A DNA stretch of 64,000 nucleotides, from positions 124,001-188,000 of the forward strand of contig JABFGB010000005.1 in NCBI GenBank assembly GCA_013112715.1, in the 5' to 3' direction. Made by a program: the position numbers and the translations under genes. The DNA is from Chloroflexota bacterium (lineage in GTDB: Bacteria > Chloroflexota > Anaerolineae > Aggregatilineales > J027). Of this stretch, positions 1 through 64,000 are shown in pieces (within the stretch, counting starts at the first letter, position 1; every line of letters starts with the position of its first letter). Under the pieces are notes generated by a model that saw only the letters and a program-made list of their open reading frames with translations, searched no databases and had not been told where the DNA came from.

Positions 1-1
1 G

Positions 2-70
2 GGCCGCATGGAAATCAAAAAATATGATCCCACCCTGCGCCGCCATGTGCTCTATCGTGAAAGCAAGTAG
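2..70 (+). CDS. rpmG: 50S ribosomal protein L33, C-terminal fragment
   Basis: An open frame enters from the left edge and stops at TAG 68-70, giving the last 22 residues. They include the stretch MEIKKYDPTLRRHVLYRESK. This matches the end of ribosomal protein L33 (the E. coli tail reads [20 protein letters not shown]), with the same spacing of the K-K-[YF]-D-P core, R-x-H-V and the final [YK]-R/K-E-[SA]-K. L33 is a small protein near the E site of the 50S subunit. Only the tail is present, so the start, any zinc-binding cysteines and the promoter lie outside. The next gene converges on it about 40 bp away. The call rests on a short match but a specific one. Confidence 0.8.
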   Translation, partial: GRMEIKKYDPTLRRHVLYRESK

Positions 71-110
71 CCCCAGCGAGTGTAGAAGGGCGGCTTTGCA
101 GCTAAGAATC

Positions 111-1691
111 TTACTGGGTCGCCCCCTCTAACACTTTCATCGCGGCATTATGCCCCGGAATCCCGCTCACCGCACCACCACGCTGCGCCCCTGATCCACA
201 AATCAGAATATTTTCATAAGCCGTCTCTACTCCCCATTTCCCAACCCATTCGCTCCCGTTTTCTGCAAAAGGCCACGATAGTGCCGTGTGGAAAATGTTT
301 CCAGTAGGAAGTTTTAATTCGTTTTCCAAATCAAGTGGGCTTTTCGCTTCGATACAGGGCTGGCCGTTTGCATCAATCGCTAAACATTCCTCCAAAGGCT
401 CATCCAAATAACGATTAATGCCCTGTATATATCTCCGCATGATGATTTCGCGCAGTTGGGCGTTATTGGCTTCATTAAAGAGCCGATAAGGAATATCCAA
501 GCCAAATAGGGTAAGGGTCTGATAGCCCTGTAATTCAGGCGACAAGATCGAGGGGTCGGTCAATGAGTGACAGTACATTTCACCGGACACCCGTTCAGGA
601 ATCTGCCCCATCACGGCCACCCGATGGTATTCCTTCATCTCCTCATAGCCCTCATCAATATGAAATGTCCCGGTGAAAGCATCCTTTAGGGAATATTGGG
701 TTGCTTTCAACTGAGGCAGGCGTTTCAGCAGCATGTTGATTTTGAATACCGCCCCTTCATCAGCATCTCTAATTGGCAGCGGCGTCGGCAACAATTGATT
801 GAGCACCTGCGGGGCAGCATTAACCAGCACATATCGCCCCCGCACCGATTGAGTTTTACCATCGTGGGTATAATGCACAACGGCATAAGGGGTATCTGGT
901 TCGATCCCTTCAACTGGGGCAAAAGTCAGGATTGTGGCACCATTCGCTTGGGCTACCCGCGCTAATTCAGAGGTTAATGCTCCCATTCCCCCAACAGGCA
1001 CCGTCCATTCACCTGTCTCATTACCGATAAGGTGATATAAGAACGTGCGGTTTTGCAACAGGGTCGGGTCATGCGGGTCAGTGGATACACCAATCTTGCC
1101 GTCAGTGAAAATCACCCCACGCACAAGGTCATGCTGCACATTTTTTTCAATGCCGATACCCAATGGTTGCTCAATGAATATTTCCCAAGCCGCCTTTAGT
1201 TCATCGGTTTGACATTGCGCTTTCATGCTGTCACGGCTGACCATTGGGGATAACAAAGTAGGCCAGATAATGCTTGCCAATTGCCCCATCAAACGATAAA
1301 AGCGGCTGTACCCGATAAAATCAGCAGGGCGGATACCGAAATTGGCGAAAGACTGCTCCGTAATTGCCGACGACTCATTGCTCACCAACAAGGCCTTATG
1401 TTGTCCATTTTCCACCGCCGGGGTAAACGACCCTACTGAGCGACGGCGGGTTGAAAAATTGAGTTTTAAATCCTGCACAATCTTATGGGGCAGCAGGCTC
1501 ACCAAATAGGCATATTGGGATAATCGAGCATTCATACCAGCAAAAACTTGGGCCGAAATCGCCGCGCCGCCGACTATGGGTTTGCGTTCCAATACCAATA
1601 CGGATTTACCAGCCCCAGCAAGGTACGCCGCCGCAACAAGGCCGTTATGCCCACCCCCCACAATCACGACATCGTAGTTTGTCTGCTTCAT
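111..1691 (-). CDS. FAD-dependent oxidoreductase, PYROXD2/phytoene desaturase-like
   Basis: This 526-residue protein opens with a dinucleotide-binding fold: VVIVGGGHNGLVAAAYLA around residues 8-25, followed by an acidic end (VLVLER) to the second strand. Near its end is the second FAD-contacting motif, ICGSGAQRGGAVSGIPGHNA. The GGGHNGL variant and the C-terminal GxxPGHN are typical of the NAD(P)/FAD oxidoreductases related to CrtI and PYROXD2. The length fits that family. It is a soluble flavoprotein that probably oxidises or desaturates a small substrate, which I cannot name. Its ATG overlaps the stop of the upstream MFS gene by 4 nt (ATGA), so the two are very likely co-translated and the transporter may carry its substrate or product. 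No carotenoid genes lie nearby, so a carotenoid role is not supported. Confidence 0.85.
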   Translation of the reverse strand: MKQTNYDVVIVGGGHNGLVAAAYLAGAGKSVLVLERKPIVGGAAISAQVFAGMNARLSQYAYLVSLLPHKIVQDLKLNFSTRRRSVGSFTPAVENGQHKALLVSNESSAITEQSFANFGIRPADFIGYSRFYRLMGQLASIIWPTLLSPMVSRDSMKAQCQTDELKAAWEIFIEQPLGIGIEKNVQHDLVRGVIFTDGKIGVSTDPHDPTLLQNRTFLYHLIGNETGEWTVPVGGMGALTSELARVAQANGATILTFAPVEGIEPDTPYAVVHYTHDGKTQSVRGRYVLVNAAPQVLNQLLPTPLPIRDADEGAVFKINMLLKRLPQLKATQYSLKDAFTGTFHIDEGYEEMKEYHRVAVMGQIPERVSGEMYCHSLTDPSILSPELQGYQTLTLFGLDIPYRLFNEANNAQLREIIMRRYIQGINRYLDEPLEECLAIDANGQPCIEAKSPLDLENELKLPTGNIFHTALSWPFAENGSEWVGKWGVETAYENILICGSGAQRGGAVSGIPGHNAAMKVLEGATQ

Positions 1692-2890
1692 ATGTTTGCC
1701 CCTTCTTGTGCAATGATGGGGGTATGATGGGGTAGTTGGTTAGCCCAATAGACCAAACCAATCATGACCATGCTAATCACCCCGATAATCCCATAAGCGG
1801 TACGAATGCTGCTAATGTCCGCCACTACCCCAAGTACCTGTGGTCCCAAGAAAATTGCCAAACCTGCGATAAATGAAATCCGCCCACTGGCCCTATCTGT
1901 TTCCTGTGGTGTGACCATCCCAAGTGCCGTTGAAAGCGAGAGAGGAAAGCCGTTCGCAACACCCAAGCCTGCGATAAATAGCCCCATCACACTGATGGCT
2001 GGCGTCGGAGCTAACCACAAGGGTATAAATCCGATCACGACTAGGCAGTAGGTCATTAGCAGTAAAGGTTTGACTTCGATAAAACGCGACAGGCGACTGC
2101 CAATGGCCCGACCAATCACCATTGCCAAGAAGAAGACGGTTATCATGGTAGAAGCGGTGGTAGCCTTCAAATCTGCATTTTTTTCAAGGAAGTCTGCCCC
2201 CCAAAAAATGAGTCCCCATTCGATGACGGCCCCGAAGAAAATCACGGCCAAATAGACCCAAAAAGTAGTAGATAGCGGCTGATGACGGCGTGTTGCCTGT
2301 TTAATCATCTGTTGTGTTGGGGGAATTTCCACATCCCTCCACCACCACACCGCGAATCCCCATGTAATCAAGCCAACGACCAACGCCATACGCCAGCCAA
2401 GTCCAATATCCTCAAAAGTACCCACCGCTAAAGGCGCTAACACAGCGGAGGCACTGGCCGCGATATTCGATTCGGTAATCGCAATGGCCCGTTTTTCGCC
2501 ATGATGATCGCTCAAGGTTGCCTGAATCGTCACGAGCAACCAACCAGAAGTAACCCCGATGAACAAGGTGCTGCCAATCGTCAAAACCGGATGATGCACC
2601 AGTAGAAAAATGATCGTAAAGACGATACTTGCACCGCCACCACCCCAAAAAACCCAACGCCGTCCGTACCGACGTGACAAACGATCTGTTGTTAATCCCG
2701 ATACGACAATACCAATCGCAAAAGCACTCAAGTGCATCCCAGCGACACTATAGCTGAGATGGAGTTCATCGCGTAGAAATGGGATAAATGGGCCGCGTGT
2801 AGATACCATGTAGGAGAAAAAGGCCAGCATAAAATAGGCCAACCACGTAAACCGATCGCGTACAAACGTGGTAGAAGATTCCGTTTGCAT
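1688..2890 (-). CDS. MFS transporter
   Basis: The protein has 400 residues and about twelve hydrophobic helices. It carries an MFS motif-A-like loop between helices 2 and 3 (TTDRLSRRYGRRW, about residues 67-79) and a related loop in the second half (GRAIGSRLSRF). Length and layout fit a major facilitator superfamily secondary transporter of the inner membrane. The substrate cannot be read from sequence. It is the first gene of a two-gene unit with the PYROXD2-like oxidoreductase (4-nt overlap) and is divergent from a Gfo/Idh/MocA dehydrogenase. It is the only transporter near the sugar-acid genes to its right, so a role in that pathway is possible but unproven. Confidence 0.85.
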   Translation of the reverse strand: MQTESSTTFVRDRFTWLAYFMLAFFSYMVSTRGPFIPFLRDELHLSYSVAGMHLSAFAIGIVVSGLTTDRLSRRYGRRWVFWGGGGASIVFTIIFLLVHHPVLTIGSTLFIGVTSGWLLVTIQATLSDHHGEKRAIAITESNIAASASAVLAPLAVGTFEDIGLGWRMALVVGLITWGFAVWWWRDVEIPPTQQMIKQATRRHQPLSTTFWVYLAVIFFGAVIEWGLIFWGADFLEKNADLKATTASTMITVFFLAMVIGRAIGSRLSRFIEVKPLLLMTYCLVVIGFIPLWLAPTPAISVMGLFIAGLGVANGFPLSLSTALGMVTPQETDRASGRISFIAGLAIFLGPQVLGVVADISSIRTAYGIIGVISMVMIGLVYWANQLPHHTPIIAQEGANI

Positions 2891-2946
2891 ATTGTCTCGT
2901 TTCAGAAATACCGCTAAGAAAAACCCATGCGAAGTTTCATTATAGC

Positions 2947-2975
2947 TTGACAGTACAAGAGGCGGGAAGAATAAT
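2947..2975 (+). promoter_or_regulatory. sigma70-type promoter for the Gfo/Idh/MocA gene
   Basis: TTGACA (2947-2952) and AATAAT (2970-2975) are separated by 17 bp. That is a perfect -35 box, a -10 box with one mismatch and the ideal spacing. Predicted transcription start is near 2982, about 30 bp before the ATG at 3012. A GGAG ribosome site (3000-3003) sits 8 nt before the ATG. Confidence 0.6.
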
Positions 2976-3011
2976 CTTCCTCAAATACTTAGACGATTTG
3001 GAGATAATTCT

Positions 3012-4136
3012 ATGACATCCCCTTTACGTGTTGGTTTGATTGGTTGCGGCGCAATTGGTCAAATCATGCACATTCCCTATTTAGTAGACGATGATGAAAA
3101 ATTTGAACTGGTGGCGCTCTCCGATGCCTACGCGCCTGTATTGGAGGCCGTCGCCGATCATTATCATGTTTCAGCCCGCTATACTGATTGGCGCGAAATG
3201 CTGGTACGGGAAGACATAGAAGCCGTCATCATTTGCCACAGTGGGTCGCACCGCGACACCGTATTTGCTGCGTTGGATGCAGGTAAACATATTTTTGTGG
3301 AAAAGCCCATCACATGGAATCTGCGCGAAGCCAAAGAGGTCGCGGCACGGGTGGCCCAATCAGATCGAGTGGTGCAGGTCGCCTACCACAAGCGTTATGA
3401 CCCCGCTTTCCATTATGCCCGTGAGCAAGTTCAGCAAATGCGGGATATTGGTATGGTGCGGGTGACGGTTTTGCATCCCCCCAACGAAATGGGCCTCTCG
3501 CCGTTCCGCATCCGACGTGGCAATGGCTTGATTGATGAGGGGCATCAGCCTGTTATGAATTTTGCAGAACAGGCCACCGCCCAACTGGGATGGTTTGCGG
3601 GTGGGAGTTTGGCCCCACTGGTAGATGAAGCACTTGGCCCGCGCAAAGACGACCCCACGTTGCGCCTCGGTTATGGAATCATCGTCGTCAGCATGATTCA
3701 TCAGGTCTATACCATGCACGGCTTTTTAGGAGCGCCAGTCCGTGTCCTCAGCACCGATATTTGGCGAAAAGGGCTATCTATACACTCGATTGTTGAATAT
3801 CCCAACGATGTCCGCTGCACGTTTGATTGGCATTTCTTGGGGCATATCAAAGACTATCGTGAAGAATACGCCTTTTATGGCAACCATGACCGCGTAACCT
3901 TCCAATTGCCATCGCCCTATTTGAAAAATGCTCCCAGTCCGGTGATTGTACAGGGTGGGGATGAAGAATTGGCATGGGAAAAGCGCGTGATTGTGTCCTA
4001 TGATGAGGCATTCCGGAATGAGCTTCTGGCATTTTATGAAAATGTTCGACACAACCGCCAACCCGCGACGGCTGTGCCAGAGGCAGTTCAACATATGGAA
4101 TTAATTCAGCAGATGATTGATGCAGCACGGGTCTAG
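3012..4136 (+). CDS. Gfo/Idh/MocA family oxidoreductase
   Basis: This is a 374-residue NAD(P)-dependent dehydrogenase of the glucose-fructose oxidoreductase/inositol dehydrogenase family. The N-terminal Rossmann domain starts at VGLIGCGAIGQIMHIPYL (residues 7-24). The family EKP motif is in HIFVEKPITW (about residues 96-105), followed by VAYHKRYDPAF, the usual start of the C-terminal alpha/beta substrate domain. Family members oxidise or reduce hydroxyls of sugars, inositols or their derivatives. The substrate is not evident. It stands alone on the plus strand behind its own good promoter and ends in a 4-bp tail-to-tail overlap with a small membrane-protein gene. Two further members of the family (7422-8429, 11832-12944) lie nearby but are clearly different sequences. 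Confidence 0.88.
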   Translation: MTSPLRVGLIGCGAIGQIMHIPYLVDDDEKFELVALSDAYAPVLEAVADHYHVSARYTDWREMLVREDIEAVIICHSGSHRDTVFAALDAGKHIFVEKPITWNLREAKEVAARVAQSDRVVQVAYHKRYDPAFHYAREQVQQMRDIGMVRVTVLHPPNEMGLSPFRIRRGNGLIDEGHQPVMNFAEQATAQLGWFAGGSLAPLVDEALGPRKDDPTLRLGYGIIVVSMIHQVYTMHGFLGAPVRVLSTDIWRKGLSIHSIVEYPNDVRCTFDWHFLGHIKDYREEYAFYGNHDRVTFQLPSPYLKNAPSPVIVQGGDEELAWEKRVIVSYDEAFRNELLAFYENVRHNRQPATAVPEAVQHMELIQQMIDAARV

Positions 4137-4483
4137 GGGAGATTCTCGGTAGATTCAGACTGGCGGTTTTTGCGGAGGACGGGAATAAGTTCATAGCCCA
4201 ACCAGCCTACGGCAACCACCGCCATACCCACTCCCATAAATGGTAGGGCATCGGCCCGTTGCTCACGCAATTCATCACGCTCGACGGTGGCTTTAAACAA
4301 CTCATAGCCCTCATTGAAGTTGTTGACTTCAACCTTTTGGCCGGAGTCAATCAATTTTTCGGCTTCATTGTCACGCAATTTCAGTTCGGCATCCACATAC
4401 TGATAAACGCCGTAACCACCGATGGCAAAACCCAGCAGAATAATAATAACGAGAATACCACTCGCAATTCTTTTTGAAGGCAT
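4133..4483 (-). CDS. small protein with two membrane segments, unknown function
   Basis: I do not recognise this 116-residue protein. It has an N-terminal membrane segment (about residues 9-30, rich in I, L and G) and a second one near residues 78-103. Between them is a charged soluble stretch of about 45 residues (DAELKLRDNEAEKLIDSGQK and onward). I chose the ATG at 4483: it follows AAGGGA at a sensible distance and lies 11 bp after the stop of the upstream gene. A longer frame starting at 4510 would overlap that gene and lacks a ribosome site. It is the last gene of the minus-strand run that begins at 13746 or at an internal promoter. Confidence 0.6.
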   Translation of the reverse strand: MPSKRIASGILVIIILLGFAIGGYGVYQYVDAELKLRDNEAEKLIDSGQKVEVNNFNEGYELFKATVERDELREQRADALPFMGVGMAVVAVGWLGYELIPVLRKNRQSESTENLP

Positions 4484-4494
4484 TATCTTTTCCC

Positions 4495-4935
4495 TTAAAG
4501 TGGCTTCCAAATGTTTTTCCGTAGAACATATTCTTCATAAAATTTGATGTATTGCGTCTCTAAATCCAAATTATCATCATCAGGGCAAAAAATGCTGGGA
4601 TATAACATAATGCGTCTGCCCATACTGCCATGCTCATCGTCTCGAATAATCTCAGAGTTACAGTTGAAACACCTTCTTGCGACAACCTTTTTATAATGAC
4701 CGCCGCAAACACAAGGTTTCAACTTATCTTCAATTCTCTCCATCAACAAATCGTAGTCCCATTTTCCCTCCTGTTGTAATTGATTACGAATCTGATTCAC
4801 AATAGAATCGTAAAAACTTACATCAACACGATGAGGGCAACTATCACAGTAAAATATCCATTCGTCACTCATAGGTGAGATGTCTACACGGCAAAGTTGA
4901 AAACCGCAACCGGGGCATTCAACAACGTCAGGCAT
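4495..4935 (-). CDS. putative zinc-ribbon protein, unknown function
   Basis: The protein has 146 residues and four cysteine pairs: CPGC (7-10), CDSC (30-33), CVC (75-77) and CFNC (89-92). This pattern suggests two zinc ribbons, each made from two knuckles, joined by a helical linker rich in charged residues (about 45-72). The C-terminal 50 residues carry no cysteine except one in IFCPDDD. I know no family that matches the whole protein. It could bind nucleic acid or protein. It sits 18 bp downstream of the MBL-fold gene and 11 bp upstream of the small membrane protein, in the same direction. Local composition looks more A/T-rich than the flanking metabolic genes, which may mean an acquired gene. 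Confidence 0.6.
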   Translation of the reverse strand: MPDVVECPGCGFQLCRVDISPMSDEWIFYCDSCPHRVDVSFYDSIVNQIRNQLQQEGKWDYDLLMERIEDKLKPCVCGGHYKKVVARRCFNCNSEIIRDDEHGSMGRRIMLYPSIFCPDDDNLDLETQYIKFYEEYVLRKNIWKPL

Positions 4936-4953
4936 TTTTATGTCTCCTCCATC

Positions 4954-5631
4954 TCAACGTACATAATCAACTACCAATACACGAGTTTTCGTTGGCAGGC
5001 TTGCCTTGTCCAAAGCCACCTCATAATGGTAGGCAAAATCTATATCCGCGTCATCGAAATACTCCAAGAAACGCTCAATCCAATAAATGTTGCGGAGTTT
5101 ATACGTGAGAGTGCGGAAGTGCATCGGCACAACCAAGCGCGGCTGAAGGTGGTCAATCACCCTTTTTAGTTCGTCCAGATCAATGGTTGGATGCCCACCA
5201 GTAAGAGCAAGGAACACATCTATCCCCTCGAAAAATTGAAGCTGCTTTTCGGAGAAGGCGTTGCCCACATCACCAATATGCCCGATTTCAATACCATCCA
5301 CTTGAAACCGATACATACCGTTTTGGTCGGGGTCATGTTCCCGATGATCGAGAGCTTCCATCGCCTCAATCGCCTGAAATGCGAATCCTTTGATTGTCCG
5401 CGAACCGCCTTGCTGTGCGACATCCAACGCATTGACAATGGTGGGTTGACCGGGAATCAAATCACCCCGACAGTGAAAGCGATCATTGTCGGATGACATA
5501 ATCACGATGTCAGCTTCATCCCGTACCGCAGGATAACCCGATGTTTCCGGTGTATAGGGGTCGGTGATGATTTTGGTTCCATCATTGGCAGTAACCAAAA
5601 AGCTGGCGTGGCCGTACCATTTCAATTTCAT
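4954..5631 (-). CDS. UlaG-like metallo-beta-lactamase-fold protein with altered metal site
   Basis: This 225-residue protein has the layout of the UlaG-like MBL-fold hydrolases: a start like MKLKWYGHASFLV, then ITDPYTP, a later IGDVG, GGHPTIDLDE and VVPMHF. These correspond to the opening strand, the first DP loop and the later Asp and His metal positions. The usual first metal motif (TH-x-H-x-DH after the hydrophobic strand) reads MSSDNDRFH here, so its first two histidines are missing. Binding of two metals, and hence ordinary hydrolase activity, is therefore doubtful. Its ATG overlaps the stop of the upstream LLM oxidoreductase by 4 nt, which points to a shared task with that enzyme. Confidence 0.75.
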   Translation of the reverse strand: MKLKWYGHASFLVTANDGTKIITDPYTPETSGYPAVRDEADIVIMSSDNDRFHCRGDLIPGQPTIVNALDVAQQGGSRTIKGFAFQAIEAMEALDHREHDPDQNGMYRFQVDGIEIGHIGDVGNAFSEKQLQFFEGIDVFLALTGGHPTIDLDELKRVIDHLQPRLVVPMHFRTLTYKLRNIYWIERFLEYFDDADIDFAYHYEVALDKASLPTKTRVLVVDYVR

Positions 5632-6539
5632 GGCTTAATGCCCCGCAGCGTGGATAGAACATCCAGCGTCATCCCAATTACGTCGGGGTTAGGCAAGCCA
5701 AGCACTTCTAGCATGAAATAATCCACACCGCCCTTAATAAATGCTCCCATTTGCTCTACCACCTGCATAGGAGTGCCAACAAAGGCATTATCTTTTGTCC
5801 ATTTTCCGCCGCCAAGTGCCTGCGCCTCAGCCTCGGTTTTGCCGACTGCCAAGCGTCCAAACCATGTTAGGCGGATAGATTTCGGGTCGCGTCCAATTGC
5901 TTCACAGTGCCCATGTAACACCTTCACACGGTCAAAATAAGCAGTGTAGCCCGCATCTGGCAGATTCCACATCTCCGCATATTTCGCGGCGAGTAGGGTG
6001 GTTTTATTGCCCCCACCACCAACCAAAATGGGAATCATGGGATTTGGTTTGGGTTCGCAATAGGCATCTACTAGATGATAATGTTTGCCCTGATAATTGA
6101 CCTTGCCCGGTTGCGTCCACAGGCGTTTAAAAATCTCAAGCGTATCCTCTAACTGTTCGACACGTACACCCGCTGAAGGAAACGGATAATCATAGGCACG
6201 GTATTCATCCTCTTTCCAACCGGCCCCAATCGCCATAATCAGTCGTCCTCCGGTCAGGACTTGCAGGGTAGAAGCCATCTTCGCCAATAACGCCGGATTT
6301 CGATAGCTTTGACCTAATACAATTGGCCCAATTTCAAATTGAGGCCAACGTGCTGCTGCAAAACTAAGCACCGTCCATGCTTCATATGTCGGGTCGTCAT
6401 CCCAGAAAAAATGATCGGTCATCCATAGGCTTCGAAAAAAACCATCAAAATGGGGCAAACTGGCATCCAAATCGGGCAGCCAACGCGAAATTTGGCCTTT
6501 GGGCGGGCCAGCCAACATGCTGAGTCCAAAATCTATCAT
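5628..6539 (-). CDS. LLM class F420/flavin-dependent oxidoreductase
   Basis: The protein has 303 residues and the luciferase-like (beta/alpha)8 barrel signatures: LWMTDHFFW near residue 38, then IGPIVLGQSYRNPALLAKMASTL and GGRLIMAIGAGW, and later PILVGGGG. This spacing is standard for LLM-class enzymes that use F420 or FMN to transfer hydride. The substrate is unknown. A GGTAGGGG stretch precedes the ATG by a few bases. A gap of 131 bp separates it from the ThuA gene upstream, so an internal promoter is possible. It is translationally coupled by ATGA to the MBL-fold gene that follows. Confidence 0.85.
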   Translation of the reverse strand: MIDFGLSMLAGPPKGQISRWLPDLDASLPHFDGFFRSLWMTDHFFWDDDPTYEAWTVLSFAAARWPQFEIGPIVLGQSYRNPALLAKMASTLQVLTGGRLIMAIGAGWKEDEYRAYDYPFPSAGVRVEQLEDTLEIFKRLWTQPGKVNYQGKHYHLVDAYCEPKPNPMIPILVGGGGNKTTLLAAKYAEMWNLPDAGYTAYFDRVKVLHGHCEAIGRDPKSIRLTWFGRLAVGKTEAEAQALGGGKWTKDNAFVGTPMQVVEQMGAFIKGGVDYFMLEVLGLPNPDVIGMTLDVLSTLRGIKP

Positions 6540-6671
6540 TTACCCCTACCTCTTGTTATTTCACATAATGCTTGAATAAGTTCAATCAAATTTCTATTTC
6601 AAACAGGGTTGACCTACCGTGAAAGCAGGCCACCGTAAAACATGAAATTGAGTTAATAGGCAGCCATCAAA
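6540..6671 (-). other. 131-bp intergenic spacer inside the minus-strand run
   Basis: This is the largest gap in the minus-strand run from 13746 to 4133. I see no gene in it. It contains a short inverted repeat, TTGAA (6572-6576) and TTCAA (6581-6585), but no convincing -35/-10 pair. It may hold a start point for the LLM/MBL/zinc-ribbon genes or the end of the ThuA transcript. Confidence 0.35.
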
Positions 6672-7409
6672 CTAGCCTTCGTGCGGCGTAATGACTTCCA
6701 AGGGCTTATGATTACCAAAAATCAGCTTGGGGCCATTGCCCGGTGCGGCCCATTTGACGCCATTGACAATTACCTGCAAGACTTCCCGCTGATAATAAGT
6801 TGGATAGGTTTCATGACCGGGGCGGAAATAGAAAATCTTGCCGCGTCCGCGCTGATAACAACACCCGCTGCGGAATATCTCACCCCCTTGGAACCAACTG
6901 ACGAGTACCAACTCGTCCGGCTGCGGAATGTCAAAAAATTCCCCATACATTTCTTCGCGGGAGATTTCAAAATACTCACTGAGGCCCTCCGCGATAGGAT
7001 GATGCGGCGCGACGACCCAAATCCGTTCTCGTTCATCCGCTTCCCGCCATTTTAGGTCACAGGTCGTACCCATCAATTTGCGGAAAATCTTGGAATGATG
7101 GCCGGAATGTAGAACGACTAGCCCCATCCCATCAAGTACCCGCTTCTGGACACGCTCGACAATCTCATCACTCACTTCTTTGTGAGCGATGTGTCCCCAC
7201 CATGTCAGCACATCGGTTTCCGCTAAGGCCGCCTCAGTTAATCCGTGTTCGGCGTCATCAATCGTAGCGGTTTTGACCGAAAACCCCGCCTCACGCAGCG
7301 GCTTGGCAATCGCATCATGGAGGCCATTCGGATACATCGCCTGAACTTTCGGGTTTTTCTTTTCGTGACGGCCCTCGTTCCAAACCAAAACACGTATTGG
7401 ATTTGACAT
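6672..7409 (-). CDS. ThuA domain protein
   Basis: This 245-residue protein belongs to the ThuA (trehalose utilisation) family, a class I glutamine-amidotransferase-like fold. The opening [16 protein letters not shown], the [11 protein letters not shown] segment, the [16 protein letters not shown] loop (about residues 100-115) and [12 protein letters not shown] are family features, and the length is normal. In rhizobia ThuA acts with the Gfo/Idh-type ThuB in breakdown of trehalose-like disaccharides through 3-keto sugars. Here the gene lies 12 bp downstream of a Gfo/Idh/MocA gene, so a ThuA/ThuB-like pair is plausible. Whether the substrate is trehalose cannot be told. Confidence 0.85.
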
Positions 7410-7421
7410 CGTTTTTTTCCC

Positions 7422-8429
7422 TTATTTTGTTTTCACCGGAGCGCCACCCTGCGCTGCCGAGGCTTGAACCGCATCCCATAATTTTGACATCCGCAGGCCA
7501 ATTTCTGGCGGAGCGGGGTTCGGAATTTTGCCACTTCGTACCGCCAAGAACTGCTCCCATACCCCCATTGAGGCTGGGACGGGGACTTCTTCAAATCTAT
7601 CACTGCCCTGTTTTTGCAGCAGCAGGCGCTCGCCCCATTGACCCGTCCGTACTATGCCTTTGGTACAAAATACAAAAATTTCAGAAGCACAGGAGGGGAT
7701 AGTTTCACCACAGGCCGCAATTGTCACCATTGCGCCAGATTTTAGTTTACCCATAACCGTAGCACGGGTATCCACCGGGCGGTTATTGTTATCCAGCCAT
7801 GCCGCCACTTCGGTAAAATCTTCTCCGGCAATATCGGTGATGGTATTGAGCATGTGCGCCCCAGTGTCAAATAGAAAGCCACCACCAGAAAGAGGGGGAT
7901 TCTGTCGCCAAGTGCCCACAGTATTCGGCCCCCAATTTTGCCAGACAGTGCCGCTAATAGTCAGAATTTCGCCTAGTTCACCTGATCGCAGCATTTTGTA
8001 CAGCGTGCGAATCTGAGGGGATAGGCTGCCTTGAAAGGCCACCACCAATAGCCGTCCGGTGCGATCCCGAATTTCAATCAGGCTTTCGGCTTCTTGGGCA
8101 TTCATGACCATTGGTTTTTCTAACAGCACATCAATCCCCGCTTCTAGACATAACCTCGTCTGGTCGTGGTGATAGGCGTGCGGGGTAATGATAAAGGCTG
8201 CGTCTAATTTGCCATGATATTCCGCAACCAACTCCGCTAAATTGGGAATATTTGGAGGGGCTTTGATACCAGCCGCTTTAAACAGTTTTGCCGTTGCTTC
8301 ATAGGCCTCTTGGGAGGGATCAGACACCACTACAATTTCGGTGGTATCCTTCATCTTCATCATTTGTTTGATGTGACTGCGGGCCATACCACCGACCCCA
8401 ATCATCACCGTTCGAACAATAGCGCTCAT
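7422..8429 (-). CDS. Gfo/Idh/MocA family oxidoreductase (ThuB-like position)
   Basis: The protein has 335 residues, with a Rossmann N-terminus ([17 protein letters not shown], about residues 9-25) and the EKP motif in [10 protein letters not shown] (about residues 101-110). [20 protein letters not shown] segment supplies the family histidine in the substrate domain. It is an NAD(P)-dependent sugar or polyol dehydrogenase of unknown specificity. It starts 4 bp after the stop of the enolase-superfamily gene and is followed 12 bp later by the ThuA gene, so all three are surely co-transcribed. The neighbouring ThuA protein suggests keto-sugar chemistry. Confidence 0.87.
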
Positions 8430-8433
8430 AGAC

Positions 8434-9633
8434 TTAACGAATCTCCTCGACGGCCCAGTGGTCGCCCATTGCCCGTCGGCCTTTCGCCAAGCCTTCCCCT
8501 TCAGAAATCTGATAGATCAAGTCGGGTCGCTTTAACATTTCGGGACGCAGGTTTATCCCTAATCCCGGCCCTTCTGGAATAGCCAAATGTCCATCTACGA
8601 CCTTCGGTGCAAATTCACTGATGATGGGGAAGTAGGTCTGATAAAAGGCTCGCACGGATTCTACAAAATAAAGATTGGAAATGTGTGCGCCGAGATGCAT
8701 ACAGGCCGCATGACAGATCGGGCCAGCGACATTATGCAGCACCAATGGCACACCAAACGCCTCCGCTATATTAGCAATTTTACGGGTCTCGGCAATGCCC
8801 CCATTCCAGACTGGATCGGTCATCACAATTTGGGAAACATGCTTTTCCAGCCACTCGCGCAACTGCCAGCGTGTCATCAATAACTCCGAACCAATCACGG
8901 GAATAGAGGTGCGGCGGGAAAATTCTCGAATCTCATCAGGATAGACCGCCGACATGACATCTTCTACAAAGAGGATGTTATAAGGCTCAAGCGCACGGGC
9001 AATCCGTTCCATACTGACCCGATTCCAGCGGAAATGACATTCAATGCCAATTTCCATGTCCGTTCCCACCGCGTCTCGAATTTGGCGGACGGGGGTTAAG
9101 CCCCTTTCGACATCGGCAAGACTGATATATTGCCCAAATGACCCTTCACTGAATTGATCGAAAGGCCAGATTTTCATGGCTTTGATACCATCCGCCAACA
9201 AACTTTTTGCCAGCGCTCCGGCGTCCTCATGCCATGCCGCGTAATCTTGCACCGAGCCAAAGCCGATACAGGTATTATAGGTCGGGACTTTTTGCCGAGT
9301 CTTGCCACCGAGCAGATGATAGAGAGGGGCGTTGTAATGTTTGCCCATGATGTCCCACAGCGCGACCTCAATGGCAGAAAGCGCCCGTGTTTCCGCCCCG
9401 GCATAACCGTGATACATGAGGTTGTCCATGACAAAACGCCACAGGCCCTCAATATCCAGCGCATCTTGACCCAACACTAGAGGAGCGACTGTACCATGTA
9501 GTGCCCCTTTTGCACCGGGGATTTTATCTACCGTTTCGCCAAGCCCGATGAGTCCGGAATCGGTATGGACACGCACGACCATCAGACGGGGATATTCAGT
9601 CCACTGTAAGGATTCAATTGCAATAATTTTCAT
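8434..9633 (-). CDS. mandelate racemase/muconate lactonizing enzyme family dehydratase
   Basis: This 399-residue enolase-superfamily enzyme has the N-terminal capping domain (about 1-125) and then the barrel. Visible active-site parts are the lysine strand [11 protein letters not shown], the metal-ligand strands [13 protein letters not shown] and GSELL, and the catalytic histidine in [11 protein letters not shown]. These match acid-sugar dehydratases of the mandelate racemase subgroup (galactonate, arabinonate, mannonate or xylonate type), which remove water from an aldonic acid to give a 2-keto-3-deoxy acid. Context supports this: a KdaD-like enzyme that would use such a product lies 450 bp upstream. 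It overlaps the phosphatase-like gene by 4 nt. The exact sugar acid cannot be assigned. Confidence 0.87.
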
Positions 9634-10085
9634 AGTTTCCTGATTTCAAATACCAAATCCATGACTTTTCGATAATCAATGGCTTCGTTGTAATAACCAC
9701 ATAACGAATCCCATAATGCCTTATGCGGTTGGGTATCAAAATGCTTGGCGGCGACTTCGCGCAGGGCTTCCATCAACCCAAGATTTTCCTCCTCTTTGAG
9801 TGCTGCCAATGCAAAACTGCTTGAACGGCTAATCCCCGCCCCGCACGCGACTAACACAATTTTGCCAAGTGCCTTTTGAGAACGGATAAATTCGATGCCT
9901 TGAGTCAGTAGGTCTGTTGGAATTGGTTCGCCATCTTCGACAGGCAAATACAGCACCGTGATGTTTGGCTGCTCAACCGATTCCGCCAATTGCAGCATTG
10001 CCCCGATATTGCGGGATTGCAAATAGGTTAAATCACGGGTATCGCGGTATTTGCCGATATAGAGCCACGAGCGAATTTGGTTCAT
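9630..10085 (-). CDS. dual-specificity/tyrosine phosphatase-like protein
   Basis: The protein has 151 residues. It begins like a dual-specificity phosphatase ([13 protein letters not shown], then [13 protein letters not shown]) and carries the active-site P-loop [14 protein letters not shown] near residues 78-91. Cys and Arg of the C-x5-R signature are present, but the His before Cys in classical HC-x5-R is Ala. The general-acid Asp may be in the VEDGEP loop. It could dephosphorylate a protein or a small phosphorylated metabolite. It is locked into the sugar-acid operon: 1 bp after the FAH gene and overlapping the dehydratase gene by 4 nt. That is an unusual place for such a protein. Confidence 0.8.
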
Positions 10086-10086
10086 G

Positions 10087-10986
10087 TCAGACCACTTTCA
10101 CGGTATTGATAAGCGTCCCTATGCCCTCAATCTCGATTTGCACTTCATCATCTGCCTGCAAGGTAAATTCGCCCGGGGGCACGACACCTGTACCTGTCAG
10201 CAGTACGACCCCCTCAGGATAGGTATTGCTGCGACCTAGATAATCCACCAATTCGGGGATGGTGCGTTTAATACGGGAAGTATGCACCGCGCCTTCAAAT
10301 GCCACTTCACCTCCCCGTCGGATGTGAATGTGAATCGAGGTATCGGGCCAATTTGTGGTTGCCTTGACCAAGATTCCCGGCCCAATCGCACACGAGGCGG
10401 TATAAACTTTGGCTTGGGGCAGATACAGCGGGTTTTCGCCTTCAATATCGCGGCTGCTCATGTCATTGCCAATCGTAAACCCAACGACTTCCATCGCCGG
10501 ATTGATGACTAGGCCCAGTTCCGGTTCTGGTACTGACCATGTGGCATCACTGCGAATCCCTACCCCAGCATGTACCCCAACTACCCATCGCCCCCGCGCC
10601 TTGAAAAATAGTTCGGGGCGTTCAGCGCGATAGACACGGGCATACACATCACCGCCGTCCTGTGATTCTTCTTGGCGGGCGACCTTGCTGCGTTCATATG
10701 TCACCCCAGCGGCCCAAACATCCTGCTCATCAATCGGGGCCAACCAATGTGGGATGTTTTCAGCGGGGGCATTCTCAAAAATGGCGGTTGGGAAAGTTAA
10801 TAAACTGGCACGGGCCGCTTGTAGGATTTCTTCTATGGCAGCTTCGGCACGACCCATACTCGATTTGAGCCATGTAGTCAGGGTTGGATATTCGCTGTGG
10901 ACATCCTGTATTTTTTCATCGAAGCGTACACCTAAGCGTGTGCCATAGTCGGGATGAAAATAGCGAACGAGTAATGGATCATTCAT
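10087..10986 (-). CDS. FAH family enzyme, 2-keto-3-deoxy-pentonate dehydratase-like (KdaD-like)
   Basis: The protein has 299 residues in the fumarylacetoacetate hydrolase fold. AAGVTYERSKVARQEES, then DVYARVYRAERPELFFKA, EPELGLVIN and NDMSSRDIEGENPLYLPQAK follow the pattern of archaeal 2-dehydro-3-deoxy-D-arabinonate dehydratase rather than true FAH. The E-x-E and following Asp/Glu positions are the metal ligands of the family. Such enzymes turn 2-keto-3-deoxy-pentonates into 2-oxoglutarate semialdehyde, the third step of Weimberg-type pentose oxidation. The xylonate dehydratase and semialdehyde dehydrogenase needed on either side are encoded divergently at 14625-18225. The family call is firm. 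The exact substrate is inferred from memory of family motifs and from context. Confidence 0.8.
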   Translation of the reverse strand: MNDPLLVRYFHPDYGTRLGVRFDEKIQDVHSEYPTLTTWLKSSMGRAEAAIEEILQAARASLLTFPTAIFENAPAENIPHWLAPIDEQDVWAAGVTYERSKVARQEESQDGGDVYARVYRAERPELFFKARGRWVVGVHAGVGIRSDATWSVPEPELGLVINPAMEVVGFTIGNDMSSRDIEGENPLYLPQAKVYTASCAIGPGILVKATTNWPDTSIHIHIRRGGEVAFEGAVHTSRIKRTIPELVDYLGRSNTYPEGVVLLTGTGVVPPGEFTLQADDEVQIEIEGIGTLINTVKVV

Positions 10987-11039
10987 GTTGTTTTTCGCTT
11001 TCTTAAAATCGCTGGATTGAATCCAATTTGATTAAGGGC

Positions 11040-11819
11040 CTAATCTTGGGGTTGTTCGCCTTTGGAGGCTAATCCACCATCCACCTCATAATTCGAACCT
11101 GTCACAAAACTGGCTTCATCGGATGCTAAAAATACAAATACACTGGCAACTTCTTCAATCGTACCCACCCGCCCAATGGGGTGCATCTCATCAAACTGCT
11201 TACGCAAATAATCAGGTCGAGACTGTGCCGCCAAGAAATCGTGCAACATTGGAGAGTCTATCGTGCCGGGAGAAACCGAGTTAACGCGAATCCCTAAACG
11301 GGCATAATCGGTGGACATGGCACGGGTCAGGGCGATTAATGCCCCTTTGGTCGCGGAATAAGCCGCAATCCCCGGCAGTCCTCGAATCCCGGTTACGCTT
11401 GCCATATGGATAATACTGCCTTGCCCCATAGCCAACATATCGGGAATTACAGCACGGTTGCATAGGTAAGCCCCCCGTAGATTTACCGCGATACAGCGAT
11501 CAAAATCGTCCGGGTGCAGTTCATGAATTCGACCCGAAGGCATGACGGCGGCATTGTTGACCAGCACATTAATCGGGCCAAAACGTTCCTTGAGCCGAAA
11601 CACGGCCTGATTCACACTCTGTTCGTTGGTGACATCTGCACCGAGGGCAATGGCCTGACCACCTGCCGCCAAAATTTCGTCCACCACTGTTTGACAGGCG
11701 CTTTCATGTAAATCTAATACCCCAACTTTCGCCCCTTCTTTGGCAAAACGCACGGCGATACCATGCCCAATGCCGCGTGCCGCCCCCGTCACAAAGGCTA
11801 CCTTACTTTGTAATCGCAT
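11040..11819 (-). CDS. short-chain dehydrogenase/reductase
   Basis: This 259-residue classical SDR has the TGAARGIG nucleotide loop (residues 11-18), NNAA near residue 88, a catalytic Ser in HMASVTG, and YSATK with Tyr and Lys around residues 153-157. The C-terminus has the usual [13 protein letters not shown]. The acidic residue after strand 2 (LDLHES) suggests NAD(H). In this setting it may oxidise an aldose at C1 or a sugar-derived alcohol. It is 12 bp downstream of a Gfo/Idh gene and followed by a 53-bp gap before the FAH gene. Confidence 0.87.
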
Positions 11820-11831
11820 AAAAATTTCCCT

Positions 11832-12944
11832 TTAAGTAGTAATTGAATTCACCTCAATCCAGCGACCTTCATGGTGGCTCATAATTGCTGCTGCCAGAAT
11901 CCGCTGAATTTTCGCCCCGACCTGAAAATCGGGCATCGGCTGTTTATTTTCGACGATGGCCGTGATAAACCCGCGTGTCATATTGTCCTGCTGGCGAAAA
12001 ATGTCCCGATAGGTATTATGTACGGTATCGCGTCGCGCCCCAGCCCAAATGCGTTCGGGAATTTCCAGTGGCTTGACTTGTCCTTCCCCGACTCGCGCCC
12101 CTGATACCATTTGTACGGTTGCCCAATCGGTATAGCTGTAGAGCGTACCACCAGAACCATGAAATTCCATGTGGTGGGTCTGTCCAAAGGGGGTATCCTC
12201 ATAACAAACCGCACTGACCTGAATGACCCCACTGGCTCCATTCTCAAATTGCAGGGTGATAATCGCCCCGTCGTCGCCTACTTCATAGGGTTTGCCTTCC
12301 GAGTCAATGGATGCACGCTCCCTCAAATGGGTCAAATGGCAGCTTACGCTTTTAACATCACCATAGAGCATTTGGGCAATATAGAAAAAATGCGTGCCGA
12401 GATCGCCGACCACCCCTGCCCCCGCTTTGCCCAAATCAAAGCGCCATTGATACTCCCCATTACGAGCATAGCCTGTATAGTAGCGCATGTTGAGGTGATA
12501 AGGGCGCCCAATATAACCATCGTCAATCAGTTCTTTTAGAAAGCGACTGGTCGGCATAAATCCGTAGGTAAACGGCACGAGGGTTTTGATATTGTTCGCC
12601 GTCGCAAAATCTGCCATCTCTTTGGCTTGGGCATAGGTCATTGCCAACGGTTTTTCGCACAGCACATGCAACCCTGCTTGCATGGCTTCCATCGCAATTG
12701 GATAATGGGCATCGTTTGATGTAGAAATTACCACCGCATCCAAGCGGCGATCTTCAATCATGTCGTGATAATCGGCATACACATAGGGGATATGCCAACG
12801 TTCCGCCATGTGTTTGGCCTTATTCACATCACGTCCACAAATCGCATCAATCTTGGCATGGGGGTGATTCGCCAGTGCTGGCAGGTGCATGGAATCCGCC
12901 CACCAACTGGTTCCGACAATACCCACATCTACAGGGTCTATCAT
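11832..12944 (-). CDS. Gfo/Idh/MocA family oxidoreductase
   Basis: From the ATG at 12944 the protein has 370 residues. The opening is VDVGIVGTSWWADSMHLPAL, with EKP in HVLCEKPLAMT near residue 95 and LGKAGAGVVGDLGTHFFYIAQ in the substrate domain, all typical of the family. The frame is open further upstream to 13019, but that extension runs into the end of the preceding SDR gene and has no ribosome site, whereas the ATG at 12944 follows GGAG by 8 nt. Only 4 bp separate it from the SDR stop. It is an NAD(P)-dependent sugar or polyol dehydrogenase of unknown specificity. Confidence 0.87.
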   Translation of the reverse strand: MIDPVDVGIVGTSWWADSMHLPALANHPHAKIDAICGRDVNKAKHMAERWHIPYVYADYHDMIEDRRLDAVVISTSNDAHYPIAMEAMQAGLHVLCEKPLAMTYAQAKEMADFATANNIKTLVPFTYGFMPTSRFLKELIDDGYIGRPYHLNMRYYTGYARNGEYQWRFDLGKAGAGVVGDLGTHFFYIAQMLYGDVKSVSCHLTHLRERASIDSEGKPYEVGDDGAIITLQFENGASGVIQVSAVCYEDTPFGQTHHMEFHGSGGTLYSYTDWATVQMVSGARVGEGQVKPLEIPERIWAGARRDTVHNTYRDIFRQQDNMTRGFITAIVENKQPMPDFQVGAKIQRILAAAIMSHHEGRWIEVNSITT

Positions 12945-12948
12945 GGTT

Positions 12949-13746
12949 TTACTCCGTTTTACGTTCAACGAAATCAAGCGAGGGTGAGGGGCTAATTGCT
13001 GTCCAACCTCCGTCCACAATTAAGGTCTGTCCGGTAATTTGAGAAGCCGCAGGCGATAAGAAAAAAAGGGCTGCGTTGGCAATATCCAACGGGAAAGCCG
13101 GGCGCTGGGTCGGGATAACTCGTCCCCACACGATCTCATAATTAGGGTCATCCACTAGATTGCGCGGCGTAACGGTTGCCCCCGGCGCGACAGCGTTGAC
13201 TGTGATGCGGTAGGGGGATAGCTCAACCACTAGGTTTTTTGCCAGCATTTCAAGGGCCGCTTTCGTCATGGCATAGGCGGCGATATAGGGAATAGCCTGA
13301 TGTCCTGTGACCGACGACATAAACAATATCCGTCCACCATGACCTGCTTCCCGCATATGACGGGCCGCTGCTTGGGCAAGGAAAAATGAGCCGCGTAGAT
13401 TTACCCCCAGCACACGATCCAAGTTCTCTGGGGGATAATCAAAAAAATCACCCCAAACGGTTAAGCCTGCATTTGCCACTGCTATATCCAAACGACCAAA
13501 TTGACGGACAGCCTCGGTTACGAGACCGCGTGTTTGCTCTACGTCAGCAACATCTCCGCCGATGCCCACACATAGCCCACCTTCTGCCGCGATGGTTTGG
13601 GCCGCATCATGGGCTAGAATGGCATCCACATCATTTAATAATACTTTTGCACCGTGCAGCACCAGTTGGCGGGCGATTTCATAGCCGATGCCCACACCAG
13701 CACCTGTCACAATGGCGACCTGCCCCTCAAAAATTTTTTCACCCAT
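12949..13746 (-). CDS. short-chain dehydrogenase/reductase, first gene of the minus-strand run
   Basis: This 265-residue classical SDR has TGAGVGIG (residues 14-21), NDVDA after strand 2, ANAG (about 92), MSSVTG with the catalytic Ser, YAMTK with Tyr/Lys, and ITGQTLIVDGGW near the end. It heads the minus-strand sugar gene run and faces the FAH/xylonate dehydratase arm across 75 bp. As the first enzyme of a pathway cluster it may be the aldose (xylose or arabinose) 1-dehydrogenase, but sequence alone does not prove this, and no lactonase gene is present. Confidence 0.87.
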   Translation of the reverse strand: MGEKIFEGQVAIVTGAGVGIGYEIARQLVLHGAKVLLNDVDAILAHDAAQTIAAEGGLCVGIGGDVADVEQTRGLVTEAVRQFGRLDIAVANAGLTVWGDFFDYPPENLDRVLGVNLRGSFFLAQAAARHMREAGHGGRILFMSSVTGHQAIPYIAAYAMTKAALEMLAKNLVVELSPYRITVNAVAPGATVTPRNLVDDPNYEIVWGRVIPTQRPAFPLDIANAALFFLSPAASQITGQTLIVDGGWTAISPSPSLDFVERKTE

Positions 13747-13752
13747 AAACTT

Positions 13753-13782
13753 TTGCTCCTAAAAGCGATCACAGGTTATTAT
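13753..13782 (+). promoter_or_regulatory. candidate promoter of the FAH/xylonate dehydratase/KGSADH operon
   Basis: In the 75-bp divergent gap, TATTAT (13777-13782) makes a fair -10 box. The best -35 at acceptable distance is TTGCTC (13753-13758, 18-bp spacing), which is weak. An AGGGA ribosome site (13810-13814) precedes the ATG at 13822. The weak -35 would fit an activated promoter, but this is only a candidate. Confidence 0.3.
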
Positions 13783-13821
13783 ACAGAGGAGTTTAACGCT
13801 TCAAAAATTAGGGAAAATCTT

Positions 13822-14628
13822 ATGCGATGGGTTCGTTTTGACACTGAAAAAGGGTCACATTTTGGTTTATTAGAAAATCAGAGCGTTCTTTCTACCTCGC
13901 TCACATGGTCGGAGATTTTGGCGGGTCATACGCCTAACCCCAAAGTTGAGTATGCGCTGGGTGCATTTCCCTTACTTGCACCCATTGAGCGCCCCGGCAA
14001 AATCATTGCCATCGGCCTCAATTACATGGATCACTGCCGCGAAACCAATACCGAACCCCCCAAACGACCTCTAATTTTCACTAAATTTACCACCGCCATC
14101 ACTGGTCCCAACACCCCAATTCAGTGGGCCTCTGCTTTGACCGAACAGGTAGATTATGAAGCCGAACTAGCGGTGGTCATCGGCAAAAAAGCCCGTCACG
14201 TCTCTGAAGCTGAGGCGCTCGATTATGTTTTTGGCTACACCTGCGCCAATGATGTCAGCGCTCGTGATTTGCAATTTGGCGATGGACAGTGGATTCGTGG
14301 CAAAAGCCTCGATACGTTTTGTCCGATTGGGCCAGTGTTAGTCACTAAAGATGAAATCCCCAACCCACAGGCATTGGCGATTCGGTGCATTCTAAATGGT
14401 GAACATGTCCAAGAAAGCAATACCAGCGAGATGATTTTTGGGGTGGCCCATCTGATTTCATTTGCTTCGCAAGCCTTCACCCTCGAACCCGGCGACATCA
14501 TCTTGACAGGCACACCACACGGCACAGGCGCTTTCCGCAATCCTAAGCTATTTATGAAACATGGGGATCGGGTCGCAGTAGAAGTTGATGGTATCGGCAG
14601 ATTGGAAAATACGTGCGAAGTCCTATGA
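13822..14628 (+). CDS. fumarylacetoacetate hydrolase family protein
   Basis: The protein has 268 residues from the ATG at 13822, which follows AGGGA. An open frame reaches back to 13654 but overlaps the divergent SDR gene and is not used. Motifs are [27 protein letters not shown] (metal-binding Glu residues), [14 protein letters not shown] and [11 protein letters not shown]: the FAH catalytic domain of the acylpyruvase/diketo-sugar-acid hydrolase/ureidoglycolate lyase type. The gene overlaps the xylonate dehydratase by 4 nt and precedes a KGSA dehydrogenase. It may therefore be the 2-keto-3-deoxy-xylonate dehydratase of this arm, or a hydrolase of a 2,4-diketo-3-deoxy acid in a parallel branch. 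It is distinct from the KdaD-like protein at 10087-10986. Confidence 0.85.
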
Positions 14629-16652
14629 CCGAACCCATCTTGCCCTCCCTAGACGATATTTTAGGCACATCGCAGTCTGTCCAAGACACACGCATTTACG
14701 GTCAAGGTGCAGAAGGTAAACTGCCCCTGACCGAAGAGATGCTACTGAATGAACCCAGTGGGAATCTGTTTGGTATGACCCTCAATGTCGGCATGGGTTG
14801 GAATCCGGCGGATGTGGGCCGTACCCCATACTTGATTTTGAGTACATTAGGTGGCTTACGCAGTGAAGATGGTCGGCCAATTGCGCTGGGGTATCACACC
14901 GGGCATTGGGAACTGGATGCGCTGGTCAGAGCCGCCGCCGAAACCCTGCGTGAAAATGGGGCACTGCCGTTCTCCGGTTATGTCAGCGACCCCTGCGACG
15001 GACGCTCTCAGGGGACTCCCGGCATGATGGACAGCCTACCCTATCGTAACGACGCGGCGATGGTCATGCGGCGCTTGATTCGTTCCTTGCCCACCCGCGC
15101 CGGAGTATTGGGTGTGGCGACCTGTGACAAGGGCCTACCTGCGATGATGATGGCATTAGCGGGATGTCATGACCTGCCGGGGGTCATTGTGCCGGGGGGC
15201 GTAACACTACCGACTGCCGAGGCCGAAGACGCAGGCACAATTCAAACCATCGGGGCACGCTTCGCACATGGCATGATTAGTGTAGATTACGCTGCGGAGA
15301 TGGGCTGTCGTGTGTGCGGTTCACCGGGGGGTGGCTGTCAATTCTTGGGAACAGCGGCCACCTCGCAAGTCGTCGCAGAGGCGTTCGGCATGACTCTACC
15401 CCACAGTGCCCTTGTGCCGTCCGGTGAACCCGCATGGTTGGATATGGCCCGACGTTCGGCATTGGCCCTTTTACGATTGGCGACCTATCAAATTTCATTA
15501 GGGCATATTTTGACCGCCGCAGCGCTAGAAAATGCCATGCTGGTACATGCCGCGTTTGGTGGCTCGACCAATTTGTTGCTGCATATTCCCGCGGTTGCCC
15601 ATGCCGCCGGATTAGCTCAACCCACCGTTGAAGATTGGACACATGTCAACCGTCGCACGCCGCGTTTGGTGGATGCCCTGCCGAATGGCCCGCGCAACCA
15701 CCCGACGGTACAGGTATATATGGCGGGGGGTGTGCCGGAAGTCATGCTGCATCTACGCGAAATGGGCCTGCTTAATTTGGATGCCTTGACTGTTACCGGT
15801 GAAAAACTTTCGACGGTCTTAGATTGGTGGGAACACAGCGAACGCCGCCAAACCGTGCGGAAAATCCTGCGGGCAGGCAATCAAATCAACCCCGACCTCG
15901 TGATTATGAGTCCCGATGTAGCCCGCCGTGAGGGATTAAGCAGCACCGTTGTTTTCCCAACAGGCAACATCGCCCCACAGGGAGCAGTCATCAAAGCGAC
16001 TTCAATTGACCGCTCGGTGATTGGGCCAGATAATACCTATCGGCATCGCGGCCCTGCCCGTGTTTTTACTTCCGAACGCGCCGCCGTCCGTGCGATTAAA
16101 GGCCAAACAGAAAATCCTGTCCAAGCGGGGGATATTGTGGTGATGATTGGGGTCGGGCCATCCGGGACGGGCATGGAAGAAACCTATCAAGTCACCTCCG
16201 CCCTTAAATTTATTCCTTGGGGTAAGACCGTTTCGGTGTTGACCGATGCGCGATTTTCTGGCGTTTCCACCGGGGCGTGTATTGGGCACATTGGGCCGGA
16301 AGCCTTATCCGGTGGGCCAATTGGGAAATTGCGCGACGGGGACATCCTCGAAATTGTGATTGACCGCGAAAATCTCATCGGCCAGATTAATTTGGTTGGC
16401 ACAGCGGAACAAGATTTGTCTCCCCAACAAGCCGCTGAATTATTCGCCAAACGTGACTCCCATCCCGAACTACGCCCCCATGCGCTTTTGCCTGACGATA
16501 CCCGACTGTGGGCCGCTTTGCAGGAAGCGAGTGGGGGGACGTGGCGCGGTTGCATTTATGATACGGATCGCATTATTGAAGTTTTGAAAGCCGGGATGCA
16601 CGCCCTAAGCCAAAATCCCGCCCAATCCGAAGGAGTCATCTATGCCGATTAG
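14625..16652 (+). CDS. D-xylonate dehydratase, YjhG/YagF type (IlvD/Edd family)
   Basis: This 675-residue IlvD/Edd-family dehydratase has the long form and N-terminal layout of the YjhG/YagF xylonate dehydratases. Iron-sulfur cysteines appear in [25 protein letters not shown] and [17 protein letters not shown]. The catalytic C-terminal part shows [11 protein letters not shown] and [22 protein letters not shown]. It removes water from a pentonate to give 2-keto-3-deoxy-pentonate. I chose the ATG at 14625, whose ATGA overlaps the FAH stop, over the in-frame GTG 12 bp upstream. The next gene starts inside its last 11 bp. The subfamily call rests on overall pattern, so an aldonate other than xylonate is possible. 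Confidence 0.87.
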
Positions 16653-18225
16653 TGGGCATCATTTTATCGCTGGCACACCCAGCACCGAAGGACATCAGAC
16701 GTTTACAAGTGTCAATCCGCGCACCAAGACCCCCGGCGATGTCCAATTTTTTAATGCCACCCCTTCTGAGATTGACCGTGCGGTAAGTGCCGCAGTCGAA
16801 GCGTTTAAAATCACACGCAACTATTCCGCCAGTCGCCTTGCCGAATTTTTGGAACGGGTCGCCGCCGAAATTGAGGCGCTCGGCGATGAGTGGTTGAATA
16901 CGGCGGACATGGAAACCGGACTTGGCTTGACCCGCCTAACCGGGGAACGTGCCCGCACTACTGGACAGCTACGTGCCTTTGCCAATTTGCTACGCGAGGG
17001 ATCGTATGTTGAAGCGATAATTGACACCGCGACGGCGGATCGGCCCGACATCCGGCGGATGCTATTCCCGATTGGGCCTGTAGCCGTGTTTGCCGCTAGC
17101 AATTTCCCTTTTGCCTTCTCGGTAGCGGGTGGAGACACGGCATCGGCGTTTGCGGCAGGCTGTCCAGTGATCGTCAAAGCCCACCCCGGACATCCCGCCA
17201 CTTCTGAATTGGCTGCCCTTGCGATAAATCGAGCGATTGTTGCCTGCGGGTTTCCGGCTGGCTTTTTCTCGTTGTTACAGGGGGACACCATTGAAGTCGG
17301 GCAAACTTTGATTCAGCACCCCTTACTCGAAGCGGTAGGGTTTACGGGGTCGCTACGGGCCGGACGGGCCATTTTTGATACAGCGGCGGCTCGCCCCAAG
17401 CCGATTCCAGTTTACGCGGAGATGGGTAGCATTAACCCGGTGGTGCTTTTGCCCGGAGCAATTTTGGCACGTATGGAAGCGATAGCAGAGGGTTTGGTTA
17501 CATCTGTTACATTGGGGACAGGCCAATTTTGCACCAACCCCGGTCTAGTTCTAGTCATAGATAATCCTGAAACGCAGCTGTTCATCGAATTAGTCGAATC
17601 CAAAATGGAATCACGCGCCCCCGGTGTTCTGTTGAATGCCAGCATTGAGCGGGGATTGGTTAAAGCTGTTGCAGAGACCACCCGTCATGCGGCTGTGCAA
17701 ACGTTGACTGGCGCCACCGCTACCCAAGCAGAAGGTTATTGTTATCCTAACACCGTGCTTATAACCCATGCACAAGATTTTCGCGCTGACCCTACCTTAC
17801 AAAATGAACATTTTGGCCCTGTCACGATGTTTGTCATTTGCGAAAATGAGACGGATTTATTGGAAACCATTCCCACCCTACATGGCAATCTGACCGCGAC
17901 CATCCATGCCGAGGAAAGCGAGATGGGGGCAGCACGGGATGTTTTTGATTTACTACGCGAAAAGGCCGGACGCCTCATCTTAAACGGATTTCCGACAGGG
18001 GTGGCAGTCGTTCATAGTATGCAGCATGGTGGGCCATATCCTGCCACAACCGCTCCGGCAACCACATCCGTCGGCATGACTGCCATTAAACGATTTTTGC
18101 GTCCGGTGGCTTTCCAAAATTTGCCAGATACCTTGTTGCCAGAGGCGTTGAAAAATGACAATCCGCTGAATATCTGGCGGGTGGTGGACAATCAGCAGAG
18201 TAACGCGCCAATTGTCAAATCCTGA
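16642..18225 (+). CDS. alpha-ketoglutaric semialdehyde dehydrogenase (NADP+-type ALDH)
   Basis: This 527-residue aldehyde dehydrogenase shows [50 protein letters not shown], the catalytic Glu in [10 protein letters not shown] and the catalytic Cys in TGQFCTNPG. The AHPGHP and SLRAGR variants are those of the KGSA dehydrogenase group, which oxidises 2,5-dioxopentanoate to 2-oxoglutarate. This is the last step of Weimberg-type pentose or hexarate degradation. It overlaps the xylonate dehydratase gene by 11 bp and has a GAAGGAG ribosome site inside it. The gene order makes the pathway call strong. Confidence 0.9.
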
Positions 18226-18318
18226 CGATTGGAAGATGGCATTTGTACTTCGATGATCTGGCGCAAAAAACGGGTCTGCAATGAGGGTGACACTGATGCA
18301 GCCGAAAGGAGCATTTGT

Positions 18319-19296
18319 ATGAAACCCTTGATGCGTTTACGTCTGATTGTGGCGGCAATGCTGATAGTAACCGCTATGCTCAATGGGAGTCAACCGAGCC
18401 ACGCCCAAACTCCCTCTAGCACTGCACAGGCCATGCTCTACCGTTACTACAACGCGATCAACTTGCGAGATTTTGCGACGGCCTACAGTCTGTGGGTCAA
18501 TCCCACTCAGAGTTATGAATCCTTTTCGTCAGGGTTTGCGGATACCGCGCTGGTACAACCCTATTTCGGCACGTATCAGATCAACAGCTTTGGATTAAGC
18601 GCTACGTTACGCATCCCCACCGTATTGCTGGGGTATCAAATTCACGGCGTAGTGGTTTCCTATTTCGGCTGTTTCACGGTAGCAGTGGATAGCTTTTCGC
18701 GGTGGCGCATCATGGATGCCGATTTCCGCTGGCTCTCCAATACTCAAGTTCCCGATGTTGCCACCATACGCAATTTGTTAGAGATTGATTGCTTTCACAT
18801 CCCAACCACCGTTACCGCGACCTATCGTCCTCAGTTGTTTACATCGGCGGGGCAAGGCGCTTTGTTGGCCTACTATAAGGCCATCAACTATCGGGATTAT
18901 GCGACGGCCTATGCCATGTGGCTGCATCCATTACCGGGGCCAAAACCGAATGGCGCACCCGCCCAAGATTATCGGCCCAATTACACGGATTATGTGGCGG
19001 GCTACGGCGACACCGTATATGTCAATCTCTATATGGGGGATTACGTGGAAACCGGGGCATCCGCCGGACACAGTTATCTCAACGGCCTGCTCCCAGCGGT
19101 CTTGGTCGGACAGCACACTGATGGCAGCTTTGTGGCCTATTATGGGTGTTATGTCATGGGATTTTTGACCGATCCGCCCGGCGCTTATGGCATTGTCAGT
19201 GGTAGATTTTTGCCATTAGTCAAGGATGCACCGTTGGGTCAGTTGATTTTGCAATACCTTAACTTCGATTGTACTACTTTAAATCTGCAATACTAA
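18319..19296 (+). CDS. secreted protein with two tandem repeats, unknown function
   Basis: The protein has 325 residues from the ATG at 18319, which follows AAAGGAG at 8 nt. The first 30 residues form a signal peptide ending near SHAQT. The rest is an internal duplication. MLYRYYNAINLRDFATAYSL (about residue 37 on) is mirrored by LLAYYKAINYRDYATAYAMW (about residue 178 on), and both halves end in a matching LLG/LVG..H.V..YFGC/YYGC strand pair (YFGCF and YYGCY). Each half may be an NTF2-like alpha+beta domain exported to the surface. I do not recognise a named family. It lies between a KGSA dehydrogenase and an aldo/keto reductase on the same strand, with its own ribosome site. Confidence 0.7.
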   Translation: MKPLMRLRLIVAAMLIVTAMLNGSQPSHAQTPSSTAQAMLYRYYNAINLRDFATAYSLWVNPTQSYESFSSGFADTALVQPYFGTYQINSFGLSATLRIPTVLLGYQIHGVVVSYFGCFTVAVDSFSRWRIMDADFRWLSNTQVPDVATIRNLLEIDCFHIPTTVTATYRPQLFTSAGQGALLAYYKAINYRDYATAYAMWLHPLPGPKPNGAPAQDYRPNYTDYVAGYGDTVYVNLYMGDYVETGASAGHSYLNGLLPAVLVGQHTDGSFVAYYGCYVMGFLTDPPGAYGIVSGRFLPLVKDAPLGQLILQYLNFDCTTLNLQY

Positions 19297-19312
19297 AAAG
19301 GATATACACACC

Positions 19313-20296
19313 ATGAATTATCGTGAATTAGGGCGCACCGGATGGAAGGTATCGGAAGTTAGCTTTGGGGCATGGGCCATTGGTAGTGCATGGGGGTCGG
19401 TCAACGATGCGGATTCAATGGCTGCCCTGAATCACAGCATTGATCTCGGTGTCAATTTTGTGGACACTGCCGACGTGTATGGCGATGGTCACAGCGAACG
19501 CTTAATCGCCAAGTTACGCAAAGAACGCTCTGAAACCATCTATGTTGCTACCAAAGCGGGGCGACGGTTGCCTGCTCAAACGGTTGAAGGCTACAACCGT
19601 GAAAATTTGAATGCGTGGGTTGACCGCAGCCTGAAAAATTTGGAGACCGATTGCATTGACTTGCTACAACTGCACTGTCCGCCGATGGAGGCCTATTATC
19701 ACCCCGAAATTTTCGGTATTTTGGACGATATGGTACAGGCAGGCAAGATTCGCTATTACGGGGTCAGTGTGGAAAAAGTCGAAGAAGCTCTCAAAGCGAT
19801 TGAGTACCCCGGCGTCCAATCCGTCCAGATTATTTTTAATATGTTCCGTTTCCGTCCCAGTGAACTCTTTTTTGAGCAAGCCAAACGCCGCAAAGTTGGC
19901 ATTTTGGCGCGTGTGCCCCTAGCAAGTGGGATGCTCACGGGCAAGATGACCCGCAACAGCCAATTTTCGTCGGATGACCACCGCAGTTTTAATCGCAAAG
20001 GGGAAGCCTTTGATATGGGTGAGACCTTCTCCGGTGTGGATTATGAAACGGGCTTGCAGGCGGTGGAGGAATTACGCAGTATTATCCCTAGCGGCGCGAC
20101 GATGGCCCAGTTCGCCCTGCGCTGGATATTGATGTTTGATGCCGTGACATGTGTGATCCCCGGTGCGAAATATCCTGCCCAAGCCGAAGATAACATCAAA
20201 GCGTCGGCCCTCACCCCATTGACCGACGATCAGATGGCAAAAGTGCGCGAGGTTTATGACCAATACATCCGCGAACAAGTCCACCAGCGCTGGTAA
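19313..20296 (+). CDS. aldo/keto reductase
   Basis: This 327-residue NADPH-dependent aldo/keto reductase barrel has NFVDTADVYGDGHSE (catalytic Asp and Tyr, about residues 47-61), YVATKAG (Lys, about 81-87) and LLQLHCPP (His, about 119-126). The phosphate-binding end VIPGAKYPAQAEDN is also present. It reduces or oxidises aldehydes, ketones or sugars. It starts 16 bp after the stop of the duplicated secreted protein, behind AAAAGGATAT, and could be the last gene of the plus-strand sugar operon, reducing or oxidising a pentose intermediate. Confidence 0.9.
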   Translation: MNYRELGRTGWKVSEVSFGAWAIGSAWGSVNDADSMAALNHSIDLGVNFVDTADVYGDGHSERLIAKLRKERSETIYVATKAGRRLPAQTVEGYNRENLNAWVDRSLKNLETDCIDLLQLHCPPMEAYYHPEIFGILDDMVQAGKIRYYGVSVEKVEEALKAIEYPGVQSVQIIFNMFRFRPSELFFEQAKRRKVGILARVPLASGMLTGKMTRNSQFSSDDHRSFNRKGEAFDMGETFSGVDYETGLQAVEELRSIIPSGATMAQFALRWILMFDAVTCVIPGAKYPAQAEDNIKASALTPLTDDQMAKVREVYDQYIREQVHQRW

Positions 20297-20319
20297 ATAC
20301 AGCTACTAAACCCTTGTCT

Positions 20320-20350
20320 AGTCATGGCAAACCACTCCTTTGCCATGACT
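20320..20350. terminator. 12-bp perfect hairpin between convergent genes
   Basis: AGTCATGGCAAA (20320-20331) and TTTGCCATGACT (20339-20350) form a perfect 12-bp stem with a 7-nt loop, in the 64-bp gap between the aldo/keto reductase and the PrsW gene. Neither side has a run of T, so it is not a classical intrinsic terminator. It may act as a two-way stop or as a 3'-end stabiliser. Confidence 0.55.
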
Positions 20351-20360
20351 GATTCACAAA

Positions 20361-21899
20361 TTATGCCGTCGTCGAGGCCGTTCGTTGTACCCACATGGTC
20401 AGGGCGGTTTGATGACGCAATCGTTGCGAGAGTACACGCATCATTTCCAAAGCGACTTGCGGTTTGGCAAATAAGAGCGTAATCAAATCGTCGCGGGTCA
20501 ATACATAAAGGGTAACATCTTCCAAACACGTCACTGTGACCGTTGAAGGCTCACTATCCAATATCTCCATATCACCAAACGCATCCCCTAGCCCAAAAGC
20601 AGTAATGATGGTTTGCTGGTGTTGATCGTCCAAGACACTGACGACCAACTTACCCACCGCTGTAATAAATAGCTGATCACTTTTCTCGCCTTGATGAATC
20701 ACTTCATCCCCGACATGAAACTCCCGAACCGTCAGTAGCAAGGCTAAATCAACCAAGTCCTCATCGGCGAGACCATTAAATAAGGCACCTTGACGCAAAA
20801 TGCGTTTGCGTTGTTCTAATTCAGCATGGGGGACAAGGACTTGATGCTCATTCAATTGAATCAAACGGGCCAGTTGCGGTTGCTCAGTATTTAATCGATT
20901 GTCTAATTGTAACCACAGGCTACTTTCTTCTGAAGGCAGCACACTTCGCAACCAAATCCACGTATAAAGTCCCATACTCCCACGCAGAACATCTAACTGC
21001 TGCTCGGTACTCTGAAGCTGCCGATTAAGCGTCTCAACCAATTTGGCGTTTCGGCTCAGGGCGATATTTTTACGCAGGATACCCCGTTGAGCCTGCAATG
21101 TGACATATCGCTGGATGAGATGGGTACGATCTTCACCGATTGCCCCTCGGTGTTGGGCCAACAGTTGCGCCACCATTTCCGGGTTACGGGTTGCCACCAA
21201 TTCACCTGCACTCAATACCCCTGCCAATTCCAGATAAATTGCTTTACTTTCTCGTTCGAGTGTCCAGCGCATGATGATGATAATCAGAACCACGCTGCCT
21301 AGCCCCATGCCAAGTGCCGTCAGCAGCAGTTCCGCCCCCGATAGATTTTTCACCACGAAGTTAAAGCTGGCATGGATCACTATGACAATTAGGAGGCTAA
21401 ACAAGAATCGGTTAACGCGGGTACGGTTGGGAAAAGGTAGACTTGCCCCAGCGATAGTCCCCACAATCGCGGTTGTAAAACCATGTACAAGGCTAGTAGA
21501 CAGGGAGCGCGTCATAGCTAATTGCATTCCAGTATCAGGATTATTGACAACATAGACAAGGTTCTCGACCATCGCAAAGCCAATCCCGATTGCAAAACCA
21601 TAGGCCATCCCGTCAGCGGCATAGCGCAAAATTAAGCGACGCATCAAAACAATCAACAAAGCACTTTTGAGGCTTTCTTCCAAAATAGGGGCCACAACGA
21701 GACTTAGCCCCTCAACCGTTGTGAGATTCTGGTTAAGGATGAAGCGATTGAAGGCGTAGGCGATACTAAAAACCAAAATGCCCCAGCCAATAGACAACCC
21801 TAACACTTCATGGCGACTGGCAGCGTAAATTTCGAGGAGATGCACCAGATATAGAAAAAACAGGGGAATCAAAATCCCAAGCAGATAGGCCATGTACAT
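20361..21899 (-). CDS. PrsW-type intramembrane metalloprotease fused to a cyclic-nucleotide-binding-like domain
   Basis: The protein has 512 residues. Residues 1-210 hold about seven to eight membrane helices with the PrsW/CAAX-like motifs: EESLK at 74-78, AMVEN at 109-113, VHGF at 138-141 and IHASFN at 175-180. The glutamates and histidines are the expected metal and catalytic residues of an inner-membrane protease. After a charged helical linker (about 215-365), residues 373-495 form a cyclic-nucleotide-binding fold (LFNGLADEDL, DEVIHQGEKSDQLF, GLGDAFGDMEILDSE). The phosphate-binding Arg of cAMP receptors is missing: the loop reads EPSTVTV instead of R-[ST]-A-T. This cytoplasmic domain may gate proteolysis. 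No anti-sigma factor or other obvious target lies next to it. Confidence 0.85.
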   Translation of the reverse strand: MYMAYLLGILIPLFFLYLVHLLEIYAASRHEVLGLSIGWGILVFSIAYAFNRFILNQNLTTVEGLSLVVAPILEESLKSALLIVLMRRLILRYAADGMAYGFAIGIGFAMVENLVYVVNNPDTGMQLAMTRSLSTSLVHGFTTAIVGTIAGASLPFPNRTRVNRFLFSLLIVIVIHASFNFVVKNLSGAELLLTALGMGLGSVVLIIIIMRWTLERESKAIYLELAGVLSAGELVATRNPEMVAQLLAQHRGAIGEDRTHLIQRYVTLQAQRGILRKNIALSRNAKLVETLNRQLQSTEQQLDVLRGSMGLYTWIWLRSVLPSEESSLWLQLDNRLNTEQPQLARLIQLNEHQVLVPHAELEQRKRILRQGALFNGLADEDLVDLALLLTVREFHVGDEVIHQGEKSDQLFITAVGKLVVSVLDDQHQQTIITAFGLGDAFGDMEILDSEPSTVTVTCLEDVTLYVLTRDDLITLLFAKPQVALEMMRVLSQRLRHQTALTMWVQRTASTTA

Positions 21900-21941
21900 A
21901 GGAACACCCGCAATAACCTATTTAGTAATGGATGTCACTAT

Positions 21942-21954
21942 ACCATTAAATGGT
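21942..21954. promoter_or_regulatory. 13-bp palindrome in the PrsW/ppc divergent region
   Basis: ACCATT-A-AATGGT is a perfect palindrome about 43 bp from the PrsW start and 84 bp from the ppc start. On the minus strand TATAGT (21938-21943) could be a -10 box for PrsW, which would put the palindrome directly upstream of it. A protein-binding site is plausible but untested. Confidence 0.35.
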
Positions 21955-21972
21955 GAGAACGACTAAATATGC

Positions 21973-22001
21973 TTGATACCACCCCCGATATAAGCTAAAG
22001 T
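21973..22001 (+). promoter_or_regulatory. candidate promoter of ppc
   Basis: TTGATA (21973-21978), a 17-bp spacer and TAAAGT (21996-22001) form a moderate sigma70-like promoter about 30 bp before the ATG at 22038. No clear ribosome site precedes the ATG. Confidence 0.35.
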
Positions 22002-22037
22002 TTGTCCAATAGTATCCCATAATCAGAATACGCTGTC

Positions 22038-24722
22038 ATGAAACGTACAACCTCTGAAATCACTGCCGGAAACTTTAGCCCACTCAGTACCGATATACGT
22101 TTTTTAGGCAATCTCTTGGGCAGCATCATCCGGGAACAACATGGCAAGGATGCCTTTGAGTTAGTTGAGACCGTCCGCCAGACTGCGAAAGCGCGTCGTA
22201 ATGATGAAACAGGCGCGGCTGAAGAATTGGCAAGCATCATAAATAAACTCAATTTGGACCAGCGCCGCGTTCTCATCAAAGCCTTCAGCAATTATTTCCA
22301 ACTCATCAATATCGCTGAAGACCACCAGCGCATCCGCATTTTGCGCCAACGGGAACATGAGGAAAATCTAACCGAATCCATCGGCGAATCCATTCAAGCC
22401 CTCCACGCACACGGCTTGACGGCAGATGAGGTACGAGCCGTATTGGAGCAAATCTCGGTGCGGTTGGTCTTGACCGCGCACCCCTCTGAGGCAAAGCGTA
22501 AAGAAGTCCTCGTTAAGCTACGCCATATCGCTCAGTTGTTAGCCTCCAAAGAGCAGCATACGGTCTTGCCACGTGAACAGCAGGCGCTAGAAAAAGCCCT
22601 TGCCGAAGAAATTGAGGAATTATGGCAGACCCAACCGACCCGCGCTTCCAAAGCAACGGTCTCCGATGAAGTGGATTTTGGCCTCTATTTCATCACCTCG
22701 GTCATTATGGACGTGACGGCCTCCATCTATGAGGAATTGGAAGCGGCCCTTGTCCAATATTATCCCAATACCGATTGGTCGAATCTGCCTGTCCTGCTGC
22801 GTTTCGCGTCATGGATCGGGGGGGATCGGGATGGCAACCCCAATGTGACGCCTGAAGTGACATTGGACACCCTCAAAACCCTGCGTGAAGCCGCCGTGCA
22901 AGTCTATCTGCACGAAATCGAGTTTTTCCGCGAACACCTTACCCAGTCAGTTGAGGAGATCGGCGTATCGGAGGCACTGGTGGAATCGGTCAATGGCGGT
23001 GGCAGTACCAAATATACCGGTGAGTTCTATCGCCAGAAGATGGATTCCATCGCTTGGCAGTTAAAATCGGGCATTTACAAAACGGGCGATGAGCTTTTAG
23101 AGGATTTGCGGCTGGTGCAAAGTAGTCTGATGGAAAACAAGGGCCATCGGGTGGCGCGGGGTGTTCTACAGCGGTTGATTACCGTTGTGCGCGTATTTGG
23201 CCTCCATCTCATGCCTTTAGAGGTGCGCGAAGACGCCCGCCTTCATGCCGCCGCCCTCCACGAAATTTTCCATCACTATGGGTTGGAACGTAATTACTTG
23301 GAACTGCCCGAAGAGGATAAGCAGTTTTTGCTCTCGCGGGAAATCGCCAATCCACGCCCCCTGTTCCCAGTCGAAGCTCCTTTTTCGCCTGCAACGAACC
23401 GCATTATTGAGACGTGGCGCATGATCGCCAAAGCGCATCGGTTGTATGGCAAAACGGTGATTGATACTGTCATCGCCAGCCGCAGCGAATCCCCCAGCGA
23501 CATCCTAGCCATGATGCTCTTTGCGCGTGAGGTGGGGATTGATACCGATGTGGACTTAGTTCTCTTGTTTGAAACGATTGACGATCTGCATAACGCACCA
23601 ATGGTGATGGCGACCCTGTTCCAAAACAGCGCCTATCGTCAGCATGTCGAAGCACGCGGAATGCGTCAGCAGATTATGTTGGGCTATTCAGATAGCTGCA
23701 AAGACGGCGGTTATCTGGCCTCCAATTGGTCACTGTATGTCGCCCAACGCGAATTAGCTGACTTGTGCAAAACACAAAATATCAATCTCGAATTGTTTCA
23801 CGGACGTGGTGGCAGCATTGGACGTGGGGGTGGGCCAACCAATCGGGCCATTTTGTCTCAACCCCCCGGCTCACTGCATGGTCGAATCAAAATTACCGAA
23901 CAAGGCGAAGTGATTGCCTATCGTTATGGCAATGCTGAAATCGCCCGCCGCCATTTGCATCAGGTCATGAACGCCGTGCTGCTGGCTTTTGCTATGCCCT
24001 CCCAAACTCCTATTGAGCCGAAATGGCTCAACACTATGAATACTCTCGCTGAGATGGGACGTAGCGCCTATCGTAAGTTTGTATTCGAGACACCCCAATT
24101 TCTGGATTATTGGCAGCAGGCTACCCCCATCCGTGAATTATCCCTCATGCAGATTGGCTCACGCCCTGCCAAACGTCAACAAGGGGGGTTTAGCGAGGTT
24201 CGAGCCATCCCTTGGGTGTTTTCATGGATGCAGAGCCGAGCCATTATTCCAAGTTGGTATGGTTTGGGGCACGCGCTTGAAAAGTACATTCAACAAACGC
24301 CGGATGGTCTTGCCCAACTGCGGCATATGTTCCAAACATGGCCTTTTTTCCGTGCCCTGATTGAGAATGCCCAACTTGACCTCGCCAAAGCCGATATGGG
24401 CATCGCAGAATTATATGCCTCACTCGTGGATGATAAGTCACTGCGTGAGACGGTGTTCCAAGAAATTAGAGCCGAACATGCCCGTGCCTGTGACCAGATT
24501 TGTCGAATTTTGGGCCTACAAGGAATTCTGGAAAATCTGCCTGTTATGCAGCGCTCGATTGAGCGGCGCAACCCCTATGTTGATCCGTTAAACTTTATTC
24601 AGGTGAGCTTGCTGCGTGACCTACGTCATCTTGCCCCTGACCATCCGCAATTTGAAGCAACCCTGAAAGCGGTGCTATCCACTGTAAATGGTATTGCTGC
24701 CGGGATGAAAACCACTGGATAA
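22038..24722 (+). CDS. ppc: phosphoenolpyruvate carboxylase
   Basis: The protein has 894 residues, the normal length. The family active-site signatures are all present: VLTAHPSEAKRKE (catalytic His, about residues 153-165), GGDRDGNPNVTPEV, GYSDSCKDGGYLASNW (Lys) and FHGRGGSIGRGGGP (mobile glycine loop). It ends with the usual NP-x(n)-Q-[VI]-x-LL-R segment before NGIAAGMKTTG. It fixes bicarbonate onto PEP to make oxaloacetate, refilling the TCA cycle in the cytosol. The first HP motif has Ser where most enzymes have Thr, a mild change. It starts a plus-strand run: rRNA methyltransferase, FGase-like, FolC and esterase. Confidence 0.96.
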   Translation: MKRTTSEITAGNFSPLSTDIRFLGNLLGSIIREQHGKDAFELVETVRQTAKARRNDETGAAEELASIINKLNLDQRRVLIKAFSNYFQLINIAEDHQRIRILRQREHEENLTESIGESIQALHAHGLTADEVRAVLEQISVRLVLTAHPSEAKRKEVLVKLRHIAQLLASKEQHTVLPREQQALEKALAEEIEELWQTQPTRASKATVSDEVDFGLYFITSVIMDVTASIYEELEAALVQYYPNTDWSNLPVLLRFASWIGGDRDGNPNVTPEVTLDTLKTLREAAVQVYLHEIEFFREHLTQSVEEIGVSEALVESVNGGGSTKYTGEFYRQKMDSIAWQLKSGIYKTGDELLEDLRLVQSSLMENKGHRVARGVLQRLITVVRVFGLHLMPLEVREDARLHAAALHEIFHHYGLERNYLELPEEDKQFLLSREIANPRPLFPVEAPFSPATNRIIETWRMIAKAHRLYGKTVIDTVIASRSESPSDILAMMLFAREVGIDTDVDLVLLFETIDDLHNAPMVMATLFQNSAYRQHVEARGMRQQIMLGYSDSCKDGGYLASNWSLYVAQRELADLCKTQNINLELFHGRGGSIGRGGGPTNRAILSQPPGSLHGRIKITEQGEVIAYRYGNAEIARRHLHQVMNAVLLAFAMPSQTPIEPKWLNTMNTLAEMGRSAYRKFVFETPQFLDYWQQATPIRELSLMQIGSRPAKRQQGGFSEVRAIPWVFSWMQSRAIIPSWYGLGHALEKYIQQTPDGLAQLRHMFQTWPFFRALIENAQLDLAKADMGIAELYASLVDDKSLRETVFQEIRAEHARACDQICRILGLQGILENLPVMQRSIERRNPYVDPLNFIQVSLLRDLRHLAPDHPQFEATLKAVLSTVNGIAAGMKTTG

Positions 24723-24724
24723 TA

Positions 24725-25921
24725 GTGATTATGAAAGAACCTCGTATCGAGTTTGAAATCACCGGTATGGCGCATGGCGGCAGTGCGATAGGGCGGCACG
24801 AAGGCAAAGCCATTTTTGTCCCTTATGCCATTGTTGGCGAAACCATTGCGGCGCGGATTGTTGAGGATAAGGGTAATTTTGCGCGGGGGGAGTTGATTGA
24901 AGTCCTCACCCCGTCTGAAAATCGGGTTGAACCGCCGTGTCCCCATTTTGGCACCTGTGGTGGATGTCACTGGCAGCATATCCGCTACGAGGCCCAATTG
25001 GAATTTAAACGCCGAATCGTATCAGACCAACTCGCCCGTATTGGTGGCATTAAGGATGCGGTGGTACATCCGACCATCAGTAGCCCTGATGAATGGCGAT
25101 ATCGTTCTCATGTTAATTTCCATCGCACCCGTGATGGTAAGCTTGGTTTTGTGATGATTGATGACCGAACGATAATGACCATCAATGAATGTCACATTAT
25201 CCGCCCCGAACTTGTTAGTTTATTTGAGCAATTTAAAGATAAACACCTCAAGCCAGAGCAAAAACGGGTACGTCTACAAGTCGGTTCACAATCCACCGAA
25301 ACATTAGCGGCGACGAATGTTGGGGATGAGACAGGCGGTGACGAAACCCGCACGATTTTGGGCACAGATAAAGTCCACTATACGATTAAAGATCACACCT
25401 TTGAAGTTTCGGCGGGCAGTTTCTTTCAGGTCAATCTCCCCCAAGCCGAGACATTAGTCAATTTAGTGTTAGAACGCCTAGCCCTGCAAGGGTCAGAGCA
25501 TGTATTGGACTTGTACAGTGGTGTCGGTCTGTTTTCGGCTTTCTTAGCCCCCGAAGCCCGCAAAGTAACCGCGATTGAGTCGTATCCACCTGCCGTTGCT
25601 GATGCTAGGCTTAATCTGGGCAAATTCTCGAATATCAAGGTCATGCAGGGCACAGCCGAACAGCTTTTAACACGCTTTTTGCAGGGCCATTTTGATGCCG
25701 CTGTGATTGATCCGCCACGTGCTGGCATGAAACCCGCCGCGCTGGATGAGTTGATTAAGTGCAAGCCGCGTAAAATGGTTTATGTCTCATGCGACCCAGC
25801 GACTCTTGCGCGGGATGCCAAAAAACTCGTTGGGGCGGGCTATCGTTTGGTGGATGTGCAGCCGGTGGATATGTTTCCACAGACCTATCACATCGAGTCG
25901 GTTGCGACCTTTACCCGCTAG
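24725..25921 (+). CDS. 23S rRNA (uracil-C5)-methyltransferase, RlmD/RumA type
   Basis: This 398-residue TrmA/RlmD-family enzyme has an N-terminal TRAM domain (about 1-62). Cysteines of a [4Fe-4S] cluster follow in CPHFGTCGGCHWQ (Cys 72, 78, 81), with a fourth probably in NECHII. The methyltransferase part has GSFFQVN, VLDLYSGVGLFSAFLA (SAM loop), DPPRAGM and the catalytic Cys in VSCDPATLARD. It methylates a uridine of 23S rRNA (or tRNA) at C5. Start choice is between ATG 24725 and ATG 24731, neither with a strong ribosome site. It is 2 bp after ppc, so translation is probably coupled. Confidence 0.9.
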   Translation: MIMKEPRIEFEITGMAHGGSAIGRHEGKAIFVPYAIVGETIAARIVEDKGNFARGELIEVLTPSENRVEPPCPHFGTCGGCHWQHIRYEAQLEFKRRIVSDQLARIGGIKDAVVHPTISSPDEWRYRSHVNFHRTRDGKLGFVMIDDRTIMTINECHIIRPELVSLFEQFKDKHLKPEQKRVRLQVGSQSTETLAATNVGDETGGDETRTILGTDKVHYTIKDHTFEVSAGSFFQVNLPQAETLVNLVLERLALQGSEHVLDLYSGVGLFSAFLAPEARKVTAIESYPPAVADARLNLGKFSNIKVMQGTAEQLLTRFLQGHFDAAVIDPPRAGMKPAALDELIKCKPRKMVYVSCDPATLARDAKKLVGAGYRLVDVQPVDMFPQTYHIESVATFTR

Positions 25922-25926
25922 GGCCT

Positions 25927-26658
25927 ATGACCTTTTCACCCGAAAAAGCCTTTCATCTAACCACCGGGTCTCTGCCCATTTTATTGACCCTGCCTCATTC
26001 CACCCCACTTGAACAGTCGTATGCCGCTGAATTAAAAGAGCGAGTACGTGGCTTAAAAAAGGCAGAAGGGGGGTTGCTCGATATCACCGAACAATTCAAA
26101 CAAGTCTGCCATTCCCAAAAAGGCACGCCCTATGTCCTGATTGCGCGGGTACATCGCTCCCGTATTGATTTTAGCCGCAGCAAACAAATCATCGCAGGTG
26201 AACACGCCTATGACGATGCACGTGCCGAGCCGCTCTATGATGCCTTTGAACAGACCCTCGCTGGCCTTGTTCGGCAAATTACCCATGCCGCCGCCCCTAC
26301 TGCTCTGTTGCTCGATTTACATGGCTGCCGCAGCCGTGACACGGATGTTTTTCTGGGTACATTGAATGGCAAAACCATAACATCAAATGGACACTTACAT
26401 TCTCTGCGAGATCGCTTACATGAGTCATTAAGCAAGAAGGGCTGGAAGGTTGAACCAAAACCGGGCACAGATGAAATCAAATTTACTGGACGTTCCGATA
26501 GCATTATTGCACGACACAATCTAGCAAAGCTGGCGGCACAACCCGGCAATTATGGCAGCCTGCAAATCGAGATTTCCCAACATATTCGATTACGGGCAGC
26601 AAACAATCAGCAGTTTGCCTACGACCTGGCTGAAGCCATTTTATCTCTATTGGATTAA
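25927..26658 (+). CDS. N-formylglutamate amidohydrolase-like protein
   Basis: From the ATG at 25927 the protein has 243 residues. This start lies 5 bp after the methyltransferase stop, and the open frame further upstream is only shadow coding. PILLTLPHST near the start, LLLDLHGCRSRDTDVFLGT (Asp and His, about 120-138) and LQIEISQHIRL (Glu and the ISQ strand) are the metal-site signatures of the N-formylglutamate deformylase fold. True HutG enzymes act in histidine degradation, but no other histidine genes are here, so a different amide substrate is quite possible. It is followed 3 bp later by folC. Confidence 0.78.
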   Translation: MTFSPEKAFHLTTGSLPILLTLPHSTPLEQSYAAELKERVRGLKKAEGGLLDITEQFKQVCHSQKGTPYVLIARVHRSRIDFSRSKQIIAGEHAYDDARAEPLYDAFEQTLAGLVRQITHAAAPTALLLDLHGCRSRDTDVFLGTLNGKTITSNGHLHSLRDRLHESLSKKGWKVEPKPGTDEIKFTGRSDSIIARHNLAKLAAQPGNYGSLQIEISQHIRLRAANNQQFAYDLAEAILSLLD

Positions 26659-26661
26659 CTC

Positions 26662-27990
26662 ATGTTAGAGGCCGAAAATCTGATCTTTGAATCCTATAGC
26701 CGCGTGACTCCCACCCTGCACGGCTATGATTCCGAAACGCGCAATTTAGCAGGTATTCAACAATTATTTACCGAGGTCAACCTGCCCTTCGATTTTGCCC
26801 CAACGATCACGGTCACAGGCAGCAAGGGTAAAGGCTCGACCTCGATTTTTTGCGCGGCCCTGTTACAAGCTATGGGGCACACCGTCGGCCTATTGACCAG
26901 TCCCAGTTTTTTGAGTGTGAGGGAACGGATTCGGGTCAATGGGCAGGCGATTTCCGAAGCGGCCTTTGTTGAAATTATAGACGATCTTGCCCCGACCATC
27001 CGCCGAATTGATGCCGCGCTACCCCCCGATCAATATCTCAGCCCGACGGGATTATTTTTGGCCTGTGCCGTGCGCTATTTTATGCAAAGTGGGGTTACGG
27101 CAATGGTGTTGGAGGTCGGACGCGGCGGGCGTTTTGATGATGTGCGTCTGATTGAAAATCGTGTCAGTTGCTTTACCCCGATTATGGCGGAGCATCTGGA
27201 TAAACTTGGCCCAACCGTTCCCGATGTTGTGTGGCACAAAACAGGGATTATCAAACCCAATAGCACTGCCGTGAGTGCTCCCCAATTCCCTCAAGTAAGC
27301 CAACAAATCGAGCAGGTGTGTCATGAACTTGGGGCATCCTTTCAGCAGGTCGGGCGAGATATTTTATTTGAGCAGCGGCGCGAATCTGACTTCCAGCATG
27401 TGACAATCAATAGTGACACTTTTGAACTCCACACCCCGGCGATTTATCAGGCAACCAATCTAGCAACCGCCTACGCCGCCGTGTCTGCCCTGCACGTGGG
27501 GGATATTCATCAACCCGCCGTATCCAAAATCATTCGTGCGGTTCGACTGCCGGGGCGCTGTGATAAGGTTAGTGATAGCCCGTTGGTGTTCGTGGACGGG
27601 GCGATAAATCGGGAATCCGCCGAACAGTTCCGAGACAGCGTTCTAACACTCAGTCACGACCCAATCATTTTGGTAACGGCCCTGCCGCACGACAAAGACC
27701 ATGTAGGGCTGCTCGAAACCCTAATGCCGCATGTCGTCCACACCCTCATCACACAGGTCAGCGCCCATCATCTGCATTTTACCGACGCAGTAATGCAGAC
27801 CGCCCAACAATTATCCGCCAATGTCACCCATCAACCCGCTGTGTTTGAAGCCTTTGCCCAAGCGGTTGAGTGGTCAGGTCAAGCGGGTACCATTTGGGTG
27901 GTCGGTACACAATCACTGGTGCGCGATGCCCTCCAATTTTGGCGACAAGACCTCGAAAATCTGCTTCCCTCGAACCCGCCATCGGATTGA
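26662..27990 (+). CDS. folC: folylpolyglutamate synthase / dihydrofolate synthase
   Basis: This 442-residue Mur-ligase-type protein has the ATP loop VTGSKGKGSTS (residues 51-61), then LTSPSFLSVRERIRVNG, VLEVGRGGRFDDVR and HKTGIIK. These segments are diagnostic of FolC: the folate loop, the Mg-binding HKTGIIK and the LxSPHL-like strand. It adds glutamate to folates and, in many bacteria, to dihydropteroate. The C-terminal domain (about 300-442) is divergent but of normal size. It lies 3 bp after the FGase-like gene in the same run. A formyl-glutamate-type hydrolase beside FolC may hint at folate-related chemistry. Confidence 0.9.
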   Translation: MLEAENLIFESYSRVTPTLHGYDSETRNLAGIQQLFTEVNLPFDFAPTITVTGSKGKGSTSIFCAALLQAMGHTVGLLTSPSFLSVRERIRVNGQAISEAAFVEIIDDLAPTIRRIDAALPPDQYLSPTGLFLACAVRYFMQSGVTAMVLEVGRGGRFDDVRLIENRVSCFTPIMAEHLDKLGPTVPDVVWHKTGIIKPNSTAVSAPQFPQVSQQIEQVCHELGASFQQVGRDILFEQRRESDFQHVTINSDTFELHTPAIYQATNLATAYAAVSALHVGDIHQPAVSKIIRAVRLPGRCDKVSDSPLVFVDGAINRESAEQFRDSVLTLSHDPIILVTALPHDKDHVGLLETLMPHVVHTLITQVSAHHLHFTDAVMQTAQQLSANVTHQPAVFEAFAQAVEWSGQAGTIWVVGTQSLVRDALQFWRQDLENLLPSNPPSD

Positions 27991-28054
27991 CGGGTAAATA
28001 CTCTAGCCGAGTCCCCAAACCTAAGAAACCTCTTTTTAGCAAGGAAAAACCATC

Positions 28055-29845
28055 ATGCTAAGATGCCTTTGTTGGGTATGCTTGGTCGTATTATGCCTCT
28101 CGATTGGGTTGCCCCAAGCGGGTCATGCCCAAGACAACTCGGTTCAAAAATTGACCTATGACAACCTCGAACGCACCGTCTACGTGCATGTGCCGCCCTC
28201 CTATTCCGAAGGTGAACCCGTTCCACTGGTATTGATGCTGCACCCGTTTGCATCATCCGGGAAAGCTATCGCCGCGCTGACGGGATTGGATGCGGCTGCC
28301 GATGAACAAGGATTTATCGTGGCATATCCTGACAGCTATGATTTACGGTGGGATGATGGTCGCAGTGCCTATTCGCCCCTTCCCGAAACCGAGCCAGTAG
28401 ACGATCTCGGCTTTATCAACTATCTCCTAGACGAACTGAGCGCGACTTATTCTATTGACGACCAGCAGATTTATTTGGTGGGGTCAGGCAATGGAGGGCT
28501 AATGGCCTATCGGTTGGCCTGCGAATCACCCGAACGATTTGCGAAAGTCGTGATTGGCAGCGCCCTCATTTGGAACTATCACGAAGACCTTTGCCCCAGT
28601 TCGGTAACTACCCCAATTTCGATGCTGATCATGGTTGGCAGCAATGATTTTTACTATCCATTAGAGGGACGCAATGTCAATACAGGGGATTCTGCGCCGC
28701 CCCTGCGTGTACAAAGTATAGGTGGCACGCTGCGATTTTGGAGCGAACGGAATAGTTGTGATCTGAATGATTTTGAAATTTTTACTGAGCCGGACATCCG
28801 TCTGTATCAAGATTGCGGGAACGGAACATCGTTAGCCTTTCTTTCCATTGAAAATGCGGGCAACAATTGGCTACGTGGCACAGGCGACCATCAACTCAAT
28901 CAGTTCGGCGTAGATTATACGCAAATTGCCATACGTTATCTGTTTGGCCCACAAGATGATGAGGATTGGCAGACACTAGCAACAAAAATGACCCGTGAAG
29001 CTGTGTCCCCCGAAACATTGGCCCGCAACTACACCGTCTATGTACCGCCTACCTATGACCCAACCCAACCGACAGCAGTGGTGATAGCCCTACATGGTCG
29101 GCCAGATACCGGGGCTGGTTTTGCCTATTTATTGGATTTGAATCGTGTAGCCCGTACCGAAAATTTCATTGCGGTTTATCCTGATGGCATCAATCAAGGC
29201 TGGAATTACACACTGGATTACCCCGGTTATGGGGATAACGAAATTGATGATGTAGGGTTTTTACGTGCGCTCGTTAACGATTTAGCATTAGATTTGAATG
29301 TAGATACCCAACGAGTTTATTTAATGGGCTTCTCAAATGGCGGATTTATGACCCAAGCAATGGCCTGTAAAGCCTATGACCAATTTGCGGCTTTTGCAAT
29401 TATTGGCGCGACAGCTTTCCCCGGTTTTGAAGTCTTCTGCGCCGAAACCCCCGCGATTCCGCTGCTATTCATACATGGCACTTTGGACGCGAGCATTCTG
29501 TGGGACGGTCTGCGCCAACGAGGGCAGTGGGTCACATATCCTGTGTCAGAGTCATTAGGTTTTTGGGCAGTTCATAATGCCTGTGACCCGAATCAGGTTG
29601 ATTTTACCGACCTACCCCCAGCCGGAAATTCTCCCGGTACGTCGGTAAGAATCTATGAATTTAAAGGCTGTGCCGACGAGGATAATATCGTTTTTTATGA
29701 AATTGATGGCGGCGGACACAATATCCCCGGTGTACCGGGACGGCTTGATGCCGAACGATTTGGGGCGGTCAACATGGATATTGATGCTCCAAGTGTTATT
29801 TGGGAGTTCTTATCGCAATATACCCTCGATCCATCAGATCAATAG
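28055..29845 (+). CDS. secreted tandem esterase (LpqC/PHB depolymerase-like), first domain without nucleophile
   Basis: The protein has 596 residues behind an AAGGA ribosome site. Residues 1-25 are a signal peptide ending GHAQ. Two alpha/beta-hydrolase domains follow. Domain 1 (about 32-300) has YVHVPPSY, LMLHPFASSG and LVGSGNGGLM. Domain 2 (about 320-590) has YVPPTYDP, IALHGRPDTG and LMGFSNGGFM. In domain 2 Ser427, Asp478 (HGTLDAS) and His555 (GGGHNIPG) form a credible triad. In domain 1 the nucleophile position (residue 145) is Gly, so it is probably inactive and may bind substrate or pack against domain 2. Likely substrates are esters of polyhydroxyalkanoate or plant polymers outside the cell. 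Its last 7 bp overlap the convergent glycosyltransferase gene. Confidence 0.85.
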   Translation: MLRCLCWVCLVVLCLSIGLPQAGHAQDNSVQKLTYDNLERTVYVHVPPSYSEGEPVPLVLMLHPFASSGKAIAALTGLDAAADEQGFIVAYPDSYDLRWDDGRSAYSPLPETEPVDDLGFINYLLDELSATYSIDDQQIYLVGSGNGGLMAYRLACESPERFAKVVIGSALIWNYHEDLCPSSVTTPISMLIMVGSNDFYYPLEGRNVNTGDSAPPLRVQSIGGTLRFWSERNSCDLNDFEIFTEPDIRLYQDCGNGTSLAFLSIENAGNNWLRGTGDHQLNQFGVDYTQIAIRYLFGPQDDEDWQTLATKMTREAVSPETLARNYTVYVPPTYDPTQPTAVVIALHGRPDTGAGFAYLLDLNRVARTENFIAVYPDGINQGWNYTLDYPGYGDNEIDDVGFLRALVNDLALDLNVDTQRVYLMGFSNGGFMTQAMACKAYDQFAAFAIIGATAFPGFEVFCAETPAIPLLFIHGTLDASILWDGLRQRGQWVTYPVSESLGFWAVHNACDPNQVDFTDLPPAGNSPGTSVRIYEFKGCADEDNIVFYEIDGGGHNIPGVPGRLDAERFGAVNMDIDAPSVIWEFLSQYTLDPSDQ

Positions 29846-32472
29846 GGAGTAAGGGCATCACGCGGAATTGGATCATAAGTTTCGCCATTGTCCAAAGACC
29901 ACACTAGATGAATGCGTGAGTAGTAGGCGGCATCTAATAATCGTATTTCGATGGGATGTCGTCCTGCTTTTAACTCAAGCATCGTGGTAACGGGGTTGTC
30001 TCCATCGCTGCCACTTACAAGAAGCACACCGTCCAGCGAAACCTCGCCAACGGTGAGCACCCGCAGACCAATACCATAAACCCCATCGGTTGGGATATTC
30101 AAAAAGCCCCTCCAAATCACGGTATAGGGGCGCGGCATCGGTAATCTATGGAAATAGACGTCCAAAAAGGGATCAATACGTTCCAATGCTGGCGGCCCAC
30201 TCCATTCTGTATTAGCATAAAAATAACCATGCAAGCCATTATTCGTCACTGGGCCATGATACAACATCCAATTCGGCACTCCACTCTTCACTGTATAATC
30301 CCGCACCTCCCACTCAAGCCCTTGACCGGGGGTCATTTGAATAGCATGGTTGCCCTTTGCCAATAAACGACCTTCGCCTGACGGCCACACCTCGCCATCA
30401 ATCATCAAGTGCCCTGTCGTGAAAAACCGATATTCGCTGTATTGGGGTGCGTATAAAACCCCGGTGCCATCCTCGTTCAGACCCTGTATAGCGGTAATAT
30501 CCTCCGGGGTCAGATCAATTACGTACATCACTGGATCATGGGCAAAATCGCCCCGTACCCCATAATCAGCCGAGGTGACCGTCGTAAATTTGGCGTTGGG
30601 ATACAACACTTGGGCATATTCATAAGCGAGACGCTCAGAGAAATGCAGAATAAGTGTAACCGGCTCGGTGGGTGGGGGAATACGCAATGGTAGTGTGTCA
30701 GGGAAATCCACTAGCTCCGAATGCTGCTGATAATCCGGGACTAGAAACTGCATATTCGCTTCGCCATACATCCTTGGGCTAATATAAAATCTGTGGTCGG
30801 GTCGCGCTCGCATGAGTTGGCCTGCAATAGTTGGGGTTGTCGAATGGCTTAACCAAACATCTTGATCACGTGCCTGCCGCTCGAAATATTTGTCATGATT
30901 GAGATATAGAGTCGTCCCTAAAAGAATACTCAAAAAACCTATTGCTAAGGACCGCAATTTGGCCCTAATGAGAATTTGTCCGATATCTTCCAGTGTTAGG
31001 GCTGAAAAATAGGCGATGGCGGGCAAAACCCCAATCGTGCGTAATCCCTGCGGTGCTTCATAATGGAGGGTTACGAGTCCTGATGCCAAACTGGTAACAA
31101 ACAATCCAATAAAAAACCATTCCTCGGCGTGGTTAAGTTGCCGCAGCGACAACCCAATGCCGAGTACAAAAACAACCCCAGTGACGACATCCACCATTGG
31201 GTCAAAGGGCAAATTATGGCGACCATTGCGGTCACCCAGCACATGAAACATGCGCAAATGTCTATCTAGGCTGATATCGAGAGCGTCTTCCAAAGATACT
31301 CCCAACCGATTTTCCTCTCGAAAAACAGAAACTTCCTTGCTGCGATTGGTGTATAGATCAGGGTCTAGTTTGTAAAAAACAAGGATCGGCATAAAGACCA
31401 AGAGCGCTGTTATTGCTCCAAAACCACTGATGAGCAGGGCTTGTGGTTTCCACCAACGCCACGCCAGCAACCCATAGAGAGCAAGCGGGATGAGTGCAAA
31501 ACGAAAGGCGGCGTAAAAATAGAGTCCGACTCCTACCGTCAACCCGGCCCATAAACCATCACGCATCTGCCCATAGCGCACCATACGCATCAAGAAATAG
31601 AGGGCCAAGAGAGTAAAAAAACACGTTTCGACGCCCGTCATGGCTATCCGGCTAAAGGTGATGCTCCACGAAAACACCGCCATAAAGAACCCCATAAGCA
31701 GACCAAACCACCGTCCACGCAGCAGATCTCCCACTAAAAAGGCACTGACGACGGCTGCCACACCAAAAAACACATGCACAAGGCGTGGGCCAGCCACATT
31801 GGTGTCGCCAAACACTCGCAGGGCCTGAGCATAGAGCATCAAATGGGGATATGTAATGTTCGGGACAAAAAAGGGGCGAAAGCCCGCATCATTCAGCATT
31901 CTGCGCGCATCGAGGAGAGCCAATGCCTCGTCATACCAAATACCGCTCGGAATGTCTTTGAGTTTATAGATACGCAAAAATATCGCTACAAACAGGAGTA
32001 GTTGCAAAAATGCGGCTGTCGCCTGAGTAATGACGATTTTCTTGGGGATAGCACGAGTCAATACGACTCCTCCGGCTATCCAAAAAACCACCCCTAAAAG
32101 GAAATCATTCCACGTGTCTTGACTAGGAAATTCCTCCGGTTTTGTCTTCAAAAATTCCTGTCCCGATGAAAAAATCAAGCCGAGACCAATCGCTAAACCG
32201 ATGATACCTGCGACCCGTCGCCAACCGCCCGCAATCCCTAATTGACGTTTCTCAGGATACGGCTTAGATGGCAAAATAGGCGTAAAAACCATCAGCAGCA
32301 AGCTCCCCAATCCCAACCAGCGCAGCCCTCCCCAAAGATTCAAATCCTCAAAAGACCGATGAGCTAGATAACTGAAAGATAGAACAATTGGCAGAACGCC
32401 AAGCCCCACCCATTGATTCTGCTGTATTTTTTTCAGTTTTTCGCCAAGATTCGATAACAAGGTTTGACTCAT
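29839..32472 (-). CDS. GT39/ArnT-like membrane glycosyltransferase with C-terminal PA14-like domain
   Basis: The protein has 877 residues. After a short cytoplasmic start come about a dozen membrane helices to about residue 560. They include the catalytic acidic motif IWYDEALALLDARR (about residues 177-190), as in polyprenyl-phosphate-dependent protein mannosyl- and arabinosyltransferases. The last 320 residues are outside the membrane and end in a beta-rich module (GYFYANTEWSGPP, GFLNIPTDGVYGIGLRV, VSLDGVLLV, LELKAGRHPIEIRLLDA). This reads as a PA14 domain, a carbohydrate-binding fold. The enzyme probably moves a sugar from a lipid carrier onto an outer-surface target. It is divergent from a second, larger GT39-type gene. 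Confidence 0.85.
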   Translation of the reverse strand: MSQTLLSNLGEKLKKIQQNQWVGLGVLPIVLSFSYLAHRSFEDLNLWGGLRWLGLGSLLLMVFTPILPSKPYPEKRQLGIAGGWRRVAGIIGLAIGLGLIFSSGQEFLKTKPEEFPSQDTWNDFLLGVVFWIAGGVVLTRAIPKKIVITQATAAFLQLLLFVAIFLRIYKLKDIPSGIWYDEALALLDARRMLNDAGFRPFFVPNITYPHLMLYAQALRVFGDTNVAGPRLVHVFFGVAAVVSAFLVGDLLRGRWFGLLMGFFMAVFSWSITFSRIAMTGVETCFFTLLALYFLMRMVRYGQMRDGLWAGLTVGVGLYFYAAFRFALIPLALYGLLAWRWWKPQALLISGFGAITALLVFMPILVFYKLDPDLYTNRSKEVSVFREENRLGVSLEDALDISLDRHLRMFHVLGDRNGRHNLPFDPMVDVVTGVVFVLGIGLSLRQLNHAEEWFFIGLFVTSLASGLVTLHYEAPQGLRTIGVLPAIAYFSALTLEDIGQILIRAKLRSLAIGFLSILLGTTLYLNHDKYFERQARDQDVWLSHSTTPTIAGQLMRARPDHRFYISPRMYGEANMQFLVPDYQQHSELVDFPDTLPLRIPPPTEPVTLILHFSERLAYEYAQVLYPNAKFTTVTSADYGVRGDFAHDPVMYVIDLTPEDITAIQGLNEDGTGVLYAPQYSEYRFFTTGHLMIDGEVWPSGEGRLLAKGNHAIQMTPGQGLEWEVRDYTVKSGVPNWMLYHGPVTNNGLHGYFYANTEWSGPPALERIDPFLDVYFHRLPMPRPYTVIWRGFLNIPTDGVYGIGLRVLTVGEVSLDGVLLVSGSDGDNPVTTMLELKAGRHPIEIRLLDAAYYSRIHLVWSLDNGETYDPIPRDALTPY

Positions 32473-32599
32473 GCGAACCTTTTCCTGTTAAGGGATGTCA
32501 AGATTTCTAGCGCAGTGTGTAGATGCTTTATACTATAGGCGATGTTAGCTGCTATGGCTGTAAGAAAATCTATTCGATTTTGCACTGCGGAACTGATGG
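32473..32599. promoter_or_regulatory. divergent promoter region of two giant glycosyltransferase genes
   Basis: The gap is 127 bp. TATACT (32527-32532) is a good -10 box for the plus-strand gene, but no -35 box stands at the right distance (TTTCTA at 32502-32507 is 19 bp away and weak). I found no operator-like repeat. The ATG at 32600 has only weak ribosome-site sequence (CTGATGG) before it. Confidence 0.3.
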
Positions 32600-35500
32600 A
32601 TGAAACAAAACAAATACTATTGGCTTGTTTTGGTGGGGATTCTCATTCTGGCGGGATGTTTACGCTACATTGGAATCAATTGGGATTATTATAGCCATAG
32701 CCACCCCGACGAATTATTCCTGACTGCCATCGCCACACGGGTTGGAGATCGCAGTGAGCTACTCGATAATGTCAAAAAACGCTGTGCAGATGACCCCCGC
32801 CGCCATGCCTATTTCAATACGCGCTGTAGCCCTCTCAATCCCAATAACGTCAATGAAGGCAGCTACGCCTATGGCACCCTGCCAACCTTTATGGTGTATA
32901 CAGCGGGCGAAGTAGCAGTCGAAATCACGGGCAATAAGCTCTGGCGCGAATTCGATGGCCTCCACCTTGTTGGGCGTTTTGTCAATGTAATTGCCGATGT
33001 GCTGGCGACCCTGATGGTGTTTATCATTGGACGACGGCTTTTTGGCATTCAAAGCGGGCTATTTGCGTCTATGCTCTATGCCGCTGCTGCTTTGCCCATT
33101 CAGCTTGCCCACTATTGGACGGTGGACACGCTCGCCAATCTATTTTTCCTTATCGCGCTCTATGCCGCTGTCGCCATTAGTCAACGGGGTCGGACATGGG
33201 CCTTTATCTTATTCGGTTTGGCAGTAGGGGCTGGTGTCGCCTCACGTATCAACATCGCAATGGCGGCAGGCCTAGCTCCATTGGCGACCTTTATCTATCT
33301 CCGCACGCTCTACCTACAAAAACCCGATGCTTCACGTAAATTCCATTTTTTGCGATGGGTACGGGTCGCGCTGTTACTGGTCATTACAGCCGGGATTGGA
33401 TTTTTGACTTTTCGGGTCGCCCAACCCTATGCCTTTAAAGGGCCGGATATTTGGGATCTGCAAGGCAATGAAAAATGGTTCGATGATATTGAGTACGTGT
33501 CGAAATTATCGTCCAAGCAGGATGACGGGTGGCCGCCGTCGCATCAATTCGTCGGACGTCTCTCCTATTTTTATCCTTGGGCCAATATCGTGTTGTGGGG
33601 CATGGGTCTGCCACTGGGAATTTTGGCAACCATCGCCTTAATTCAAGCCATCAATAAACAAATCCAGCAGTGGGAATTATCGCCTCAAGTGGCTTTGTTA
33701 ACCGCATGGTTTATCGCCTATTTTGGGTGGCATGGTCGGCTGCATTACATGACAATGCGCTACTATCTGCCGCTGTATGGTGTATTGTGTCTGCTATTGG
33801 CATGGTGGTTGCTGCAAATCCGACCCCGTTGGTCGGTGCGCCTACGGCAAGTCGTTGTCTTGGGTACATTTCTGTGGGCATTTGTGTTCACAGGCATCTA
33901 TCGTGCGCCACAAACCCGTGTCGAGGCAGCCCGTTGGATTGACCAAAACATGCCAGCGGCGGTCACAGGGGTTGGCGAGGATGGCACATGGTACCATTTA
34001 ACGCCGGGGCGTGGAATGCGGTATCGCATGGTTACGTATTACAAACCCGAACCCACATATGAACAACTTTCCTATGAAAGCCGCCCCATCCACATCACGG
34101 GCGAGGATACGATTATTTTCAAGCGTTTGTGGCTGCGCTGGCTTGAACCCACCCCCGTTCGCGTGAACGTGCAGTTCGTTGCCTTAGACGACAATGACAT
34201 TGAAACCGAATTACTACTTGTGTTTGATGCCACCAGCGAAAACCCCCATGAAATGAGGATAGATTTGCCACCCGACAAACAAATCGAAGTGAAGCCGGGG
34301 GCCTATCGCTGGAAAATGACGGTTGAATGGGACACGGATGTTCCCATGATTCATGTCGTTCCCGCCATTGAGTACCTGAACGTTTCCAGCGACCTCTGGA
34401 GCATTGGGGCAATTCAGTTGCAACCAACAGGTCGGGCCAACATCATCCGCTATGCCATGACCGATCAAAATTATGCCTTTGGTTTCGTCCTCAAAGATCA
34501 TGATCAGACCTTAAAGGGTCTCTACATTGCTCACGCCATTGGTCTCCCCAGCAACCTCACACTCGAAATTGAAGACCAAAAATATACGGCTCAATTGGTG
34601 TCGCAGGATTCCAATACCAGCCTTTTAGGTGAGGGTCGGTATTTTGAATTTGATAAGCCAATTCGTGTTCCCCATGATACAGCCATCAATATCACCTCGA
34701 CCTATCCGCTGTGGTTTACGGGTACGACTATTGCCAGTGAGGGTGAATGGGACTTTTCCACCCCAACCCGTATCTGTTTTGAGGCGGGCAAGGTCACTTT
34801 AGGTTATTTCCCACCAAAGAGATGCCTAAATCGAAGCGGGTTTGATGAGGAATGGTACACCGAACTCCCCCTCCAAGTCGTCGAGCATGATCGGCCCGAA
34901 AAACAGCGATGGATGAGCGACGTGCTGCTGTTGGCTGATTATATGACAATTAGCACCAACCGCATGTATGATGCCTTGACACGCAACGAAAAACTCTATT
35001 GGTTCACGATTGACTATTATGAGGATTTGTTTGGGGAAAAACTGGGTTATCGTCAGATTGCCCGCTTTGATTCTCTCCCCCGTTTTGGCCCACTGGTCAT
35101 CCCCGATCAGGCATTACCCGATTGGCATCTGCCTAAATGGTTAAACGAATTAGAGGCCGAAGAAGCCTTTACGGTGTATGACCATCCGACGATCTATGTG
35201 TTCAAAAATAGAGGTTTTGAAACCAGCCAAATGACGGCCTTTGCTCCCTATGTGGATGAGCGCAACCGCATTGATTTGGAGGAGGTCGCCGAACCCACCT
35301 ATGTTGCATCGGAGAAGGCAGCCCGGAACCGTGAAATCCAATTACAGGTGGTCGTATTTGCCATAGGCTTCATCGCTATCAGTTGGCTGGCCTTCCCCTT
35401 GATGTTTGCTTTGTTCCCATCGCTACCTTTGCGCGGCTATGGATTGGGACGTGGTATCTCATGGTTGGTGTTGGCGCTTCTTCCGTGGTGGTTGACCGCC

Positions 35501-37504
35501 GCCTTCCATGTACGCCTGTGGACACGCCTAGCCCTCATCGGTTTCGTCGCGGGTTATCTGGTCGTAATGGTCATTTTGTACATTCGTCAGCGTCAGCAAA
35601 TTTGGCCCTTCGTCAAAACCCATTGGCGCGGTATGGTCGCCCTCGATTTAGTCTGGTTAGCCGCCTTCGGGTTAGGCATCGTGATGCGCGGTGTTAATCC
35701 CGACTTTTGGCATCCTTGGCTGGGGGGCGAAAAACATATGGACTTGGCCTATCTGAATGCTGTTTGGCGCACCGGTCAATTTCCACCGCCTAGTCCGTGG
35801 TTGAGCGGGTTTGAAATCAACTACTACTACTTAGGGTTTGTCGTTGCCGCCATGCCGCTCAAGCTATTCGGCTCGGCCCCCGAATATGGCCCAAATCTGA
35901 TTCTGGCGGTGTTCTACGCGACCATTTTGACCCTTGTCTGCAATCTGCTGCTGTCGGTGTTGAGCCAAGTCGGACACCTCCGTTGGAGGATGGCGCTGGC
36001 AGGTATGGGCACGATATTGGTAATGATTGCGGGGAACTATGGGGCGTTTGATTTGGTGCTGCAATCTATCGCCAACATGCCCGCCCATCGCTGGTATTGG
36101 TATCCCACTCGCATGATTGCCGAATCAAAAAATGGCGGTGGCGGGATAATTACCGAGGTACCGTTCTTTTCCTTCCTATGGGGTGATTTCCATGCCCACC
36201 TGTTTGGATTGCTGCCCGTCACCATTCTTCTCACGCTGTTATGGGTGACATACAAACAGCGGGCATGGTGGCAGGTGATGGCACTGGGCAGCCTTATCAG
36301 CATTATCTATATGACCAACACATGGGATATTTTGGTCTATGTGCCGTTGACCCTGCTGGTCATTTTGTTGATTAGCCGTTTCACACAGCGCCTACCGCTA
36401 CTGCTGGCGCTATTTGCTGTTGGGGCGTTAATCACAGTTTGGCCGTATTTACAGCACACGACACTTGGGGAATATGGCAGCATTAGCCGCTGGGAAGGGC
36501 CACGCTCGATTCTGAAGCCCTTCTTGCTGACATGGGGGGCGCCGCTGGCGGTCATGCTGATTTGGCTCGTTCATCGGATCAAAGCTATTGCTTTGCCAGA
36601 TGCCGATGCGCCTGTTGAAATTGGGTTATTCATCTTGGCAGTATTTCCGGCTTTGCAGGTCGGTGGGCAAGATGGTACGTCGGTTTTATTGGTCACCATT
36701 TTGCTGCTGGCCCTATTGTTAGTGGCTTTGGATCGAAAGAACATCGCGCCGCACGGTGGGGTTGTATTTTTCGCCGCTGGTCTCCTCGCCATTGAGCATG
36801 TGGTGATCGTTGGTGACATTGACCGCATGAACACGGGTTTCAAGGTGGCTTTCCAGCTTTGGTTGTGGGCGGGTTTGTTGATTCCTGTGCTGTTGTATCA
36901 TATGGTACAGCAGCGCCGCGCCTACTTGCTGACAAGCATTTCAATATTGATCTTACTACCCGGCCTCGTCTTCCCTATTAAAGCCTTACCTGCCCGCGAC
37001 AAGGAATCCTATACCAAAGATTTTACGCTGGACGGCTACGACTTTATGGATGTGATGCCCTATCCATTGGAGTCCGAAACTATCAGCATTGCCGATGATG
37101 AGCCTCTGATTCGTTATATGCGTTCCCACGTCAAAGGCTATCCGGTAATTGCCGAACTGTATACAGGTGAATATCGCTGGAACACACGCATCGCAAGCTA
37201 CACGGGCCTGCCGACTGTTATGGGTTGGGGCAACCACATGCGCCAACAGTTCCCGCATCAGGCCGAGGAGTTAGAGCAGCGTATCGGCGACATTCGGCTG
37301 TTCTACACCACCACCAGCAAAGACCTCCTATTAAACTTGATACGCAAATATCAGATCCAATACATCGTATCCGGTGAATTGGAACATACAATGGATCGTA
37401 ATGGTCAGTTTTCGGTCTTGCTCAATTTGGTGACATCGGGGCATTTGTCAGTCGAATATCAAAGTAACAACACATGGTTGTTTAAAGTGGAAAAGACAGA
37501 ATGA
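32600..37504 (+). CDS. giant membrane protein: GT39-like half fused to DUF2298 (Chlor_Arch_YYY) half
   Basis: The protein has 1634 residues. Residues 1-430 form a GT39/PMT-like multi-helix region starting with one helix and then HSHPDELFLTAIA, the acidic loop expected at a lipid-sugar site. Residues about 440-910 are a large soluble, beta-rich part probably outside the cell. Residues about 930-1580 are a second multi-helix region with the name-giving NYYYLGFVVAAMPLKLFG and VPFFSFLWGDFHAHLFGLLP. These are features of DUF2298, a family of Chloroflexi and Archaea. Roles proposed for the family are in surface glycosylation, with no reaction proven to my knowledge. It overlaps the metallophosphoesterase gene by 4 nt. 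Confidence 0.88.
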   Translation: MKQNKYYWLVLVGILILAGCLRYIGINWDYYSHSHPDELFLTAIATRVGDRSELLDNVKKRCADDPRRHAYFNTRCSPLNPNNVNEGSYAYGTLPTFMVYTAGEVAVEITGNKLWREFDGLHLVGRFVNVIADVLATLMVFIIGRRLFGIQSGLFASMLYAAAALPIQLAHYWTVDTLANLFFLIALYAAVAISQRGRTWAFILFGLAVGAGVASRINIAMAAGLAPLATFIYLRTLYLQKPDASRKFHFLRWVRVALLLVITAGIGFLTFRVAQPYAFKGPDIWDLQGNEKWFDDIEYVSKLSSKQDDGWPPSHQFVGRLSYFYPWANIVLWGMGLPLGILATIALIQAINKQIQQWELSPQVALLTAWFIAYFGWHGRLHYMTMRYYLPLYGVLCLLLAWWLLQIRPRWSVRLRQVVVLGTFLWAFVFTGIYRAPQTRVEAARWIDQNMPAAVTGVGEDGTWYHLTPGRGMRYRMVTYYKPEPTYEQLSYESRPIHITGEDTIIFKRLWLRWLEPTPVRVNVQFVALDDNDIETELLLVFDATSENPHEMRIDLPPDKQIEVKPGAYRWKMTVEWDTDVPMIHVVPAIEYLNVSSDLWSIGAIQLQPTGRANIIRYAMTDQNYAFGFVLKDHDQTLKGLYIAHAIGLPSNLTLEIEDQKYTAQLVSQDSNTSLLGEGRYFEFDKPIRVPHDTAINITSTYPLWFTGTTIASEGEWDFSTPTRICFEAGKVTLGYFPPKRCLNRSGFDEEWYTELPLQVVEHDRPEKQRWMSDVLLLADYMTISTNRMYDALTRNEKLYWFTIDYYEDLFGEKLGYRQIARFDSLPRFGPLVIPDQALPDWHLPKWLNELEAEEAFTVYDHPTIYVFKNRGFETSQMTAFAPYVDERNRIDLEEVAEPTYVASEKAARNREIQLQVVVFAIGFIAISWLAFPLMFALFPSLPLRGYGLGRGISWLVLALLPWWLTAAFHVRLWTRLALIGFVAGYLVVMVILYIRQRQQIWPFVKTHWRGMVALDLVWLAAFGLGIVMRGVNPDFWHPWLGGEKHMDLAYLNAVWRTGQFPPPSPWLSGFEINYYYLGFVVAAMPLKLFGSAPEYGPNLILAVFYATILTLVCNLLLSVLSQVGHLRWRMALAGMGTILVMIAGNYGAFDLVLQSIANMPAHRWYWYPTRMIAESKNGGGGIITEVPFFSFLWGDFHAHLFGLLPVTILLTLLWVTYKQRAWWQVMALGSLISIIYMTNTWDILVYVPLTLLVILLISRFTQRLPLLLALFAVGALITVWPYLQHTTLGEYGSISRWEGPRSILKPFLLTWGAPLAVMLIWLVHRIKAIALPDADAPVEIGLFILAVFPALQVGGQDGTSVLLVTILLLALLLVALDRKNIAPHGGVVFFAAGLLAIEHVVIVGDIDRMNTGFKVAFQLWLWAGLLIPVLLYHMVQQRRAYLLTSISILILLPGLVFPIKALPARDKESYTKDFTLDGYDFMDVMPYPLESETISIADDEPLIRYMRSHVKGYPVIAELYTGEYRWNTRIASYTGLPTVMGWGNHMRQQFPHQAEELEQRIGDIRLFYTTTSKDLLLNLIRKYQIQYIVSGELEHTMDRNGQFSVLLNLVTSGHLSVEYQSNNTWLFKVEKTE

Positions 37505-38310
37505 TACAACGGGTCGGTTGGCTCACCGACATTCATCTCAATTTTTTGCCATTGCCACTCGTGAATGAATTTGTCGAAAAACTCAGCCGTCATAAGGTGG
37601 ATGCTTGGCTCATTAGTGGCGACATTGGCGAGTCCGATAATCTCACTACCTACCTCAAAATCATGGCGGCCAAATTGCCTCAGCCCATCCATTTTGTCTT
37701 GGGCAACCATGATTTTTACTGGGGTTCAATCTATGGAGTTCGGAACGAGGTCAAAGAATTGTGTCGCCAAAATCCCCATTTGCATTATCTGAATAACCTT
37801 GAATGTGTTGAACTCACCCCAACGGTTGGCCTCATCGGGCATGATGGTTGGGCCGATTTACAATATGGTAATTTTGCCACTTCAGATGTCTGGATGAATG
37901 ATTATGTCCTCATTCGAGAGTTGGCGGGTCAGAAGAAAGTTGGGCTGTTACCAAGAGTGGTATCGCTGGCAGATGAGGCGGCCCAGCATTTTCGACGGGT
38001 TTTGCCGAGTACACTAGAACGCTTTGCACACGTAGTGGTCGTCACCCATGTACCCCCGTTTCAAGAGGCCTGTTGGCATGAGGGTCGCATCTCCGATGAC
38101 AATTGGCTGCCGCATTTTACTTGCAAAGCAGTGGGTGACGTACTACGCGAAATGATGCTGCTCCATCCGCATCGGCACATGACAGTTCTGTGTGGGCATA
38201 CACATGGCAAAGGGGAGGCGCAAATTCTCCCCAATCTGAAGGTCTTAACGGGTGGGGCTGAATATGGCAACCCCACCGTGCAAAAAATCTTCGACTTTAC
38301 TCCTCGGTAA
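37501..38310 (+). CDS. calcineurin-like metallophosphoesterase
   Basis: The protein has 269 residues. The five metal and active-site blocks are in order: WLTDIHLNF (D-x-H), SGDIGES, LGNHDFYWG, VVVTHVPPF and CGHTHGKGE. This is the calcineurin-like phosphoesterase fold with two metals. It may cleave a phosphomonoester, a phosphodiester or a lipid-linked pyrophosphate. Its ATG overlaps the stop of the DUF2298 gene (ATGA), so a job in the same surface-sugar process is a reasonable guess. Its 3' end overlaps the convergent kinase gene by 14 bp. Confidence 0.88.
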   Translation: MIQRVGWLTDIHLNFLPLPLVNEFVEKLSRHKVDAWLISGDIGESDNLTTYLKIMAAKLPQPIHFVLGNHDFYWGSIYGVRNEVKELCRQNPHLHYLNNLECVELTPTVGLIGHDGWADLQYGNFATSDVWMNDYVLIRELAGQKKVGLLPRVVSLADEAAQHFRRVLPSTLERFAHVVVVTHVPPFQEACWHEGRISDDNWLPHFTCKAVGDVLREMMLLHPHRHMTVLCGHTHGKGEAQILPNLKVLTGGAEYGNPTVQKIFDFTPR

Positions 38311-41300
38311 CGGCAAATTCACATGTGCCTGCGCTGATACTGCACGTTGCCAGTGTTTCTTCATCACGCCGGACATAAAAAACACTATTGCCATTCGCCG
38401 CTGTCCAGAAATGGGCGCTTGCCGCACTCTGCCGAATCCATCCCAGTGAATTGCGGCATGGCGAAGGCATTACCGCCTCATCACGGGTCACTAATTGGAG
38501 ACAGGCATCCGGCAACATCCGTCGTAAATCATCTAATGCGATATTGGCGGGTAGCCACTGCGCTGTCGAAAATGTCCCAAAGGAATCCCCCTCAAATACC
38601 AAGTCGCTCACATTTTGCTGGAACGGTGAAATATTAAACAACAAAATGGAATCTGCGGTGTATACCAAACGAATTTGCGGCTGAGTGGGCAGGGTCGGCG
38701 ATGGTGTTGGCGTCAATGTTTGGGCGAGTTCGACAGGTGTGCAGAAAGGTTCAACGATATAGATTTCACGTTCACTACACGACAAATCGCGCACCAAGCG
38801 ATTTTCGCGCACCCATGTCTTGAGTTCCTCAAGCGTATCAATGCGCCATTGGATGATACTGCCATCATCCGAAGCCGAAAACGCTGCCCGCCCATCGTGA
38901 CTAAACGCGACATGATTCACCCCACCACGATGACCTTCAAAGCGGCGGATTTCTTCACCCGACTCCAAATCCCATAGAATGACGGTGGCATCGGTTGAGC
39001 CGGACAGGGCAGTATTTCCATCGGGGCTGAAGGCCACGCTATTCACCGAGGCGATATGGCGGCGGAATCGGCGAACTTCTGTGCCCGTCGCTACATTCCA
39101 CAAAATCAGGCTTTCGTCGGATGACCCCGACAATATCTGCCGTCCATTCGGGCTAAAGGCGACGCTGTTAACCGCACCAAGATGCCCAGTAAAACGCTGA
39201 ATTTCCTCTCCATCCAACGACCATAAAATGATTGCCCCATCCGCCCCACCGGACAATAGTTGTTGTTCATCAGCACTAAGAGCGAGGCTGAGGACGGCGC
39301 TTTCCTGATCGGTGACTTGCTGGATTTGTGTGCCTGTTTCGACATCCCACACGAGAATCCGACCATCTTCGCCACTTGAAATCACATACGACGTGGTATT
39401 TTGCCACACGAGGCTGTAGACTGCGCCTACATGACCCGCCAATTGGCGAACCTGCTGGCCTGTTGCCACATCCCACAAGATAATTTCGCCGTTATCTGAC
39501 CCTGATACGAGCAGTTGGTTATCGGCATTAAATGCAGCAGTCAGCACCCGACCCGCATGTCCTTCAAAACGCCGAAGCTCCACACCTGTCGCCACATCCC
39601 ACAAAATCAGTGTGTGATCGTCGGCTGCCGATAGCATCCATAGGTTATCCGTCGAGATGGTTATATCCCTTACCGCCCCACCATGCCCCAGATTGGCAAA
39701 TCGTCGCAGCGGGGTCTCGTTTTGGGGATCCCATACAACCAGTACACGGTTCAGCCCACCTGCTAAAATATCGAATCCCACTGGTGTAACGGCTATATCT
39801 ACCCCAAAAATCGGGCCGGTGGCGGGGTCGTTATAGCGGTGGAGCATCTCGCCAGTTTCCCGATCCCATAAAACCAATGTGCCATTTTCACCCGCCGATA
39901 GGATTTGCGTGCCATCCGGGGTGAATTGAGCACGAGTAATCGGAGAATCTTGACCCGTGAGAGTTCTAACACGAGTAGCAGTCTGAATATCCCACAGCAC
40001 CAATGTCCCGTCCTTTGAACCAGACAGAATACTGCCACCACGCGGGCTAAATTCTGCACTGGTTACTGGGCCGCCATGCCCCTCGAACCGAATGACTTCC
40101 TCGCCTGTCGAAACATCCCATAAAATCAGGCTGCTATCCTCAAATCCGCCCAGCGCCTGCTGACCATCAAGGTTGAATGCGACGGTATAGACTTGACCCT
40201 CATAACCCTCAAAGCGTCGAATTTCTTCACCCGTCAGTAAGTTCCACAGAATCAACAACCCGTCTTGTGATCCGGTCAGCACTGTCTCCCCATTGGGGCT
40301 AATCGCCACACTGGTCACCGGGCTGGTATGGCCTTCCAAGCGCAGCACGACCTGACCCGACAACACATTCCACCAAATCGCGGTCGTATCGTTCGAGCCA
40401 GTCAAAGCATATTGACCATCAAAATTAAATTCGATGCTCGTCACCGGGGCCGTGTGCCCGACGAAACGATTAATCACCTGCCCTGTCTCAACCGCCCATA
40501 ATATGACTGAGCCATCCAGTGAGCCTGTTAAAAGGGTACGACCATCGGGGCTAACCGCTATGTCCCCATTGGGCGCACCCCGTCCACTGAATTTTTCCGT
40601 CACCGCGCCGGGGTGTAAATCCCATTGCAGCAGGGCCATATCATCCGCACCAGAAAATACGGTCAGACCATCGGGACGAACCGCCACCGTATTGATGTTC
40701 GCCACATGCCCTCTAAGCGTATATAGCAGATCACCGGATTCAACTTCCCAGATTTTGAGCGTGTCATCCGCCGATGCTGAAACAAAGCGCAGGCCATCGG
40801 GGGTAAAAGCGATGGCTCGCACCCAGTTGGTATGCCCCTCGAAACGGCGGATTTCCCGCCCTGCAACAATGTCCCACAAAATGAGTCGAGCATCATCCGC
40901 CCCAGTCAAAATGGAGCGACCATCGGGGCTAAACGCGACGGCCCGTACCCAATCGGTATGCCCCTCAAAGCGGCGGATTTCCCGCCCTGCAACAATGTCC
41001 CACAGTACCACTATCCCCCGCCGACTGTCTGTACCATTTTCCACTGAACCTGACAGCGCTGTTAATCCATTCGGGCTAAAGGCGACACTGGCAACCGGGC
41101 CGAGATTGCCGGAGAGCTTTTGAAGCTGTGTACCACTCTCAATATCCCATAAAATGAGGGTCGTATCACCCGAACCGGACAGGGCGTGTTTTCCATCGGG
41201 GCTAAAAGCTACCGAGAAAACCGTATTGGTATGGCCTCGGAATTGACGGATTTGTTCACCAGTCTCAATATCCCATAAAATCAGGGTGTTATCTTCCGAA

Positions 41301-44300
41301 CCCGATAGAATTGTGCGACCATCCGGGCTAAAGGCGACAGTCCGTACCCAATTGGTATGTCCCATAAAACGACGCACAATGTCCCCACTGGCAATGTCCC
41401 ACAAAATCAGGGTATTGTCATCACCGCCGGATAAAAGATAATGTCCATCCGGGCTGACCGCCGCGGCCAATACTCGTCCAGAATGTCCAACAAACTGCTG
41501 ACGGACACCGGGAGCGTACCCTACTTGAGCCAATACACTTTGGGCCAACGCCGAGGGCTGTTCCGATTGATTGGCTTGCAAGGCTAGGGCGATAGAAAGT
41601 TGATTGTCACCATTTTGCAGGGCGACCTGTTGAGCATTCGCCGCTTGCAAAACACTTTGGGCCAATTGCCGCTGAATCTCTGCTACGTCTTCCGCTGCCA
41701 ACCGCCCTGCTGATTCTGTTTGGACAATAGCGGCTTGTGTCGAAACATTATTAGCATTGATCTCAGCTTCACCCTGTGCGACAGTTGCGGTTGCGGCATT
41801 ATTTCGGGCATTAGCGGCCTCGGTTGCAGCATTTTGTGCCTGTACCAATGCCTCTCCTTGGGCATAGGTCGCTGTCGCCGCGTTATCTTGGGCTATCGCC
41901 GCTTGGGTGGCTGCGATATTTGCTTGGGCAACGGCTTCCCCTTGCGCATAGGTCGCTGTCGCGGCATTATTTTGAGCAATTTCGGCCTGCACAACCGCCT
42001 CGCCTTGGGCATAAGTCGCGGTGGCGGCACTATTTTGGGCATCCTTCGCTGAGGTCGCGGCAATAAAGGCTTGGTTAATCGCATCCCCGCGTGCCGTCTC
42101 CGCAACTTGGGCCTGAACTTCAGCCGCTCCTTGCGCATAGGTAGCGGTAACGGCAGCTAATTCGGCAGTCGAGGCGCTGTTGACTGCGATAGTTGCAGCG
42201 CTATTCGCAGTAGCAGCCTGTTGGTCAGACACACCCTGCAAATACTGAGCAGTTCTGGCACTGTCTACGGCGTCGGCCCGGGCATTTTCGGCCCGGCGGC
42301 TCTGGCTAAAGGCAAAAATGGTTAGGCCAATCCCCATGACTGCGACCAGCACCGCCGCGATGAGGGCCAAACCGCGATTGCGATTGCGCCGACGAAGCTC
42401 CGCTTCCCGCGCTTTGCGTTCCTGTTCGGCAGCCAACTCCAATTCGCGTTTTTGGGCGCTGGCACGAATAAAATCCACTTCGCGCTGGTTCAGGGCAATA
42501 TCGCCCCCCGCCAACAGTGCCTCATATTGCTGTAGGCGTACCCCAGCAACCAGATAATTGGCGTCTTGCTGATGATCCCACCATTCCTGTGTTTCACTCG
42601 TCAAGCGCCGCTGCAACCGCAAATCTTCACGACTGTCGTTGAGCCATTCACGCAGGCGTACCCATTGGCGAATTAAGGCCTCATGAGCCACTTCAACTGT
42701 AGGTTCGCGCGTTTGGGGGTCATTATCAAACGTCAGCAGGCGTGATTTACCAAAGATGTCAATAACGGCTTCCATAACCTCTTGCTGCTGACCCGCCACC
42801 GAAATGAGTTCGGCCCAGTGAGCGCGACGGCGCGTATCTTCATTGCCTTCGCCAACGGCCACCAAGCGCAGGAACATCTGACGGGTCGCCGCTTGTTTTT
42901 CGGGGTCTAGCTCGACAAATATTTCTTCGGCCCGTCGTGCCAATGCCCCCAACGCACCGCCAATCCCATGATAGGCCTTCATCGTTAGGGTCATGCCTTC
43001 GCGTCGTTCAAAAACCTCGGTCAAGGCATATTGCAGCAGGGGAAGCGCCCCCGGCTCATTGCTGACATCACTCACAATCGCGGCGACCAATTGTGGCTCG
43101 ACAATTAATCCAACCCGTTTCGCTGGCCCAACAATAGTTCGTTCCAATTCATCAGCCGAAAGGGGCAACACTACTTCAGTACGTTCGCGGATGAGCGCCC
43201 CAAACTCAGGATAAAGCAAGGGACGGTCATAAAAATCAGCCCGCAGGGTAATAATAATTCTGACGCGGCTGGCGGGGTCACGTACAGCAGCCAATAGACT
43301 GGCAAGGAAATGGGTGCGTTCGGCTTCGTTTTCGACCAGCGTAAACACTTCCTCAAACTGGTCAATCACCAGCACCAACTCACTGTTGCCCCCCGGCAGC
43401 ACTGACTTCACCATTTCGGTCAGGCCTTTGGGGTCTTCGCGCAGTCGCCTGAGCATATCTTCATCGGCGTTGACCGCAAATGAGAGGAGTTCAGTTTCAA
43501 TTTGGGTCACGGGATGTGGGCCGGGCACCATTTCGGCATAAAAACTTGAGCCATAGCCAGTAATTGCGCCATCGCGCAGCTTTGGAATCAAACCCGCCTT
43601 CACGACACTCGATTTACCACTGCCGCTTGGCCCAATGACCGCCAAAAAACGGGAATCGGGGTGATTATCCCGTAGGCGACTGAGCAGTTGATCAACAAGG
43701 TTGTCGCGCCCAAAAAAATCGGCAGCATCCGCCACTTGGAAAGCCCGTAGACCCTTATAAGGATTAACAGGTTCAGCCAACATCAACAAATTGGTGTCAA
43801 TGGTAATTGGCCCGGTTGTGGCCGAGTCGCGGGTAATGATGATAAGCTCATCCCCAGTATCTTCCACTTGGGCAGGTTTCGCTGATGAGGACGCACCCAA
43901 CGCACGCCTAAAATCGGCGGCGAAGGTCAACGTATCAGGATAACGATCTTGCGGGTCTTTGGCAGTCGCTTTTTGAATGACCCGATTCAATGAGGCAGGT
44001 AACTCATTTCGTAGGTCACGCAGGGGCGGCAGGGGATCATTTAAATGACGCAAAATCAATTCAGACGATTGGGCATCCGCAAAGGGCTGTTGACCTGTTA
44101 ATACCTCATACATCACGATGCCGAGGCCATAAACATCGGTTTGAGGCGTAATGGGGTGACTCCGAATCTGCTCCGGCGACATATAGGCAGGCGAGCCGAT
44201 CACTGTACCGGGGGTATCCAGATCATCCACCGCTCCGACGACCTTGCCATCGCCTAAGTTTTTCGCAATCCCAAAATCTGACAAATAGGCATTGCGCTCT

Positions 44301-44731
44301 TCATCGAGCAAAATATTGGCGGGCTTGAGGTCGCGGTGAATGACGCCATTGCGATGTGCGACTGCCAATGCCGCCCCAATTTGGTCAAGCAAACGGCCTG
44401 CTTCTTCAGGCGTCCAAAAACCACGTTTAAGCGCGTCCTGCATACTACCACCGCGCAACCACCGCATGACCAAAAACGCACCTGTAGGGTCACGCCAATA
44501 GTCGTAAAGGGGAACGATATGGAGATGTTCTAATCGGGCAACCAATTGGGCTTCAGCCTCAAACCGCCGGATAAAATCGGGATGATTGGCGTATTGGGGG
44601 AGGATAATTTTGATGGCAACCTCACGCTTAACGAGTGTCTGATAGGCGCGATAAACAGCCCCAAAACCGCCCTGTCCGATGCGTTCCTGTAGTTCATAAC
44701 CTTTAATCGTATGCCCGCTAAGGTTATCCAT
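38297..44731 (-). CDS. giant receptor: Ser/Thr kinase, STAND NTPase, membrane helix, Ala-rich stalk, 21 WD40 repeats
   Basis: From the ATG at 44731 the protein has 2144 residues; an upstream TTG at 44755 is possible. Order of parts: Hanks-type kinase (12-277; GQGGFGAVY, Lys41, HRDLKPAN 132-139, DFG 152-154), STAND-type NTPase (about 322-730; NPYKGLRAFQ, Walker A GPSGSGKS 367-374, Walker B VLVIDQFEE 453-461), a charged helix, one membrane segment (787-809) and an Ala-rich helical stalk (about 840-1030) with five near-copies of AATATYAQGEA. Then come 21 WD40 units (about 1078-1970) and, after a TPTPSPTLP linker, a 130-residue tail with four Cys. The helix and linker suggest kinase and NTPase inside and propellers outside. 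The catalytic residues look intact. Ligand and targets are unknown. Confidence 0.92.
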   Translation of the reverse strand: MDNLSGHTIKGYELQERIGQGGFGAVYRAYQTLVKREVAIKIILPQYANHPDFIRRFEAEAQLVARLEHLHIVPLYDYWRDPTGAFLVMRWLRGGSMQDALKRGFWTPEEAGRLLDQIGAALAVAHRNGVIHRDLKPANILLDEERNAYLSDFGIAKNLGDGKVVGAVDDLDTPGTVIGSPAYMSPEQIRSHPITPQTDVYGLGIVMYEVLTGQQPFADAQSSELILRHLNDPLPPLRDLRNELPASLNRVIQKATAKDPQDRYPDTLTFAADFRRALGASSSAKPAQVEDTGDELIIITRDSATTGPITIDTNLLMLAEPVNPYKGLRAFQVADAADFFGRDNLVDQLLSRLRDNHPDSRFLAVIGPSGSGKSSVVKAGLIPKLRDGAITGYGSSFYAEMVPGPHPVTQIETELLSFAVNADEDMLRRLREDPKGLTEMVKSVLPGGNSELVLVIDQFEEVFTLVENEAERTHFLASLLAAVRDPASRVRIIITLRADFYDRPLLYPEFGALIRERTEVVLPLSADELERTIVGPAKRVGLIVEPQLVAAIVSDVSNEPGALPLLQYALTEVFERREGMTLTMKAYHGIGGALGALARRAEEIFVELDPEKQAATRQMFLRLVAVGEGNEDTRRRAHWAELISVAGQQQEVMEAVIDIFGKSRLLTFDNDPQTREPTVEVAHEALIRQWVRLREWLNDSREDLRLQRRLTSETQEWWDHQQDANYLVAGVRLQQYEALLAGGDIALNQREVDFIRASAQKRELELAAEQERKAREAELRRRNRNRGLALIAAVLVAVMGIGLTIFAFSQSRRAENARADAVDSARTAQYLQGVSDQQAATANSAATIAVNSASTAELAAVTATYAQGAAEVQAQVAETARGDAINQAFIAATSAKDAQNSAATATYAQGEAVVQAEIAQNNAATATYAQGEAVAQANIAATQAAIAQDNAATATYAQGEALVQAQNAATEAANARNNAATATVAQGEAEINANNVSTQAAIVQTESAGRLAAEDVAEIQRQLAQSVLQAANAQQVALQNGDNQLSIALALQANQSEQPSALAQSVLAQVGYAPGVRQQFVGHSGRVLAAAVSPDGHYLLSGGDDNTLILWDIASGDIVRRFMGHTNWVRTVAFSPDGRTILSGSEDNTLILWDIETGEQIRQFRGHTNTVFSVAFSPDGKHALSGSGDTTLILWDIESGTQLQKLSGNLGPVASVAFSPNGLTALSGSVENGTDSRRGIVVLWDIVAGREIRRFEGHTDWVRAVAFSPDGRSILTGADDARLILWDIVAGREIRRFEGHTNWVRAIAFTPDGLRFVSASADDTLKIWEVESGDLLYTLRGHVANINTVAVRPDGLTVFSGADDMALLQWDLHPGAVTEKFSGRGAPNGDIAVSPDGRTLLTGSLDGSVILWAVETGQVINRFVGHTAPVTSIEFNFDGQYALTGSNDTTAIWWNVLSGQVVLRLEGHTSPVTSVAISPNGETVLTGSQDGLLILWNLLTGEEIRRFEGYEGQVYTVAFNLDGQQALGGFEDSSLILWDVSTGEEVIRFEGHGGPVTSAEFSPRGGSILSGSKDGTLVLWDIQTATRVRTLTGQDSPITRAQFTPDGTQILSAGENGTLVLWDRETGEMLHRYNDPATGPIFGVDIAVTPVGFDILAGGLNRVLVVWDPQNETPLRRFANLGHGGAVRDITISTDNLWMLSAADDHTLILWDVATGVELRRFEGHAGRVLTAAFNADNQLLVSGSDNGEIILWDVATGQQVRQLAGHVGAVYSLVWQNTTSYVISSGEDGRILVWDVETGTQIQQVTDQESAVLSLALSADEQQLLSGGADGAIILWSLDGEEIQRFTGHLGAVNSVAFSPNGRQILSGSSDESLILWNVATGTEVRRFRRHIASVNSVAFSPDGNTALSGSTDATVILWDLESGEEIRRFEGHRGGVNHVAFSHDGRAAFSASDDGSIIQWRIDTLEELKTWVRENRLVRDLSCSEREIYIVEPFCTPVELAQTLTPTPSPTLPTQPQIRLVYTADSILLFNISPFQQNVSDLVFEGDSFGTFSTAQWLPANIALDDLRRMLPDACLQLVTRDEAVMPSPCRNSLGWIRQSAASAHFWTAANGNSVFYVRRDEETLATCSISAGTCEFAVTEE
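38830..41500 (-). repeat. 21 tandem WD40-coding units
   Basis: A repeat of about 126 bp runs through this part of the kinase gene. Each unit codes for a WD40 blade ending in the pattern S-G-[GS]-x-D-[NG]-x-L-[IV]-L-W-D followed by x-[ET]-[ST]-G-x-x-[IV]-[RL] and R-F-x-G-H. I count 21 units on the translation, some degenerate (units 8, 13, 14, 17 and 18 lack the GH pair). Two neighbouring units around 40830-41020 are nearly identical in DNA, a sign of recent duplication or conversion. Confidence 0.85.
41725..42157 (-). repeat. Ala-rich stalk repeats with AATATYAQGEA core
   Basis: Five near-copies of the peptide AATATYAQGEA, each followed by a helical filler of variable length (VVQAEIAQNN, VAQANIAATQ and similar), lie between the membrane helix and the WD40 part. 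The DNA shows matching repeats with gcataggtcgctgtcgc-like cores on the plus strand. The likely structure is a long helical or coiled-coil stalk. Confidence 0.75.
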
Positions 44732-44810
44732 ATTTCCATCCAAGTTGGCCTGCAAAAGTTGTATATATTGCGTTTAGATTAGCATCATTTATGGTTTTTG
44801 TGCAAAAGTA

Positions 44811-44851
44811 CCGCAAAAATAATAAAGGCGACTTCCGCCTAGAAATCGCCT
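44811..44851 (-). terminator. intrinsic terminator after coaX
   Basis: On the minus strand AGGCGATTTC (44851-44842), a TAGGCG loop and GAAGTCGCCT (44835-44826) form a 10-bp stem with one G-U pair, followed by TTATTATTTTTG. This is a good Rho-independent terminator. It lies just past the coaX stop and ends the mmsA-to-coaX transcript before the giant kinase gene. Confidence 0.75.
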
Positions 44852-44876
44852 CTGTCGAAGGTTACGCTTAGATCGG

Positions 44877-45638
44877 CTATGTGTTACGTTCCGCTACCAA
44901 ACGCAACCCTTCAAGCGTCAAGTAGGGGTCAACTACATCAAACCGATTGGTCAGGGGAGCAATAAGGCTCACTAAGCCTCCGGTGGCGACTACTTTTGCA
45001 TCCCCTAATTCAGCTTTTACGCGGTCAATCAAACCTTCAGTCATGGCGACATAACCCACCACCAACCCCGCTTGCATGGAGTGAATGGTATTGCGTCCGA
45101 TCACGGAGGGCGGCGGCACTAAATCCACATAGGGGAGCTTGGCGGCCTTGCTGACCAACGAATCAACTGTCGCGTGCAATCCGGCGGAAATCGCCACACC
45201 CAAAAAATCACCTTGCGCATTGATGGCGATAAACTTGGTCGCTGTGCCAAAATCCACCACAATACAGTCGGTTTTGAAGTGGTCATAGGCCGCCACCGCG
45301 TCGGCAATCAAATCCGCCCCCACTTGATGCGGAAAATCTGTGCGGATGTTGATGCCTAAATTCACGCCATATTGCAGTACCACAGGTTTACGCGGTACAT
45401 AGCGTTCGGCAAGTTGAATCATGCCGGGAGTCAGCTTTGGAACTACGCTGCTAACGACTGAACTCTTGAGTTGGGCTATATCAAGGCCGGAATCTTCAAA
45501 AAATTGGCGGAAATAGGCGGCATATTCATCTGCCATACGGTCAGCAACGGTTTGCACGCGCCAAACGTGTGTCCATTGCTGACCATCGTGTATGCCAAAC
45601 TTTACGTTGGTGTTGCCAACGTCAATGGCAAACAGCAT
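44877..45638 (-). CDS. coaX: type III pantothenate kinase
   Basis: This 253-residue protein of the ASKHA fold has the CoaX signatures: MLFAIDVGNTNVKFGI at the start (phosphate loop), QVGADLIADAVAAYDHF, VDFGTATKFIAI (adenosine and metal site) and AISAGLHATVDSLVSKAAKLP. It phosphorylates pantothenate, the first step of CoA synthesis, in the cytosol. It starts 6 bp after the aminotransferase stop and is the last gene of the hydantoinase operon. A link through beta-alanine (a pantothenate building block) is attractive but inferred. Confidence 0.95.
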   Translation of the reverse strand: MLFAIDVGNTNVKFGIHDGQQWTHVWRVQTVADRMADEYAAYFRQFFEDSGLDIAQLKSSVVSSVVPKLTPGMIQLAERYVPRKPVVLQYGVNLGINIRTDFPHQVGADLIADAVAAYDHFKTDCIVVDFGTATKFIAINAQGDFLGVAISAGLHATVDSLVSKAAKLPYVDLVPPPSVIGRNTIHSMQAGLVVGYVAMTEGLIDRVKAELGDAKVVATGGLVSLIAPLTNRFDVVDPYLTLEGLRLVAERNT

Positions 45639-45644
45639 TCGTTT

Positions 45645-46994
45645 TTATCCTTCGTAGTAAGTGTCCACTTCATCAAGTGCCGCATCCAAAATCTGAAGCC
45701 CTTCCTGAAGCTGCGCTTCGGTAATAATCAGCGGTGGGGTACAGAACACATAATCCCAGCGAATCATCGTGCTAAGACCAGCCTTACGCAGCGCCGCCCC
45801 CAATTTCTTGGTTGGTTCACTCTGCGGCAGATTAAACCCACTCATTGGTTCACGGGTTTCACGATTTTTGACCAGTTCAATCACATGATGCAAACCCGCG
45901 CCGCGCACCTCACCAATCGAGGGGTGTTTCTCCGCGAGGTCATTCAAACCACGTCGCAGCACCTTACCCATTTCGCGCGAACGTTCGATAAGATTCTCTT
46001 GGTGATAGACTTCCATTGTCGCCACGCCCGCCGCACACGCCAAGGCATGGGCGCTATAGGTCAAGCCTCCCCATAGAATATGATCGTCGAAATATTTAGC
46101 GACTTCCTCGGAGACGGTGACACCTCCCAGCGGCACATAGCCACAAGTCACGCCTTTAGCAAACGTAACCATATCAGGCACCACATCATAATGATTGATA
46201 CCAAACCACTCGCCCGTGCGTCCAAAACCACTCATGACTTCATCAGCGATTAACAGGATGCCATATTTGTCGCAGATTTCGCGGATACGCTTCCAGAAAA
46301 CTGGCCCGCCTTGCATGATACCGCTTGAACCGCTGTAGCCTTCCAGCATAATCGCGGCAACGTACTGTGGCCCTTCCAAAATAATCGTGTCCTCAATCAA
46401 ATCCGCCAACAGTGCATCCCCCTCATCAGGAGTGCGGTCACGATAAATGGGGCTGCGATAGGAGTAGGGATCAGGCACATGGACGACCCAAGGCACACCC
46501 GGCTCATTCGCCAAACGACGTGGATCACCACCAGCCGACGCTGAAGCAAATGTCCCGCCGTGATAAGCACGATACCGCGCCACGATTTTTTGGCGTCCGG
46601 TATACATACGGGCCATCTTCATGGCATTTTCGACACCTTCCGCCCCGCTGCATGTAAACAGGGTTTTCTTGAGATTCCCCGGCATCACTTCAGCCAGCAT
46701 TTGTCCCAAACGACCACGCGGCTCAGTAGCAAGCGTCGGCTGCACATAACACAGTTTTTCGACTTGTTCTTGAATGGCACGGATCACGTGTTTATTGCTG
46801 TGCCCGATGTTGACATTGACCAGTTGTGACGACCAATCGAGATAGCGTTTGCCATCGGCGTCCCACACATAGACCCCTTCGGCACGGACGGCACTCACTG
46901 GATTGGCCCATGTATTTTGGGCTGACCAACTGGTGAGGGTATATTCGCGGTTGAGTTCAACCAGTTCTGCATGACTGGCGATATGAGAAGCCAT
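45645..46994 (-). CDS. class III (omega/beta-alanine-type) aminotransferase
   Basis: From the ATG at 46994, which follows AAGGAAGG, the protein has 449 residues; an open frame to 47036 has no better start. VRAEGVYVWDADGKRYLDWSS, GAEGVENAMKMAR, ARYRAYHGGTFASAS, LLIADEVMSGFGRTGEWF and the PLP lysine in FAKGVTCGYVPLGG are fold type I, class III aminotransferase features. The group includes beta-alanine-, taurine- and omega-amino acid:pyruvate aminotransferases. Between a dihydropyrimidinase gene and coaX, and with a CoA-acylating semialdehyde dehydrogenase in the operon, a beta-alanine (or 3-aminoisobutyrate) to semialdehyde step is the best guess. Confidence 0.88.
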   Translation of the reverse strand: MASHIASHAELVELNREYTLTSWSAQNTWANPVSAVRAEGVYVWDADGKRYLDWSSQLVNVNIGHSNKHVIRAIQEQVEKLCYVQPTLATEPRGRLGQMLAEVMPGNLKKTLFTCSGAEGVENAMKMARMYTGRQKIVARYRAYHGGTFASASAGGDPRRLANEPGVPWVVHVPDPYSYRSPIYRDRTPDEGDALLADLIEDTIILEGPQYVAAIMLEGYSGSSGIMQGGPVFWKRIREICDKYGILLIADEVMSGFGRTGEWFGINHYDVVPDMVTFAKGVTCGYVPLGGVTVSEEVAKYFDDHILWGGLTYSAHALACAAGVATMEVYHQENLIERSREMGKVLRRGLNDLAEKHPSIGEVRGAGLHHVIELVKNRETREPMSGFNLPQSEPTKKLGAALRKAGLSTMIRWDYVFCTPPLIITEAQLQEGLQILDAALDEVDTYYEG

Positions 46995-47072
46995 ATAAAA
47001 CCTTCCTTGAACACTGATTTTTAAACAAAAGAACAAGGGGTCTATAGGATAAACCCATTGTCCAGCACTGGC

Positions 47073-48545
47073 TTACAACACAGGTGCATGTGGGCTGCGT
47101 GGAATAAATTGGCCTTTGCCTTTTTCACCTACCCACTTGTCACCATCCACAATTTTCTTGCCGCGCAGATAGACCTGCACCGGAACACCGCGTACCCGCA
47201 TCCCCTCATACACGTTGTAATCCACGCGCATGTGGTGGGTCTTGGCACTAATGGTATGCTCCTTGTTCGGGTCCCATACTACAATATCGGCGTCCGCGCC
47301 AACAGCAATCGTGCCCTTACGTGGGTACATGCCAAAAACACGGGCGGGATTGGTGCAGTTGAGCTCAACAAAACGGCTGGGGCTGAAACGGCCCCCATTG
47401 ACACCATGATGCCACATAACCATCATGCGATCTTCCAAACCGGGCATCCCGTTCGGAATCTTGGCGAAATTGCCTTTGCCCAATTCTTTGCCGGGACGAC
47501 GATAGGACGGGTCTTGGGCTTCAAAGCCAACCCAATTGCCGCCATGTTTCTGATGCCATTCTTGCCATGGCCCTTTGCCACCTTCGTACCAAAAATCGCA
47601 GTGGTCGGTGCTGACGATTTGCAAGGTGCTGTCGCGCAACGCCTTCCACAATACTTCTTGGTCGTGTTTGGTGCGGATGGGTGGCGAGCAGACAAATTTC
47701 GCGCCTTCAAAGCCGGGGGCGGCCAGATGTTCTTCAACCGTTAGGAATAGATATTGGGTACAGGTTTCGCCCATGACCGGATAGCCTAATGCCCGTCCAC
47801 GCTGTAGGGCTTGAATGGCGGGTTCACAGGTCATATGCACCACGTACAACGCACATCCGGTCAATCCTGCCATCATAACAGCCCGATTGGTCGCTTCGCC
47901 TTCGATTTCCGGCGGACGCGAACTGGCGTGATATTTAGGATCGGTCTTGCCAGCGGCAACCAATTGTGGGGTCAACTGGGCTTCGACATCGCCGTTTTCG
48001 GCATGTACCATGACAATCATGCCGTGTTTGGCTGCGACCTGCATGGCTTTGAACAGGGTCGTGTCGTCCACCATAAACACATTCTTATAGGCCATAAACA
48101 GCTTAAGGCTGGTCACGCCTTCATGAATCAACGATGGAATTTCTTCCAGTACATCTTGGCGCAAATCGGTGATCGCAAGATGGAAACCATAGTCCACACA
48201 GGCTATTTCGGCTTTTTTACGCCATATCTTAAGTCCATCCGCCAAGCTGCCGCCTTTGGGTTGAATCACAAAGTCAATATGACCCGTCGTGCCACCAAAG
48301 GCTGCCGCGATGTGTCCACTTTCAAAATCATCATTGCTGTCCGTGCCGCCAAATGGCAAATCCAAATGGGTGTGGACATCAATCCCACCCGGCATCAAAT
48401 ATTTACCCGTGCAATCCACCACCGTATGACTGGCGGCAGGAATATCGCGCCCAATCAGGCTGACGACTTCGCCTTCCACCAGCACATCGGCTTTCACCAT
48501 GTCGCTGGCGGTGATAACTGTGCCATTCTTAAATAAAGTCCCCAT
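47073..48545 (-). CDS. dihydropyrimidinase / hydantoinase
   Basis: This 490-residue amidohydrolase has FKNGTVITASD at the start and IDVHTHLDLPFGG (metal His pair). TSLKLFMAYKNVFMVDD supplies the lysine to be carboxylated, VMVHAENGD a metal His, STDHCDFWYEGGKG the metal Asp, and PSRFVELNCTNPARVFGMYPRKG the end of the barrel. Pattern and length match dihydropyrimidinase, which opens 5,6-dihydrouracil or hydantoins to N-carbamoyl amino acids. The operon also encodes a class III aminotransferase and a CoA-acylating semialdehyde dehydrogenase, the later steps of reductive pyrimidine breakdown. Dihydropyrimidine dehydrogenase and beta-ureidopropionase are not in this window. Confidence 0.9.
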   Translation of the reverse strand: MGTLFKNGTVITASDMVKADVLVEGEVVSLIGRDIPAASHTVVDCTGKYLMPGGIDVHTHLDLPFGGTDSNDDFESGHIAAAFGGTTGHIDFVIQPKGGSLADGLKIWRKKAEIACVDYGFHLAITDLRQDVLEEIPSLIHEGVTSLKLFMAYKNVFMVDDTTLFKAMQVAAKHGMIVMVHAENGDVEAQLTPQLVAAGKTDPKYHASSRPPEIEGEATNRAVMMAGLTGCALYVVHMTCEPAIQALQRGRALGYPVMGETCTQYLFLTVEEHLAAPGFEGAKFVCSPPIRTKHDQEVLWKALRDSTLQIVSTDHCDFWYEGGKGPWQEWHQKHGGNWVGFEAQDPSYRRPGKELGKGNFAKIPNGMPGLEDRMMVMWHHGVNGGRFSPSRFVELNCTNPARVFGMYPRKGTIAVGADADIVVWDPNKEHTISAKTHHMRVDYNVYEGMRVRGVPVQVYLRGKKIVDGDKWVGEKGKGQFIPRSPHAPVL

Positions 48546-48611
48546 ACAAATCGCTCCTTTGAGTGAGGATGTCCGTTTTTAACAAGGCATATCACTTGCT
48601 GATTTCAAAAT

Positions 48612-49619
48612 TTATCGAACGGCTGATTTCTGGAAGGCGGGAAGGACATGTTTACTATACTGCTCAACAATGTATTCTTCCTCACCGCACATTAGATAGA
48701 TATTGAACTGGGTTACGCCTGTGGATTCCAGTTCACGAATTTTCTTAATATGTTTTTCGATGGGGCCAAGCACGCCAAAACTGTCAATCACATCGTTCGT
48801 GATGAAATCCAAGTGATCAGCGTCCTTATCGGCATGATGGCGATAATCATAGCCCTTGCGTCCGGCAATATAGTCCGTTAGGGCCTGCGGAATCCCGCCC
48901 CCCGTATGATATTTCTCCACCAAGTCGGCGACGTGATTACCGACCATCGCCGGGAACCAGCGGGTTTGAGCACGGCACTTTGCCATATCGTCGGAAACAA
49001 AGACTGGGGCGGCGGCACAGACCCGGAGTTTGGAAGCATCGCGTCCGGCCTCAGTTGCAGCATCGCGGAACTGGGTAATAAACCAATTACAGAGGAAAGG
49101 GTCAGCTAATTGGATAATCAAGCCGTCACCGTGCTGTCCAGCCGTCTTGAGGGCCAGTGGGCCATACGCCGCGATCCAAATCGGCATCTCATAGTGCGAC
49201 CACGTGAGGGTCGTAGGATACCCTTCGACAGGGGCTTCCTGACCACGTGTCAATTTTCGCACCGTCTCTACAAATTCACCCATCTCAGCATAGGTCACGG
49301 GCTTGCGTCCCAACATGCGCTGTGAGCTATCTCCACGCCCCACACCCATGTCAATGCGTCCCCCGCTGAGAATCGCCAGCGTCGCATGCATACTCGCCGT
49401 CACTGACCAGTCACGAATGGCAGGGTTGGTTACGAATGGCCCAAAACGAACGTGTTTGGTATGCTGGCTGGCGGCTGCCATATACGCATAGCAGTCTTGC
49501 CAAAGAACATGTGAATCAAAAAACCAAACATAATCAAATCCAGCGGCTTCGGCCTGCTTAATCAAATTGAGGGTGCGCTCTGGGCCGATGTCACCTTTAA
49601 ATGTAATTCCAAATTCCAT
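48612..49619 (-). CDS. LLM class oxidoreductase of the type found with hydantoinases
   Basis: This 335-residue luciferase-like barrel has AGFDYVWFFDSHVLWQD, RFGPFVTNPAIRDWSVTASM, LSGGRIDMGVGRGDSSQRM and MPIWIAAYGPLALK. The protein resembles a subgroup of F420/flavin-dependent enzymes often annotated next to dihydropyrimidinase genes (TIGR03842-like, from memory). Here too it directly precedes a dihydropyrimidinase gene. It could reduce or oxygenate the pyrimidine or hydantoin ring, and so stand in for the missing dihydropyrimidine dehydrogenase; that is a guess. It follows mmsA after a 105-bp gap containing a strong hairpin. Confidence 0.85.
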   Translation of the reverse strand: MEFGITFKGDIGPERTLNLIKQAEAAGFDYVWFFDSHVLWQDCYAYMAAASQHTKHVRFGPFVTNPAIRDWSVTASMHATLAILSGGRIDMGVGRGDSSQRMLGRKPVTYAEMGEFVETVRKLTRGQEAPVEGYPTTLTWSHYEMPIWIAAYGPLALKTAGQHGDGLIIQLADPFLCNWFITQFRDAATEAGRDASKLRVCAAAPVFVSDDMAKCRAQTRWFPAMVGNHVADLVEKYHTGGGIPQALTDYIAGRKGYDYRHHADKDADHLDFITNDVIDSFGVLGPIEKHIKKIRELESTGVTQFNIYLMCGEEEYIVEQYSKHVLPAFQKSAVR

Positions 49620-49667
49620 AACTAAACTCCTGCATATTTTTGGTGTGGTGTTAAATAGTGGGTACGA

Positions 49668-49693
49668 AGGGGTGATCTTGCTAGACCACCCCT
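49668..49693 (-). other. 11-bp hairpin between mmsA and the LLM gene
   Basis: In minus-strand RNA AGGGGUGGUCU (49693-49683) and AGAUCACCCCU (49678-49668) pair over 11 bp around a 4-nt loop, with one G-U pair. That pair would be an A-C mismatch in plus-strand RNA, so the structure fits minus-strand transcripts. No T run follows. It may set the mRNA ratio between mmsA and the later genes by attenuation or by protecting a cut end. Confidence 0.55.
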
Positions 49694-49724
49694 GATTTAA
49701 TCTCTACAAATTCGCAGCCGAATA

Positions 49725-51176
49725 TTACAGCCAGCGTTCAATCACCACTTTGTGGTCGGTGTAGAAATGAATGGAATCCGGCCCTTGACCGTGTGTATCC
49801 CCCATGAACGAGTCCTTTTGGCCGCCGAACGGGAAGGAAGCCGTTGGAGCCGCCACGCCGATATTAACGCCGATGTTGCCTGCATTTACACGATATTTGA
49901 AATCACGGGCATAGCCTCCATTGGTCGTAAAGATGCTGGCGGCATTCCCATAGCGGCTGGCGTTGATGGTTTTCACAGCAGTGTCAAAGTCCGGTACGTG
50001 CATGATGCTCATGACTGGCCCGAAGATTTCTTCACGGGCAAGGGTCATGTCGGGCTGAACCCCGTCAAAGATGGTGGGGCCAATAAAATTGCCATCCTCA
50101 AAGCCTTCAACCTTGATGCCCCGTCCATCCAATATTAGCTTCGCGCCCTCTTGCACACCCTTTTCAATCATGCCCTTAATGCGTTCACGCGATTGGGCGG
50201 AGATGACCGTGCCCATTTGTGAAGATTCGTTGAGGCCATAGCCGACCTGCATCCGGGAAGCGCGATCCATCAAAGTCTTTTTGAGCGGTTCATAAACATC
50301 CCCAACTGCAACAATCACCGAACCCGCCAAACAACGTTGACCCGCACAGCCATAGACCGACCCCATGATGTTGGCGACGGCTTTCTCCAAATCAGCATCA
50401 GGCATGACAGCGATATAGTTCTTCGCTCCGCCCTGTACTTGTACCCGCTTGCCATATTTCGCCGAGGTCTCATAGATAATCTTGCCGACATGGGTCGAGC
50501 CGACAAAGGAAATACCACGCACATCGGGATGAGCCATCAACGCATGGGCACTGTCCGCACCGCCATGCACCATATTGACCACCCCTTCTGGCAAGCCCAC
50601 TTCGTCCAGAATTTCAAACAGCAGTTCGGCACTAAGGGGGGTTTGGGGAGAAGGTTTCAGAACAAAAGTGTTGCCACACGCAATCGCCACCGGCAAAAAC
50701 CACAGCGGCACCATCATGGGGAAGTTAAAAGGGGTGATCGCTGCAAACACACCCAATGGTTGACGCTCGGCGGTTTCATCAATGCCAGATGAAATATCTT
50801 CCACTTTAAAGCCCGTCATCAGGGCAGGCACAGAAAACGCAAATTCTACGCTTTCGATCCCACGCCGCACTTCACCTCGCGCCTCATCAATCGTTTTGCC
50901 ATTTTCTTTGACGACCATTTCTGCAAGGTCATTAAAGCGTTCTTCCAGCAGATTTTTGAAGGCGTACATATAACGGGTACGGCTGAGGATGGGGGTTTGT
51001 CGCCATTCCAAATAGGCTTCGGCGGCAGCCCGTACCACATCATCCACATCGGCAACCGCCGAATCCGGAGTTTCTGCCATCAATTCACAGGTTGCGGGAT
51101 TCACCACCGGAGTATATTTATCGGTGGAGGCCTCTACCCATTCACCATTAAAATAATTTTTTAGTTTCCTTGCCAT
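49725..51176 (-). CDS. mmsA: CoA-acylating methylmalonate/malonate-semialdehyde dehydrogenase
   Basis: The protein has 483 residues behind an AGGAG site 8 nt from the ATG. Aldehyde dehydrogenase motifs are FAAITPFNFPMMVPLWFLP, FVLKPSPQTPLSAELL, SFVGSTHVGKIIYETS and QGGAKNYIAVMPDADLE. YGCAGQRCLAGS carries the catalytic Cys. Replacement of the usual general-base Glu motif by GAKNY and the CAGQRCLA block are typical of the CoA-acylating group (MmsA/IolA). It turns malonate semialdehyde into acetyl-CoA, or methylmalonate semialdehyde into propionyl-CoA. It is the first gene of the minus arm, facing the ABC importer, and in this context completes breakdown of beta-alanine. Confidence 0.92.
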   Translation of the reverse strand: MARKLKNYFNGEWVEASTDKYTPVVNPATCELMAETPDSAVADVDDVVRAAAEAYLEWRQTPILSRTRYMYAFKNLLEERFNDLAEMVVKENGKTIDEARGEVRRGIESVEFAFSVPALMTGFKVEDISSGIDETAERQPLGVFAAITPFNFPMMVPLWFLPVAIACGNTFVLKPSPQTPLSAELLFEILDEVGLPEGVVNMVHGGADSAHALMAHPDVRGISFVGSTHVGKIIYETSAKYGKRVQVQGGAKNYIAVMPDADLEKAVANIMGSVYGCAGQRCLAGSVIVAVGDVYEPLKKTLMDRASRMQVGYGLNESSQMGTVISAQSRERIKGMIEKGVQEGAKLILDGRGIKVEGFEDGNFIGPTIFDGVQPDMTLAREEIFGPVMSIMHVPDFDTAVKTINASRYGNAASIFTTNGGYARDFKYRVNAGNIGVNIGVAAPTASFPFGGQKDSFMGDTHGQGPDSIHFYTDHKVVIERWL

Positions 51177-51304
51177 TTGCCATGCTCCTGCAATTCACTA
51201 CTGAGAGGTATTTTTAGCTACACAAGTTGCGCCGAAAGTCTTGTAATGATACCCCTATGTGGCGCATTTGAACAAACATCATCTTTCGATTGTTTGCGCT
51301 GATG

Positions 51305-51333
51305 TTGTAGAATTTGCTGCAATGATTTATATT
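51305..51333 (+). promoter_or_regulatory. candidate promoter of the ABC importer operon
   Basis: TTGTAG (51305-51310), a 17-bp spacer and TATATT (51328-51333). The -10 box is good, the -35 weak. The -10 box lies within the spacer of the inverted repeat 51317-51341, so a bound repressor would block it. Confidence 0.35.
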
Positions 51334-51341
51334 GATTGCAG
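51317..51341. promoter_or_regulatory. inverted repeat CTGCAAT-11-ATTGCAG, candidate operator
   Basis: CTGCAAT at 51317-51323 and ATTGCAG at 51335-51341 are perfect 7-bp arms, 18 bp centre to centre, close to two helical turns. The repeat overlaps the candidate -10 box of the importer operon. No regulator gene lies next to it in the window. Confidence 0.45.
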
Positions 51342-51394
51342 TCTACTATTTAAAATATCCTTAAACTTCTGTTTGGTAAAGTGTCGTTGAAGTT

Positions 51395-52387
51395 ATGTCT
51401 ACCGTACCCGATAGTCAACTCAGTACGCCTGCACCATCCAAATTCCGTCTTGCCTTCCAAGAATTTCTCGATGGGTCGGGGGGAACGGTACTGTATTTTG
51501 TGGTGATCGTCCTCTGCCTCATGGGTGGTTGGGAAGGGGCAAAATGGCTGGGTCAAGAAACGGACTATCGGCTTGAACTTGGCTCGGTAAAAATTAGCCT
51601 GAACATCACCCGCGACCTCAATATGCCACACCTCAAGGACATCGCGGAAGCCCTTTCCAAACCTTCACAAAGGCAGGGGCCACCCCTTATTGAGATTTTA
51701 GTTGAAAAAGCCAGCTATACCCTCCGACTAGCCATTATCGGGTTTACGATTGGCACGATCATTGGCCTTGCATTGGCAATTTTGTTTGCCCATTCACGTT
51801 TATTGGAGCGCGGCCTCATGCCGTATGTGGTCGCATCCCAAACTGTGCCAATTTTGGCATTGGCCCCAATGGTGATTATCTGGTCAGAAAATCTATTTGG
51901 TTCACGCGAAATCGGGATGCCGATGATTACCGCCTATCTTGCCTTTTTCCCGGTGACGATTTATACCCTGCGCGGCCTAAGTGATGTTCCACCAACGGCG
52001 CTTGAACTCATGAAATCCTATGCTGCGACCCGACGTGAAATTTTGTGGAAATTACGCTTTCCCAATGCAGTCCCATATATTTTTACCGCATTAAAAATTA
52101 CTGCTCCCGCCAGTGTGGTCGGAACGATCATTGCCGAACTGCCAACGGGAATTCAGGATGGACTGGGGGGAGCGATCATCAACTTCGCGCAATATTATGT
52201 CAGTGGGCCGTCGCGTTTGTGGGCCACCAATTTTGTGACCGCGATGGCAGGCATCTTATTTTTTGTGACCGTAGCAGTTACGGAGTGGTTGGTCGTTCGC
52301 TGGAAACGTCCCAGTAACCGTCTTGATCGCTGGATAGACACATTTTTGAAAAATCTTGGTCGCGTAGTGCCGCTATTGAGAGATTAA
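51395..52387 (+). CDS. ABC transporter permease (NitT/TauT/THI5 type)
   Basis: This 330-residue protein has a short cytoplasmic start, a first helix (about 32-48), a periplasmic stretch and then five to six helices forming the binding-protein-dependent permease domain (about 100-315). The EAA loop that docks on the ATPase is ELMKSYAATRREILWKLRFP-like (about residues 204-223). The layout matches permeases that work with NMT1/THI5-type binding proteins. It is the first gene of a four-gene importer operon (permease, ATPase, large permease, binding protein). The ATG at 51395 has a poor ribosome site. Confidence 0.88.
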   Translation: MSTVPDSQLSTPAPSKFRLAFQEFLDGSGGTVLYFVVIVLCLMGGWEGAKWLGQETDYRLELGSVKISLNITRDLNMPHLKDIAEALSKPSQRQGPPLIEILVEKASYTLRLAIIGFTIGTIIGLALAILFAHSRLLERGLMPYVVASQTVPILALAPMVIIWSENLFGSREIGMPMITAYLAFFPVTIYTLRGLSDVPPTALELMKSYAATRREILWKLRFPNAVPYIFTALKITAPASVVGTIIAELPTGIQDGLGGAIINFAQYYVSGPSRLWATNFVTAMAGILFFVTVAVTEWLVVRWKRPSNRLDRWIDTFLKNLGRVVPLLRD

Positions 52388-52427
52388 GTGGTTAGGTCTT
52401 TAAATAAAATAGTTCTGGAAGGTGTTT

Positions 52428-53222
52428 GTGACAGCAGTGCAAGATACGAAAGTCATTATTTCCATCAAAAATTTAAATAAAGAATATGTGAGCAGCGATG
52501 GCAAGGTCGTCCGTGCCCTCCAAAATATCAATCTCGACATTCATGAAGGCGAATTTGTATCCCTCATTGGGCCGTCCGGTTGTGGTAAAAGCACGCTGCT
52601 GCGTCTCATCGCCGATCTAATTCCCCCGACTAATGGGCAACTGACGATTAACGGGCATTCCGCGCATGAGGCTCGTGAAAATCGTGAATATGGCTTCGTA
52701 TTCCAAAGCGCCACCCTTTATGATTGGCGCACTGTCCTAAAAAATGTCCAACTTCCCCTCGAAGTGATGCGCTACTCTCGCAAGGAACGGGATAAACGCG
52801 CTCATGAGATGCTCAAATTGGTCGAGTTATCGGATTTTGCCGACCACTACCCTTGGCAGCTTTCGGGTGGAATGCAGCAGCGTGTCAGTATTGCACGGGC
52901 ACTGGCTTTTGAACCCAATTTACTGCTGATGGATGAACCGTTTGGGGCACTGGACGAAATGACTCGGGAGCGCCTCAATAACGAACTCTTGGAAATTTGG
53001 GGCAAGATTCCCTCCATGACGGTCATTTTTGTAACCCACAACATCTCCGAGGCAGTATATCTGTCCTCACGAGTCGTGGTGATGTCGCCGCGCCCCGGAC
53101 GTATCAGCCAAGTTGTGAATATTGATCTTCCCCGTCCACGCGGGCCTGAAACATTGGACAGCGACCAATATTTCCATCTGATCAGCCAAGTGCGCCATTT
53201 GCTCCGTGAGGTTCATGACTAG
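52428..53222 (+). CDS. ABC transporter ATP-binding protein (NitT/TauT/THI5 type)
   Basis: This 264-residue ATPase has Walker A GPSGCGKST, a Q-loop (FVFQSATLYDWRTVL), the signature LSGGMQQRVSIARAL, Walker B LLLMDEPFGALD and the switch His in FVTHNISEA. The DWRTVLKNVQLPLE segment is typical of the SsuB/TauB/ThiZ group. I chose the GTG at 52428, 5 nt after GGAAGG; the GTG at 52422 would overlap that site. It powers import by the two permeases encoded on either side. It is 9 bp upstream of the next gene. Confidence 0.92.
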   Translation: MTAVQDTKVIISIKNLNKEYVSSDGKVVRALQNINLDIHEGEFVSLIGPSGCGKSTLLRLIADLIPPTNGQLTINGHSAHEARENREYGFVFQSATLYDWRTVLKNVQLPLEVMRYSRKERDKRAHEMLKLVELSDFADHYPWQLSGGMQQRVSIARALAFEPNLLLMDEPFGALDEMTRERLNNELLEIWGKIPSMTVIFVTHNISEAVYLSSRVVVMSPRPGRISQVVNIDLPRPRGPETLDSDQYFHLISQVRHLLREVHD

Positions 53223-53231
53223 GAATTTATC

Positions 53232-55085
53232 ATGAGCGAACCAGCACTGAATATTGCAACGCCAACGACCACACTAGAAATGGTACATGCTGAAGTCGAA
53301 GCGTCGGAGATTCCAACGCCCCGGCCCGATTTACGCCGGGAAGCCGCTGGCTTAATGACCTTGTTGTTTTTAATCATCACTTATCACATCCAACACCCCT
53401 TCATGTTGTTCCGTGTCCAGTTTGGTGAAGGTTTCCGCGATGTGCGTGAAGAGGGTCTTCAAGAAGCGATGCTGATTGCGTTGCTCACATCTGGCCTCTT
53501 GCTGATCGGGTCAACTCGCAAATTATGGGAGCAGCACCACGAAGTATTTGGGCGCCTCCGCCTTGCGATTGTCCTCATTGGCATGGTTCTGTACATGCTG
53601 CATATCTTCTTGGTGATCTATCGAGACACCAACGTTTTTGTCAAACTCTATGATCTTGATCCGGTCGTATTTGCCGATGAATTACAGATGGGTAAAAAAG
53701 AAGCGGGCGAGCTTGCTGACCCAATGAAAGCCCTACACGGCATGGGATTACTGGGAGGTATTGGGTTGGCCTCGGCGATTTATTTATGGTCGCCGTGGGA
53801 AAGCATCCGGCGTTACACAAAATCCAACGCTGAAAGTAAAACAATGCCGCTTTTAGCAGTCGTGATTAAAGATGCAGCGGCAGTTGCAGTGATTATTCTA
53901 TGGCTCATTAGCTATCAACTCTTTAATCCGCTGTGGTTCCAAGAATCCGGTCTTGCCGAGCAGTTCCGTGATCAGGAAAGCCTCATCGCACTGCTATTAT
54001 TATTCGCGGTAGGATTGTTGTTCTTCGTCCAACGGGATATTAGCTATACCAGTGCGACAGGCCGCTTGCGTATTGCCATTGGGGTGGGGTTAGCAATTTA
54101 TGTCGGGGCAGTTCTAGGCGCTACATGGGGCAACTCCAACATCATTGCCAAATATTATCATGTTGACGCTTCTGTTTATGGGAATCAAGTATTCACGCCA
54201 GATCGGATTGAACCCCTCAAAGCCGCTGATTGGGGTGCGGTGTTAGCAGGCGTAGCGCTGGCAAGTGTTATCTACTTTTGGGCACCCTGGGAACGTCTAC
54301 ATCTATATGCTCAAATACTGCGTCAAAACATTGCTGCCATTCTCACCGCTTTGCTAGTGATGCTCGCTTGGGAATATGTGGTGAAATTGTTTGAAATTGA
54401 GCAGTTTTTATTACCCAAACCCAGTGTTATTTGGGATACTTTTAAAGAAATCTATCCTAATTTGATTGCGGGTGGGTGGTTCACCTTTCAAAATGCCCTG
54501 CGTGGCTTTGCCATTGGCTGCGGGGTTGGCATTTTGACCGGGATCATTTCGGCCCGATTCTTACGATTCAGTAAAGCGATTTTGCCAGTGGCAATTGCCG
54601 CCAATGCCGTGCCGATTATCGCCTTTGCACCGATTGCTAATGCGTGGTTTGGCTTGACCAGTTCGGATTCCAAAGTGGCAATTGTCGCCGTCTTGTGTTA
54701 TTTTCCAGCGATGATTAGCACGGTACGTGGCCTTACCAGTGTCGAACCCATTCAAATTGAACTCATGCGCTCCTATGCCGCCAGTGAATTAGAAATTTTT
54801 CGGCATGTTCGCCTGCCAAATGCTCTGCCGTTCATTTTTAGTGCCCTAAAACTGGCAACAACCTTGTCTATGATTGGGGCAATCGTTTCCGAATATTTTG
54901 GCGGGACACCCAACACCTCGCTCGGTTTTAAAATTAAAAATGATGCTGCCTTACTCAAAATGACCGAATCTTGGTCGGCCATCATCATCGCATCACTCTT
55001 AGGCATCGGATTTTATGTCTTTGTTTCCGTAATGGAACGCACCGCGATGCCGTGGTATCGGTCTTTCCGCAGTGATTCTCGCTAA
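53232..55085 (+). CDS. ABC transporter permease with a duplicated N-terminal membrane module
   Basis: The protein has 617 residues, about twice the usual size, behind an AGGA site. The C-terminal part (about 365-610) is a normal permease domain with the EAA loop ELMRSYAASELEIFRHVRLP. Ahead of it are two copies of a membrane module of about 160 residues. Copy 1 runs from YHIQHPFMLFRVQFGEGFRD to ASAIYLWSPWESIRRY (about 51-195). Copy 2 runs from YQLFNPLWFQESGLAEQFRD to ASVIYFWAPWERLHLY (about 228-359). Each has three or so helices and an outer loop with D/E-rich sequence. I know no named family for this module. It may bind the substrate or the binding protein. Confidence 0.85.
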   Translation: MSEPALNIATPTTTLEMVHAEVEASEIPTPRPDLRREAAGLMTLLFLIITYHIQHPFMLFRVQFGEGFRDVREEGLQEAMLIALLTSGLLLIGSTRKLWEQHHEVFGRLRLAIVLIGMVLYMLHIFLVIYRDTNVFVKLYDLDPVVFADELQMGKKEAGELADPMKALHGMGLLGGIGLASAIYLWSPWESIRRYTKSNAESKTMPLLAVVIKDAAAVAVIILWLISYQLFNPLWFQESGLAEQFRDQESLIALLLLFAVGLLFFVQRDISYTSATGRLRIAIGVGLAIYVGAVLGATWGNSNIIAKYYHVDASVYGNQVFTPDRIEPLKAADWGAVLAGVALASVIYFWAPWERLHLYAQILRQNIAAILTALLVMLAWEYVVKLFEIEQFLLPKPSVIWDTFKEIYPNLIAGGWFTFQNALRGFAIGCGVGILTGIISARFLRFSKAILPVAIAANAVPIIAFAPIANAWFGLTSSDSKVAIVAVLCYFPAMISTVRGLTSVEPIQIELMRSYAASELEIFRHVRLPNALPFIFSALKLATTLSMIGAIVSEYFGGTPNTSLGFKIKNDAALLKMTESWSAIIIASLLGIGFYVFVSVMERTAMPWYRSFRSDSR

Positions 55086-55152
55086 AGGGGGATACACCGC
55101 GTTGGACAATGCTTCAAATAAAATTTAGAAGGAGATCTCAAAGGAGCTTGTT

Positions 55153-56298
55153 ATGAAGCACACACGTAAGGGTTTGGTTTTGTTGATAATGTTGTGTTTG
55201 GTCGTAGTGGGTGCTTTCCGTCCAAGCGCGGAACACAAGACCGCCCAAGCACAAGATTTGACTCCGGTTCGGCTGCAACTGAAGTGGGTGACTCAGGCGC
55301 AGTTCGCGGGATATTATGCCGCGTTGAATCAGGGCTACTATGAAGAAGCGGGTTTGGATGTGGAAATCATCCCCGGTGGCCCCGACATCAGCCCTCAACA
55401 GGTGTTGGCAGCGGGTGGTGCTGAATTCGCTATTGACTGGGCAGGCAGCGCATTGGCGTCTCGTGAACAAATCGTCAATGGCGGTGGCAGCGGCCCTGTT
55501 AACGTAGCCCAAATCTTCCAACGCAGCGGTATGCGTGAAATTGCATTCAAAGACAGTGGGATTGAGACCATTGAAGACCTTGAAGGCAAGAACGTCGGCG
55601 TGTGGTTCGCAGGCAATGAACTGCCCTTGTTCGCCGCGCTGGTCGCCAATGACCTCGACCCCGAAGACCCCAACGATGTCAACGTCGTCGCGCAGGCATT
55701 CGATATGGTTGCTTTCATTAATGGTGAATTGGATGCTGCCGCTGCCATGACTTACAATGAATTGGCGCAGGTGTTGGAATTTGTCGGTGAAGATGGAACC
55801 TTCCCGGTCTACACACTGGACGATTTGAACATCATTGACTTGAACGAAGTCGGCACAGCAATGTTGGAAGACGGCATCTACGCTAATGAAGACTGGCTGG
55901 CCGATGAAGCCAACCAAGCCACTACCATCCAATTCCTTGTTGCCAGCTTCCGGGGTTGGATTTACTGCCGTGATAACCCCAGCGACTGCGTAGATTACGT
56001 ATTGGCGGAAGGCTCGGCGCTTGGTGTCGGTCACCAGACATGGCAGATGAGCGAAATTAATAAGCTGATTTGGCCTTCAGAACTGGGTGTTGGTCAACTC
56101 GACCCCGAGCTGTGGACACGCACGGCAGACATCGCCCTGACCTATGCCGTCATTGAAGAAGCAGCCGATGAAGCAGCGGCCCGCACCGATCTGGCTGCCG
56201 CCGCACTTGCCAGCTTACAGGAATCCTTCCCTGATCTCGACGTAAATGGCACAGATTGGGTTGCGCCGGAAGTTGAAATCACCCCCAACGGTGAATAA
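55153..56298 (+). CDS. ABC transporter substrate-binding protein, NMT1/THI5-like
   Basis: This 381-residue protein has a signal peptide cut near TAQAQ (about residue 34) and no lipobox Cys, so it is probably free or held by the permease. VRLQLKWVTQAQFAGYYAAL, GYYEEAGLDVEIIPGGPDI and GAEFAIDWAGSALASRE are the opening blocks of NMT1/THI5-type binding proteins, which carry hydroxymethylpyrimidine, riboflavin-like or other ring compounds. Two GGAG sites precede the ATG. It is the last gene of the importer operon and is followed by a strong terminator. With a dihydropyrimidinase in the divergent arm, a pyrimidine or hydantoin ligand is likely. Confidence 0.9.
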   Translation: MKHTRKGLVLLIMLCLVVVGAFRPSAEHKTAQAQDLTPVRLQLKWVTQAQFAGYYAALNQGYYEEAGLDVEIIPGGPDISPQQVLAAGGAEFAIDWAGSALASREQIVNGGGSGPVNVAQIFQRSGMREIAFKDSGIETIEDLEGKNVGVWFAGNELPLFAALVANDLDPEDPNDVNVVAQAFDMVAFINGELDAAAAMTYNELAQVLEFVGEDGTFPVYTLDDLNIIDLNEVGTAMLEDGIYANEDWLADEANQATTIQFLVASFRGWIYCRDNPSDCVDYVLAEGSALGVGHQTWQMSEINKLIWPSELGVGQLDPELWTRTADIALTYAVIEEAADEAAARTDLAAAALASLQESFPDLDVNGTDWVAPEVEITPNGE

Positions 56299-56315
56299 GA
56301 AATAGGCTTTTTTGC

Positions 56316-56346
56316 AAAGGAGCAGGCCTAAAAACCTGCTCCTTTT
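56316..56346 (+). terminator. terminator of the ABC importer operon
   Basis: AAAGGAGCAGG (56316-56326) and CCTGCTCCTTT (56335-56345) form a perfect 11-bp stem with an 8-nt loop, followed on the plus strand by TTTTGATTCT (overlapping the last stem bases). It sits 18 bp after the binding-protein stop and just before the convergent TfoX-like gene. Confidence 0.75.
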
Positions 56347-56350
56347 GATT

Positions 56351-56713
56351 CTAGAGTCTTTGGGGTTTTGTCGCCTTTTTGCGGGGTTTCTTGGGTGGCA
56401 TCTCACGGATATATTCAAGGGCAGCCCGCGCATATTTTTCCCAATCATCCGCGTGGTAGGATGGAATCGTCAACCATCCTGTCATCGGTTTACCTGTCTC
56501 CATTGGATCAAAGGCTTTAGCACCTTCCAAAGTCATCGCCTCAGCATAATCCTCCGGTTTTAGCTTCACCAACAAATCATCATGATACAATGCCGCAAAC
56601 GCATACCCGTTTGCCATTAAATTAGGCGAACCAAACATTTGGCGTGGCGTCACCCGTTCGGTAATCACCAGCATATCACGTAGTTCTTCGTAGGCCTTTT
56701 TTCCGTCCGACAT
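56351..56713 (-). CDS. TfoX/Sxy N-terminal domain protein
   Basis: The protein has 120 residues. The core YEELRDMLVITERVTPRQMF, then GSPNLMANGYAFAALYHDDLLVKL and the closing MTGWLTIPSYHADDWEKYARAALEYI fit the TfoX N-terminal domain, a small alpha/beta fold. The C-terminal helix-hairpin half of true competence regulator Sxy is absent. A Lys/Arg/Pro tail (PPKKPRKKATKPQ) ends it and might bind nucleic acid. Such stand-alone domains are common and of unknown function, so I do not claim a role in competence. It is a single gene converging on the importer operon. Confidence 0.8.
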   Translation of the reverse strand: MSDGKKAYEELRDMLVITERVTPRQMFGSPNLMANGYAFAALYHDDLLVKLKPEDYAEAMTLEGAKAFDPMETGKPMTGWLTIPSYHADDWEKYARAALEYIREMPPKKPRKKATKPQRL

Positions 56714-56782
56714 CCTATTTTTGCTCCGTTTCTGAGTGGTGCAGCTTATTTTATATTTTACCCCAAAACAGAAACGGATGTT

Positions 56783-58042
56783 CTAAGATATTTTGACTGT
56801 CAAAATTTTGCTCACTCGTTCAACAATCACCTGTCCAACCTCGGCCTTGCTCAAGAGATCATAATGGGTACGTCCACCTGTCGCATCCAAAATCGTTATG
56901 CGATTGGTCTCGACCTCAAAACCAGCATCAGGGGCGGTAATATCATTGGCGACAATAAAATCCAGCCCTTTCCGCTCCAATTTCGACGCGGCATTCGTCA
57001 ATAAATCGTGGCTCTCAGCGGCAAATCCCACTACACAACGCGGATAGCCCAGTTGCTGACGCAGTGTCTTAACTGCCAGCAAAATATCTTCGGTGCGGGC
57101 CAATTCTAAGTTGATGCCCAACTGGTTATCGTCTGATTTTTTGATCTTCTGCGTGGCGACTACAGCAGGTCGAAAATCGGCCACCGCTGCCGCCATAATC
57201 AAGGCATCCGCGCCATTCACCGCCTGCAAGACCGCTTCTAGCATTTCCGCCGCCGAACTGACCTTGACCCTTGTCGCACCCGTTGGAATGGGCAAGTGTT
57301 CAACCGTGCTAATCAATGTGACCTCTGCACCAGCATCCAGTAGCGCCTGCGCAACAGCATAACCCTGTCTCCCGCTAGAACGATTGGTGATGTACCGTAC
57401 TGGGTCAATGGGTTCTTTGGTGCCACCTGCCGTCACCACCACCCGCCGACCCACCAACGTTCCGTTCTGTGCCAACGCCCGCCGAATGAATCCCATAAGT
57501 GCCGGGGTTTCTGGCAAACGTCCTTGCCCCGCCAATCCTGATGCAAAACGCCCGACCTCCGGCTCAATGATTTGTACGCCCCGTCCCCGTAAAACAGCAA
57601 GGTTAGCTCGTGTCGCAGCGTGTTGATACATCCCGCCGTCCATTGCTGGAGCGATCATCATAGGGCAGCGCACTGCCAATGCTGTTACTGACAGCAAATC
57701 GTCGGCGAGGCCGTGTGTCAATTTGGCAATGGTGTTCGCTGTTGCTGGGGCAATCACTAACAAATCGGCCTCCTCGCCAAGCCCCACATGCGCGATATGG
57801 GTGGGTAATCCGCCGCTGCTGTCCGCTCGCCATAGATCAGTATAGACGGGTCGCCCTGTCACCGATTGGAAAGCCAATGGGGTGACAAATCGTTGCGCCG
57901 CCTCGGTCATGATGACATCCACCAACGCCCCGGCTTGGGTCAATTTACTGGCAAGATCAACCGCTTTATAGGCCGCGATACTCCCCGTCACACCCAGCAC
58001 AATCCGCTTATTCTCAAATAGGGTGATTTTTTCTTGGGCCAT
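56783..58042 (-). CDS. coaBC: bifunctional phosphopantothenoylcysteine decarboxylase / phosphopantothenate-cysteine ligase
   Basis: From the ATG at 58042, 6 nt after AGGGAG, the protein has 419 residues; the frame is open to 58102 but that part has no family match. The CoaC half (about 1-190) has VLGVTGSIAAYKAVDLA, HIAHVGLGEEADLLVIAPATANTIAK and PAMDGGMYQH (usually PAMN, here Asp). The CoaB half (about 195-415) has VTAGGTKEPIDPVRYITNRSSG and FAAESHD. It carries out the second and third steps of CoA synthesis. It is a single gene with its own promoter, 12 kb from coaX. Confidence 0.95.
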   Translation of the reverse strand: MAQEKITLFENKRIVLGVTGSIAAYKAVDLASKLTQAGALVDVIMTEAAQRFVTPLAFQSVTGRPVYTDLWRADSSGGLPTHIAHVGLGEEADLLVIAPATANTIAKLTHGLADDLLSVTALAVRCPMMIAPAMDGGMYQHAATRANLAVLRGRGVQIIEPEVGRFASGLAGQGRLPETPALMGFIRRALAQNGTLVGRRVVVTAGGTKEPIDPVRYITNRSSGRQGYAVAQALLDAGAEVTLISTVEHLPIPTGATRVKVSSAAEMLEAVLQAVNGADALIMAAAVADFRPAVVATQKIKKSDDNQLGINLELARTEDILLAVKTLRQQLGYPRCVVGFAAESHDLLTNAASKLERKGLDFIVANDITAPDAGFEVETNRITILDATGGRTHYDLLSKAEVGQVIVERVSKILTVKIS

Positions 58043-58072
58043 TCGTATCTCCCTGCAAGTGCTAATTGGCAC

Positions 58073-58102
58073 ATTATTCAACTGACTGGCAAAAAATGCC
58101 AA
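58073..58102 (-). promoter_or_regulatory. promoter of coaBC
   Basis: On the minus strand TTGGCA (58102-58097), an 18-bp spacer and AATAAT (58078-58073) make a good sigma70-like promoter, with one mismatch per box. The start would lie about 24 bp before the ATG. The -35 box is part of a small inverted repeat, TGGCA-5-TGCCA (58087-58101). Confidence 0.5.
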
Positions 58103-58200
58103 CTACAAGGCATCTTGTGACTTTTCGCACAATTATCGCACGTGAATGGTAAGCTATGATAGAAGGCGTTTATGTTTAAGCATAGGGAGTTATAAAATTC

Positions 58201-58998
58201 ATGGCTGCCTCCACACAAAAACCGCCCTTAAATCGGGAAGAATTACGGGACATCATTGATTTGTCATTATGGGCAGGTCAAATCTTATTACAGCACGGCG
58301 CGGAAACCCAACGAGTCGAAAACACGGTGCATCGCTTGGGAACAAACCTCGGCTGCGAATGGATGGATATTTTAGTTTCCCCCAACGCGATTGTTGCCAC
58401 AACCATCAGCGGTGAGGAGTTTCGCACCAAAATTCGGCGCGTAGTCGGTTTACAAGTAGACATGACCAAAGTCTCCGCTATTAACCGCCTAAGTCGCCGT
58501 ATCGAAAGTGGGGAGCTAGATCGTTTTGGCGTGCGTTCGGAATTGCAGCGTATCAGTCAAATTCGGTCCCATTATAAACGTTGGCAGGTCGTGTTGATGG
58601 TCGGGCTTGCTTGCGCTGCCTTTAGCCGATTATTTGGGGGGGATGCCGTCGTTTTTGGGATGACATTTGTCGCCTCAGCCATCGCCACTTTTGTCCGCCA
58701 AGAGTTGTCCCGACGGCACTTTAACATGTTCTTGGTAGTCATCGCTACTGCCTTTGTCGCTGGATTGATTGCCAGTCTGCCGAGTGCTTTTGACTGGGGG
58801 GACGACCCACAAATCGCATTAGCATCCTCAGTTTTGCTGCTTGTACCGGGGGTCGCACTCATCAATTCCGCCGACGACATTATCAAAGGGCATCTCGTGA
58901 CAGGCATCACAAGGGGTATTTCAGGCGGACTGGTTTCATTGGGAATTGCATTAGGGCTGTCTTTGGCAATGGAAATCATGGGGGTTAGCGGGCTATGA
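58201..58998 (+). CDS. ThrE-type threonine/serine exporter, N-terminal half (DUF1212)
   Basis: The protein has 265 residues. The cytoplasmic start LRDIIDLSLWAGQILLQHGAETQRVENTVHRLG is the DUF1212 signature (GAET-x-RVE). About five membrane helices follow from residue 120, ending in VLLLVPGVALINSADDIIKGHLVTGITRG. The protein corresponds to the first half of the Corynebacterium ThrE exporter. Its 3' end overlaps the next gene by 4 nt (ATGA), so the two halves are made together and form the exporter in the inner membrane. AGGGAG lies 11 nt before the ATG, a rather long distance. Confidence 0.9.
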   Translation: MAASTQKPPLNREELRDIIDLSLWAGQILLQHGAETQRVENTVHRLGTNLGCEWMDILVSPNAIVATTISGEEFRTKIRRVVGLQVDMTKVSAINRLSRRIESGELDRFGVRSELQRISQIRSHYKRWQVVLMVGLACAAFSRLFGGDAVVFGMTFVASAIATFVRQELSRRHFNMFLVVIATAFVAGLIASLPSAFDWGDDPQIALASSVLLLVPGVALINSADDIIKGHLVTGITRGISGGLVSLGIALGLSLAMEIMGVSGL

Positions 58999-59477
58999 AC
59001 GATATAACCAATATTTTGTGGGAAGTTACCCAAGATATGTTCTGGTCAAGCATCGCCGCGTTGGGTTTTTCGATGTTGTTTAATGTGCCAACCCGTACCC
59101 TCATTGGGTGTGTGGCCTGTGGCGCGATAGGGCATGGCAGCCGCACCCTAGCTGTTGAACTTGGTGCAACCATCGTCAGTGGTAGTCTGATTGGGGCAGT
59201 GATTATTGGTTTGATGGGGTATTTATTTGCCAAACGCTGGCACGCCCCGGCCACCGTCTTTACCATCAGTGGCAGCATCCCATTGGTTCCCGGGCGGATT
59301 GCCTACAGCGCCATGTTAAGCCTTATCCAATTGAGTACCACCGACCCGAAGACAGGCGAAACACTTTTGGTACGGGCCAGCATCAATGGTATTCAAACGA
59401 TGATGATTTTGGGTGTAATCGCAATTGGAATTTCGGCTCCTACCCTGTTTTTTGAACGCACCCGACCCATTGTTTAA
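58995..59477 (+). CDS. ThrE-type threonine/serine exporter, C-terminal half (DUF3815)
   Basis: This 160-residue protein has five membrane helices. SSIAALGFSMLFNVPTRTLIGCVACGAIGHGSRTL near the start and ISGSIPLVPGRIAYSAML in the middle match the short second subunit of split ThrE exporters. Its start codon lies within the stop of the first half. It completes an exporter for threonine, serine or related small amino acids. The pair is divergent from coaBC, with no sign of a shared task. Confidence 0.88.
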   Translation: MNDITNILWEVTQDMFWSSIAALGFSMLFNVPTRTLIGCVACGAIGHGSRTLAVELGATIVSGSLIGAVIIGLMGYLFAKRWHAPATVFTISGSIPLVPGRIAYSAMLSLIQLSTTDPKTGETLLVRASINGIQTMMILGVIAIGISAPTLFFERTRPIV

Positions 59478-59489
59478 GGTAAAAGTAAT

Positions 59490-59514
59490 CGGGGGTGTAC
59501 TTTCATCATCCCCG
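59490..59514. terminator. hairpin between convergent ThrE and kinase genes
   Basis: CGGGGGTG (59490-59497) and CATCCCCG (59507-59514) pair over 8 bp with one G-T pair and a 9-nt loop, within the 42-bp gap between two converging stops. CCCCTTTATC follows on the plus strand, and ATTACTTTTACC on the minus strand. It probably stops transcription from both sides. Confidence 0.5.
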
Positions 59515-59519
59515 CCCCT

Positions 59520-61076
59520 TTATCTCACAATAATTTCCAAGAAGGTTGAGTTCCCCTGTATATTCCCCTGAAATGGAATAAACTCCAAAATATGTCGCCC
59601 CGGTTGTCGGGGGATATAGCTAAATTGGGTTGTAAAAGTTCTTTCGCCGCCGGGGTTCGTATTTTCTTTTGATTCCAGCATAAATCCAAAGCGGCGCATC
59701 TCAACATTAGAGACACCAATTGGATCAGTCGCCGTGATTTCAATAATAACGGGCGACCCCACTGTGTATTGGCTCCCATTCGGCGGGGAAATGATGCTGA
59801 CTTGCCCTTTTTGGCCGGGGACAGGCGTTAAAGAAGGTTGAGGCGTAATAACTTGCTGACCGGATTTGGATGTCCCTTCACTGGGCAGCCAGCGATCCGG
59901 GTCACGGCTCAAGGCGTACCCAGCCACGCCAATGACAGCCATCAAAATCACGACCCACAAACACGAACGGATCCGGCCAGTTCGCTTCTTCTTATCTTGT
60001 TGAATCTTTTGCACAACTGCCTGTGGATAATAGGGTTCCGAATTACCTGATGGACGATAGCCATAGGCTGGTTGATTATTATAAGTAGGTGGCGCAGATT
60101 GTTGATAGATTTGCGGCGGGCCATAGACAGGCGGCGGCATCATAGGTGGTGCCGATAGTTGCGCACGCCCCGGATTCGTCTCGCGCATCGAAGATTGGGG
60201 TTCTGCTCTGACAAAGCGCGGCGGATTTTGTTGGGCTTGGGTTGGCTGATTTTTTAAGGCACGTTGAAAATCCTGCGAAAACTCGCCTGCCGACTTATAG
60301 CGATCCGCCGGATACTTGGCAAGGGCCTTCATCACCACCTGATCCAACGCATCGGTAATCGCGGGTGAGTAACGGCGCATCGGTGGCGGTGGGTCGTTGA
60401 GATGTTTATACATCAACGAATGGGGTGTATCGGCTTCAAAGGGTGGTTTGGCAGTCATCATCAAATACATCAAAATGCCAAGCCCATAAACATCCGTCAA
60501 AGGGGTTGGGTCTTCGCCGCGCCACTGTTCGGGAGCCATATAAGTGGGTGTCCCGATAACATTGCCAGTTGTGGTCAGCCCTTCAGTATTTGGAACGGAT
60601 AACTTGGCAATCCCAAAGTCGGTCAAAAAAGCATCATTTTTATCATCTAATAGAATGTTGGTAGGTTTTAAATCGCGGTGAATGACACTTTGCGCATGAG
60701 CATAATCTAGTGCTGAGGCTACTTGGGCTAGCCAACGTCCAGCCTGTTCTGGCGAAACTGGCCCATGACGTTTCAGAATCGAAGCCAGCGTTCCCCCTGT
60801 AACCAAACGTGTCACCATATAGGGGTAATGACGATCCAAGCCAAAATCAAGCGTCTGCAAAATATGCGGATGCTTCATCCCCGACGCGATACGAGCTTCC
60901 TGTTCAAAACGTTTTAGGAATACATCGTTGGTATCCGCGCTGACATGCATCACTTTGACAGCAACTTCGGGGCCGCCAGTGACATCACGTGCGCGGTACA
61001 CATCCGACATGCCCCCCCGCCCGATTCGGTCAATCAAATGATATTTGCTGAGTTGTGAACCGCTAAGATCTTCCAT
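59520..61076 (-). CDS. membrane Ser/Thr protein kinase with outer Ig-like domain
   Basis: The protein has 518 residues. The Hanks-type kinase domain is at 12-270: GRGGMSDVYRA, Lys41, HRDLKPTN 133-140, DFG 153-155, GTPTYMAPEQ. A Pro/Gln-rich linker (about 275-360), one membrane helix (371-389) and a TPQPSLTPVPG linker follow. The last part (about 425-518) is a beta domain resembling Ig/big-type folds (VSIISPPNGSQYTVGSPVII). The plan is that of PknB-like receptors: kinase inside, sensor outside. The kinase residues look complete. It is encoded 40 bp downstream of the methyltransferase-like gene, in the same direction. Confidence 0.93.
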   Translation of the reverse strand: MEDLSGSQLSKYHLIDRIGRGGMSDVYRARDVTGGPEVAVKVMHVSADTNDVFLKRFEQEARIASGMKHPHILQTLDFGLDRHYPYMVTRLVTGGTLASILKRHGPVSPEQAGRWLAQVASALDYAHAQSVIHRDLKPTNILLDDKNDAFLTDFGIAKLSVPNTEGLTTTGNVIGTPTYMAPEQWRGEDPTPLTDVYGLGILMYLMMTAKPPFEADTPHSLMYKHLNDPPPPMRRYSPAITDALDQVVMKALAKYPADRYKSAGEFSQDFQRALKNQPTQAQQNPPRFVRAEPQSSMRETNPGRAQLSAPPMMPPPVYGPPQIYQQSAPPTYNNQPAYGYRPSGNSEPYYPQAVVQKIQQDKKKRTGRIRSCLWVVILMAVIGVAGYALSRDPDRWLPSEGTSKSGQQVITPQPSLTPVPGQKGQVSIISPPNGSQYTVGSPVIIEITATDPIGVSNVEMRRFGFMLESKENTNPGGERTFTTQFSYIPRQPGRHILEFIPFQGNIQGNSTFLEIIVR

Positions 61077-61116
61077 AACTTGAACTATAGCATAGTGTTA
61101 AAAATCGGCCATCCCC

Positions 61117-62001
61117 CTATTCGTCGGGGGTTTCAGCAGTGGCAGGGTCTACTGCAATAAATTCACCCGTAAGACGATAGTCAGTCTGTATCTGTTCCAA
61201 TATTGGATTCAACAGCACGGGAAAAGGCCATTCCGCTGCGGCAGCCTTGCTAAATTTGGCGATTTTATTGACATCCCGAATCGCACCTGCCAGCACCGCC
61301 GCCTGCATAAACGCGACCGCTTTGGGTAATGCCGAAAACGCCAGCGCTATGGCGTCATGGGCTTCATTTTGAACTACAACGGTCTCCCATACGATTTTAT
61401 CTTCCAGTGTTATAGCCCAGCCCGGTTTATTGGGGGTTTGGCGAATCAGTAAATGAATAAACCGCCCCGGCACATCCAACAACTGTGTTCCTTTCAGCAA
61501 GCCTGACTGCTGTTCATTCTCCGCAACCACCTGTACCTGTTCCAAAGTATTTAATTCCCCAGCATAAGGTCGTTCGCCGCGATTAAGGGCAATTTCACCG
61601 TTCAGCAGTGGCTCCGCAAGAATCCGCGCAAAACCGGCCTGTTCAAGGTTGCGCGGGATGATATAGGGAAATAGCAAAATAAACCGTCCGCCGGGGCGCA
61701 GTACCCGCTGAATTTCTCCCAAGAAAAACGGTAGGGTAACCAAATGATCGTGGGTCAAAAACGCCATCGCCGCATCTAGATTTGCATCAGCATAATGTCC
61801 GATTTCAGCCAGTGGAGTCTCAATGAGCAGCAAATCTGGCCGTTGCATCTGGAGGGAAGACAGTTCTGGAAACCCAGTCAGGCATGAGTCCACGTCCAAT
61901 AAACGCAATTCCGAACCACTCGGCGGGAGATGGCGCAGAACTTCCGATAGTAAAGTCTGTCGTGCCGATGCTTGAAAAAAGGCCGCTAAATTCACTGTCA
62001 T
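61117..62001 (-). CDS. SAM-methyltransferase-like protein, possibly degenerate
   Basis: This 294-residue protein resembles a class I methyltransferase in the stretch MAFLTHDHLVTLPFFLGEIQRVLRPGGRFILLFPY (residues 79-113), with the usual strand 4, helix and RPGG-x-F turn of strand 5. The SAM-binding glycine loop of strand 1 is not clear: the region reads ELRLLDVDSCLTGFPELS. It may thus be an inactive or divergent member. The C-terminal half (about 130-294) matches nothing I recognise. It lies upstream of the kinase gene with a 40-bp gap and is divergent from an MFS gene. Confidence 0.55.
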   Translation of the reverse strand: MTVNLAAFFQASARQTLLSEVLRHLPPSGSELRLLDVDSCLTGFPELSSLQMQRPDLLLIETPLAEIGHYADANLDAAMAFLTHDHLVTLPFFLGEIQRVLRPGGRFILLFPYIIPRNLEQAGFARILAEPLLNGEIALNRGERPYAGELNTLEQVQVVAENEQQSGLLKGTQLLDVPGRFIHLLIRQTPNKPGWAITLEDKIVWETVVVQNEAHDAIALAFSALPKAVAFMQAAVLAGAIRDVNKIAKFSKAAAAEWPFPVLLNPILEQIQTDYRLTGEFIAVDPATAETPDE

Positions 62002-62075
62002 AACTCAAGAGGTTGTCTTTTTCATTTAAATACACGATTATAGCTTGGGATTCTTTTTCACGTTACCAACACCCC

Positions 62076-63380
62076 ATGAAAAAACTACGCACTTTCTATG
62101 TATTGGTCGTCACACAAATGCTCTCCCTGATCGGTAGTCGCATGACGGGCATCGGAATAGGCTTATGGGTTTTTGATCGCACTGGCAATGCCTCGCCACT
62201 GTTGATTGCAGCCTTTTTTGCTGAACTCCCCGGCATGGCCCTCGGCAGTTTTACCGGACTGCTGGCCGACCGATGGGAACGCCGCCACGTCATCATCTTG
62301 GGCGATGTTGGACAAGCCTTCGCCTCGTGTATTCTGTTGACCAGCTTCCTAACCGACTCCTTTAAACTCTGGCATCTCTATCTCGCCATGCTGATTCAAG
62401 GCACGTTTGGCGTCATTCAATCACCTGCCAGCCAAGCTGCCATTACCATGCTTGTCTCCGAAACACAACGAGATCGGGCCAATGGCATTAAACAAATCGG
62501 CTTTCCGTTGGCGGGCGTTGTCGCACCCGTTCTGGCAGGTTTAGTGTATCGTGGGCTGGGACTAGCCGGGGTCATCGCCATTGACCTAACCACCTTCCTC
62601 GTTGCGATTGTGGTCGTCTCGCAAATAGTCATCCCACGTCCCCAAACCTCCGAGGAAAGTCAAGCCCTATCAACCAGCCTTTGGCGTGAAATGGCAGGTG
62701 GGTGGCTATTCCTGAAGAGGCGCAAAATGCTCTTGCTGATGGTGGCGTATCTTGCCTTTATCTTCTTTTTGATCAATGGGCCGCTGGAACTTGCTATTCC
62801 TTATTTTAGTACCCTTGTTGAAAATGATGCCACTGTGGGAATCCTGCTTGGGGTCATGAGTTTGGGTGCATTTGCTGGGGCATTGACCATTGCCATCGCA
62901 GGCAAAACACCCCATCGACTGCACGCCATTCTACTCGGCTATTTTTTACACGGCCTATTTTTAATCGCGTTTGGAATCGTCCGACATCCCCTGTTGCTTG
63001 GGTTGAGCATTTTCGGGGTAATGTTCCCGCTGCCGCTCACCGGTGCATTATTTCACACCCTGCTGCAAACCAAAACACCTCCTGATTTACAGGGGCGGAT
63101 CTTTGCCGTCACTGACCAATTGTTTATGCTGACCACCCCCTTGTCGTTTTTGATTACCGGGGTGTTGGTGGATCAAGTGCTAGAGCCAGCGGTCAAGGGG
63201 TCAGATTGGAAAATATTCGACCCGTTGTTGGGGAATCAGTCGGGGGCAGGGATGGAGCTTCTATTTGTCGTCATCGGCCTCTTAATTATGATCACCACTT
63301 TGGGCATGGCAATGCTTCGGGGGATTCGACGTCTTGAATCCGGCCTGCCCAGTTATGAGGCGGCGGTTGAAAATGGATAG
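62076..63380 (+). CDS. MFS transporter (drug/siderophore exporter-like)
   Basis: From the ATG at 62076 the protein has 434 residues; the frame is open to 62013 but that part is not membrane-like. About twelve helices are visible. LADRWERRHVIILGDVGQAFASC (about 58-80) holds the motif-A loop, and VVAPVLAGLVYRGLGLAGVI the helix 5 motif. The pattern resembles the MFS_3 group of exporters (EntS-like and macrolide efflux-like). The substrate is unknown. It is divergent from the methyltransferase-like gene across 74 bp. Confidence 0.88.
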   Translation: MKKLRTFYVLVVTQMLSLIGSRMTGIGIGLWVFDRTGNASPLLIAAFFAELPGMALGSFTGLLADRWERRHVIILGDVGQAFASCILLTSFLTDSFKLWHLYLAMLIQGTFGVIQSPASQAAITMLVSETQRDRANGIKQIGFPLAGVVAPVLAGLVYRGLGLAGVIAIDLTTFLVAIVVVSQIVIPRPQTSEESQALSTSLWREMAGGWLFLKRRKMLLLMVAYLAFIFFLINGPLELAIPYFSTLVENDATVGILLGVMSLGAFAGALTIAIAGKTPHRLHAILLGYFLHGLFLIAFGIVRHPLLLGLSIFGVMFPLPLTGALFHTLLQTKTPPDLQGRIFAVTDQLFMLTTPLSFLITGVLVDQVLEPAVKGSDWKIFDPLLGNQSGAGMELLFVVIGLLIMITTLGMAMLRGIRRLESGLPSYEAAVENG

Positions 63381-63401
63381 ACTCAAAAAGCCGCTAGGCA
63401 A

Positions 63402-63429
63402 TTGAGATATTTTGTTATATGATTAGAAT
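63402..63429 (+). promoter_or_regulatory. promoter of the RtcB gene
   Basis: TTGAGA (63402-63407), a 16-bp spacer and TAGAAT (63424-63429), each one mismatch from consensus, lie about 50 bp before the ATG at 63479. An AAGG lies about 10 nt before that ATG. Confidence 0.45.
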
Positions 63430-63478
63430 GAACCATCATGAACCTTAGATATTTTTAGATACACAAGGCGTCGTTGTC

Positions 63479-64000
63479 ATGGACAAATTGCGAGACAAGC
63501 CAGTCCCCTATCAAATTTGGGGCAAGGAAGACATTGAACCGAGTGCGCGGGAGCAGATGGAACGGGCGGCCCAACTTTCGGTATCACAGTTAGGGGCGTT
63601 GATGCCAGACGCACATACCGGTTATGGTCTACCCATTGGCGGTGTGCTGGCGACCAAAGATGCCGTCATTCCCTATGGCGTCGGGGTAGATATTGCCTGC
63701 CGGATGCGTATGACGATTTTTAACGTCCAGCCCTATATCCTTGACCAGAAAAGGGAACGTTTCCGTCGGGCATTGGAAGAAAACACCGTATTTGGCACAG
63801 GCGGTGAACTTTTCTCCCGTGCCGAACACCTCGTAATGGATGACCCGGCGTGGGATGAACTCATTCTCGCCAAGAAATTGAAAGCGGAAGCAGCACGACA
63901 GCTTGGTACGAGTGGATCGGGCAATCATTTTGTCGAATTCGGCGTACTCAAGGTAAAAGAGGAAATCAACGGTACGGGCGATTTGCAGGGTGAGGGGTCA
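63479..64000 (+). CDS. rtcB: RtcB family RNA ligase, N-terminal part (runs off the window)
   Basis: An open frame of 174 codons runs from the ATG at 63479 to the window edge without a stop. It contains LMPDAHTGYGLPIGGVLAT, VIPYGVGVDIACRM (with the metal-binding Asp and Cys) and QLGTSGSGNHFVEFG, the RtcB core blocks. RtcB joins RNA ends with 2',3'-cyclic phosphate to 5'-OH using GTP and Mn2+. The blocks differ from E. coli RtcB (PDVHLGKGATIG) and fit the other common bacterial group. No archease, RtcA or RtcR gene is in view. The rest of the protein, with the guanylylated His, is outside. Confidence 0.9.
   Translation, partial: MDKLRDKPVPYQIWGKEDIEPSAREQMERAAQLSVSQLGALMPDAHTGYGLPIGGVLATKDAVIPYGVGVDIACRMRMTIFNVQPYILDQKRERFRRALEENTVFGTGGELFSRAEHLVMDDPAWDELILAKKLKAEAARQLGTSGSGNHFVEFGVLKVKEEINGTGDLQGEGS

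Follow-up and report, generated by a model that had tools for sequence, protein, structure and literature searches.

A protease of the PrsW type that carries a cyclic-nucleotide-binding (CNB) domain, in which the arginine for the phosphate of the ligand is missing, raises the question of what could set such a protease in motion. The gene in question lies in a stretch of 64,000 nucleotides from a Chloroflexota bacterium (contig JABFGB010000005.1), referred to here as the window, where an uninterrupted minus-strand reading frame of 512 codons encodes a PrsW-linker-CNB protein, P0001. Its features are collected in Table 1.

Table 1. Features of P0001 and its gene, in window coordinates.
Feature	Position	Strand	Evidence
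P0001 PrsW-linker-CNB, 512 aa, ORF including stop	20361..21899	-	ORF and Pfam
PrsW glutamic-type intramembrane protease domain, residues 1-210	21270..21899	-	PF13367, 7.9e-23; model shows seven hydrophobic helices
EESLK, residues 74-78	21666..21680	-	E74, E75, K78 invariant 49/49
GFAMVENL, residues 107-114 (F108xxxE112)	21558..21581	-	F108, E112 invariant 49/49
TSLVHGF, residues 135-141 (H139)	21477..21497	-	H139 invariant 49/49
IHASFN, residues 175-180 (H176xxxN180)	21360..21377	-	H176, N180 invariant 49/49
Helical linker, residues 211-361	20817..21269	-	Family HMM match; helices in model
C-terminal CNB domain, residues 362-512	20364..20816	-	PF00027, 1.9e-16; Z 18.7 to 3r6s_C; dN/dS
Altered phosphate-binding cassette FGDMEILDSEPSTVTV, residues 441-456 (D443, E445, S452)	20532..20579	-	Cassette comparison, HMMER alignment

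In regard to the protease half, the Pfam match to PF13367 covers residues 32-201 with 81.4 bits (cut-off 23.5), and all motifs named in the preliminary description of this DNA are in place, AMVEN at 109-113 and VHGF at 138-141 together with EESLK and IHASFN. The eight residues of the EExxK, FxxxE, His and HxxxN motifs are identical throughout an alignment of 49 rows, composed of P0001 and 48 sequences picked by hand from the 80 named loci introduced below. Against the NCBIfam equivalog NF033739 the protein scores 45.9 bits, below the cut-off of 225 bits, and on this sequence measure it is a relative of that group and not a member. The AlphaFold2 model built from the same alignment has a mean pLDDT of 85.1 and a pTM of 0.61, with a weak stretch at 324-340. 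The matches listed in structure searches with it are CNB-bearing chains, mostly covering residues 337-506. Loop charges slightly favour an N-out/C-in orientation, which would weakly place the CNB in the cytosol, while the linker matched by the family HMM is common to the family, including members without a fused CNB.

Four congeneric orthologues, with 77-91% identity, keep the reading frame, the length and the motifs, so the architecture of P0001 is not a product of chance. Within the genus (L075-L078 and the window), dN/dS of the protease lies between 0.045 and 0.141 in all ten pairs, and that of the CNB between 0.052 and 0.113 in seven of the ten, the other three being saturated. Such low values indicate that the Arg-less CNB is maintained by purifying selection and is not decaying. 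The 16 codons of the cassette taken alone are too noisy for this measure, with two values near or above 0.8.

The C-terminal part is a CNB in fold, as had been claimed for it: PF00027 matches residues 392-476 with 60.2 bits (cut-off 27.5), and model residues 363-506 superpose on cAMP-bound GlxR (3r6s_C) with a Z score of 18.7 and 1.8 Å over 144 residues. The nearest folds in the structure search are of the CRP/GlxR type, in cAMP-bound chains. The claimed absence of the phosphate-binding arginine was also borne out. The cassette FGDMEILDSEPSTVTV runs from F441 to V456, with EPSTVTV at 450-456. In the HMMER alignment to the PKA-type cassette of 5j3u, the Arg falls opposite S452 and the Ala opposite E445, so that the residue usual in cyclic-nucleotide-binding CNBs is replaced by serine in P0001. 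Having an active-looking PrsW and a true CNB fold without the phosphate Arg, the protein probably does not sense cAMP in the ordinary way, and to this extent the earlier proposal of gating by something other than ordinary cAMP is supported.

A cassette changed in a similar way is known from kinetoplastid PKA. According to section 8 of PMC10959531, the ligands of the CNBs in this kinase are inosine, guanosine and adenosine instead of cAMP; their cassette carries Gly and two Glu, with R209 replaced by a polar residue, and the Glu at the position of A202 touches the ribose 3' and 5' hydroxyls where the phosphate would lie. A corresponding Gly-acidic-x-Glu pattern, followed by a polar residue instead of the Arg, is seen in the window cassette (G442, D443, E445 and S452), with the qualification that D443 corresponds to a Glu in the kinetoplastid pattern. 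All five members of the genus share G442, D/E443, E445 and S452, and their pocket combines the acidic residue at 443 with invariant E445, S452 and T453. Glu at the A202 position occurs in these five and in none of the 80 other CNBs compared, none of which is acidic there. In the six further members that lack the Arg, it is replaced by D, P or H, and the A202 position is S or G; with Glu in none of the six, the Arg-less clade as a whole has not, by its cassettes, taken the nucleoside-type path. The nucleoside-bound PKA chains 6hyq (Z 18.1, rank 7) and 6hyi (Z 17.9, rank 14) are among the near-ties of the structure search. The structure ranking was accordingly set aside as evidence for nucleoside binding, these chains being tied with cAMP-bound ones, and profile searches did not single them out either.

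Searches of related genomes showed that PrsW-linker-CNB proteins form a large family of Anaerolineae. Matches at E <= 0.001 were present in 126 of 151 genomes of the order, many of them to the CNB alone, with full-length matches in the minority. From a scan of named genomes, the best 80 of 131 relatives were taken (L075-L154), nearly all with Chloroflexota titles; one record, L083, is titled Pleurocapsa minor, a cyanobacterium, and either its title or its binning is probably wrong. CNB-fused members make up 34 of these 80 (10 of the window clade and 24 long ones) and unfused members 46, of which L118 is cut by a contig end. The genome of the window itself holds four PrsW matches, including two paralogues (C31 and C2) of PrsW-linker-CNB type, about 600 aa long and with intact cassettes (GELALMDGQPRSA and GEFSLLDGQPRSA), one of which adjoins sigma and anti-sigma genes.

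The cassette Arg is present in all 26 long fused CNBs (24 among the best 80 of 131 relatives and the two paralogues from the window genome) and in all 48 CNBs encoded by neighbouring genes within 6 kb in the same 80, that is, in 74/74 CNBs outside the window clade, whether fused to the protease or beside it. It is found in 0/11 members of the window clade (10 among the best 80, plus the window), where S stands in its place five times, D four times, and P and H once each; in four members of this clade, Lys also replaces the ribose-binding Glu. In a tree of protease and linker, which contains 82 of 83 rows (the partial L118 was left out), the 11 Arg-less rows and the CNB-less L093 fall on one side of a 100/100 branch, so within the family compared the absence of the Arg is, by sequence, confined to one clade. 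The tree is rooted at its midpoint and the change is therefore unpolarised. Since the Arg is the usual state in CNBs that bind cyclic nucleotides, its loss in the clade would be the simpler reading. In L039, L040, L041 and L042, which form a subclade with Lys and Asp in the cassette, the next gene upstream, read in the same direction, encodes an acyltransferase in all four (PF01553, on a check of L039), which is possibly a partner of this subclade.

The two sides of the tree also differ in their gene neighbourhoods. Neighbour HMMs, derived from the clusters of genes that adjoin the first 40 loci, were run on the 80 named loci; the first 40 overlap the 80 counted and several congeners are counted singly, so the following counts are not independent. 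Among the best 80 of 131 relatives, an ECF sigma factor is encoded within 10 kb at 37 of 70 sister-branch loci, a candidate anti-sigma factor with two transmembrane (TM) segments at 34, both at 33, ParA at 45, a class III cyclase at 25, a further CNB gene at 44 and a protein termed cl8 (mostly 120-160 residues) at 44, against 0/10 window-clade loci in every case. At least one of the sought neighbours, ZR170 included, is found at 59/70 sister-branch loci and none at 11/70; 18/70 combine ECF sigma with a cyclase. Where more than 9.7 kb is available on both sides (28 loci), the counts are 19 for ECF sigma, 17 for anti-sigma, 18 each for CNB, ParA and cl8, and 13 for the cyclase, and none of the sought neighbours appears at any of the five window-clade loci with such flanks; three window-clade loci have short upstream flanks. 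As a control, twenty 20-kb stretches were chosen arbitrarily in eight of the family-bearing genomes; they gave ECF sigma once, ParA twice, cyclase once, CNB three times, PrsW once, and neither anti-sigma nor cl8. In addition, Pfam sigma70_r2 has 409 matches in 24 genomes of about 104 Mb, or about 0.08 per 20 kb.

A frequent gene order is sigma, anti-sigma, PrsW, CNB, ParA, cl8 and cyclase, as in L149 and L152, where the cyclase lies on the opposite strand. The anti-sigma candidate (cl6) consists of roughly 85-110 residues followed by two TM segments with a short loop between them, often containing GTA. It has no confident Pfam family, and its model of four helices and two TM segments, at a low pTM of 0.34, found no fold match in the PDB; its label thus rests on position and topology. 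If the loop between the two segments is its sole outer part, the trigger for this protein would likely be cytosolic. The search for anti-sigma genes in relatives, suggested at the outset, was rewarding for the sister branch only, with a candidate neither at the ten window-clade loci nor in the surroundings of the window gene. From its content, we infer that the sister-branch cluster is a cyclic-nucleotide-gated pathway of regulated intramembrane proteolysis. Its components are further linked by two fusions beside PrsW genes, a CNB-ParA protein of 505 aa (L148:7798-9315) and a CNB-cyclase protein of 780 aa (L154:10848-13190).

Several variants of the locus were also observed. In L097:6349-7836 and L104:3-1508, a cl8 domain takes the place of the CNB behind PrsW and linker. 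A 170-aa protein that combines two TM segments with a CxxC pair resembling a zinc ribbon at its C-terminus is encoded upstream of PrsW-CNB in L098 (where it is shortened), L100, L153, L056, L070 and L072, adjoining a DUF2207 protein in L056. The cyclase proteins of the clusters in L112, L116, L127 and L129 reach 1326-1512 aa, with two copies in L127 and L129, and an AAA_16 domain was identified in that of L127, the only one checked. A split version of the cluster is present in L131, from Longilinea arvoryzae KOME-1.

The surroundings of the window gene are of a different kind. Family HMMs run over the whole 64-kb window detected none of the cluster partners (sigma, anti-sigma, ParA, cyclase, a second CNB gene), and on this ground membership of the window gene in a sigma operon was ruled out. 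In the genus, the gene is flanked on one side by what we take to be an aldo/keto-reductase-like gene and on the other by a gene for PEP carboxylase, with a PEPcase match next to one orthologue; this synteny is conserved in the genus and offers no clear functional link. The 138-bp gap at 21900-22037, which separates the gene from the divergent PEP carboxylase-like gene, itself constant in position across the genus, is possibly a shared promoter region. Elsewhere in the window genome, 12 class III cyclase-domain matches are spread over 11 open frames. A toxin or CRISPR context was also considered and ruled out, the C-terminus being a CNB, unlike the PrsW-toxin fusions in the section of PMC3482391 concerned, and a literature search for PrsW with CARF domains gave unrelated work alone.

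According to the reading we prefer, at a probability of roughly 0.6, the family would be a signalling protease gated by cyclic nucleotides, and the window protein a CNB-gated PrsW with a trigger other than cAMP or cGMP and a substrate encoded elsewhere. It builds on the sequence, the CNB fold, the residue conservation, the gene neighbourhoods and the signs of selection. In the sister branch, a class III cyclase would produce the cyclic nucleotide, which would be bound by a CNB with a canonical cassette, either fused to the protease or encoded by the next gene. Movement of the stalk would then open PrsW, which would cut the anti-sigma factor within the membrane and thereby release the sigma factor. 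The window protein would likewise be a seven-helix glutamic-type PrsW bearing a cytosolic CNB on a helical stalk, with the CNB set by another ligand or by protein contact, and the protease would cut a substrate that is not genetically linked to it. This reading goes beyond what was observed in the binding of ligands by the sister branch, in gating and proteolysis, in the substrate and in the direction of evolution. It is weakened by the presence of the cyclase at no more than 25/70 sister-branch loci and together with ECF sigma at 18, by the 11 loci that have none of the neighbours, and by an anti-sigma candidate recognised from position and topology.

It is also possible, although we consider it doubtful, that the window CNB is a ligand-free module for dimerisation or docking, with a disused pocket and a protease run by partner proteins or by its expression. 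Such a role would agree with the absence of the Arg in 11/11 members of the clade, where the substitutes are unlike each other, with the Lys that stands for the ribose-binding Glu in four of them, and with the missing operon partners. However, a disused pocket would hardly be expected to retain the acidic residue at 443 and invariant E445, S452 and T453 throughout the genus, in a CNB constrained as much as the protease. The missing partners could also mean that the gene is decaying or that its product is an inactive pseudoprotease, yet every motif residue is kept and dN/dS stays at 0.05-0.14 in protease and CNB, which leaves this explanation extremely improbable. CNB-fold proteins elsewhere have varied ligands, and the domain might sense another class of them, such as a cyclic dinucleotide or heme; no feature of the sequence points to one, and we regard this as very unlikely.

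The window CNB could instead bind a purine nucleoside (inosine, guanosine or adenosine), by convergence with kinetoplastid PKA. G442, D443, E445 and S452 resemble the cassette described in PMC10959531, and the Glu at the A202 position sets the genus apart from all 80 other CNBs. On the other hand, the argument is one of residue likeness alone, the other six Arg-less members do not share the Glu, 6hyq and 6hyi are not distinguished in the structure search, and five congeners are not five independent events, so nucleoside binding is rather unlikely on the present evidence. Continued binding of a cyclic nucleotide, with S452, T453 and groups of the main chain contacting its phosphate, would be consistent with cAMP-bound chains as the nearest folds and with the cyclases of this organism. 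E445 would nevertheless clash with the cyclic phosphate, as argued for E311 of TbPKAR in PMC10959531, and the sister-branch CNBs compared all keep the Arg, which makes this alternative quite improbable. A bolder statement, in which the CNB of the window genus is a purine-nucleoside sensor switching PrsW and the sister branch runs the pathway of cyclase, CNB, PrsW, anti-sigma and ECF sigma, is unlikely to hold in both its parts.

Several known systems are related to the window protein. Bacillus subtilis PrsW is the site-1 protease for the anti-sigma factor RsiW. The window protein shares with it PF13367 and the EExxK, FxxxE, His and HxxxN motifs (as listed in PMC12943098), but the Bacillus protein is described there as a membrane protease that stands by itself, with no other domain fused to it. 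Fusions of PrsW to PilZ, cyclic nucleotide binding, FHA and Zn-ribbon domains were read as likely signalling peptidases in 2012 (PMC3482391, section 9), and the window protein belongs to the same architecture class with the same proposed role; that section gives no operon, Arg-less clade or nucleoside-type cassette. The Leptospira protein LIC_20173, presented in 2026 as a PrsW-PilZ protein (PMC12943098), resembles the window PrsW in its C-terminal non-canonical second-messenger domain and differs in that this is a PilZ domain of the c-di-GMP type, in another phylum. With both kinds of fusion in print, the suggestion that P0001 represents a new form of transmembrane signalling could not be upheld. 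The regulatory subunit of kinetoplastid PKA has in common with the window CNB the Glu at A202 and a polar residue at R209, but it is a eukaryotic kinase regulator with two CNBs, for which binding was measured (PMC10959531). The CRP/GlxR-type CNBs are closest in fold, but they belong to cAMP-bound transcription factors without a protease. Searches of the open-licence literature gave no description of the sigma/anti-sigma/PrsW/CNB/ParA/cyclase cluster or of an Arg-less PrsW-CNB, although differences in wording can hide fusions of this kind (PMC3482391). The PrsW-CNB architecture is thus not new, whereas both the cluster and the altered cassette appear to be new to the literature searched.

The Arg-less clade represents a natural experiment in the change of a CNB ligand, and the Glu/Ser exchange provides one hypothesis that is testable directly on a soluble domain of 150 residues, as nucleoside binding predicts one specific ligand and one specific disabling change. 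If this were true, a cAMP-type CNB would have been remade in the window genus by the same two changes as in trypanosome PKA, from Ala to Glu and from Arg to a polar residue. Most known cases of regulated intramembrane proteolysis respond to signals from outside the membrane. In the sister branch, if the proposed pathway is true, such proteolysis would be set off from the cytosol by a second messenger. A PrsW coupled to a nucleotide sensor in the cytosol, and encoded next to its own cyclase and the anti-sigma and sigma factors, would then work in the opposite direction, from an internal messenger through cleavage in the membrane to transcription.

Follow-up and report, generated by a model that had tools for sequence, protein, structure and literature searches.

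The window analysed here, 64,000 nucleotides of contig JABFGB010000005.1 from a Chloroflexota bacterium of the class Anaerolineae, carries on its minus strand a complete open reading frame for a protein of 2144 amino acids, counted from the ATG at position 44731; an in-frame TTG upstream of this ATG would add eight codons, giving 2152 residues. From the N terminus to the C terminus, the protein is made up of a kinase, an nSTAND1 NTPase, a transmembrane helix, an alanine-rich stalk, 21 WD40 units, which fill the C-terminal half (Pfam E 6.9e-180), and a tail with six cysteines (Table 1). A preliminary description of this DNA had already joined a kinase and a STAND NTPase in one 2144-residue chain; its reading frame, strand and coordinates are right, and the intact Walker motifs, the single membrane helix, the Ala-rich stalk, the 21 WD40 units and the Cys-containing tail that it listed were all found. 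Each of the five species sampled from the genus has the gene intact, with exactly 21 units and with 83-94% identity over the propellers and tail, and dN/dS in the main domains is 0.01-0.11; taken together, this excludes chance. The product is a very large bacterial membrane protein, and probably a surface sensor. Elsewhere in the window, positions 32600-37504 encode a 1634-residue membrane protein in which a PMT_2-type glycosyltransferase region is fused to a DUF2298 domain.

Table 1. Features of the 2144-residue protein and its gene (positions in the window)
Feature	Residues	Position	Strand	Evidence
Complete ORF, 2144 aa		38297..44731	-	orthologues in four other species
Hanks-type Ser/Thr kinase domain, PknB-like, complete set of catalytic motifs	12-264	43940..44698	-	PF00069, motifs, model
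nSTAND1 NTPase	324-724	42560..43762	-	PF20703, E 1.1e-121, plus motifs
Single transmembrane helix	788-806	42314..42370	-	hydropathy; identical in five species; model
Ala-rich helical stalk, 21/28-residue repeats	807-1015	41687..42313	-	composition, periodicity, model
Helical collar ahead of the propellers	1016-1067	41531..41686	-	near-invariant among species; low-confidence helix prediction
Propeller 1, WD40 units 1-7	1070-1371	40619..41524	-	units, model
Propeller 2, WD40 units 8-14	1372-1668	39728..40618	-	units, model
Propeller 3, WD40 units 15-21	1669-1963	38843..39727	-	units, model
Post-propeller helix, family-conserved Cys pair C1985/C1997, TPTPSP linker	1964-2012	38696..38842	-	alignment, model
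C-terminal domain with 4 Cys	2013-2144	38300..38695	-	recurrence in secreted/membrane-anchored proteins of the order

The kinase (Pfam E 2.6e-52) has what defines the Hanks type: a glycine loop (GQGGFGAV), the VAIK lysine (within AIK), the HRD aspartate, DFG and an APE-like motif (SPE), all intact. Its nearest fold is that of Mycobacterium tuberculosis PknB (TM-score 0.89 of target). NF033483, the model for PASTA receptor kinases, spans the kinase alone with 285 bits, below its cut-off of 450, and by this comparison the protein has no extracellular PASTA repeats of the PknB/Stk1 type. In some relatives HRD reads HQD or HLD; these were considered as pseudokinases, which was ruled out since the catalytic Asp, the Lys and DFG are retained. 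A non-RD subset, in which HQD, HLD or HHD replaces HRD and the catalytic Asp is kept, comprises L024, L025, L059, L060, L067, L068, L079, L081, L082, L083 and L085. The NTPase scores 407 bits with the nSTAND1 profile (cut-off 27.1), with Walker A (GPSGSGKS, residues 367-374) and Walker B (VLVIDQFEE, residues 453-461) both intact; searched against PDB sequences, the region gave no match at E 0.01. In an AlphaFold2 model of residues 1-1000, built from 28 sequences, kinase and STAND are both folded.

The transmembrane helix has a mean Kyte-Doolittle value of 2.72, against 1.48 for the second-best window, and its sequence is 100% conserved across the five species. In the same model, a continuous helix (749-798) leaves the STAND region and runs through the start of the transmembrane segment, so that the latter is predicted not to be buried in a soluble domain; a helix inside a soluble fold, which would have spoken against the preliminary description, was not seen. 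Such a helix occurs in all of 86 distinct complete relatives (proteins with kinase, nSTAND1 and WD40). Lys and Arg average 5.0 in the 15 residues preceding it and 1.8 in the 15 following, and they are more numerous before than after it in 81 of the 86, as the positive-inside rule would have it for an internal N terminus, this rule and hydropathy being predictions. In the 2144-residue protein, Arg residues also directly follow the helix. The Cys content of the propellers was tried as a test of topology and found uninformative, cytoplasmic part and propellers both being Cys-poor. In the 2144-residue protein, all six cysteines lie in the tail and none in residues 1-1984. The sole informative Cys feature is the even number of tail cysteines in 86/86 relatives, these cysteines being homologous and not independent.

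The 132-residue C-terminal domain has no match in Pfam or NCBIfam, and its comparison with the PDB gave nothing significant. It recurs in 11 of 13 genomes. Some of the proteins that carry it have a signal-peptide-like N-terminus together with a CAP-like domain (L097) or PASTA-like repeats (L098, L108); in others it follows kinase-TM anchors (L099, L101, L103, L094, L095, L112), a TIR-TM region (L109) or short TM anchors (L113, L114, L117), the labels CAP-like, PASTA-like and TIR having been assigned by eye from the sequences and without a profile search. The domain thus looks like an unnamed extracytoplasmic module of about 130 residues with conserved cysteines, common to kinase, TIR, CAP-like and PASTA-like proteins. 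A STAND-TM-WD40 protein of more than 2300 residues (L078, G019 contig 2) has a tail with 14 Cys, apparently several copies of the Cys domain. The recurrence of the domain behind signal peptides and TM anchors is strong circumstantial evidence that the C-terminus lies outside and, by continuity, the propellers too. Domain order and single helix agree with the plan of kinase-TM-WD40 receptors, sidedness being read from charge bias and tail-domain context. The propellers therefore likely face outside and the kinase and STAND inside, as far as sequence features can tell, and the outside propellers of the preliminary description gain indirect support from the same two lines (81/86, and the tail-domain relatives). 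For receptor kinases of Planctomycetota, PMC11032199 likewise predicts kinase inside and WD40 outside.

Between membrane and propellers, the stalk contains 34% Ala; it repeats at periods of 28 and 21 residues and has three exact copies of ATATYAQGEA plus one variant. Its hydrophobic period of 3.5 residues is significant (shuffle P = 0.0005) and is that of coiled-coil heptads. Among species the stalk varies in length by the loss of 28 and the gain of 21 residues, in each case a whole number of heptads. Such differences would suit a coiled coil that may lengthen or shorten in steps that keep the register while the rest of the protein stays fixed. AlphaFold2 modelled stalk and tail at low confidence.

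A motif search and an iterated HMM agree on 21 WD40 units (residues 1070-1963), spaced almost always by 42 residues. Among the 86 relatives, raw counts are 14 in 57 proteins, 21 in exactly five, all of them orthologues of the gene described here, and 28 in one (L077), none having 15-20. Filling the wide gaps brings most of the lower counts (7-13) to 14; values of 13, 15, 16 and 30 also arise in this way, probably owing to degenerate blades or inserts. The protein with about 28 units (G056 contig 124; 30 after gap filling) belongs to another family of the order and possibly has four propellers. In 54 regular 14-unit proteins, unit 8 is on average the weakest, followed by unit 1, as expected at the start of a new ring. 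The weak units of the 2144-residue protein include 7-8 and 14-15; unit 4, which has a 7-residue insert, is weak too. An AlphaFold2 model of residues 1020-2144, built from five sequences, has a mean pLDDT of 73, with mostly 80-95 in the propellers, and the only low-confidence breaks inside them, at 1373-1388 and about 1660-1681, are the 7/8 and 14/15 joints. By our own count from the DSSP list, the model has 28 + 27 + 27 strands; units 8 and 15 each lack their first strand. These numbers, with the places of low confidence, suggest closure into three seven-bladed rings. The preliminary description had read the 21 units as three times seven, and this is borne out by the unit counts of 14, 21 and 28, by the 21 units in five species and by the position of the breaks in the model, which is consistent with sevens.

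Among PDB entries, 2ymu matches the propeller model best; PMC5587647 and PMC9218822 identify it as the 14-blade propeller of a STAND protein from Nostoc. Apaf-1 (3sfz) is also among the best matches. No single donor of the third propeller was found, the heptads having different best matches among relatives. The kind of hypervariable or newly amplified blades seen in fungal NWD receptors was ruled out, the best pair of units sharing 67% protein identity and dN/dS being low. Longer identical DNA runs between adjacent units were seen in one pair only, 5/6.

The preliminary description held the presence of both engines in one chain to be uncommon. For this lineage this is wrong, with at least seven paralogues in the host and relatives encoded at 529 loci in a scan of GTDB genomes. 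In the host genome (5.55 Mb, 76 contigs), Pkinase matches number 42 and full nSTAND1 matches at least eight, including the 2144-residue protein, plus one broken. Five paralogues have the same Pkinase-nSTAND1-WD40 order in a Pfam scan, with a TM helix between, and two further ones, L024 and L025, align over kinase and STAND. An nSTAND1 gene of the host (L026, C3:22452-23659) is divided between two frames that overlap, with a TGA inside it; this appears to be either a family member in decay or an error of assembly. Some part of the protein is matched in each of the 61 genomes from the genus, family and order, most of them having kinase and nSTAND1 matches. The best 80 of the 529 relatives are all from Chloroflexota, almost all from Anaerolineae; phylum-wide, matches spanning kinase and STAND outside the order are few among the matches listed, with at most five candidates scored per genome. 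The usual form in Anaerolineae has two propellers (14 units). Of the possibility that the architecture would prove common and characterised, the first half stood, within Anaerolineae, and the second found no support in open-access full texts, a search of which gave no description of a kinase-nSTAND1-TM-WD40 family. The 2144-residue protein is a three-propeller variant, with a long heptad stalk and an extra 4-Cys domain, of an apparently uncharacterised Anaerolineae family of receptor kinases. What is special to it is the third propeller and the unnamed cysteine-rich end domain, the basic plan being common in its Anaerolineae relatives.

Kinase and STAND have dN/dS values of 0.01-0.03 across the five species, and values in every propeller lie within 0.04-0.11, dS being saturated for the most distant species; blades 14-18 vary most. 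Hypervariable or near-identical blades were not found. Genes for a type III pantothenate kinase and a metallophosphoesterase flank the gene in 5/5 species, and those neighbours that were examined have metabolic or membrane roles, with no defence gene among them. The gene looks like a stable, vertically inherited receptor rather than a mobile or diversifying defence gene.

The reading that we favour, and hold to be probable, is that of a single-pass receptor kinase whose kinase domains would cluster in an ATP-dependent manner under the control of the STAND module. On the anatomy described above, and with a topology drawn from indirect indications, the protein would span the membrane once, N-terminus inside and C-terminus outside, and would carry, on a long coiled-coil stalk, three seven-bladed propellers and a tail domain of the disulfide type. 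Propellers and tail may bind a putative ligand located at the cell wall or farther out. On the inner side, nSTAND1 would act as an ATP-dependent clustering switch, tied to the stalk by one continuous helix, and its assembly would gather the N-terminal PknB-like kinases, leading to their mutual phosphorylation and then to that of substrates. The coupling of STAND to kinase is proposed by analogy with other STAND proteins.

Three other readings were weighed against this one. Known WD40 domains are mostly intracellular scaffolds, and the propellers might thus be cytoplasmic, the helix merely holding the protein against the membrane from the inside, where the WD40 array would assemble signalling partners; propellers devoid of Cys and the Arg residues just past the helix would fit. 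This we judge the least likely of the readings considered, given the charge bias (81/86), the even numbers of tail Cys, the occurrence of the C-terminal domain in signal-peptide proteins and behind single TM anchors, and the resemblance of the TPTPSP linker to Pro/Thr linkers of proteins sharing that domain. PknB-type receptors need only dimerisation and the kinase is PknB-like, so that STAND might be a constitutive oligomerisation platform rather than a switch, with clustering induced by ligand as in PASTA kinases. This is improbable, though a little less so: the aligned family members retain Walker A and B, and purifying selection on the STAND domain is very strong, which suggests that nucleotide chemistry matters.

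About as doubtful as the constitutive platform is a receptor for conflict, a membrane NLR-like protein that would detect phage or rival proteins at the surface and arrest growth through its kinase. STAND NTPases that carry repeat sensors typify the conflict systems of multicellular bacteria, Chloroflexi included (PMC7159879, PMC10907252), and WD40-STAND proteins serve fungal non-self recognition, as given in the abstract of PMC2873952. PADLOC kinase models also match (PD-T4-6, E 3.7e-82), yet over the kinase domain only; nearly all of the best 25 of 34 PADLOC matches are kinase-domain models, none is an Avs/AVAST model, and these generic kinase matches were rejected as evidence for defence. 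Against such a receptor stand the low dN/dS of each propeller, the blades that are neither near-identical nor hypervariable, the identical neighbours in 5/5 species and the metabolic or membrane nature of the neighbours examined. A fast-evolving phage receptor would not be expected to show such strong purifying selection or such a conserved housekeeping neighbourhood, and the phage sensor of the preliminary description is not supported as stated.

The usual view is of STAND proteins as sensors in the cytosol and of Hanks kinases as receptors driven by dimerisation. Apaf-1 shares a STAND NTPase controlled by C-terminal WD40 propellers; it is cytosolic, with a CARD effector, NB-ARC rather than nSTAND1, and two propellers. 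The Anaerolineae paralogues, such as L020, L023, L052 and L054, have the same domain order, the TM helix and usually a Cys-bearing tail, but two propellers (14 units), mostly a shorter stalk and usually no extra 4-Cys domain. Planctomycetota receptors such as those of Ca. Uabimicrobium amorphum likewise have a Hanks kinase predicted to be cytoplasmic, a single TM and WD40 arrays, of up to 19 units, predicted to lie outside; they are from another phylum, and the available part of PMC11032199 mentions no STAND between kinase and membrane and notes no coiled-coil stalk or Cys tail. PkwA of Thermomonospora curvata likewise joins a PknB-type kinase to a seven-bladed WD40 propeller in one protein, with one propeller and without STAND, membrane placement not being mentioned in what is available of PMC6113231. 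The Nostoc punctiforme WRAP/2ymu protein, the top structural match, has a STAND ATPase with a C-terminal WD40 array in a multiple of seven, but 14 blades instead of 21; it is coupled in trans to a TIR-STAND gene, is not fused to a kinase, and is described without a TM in the available parts of PMC9218822 and PMC5587647. Planctomycetota receptors, PkwA and Nostoc STAND-WD40 proteins each have two of the three modules.

One may go further, tentatively and with less than even confidence, and see in the family a class of transmembrane NLR-like receptor kinases found widely in Anaerolineae, in which external propellers, acting through a heptad stalk, would permit an ATP-dependent STAND assembly inside that would fire the fused kinase, the sensor having grown propeller by propeller. 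The unit counts of 14, 21 and 28 illustrate cleanly how sensors grow one complete propeller at a time, and the 4-Cys tail domain gives kinase, TIR, CAP-like and PASTA-like proteins an extracytoplasmic module in common that has no name yet. With hundreds of members, in which a STAND switch apparently stands between an outside sensor and a kinase, this family would make STAND-controlled transmembrane signalling directly testable in bacteria.
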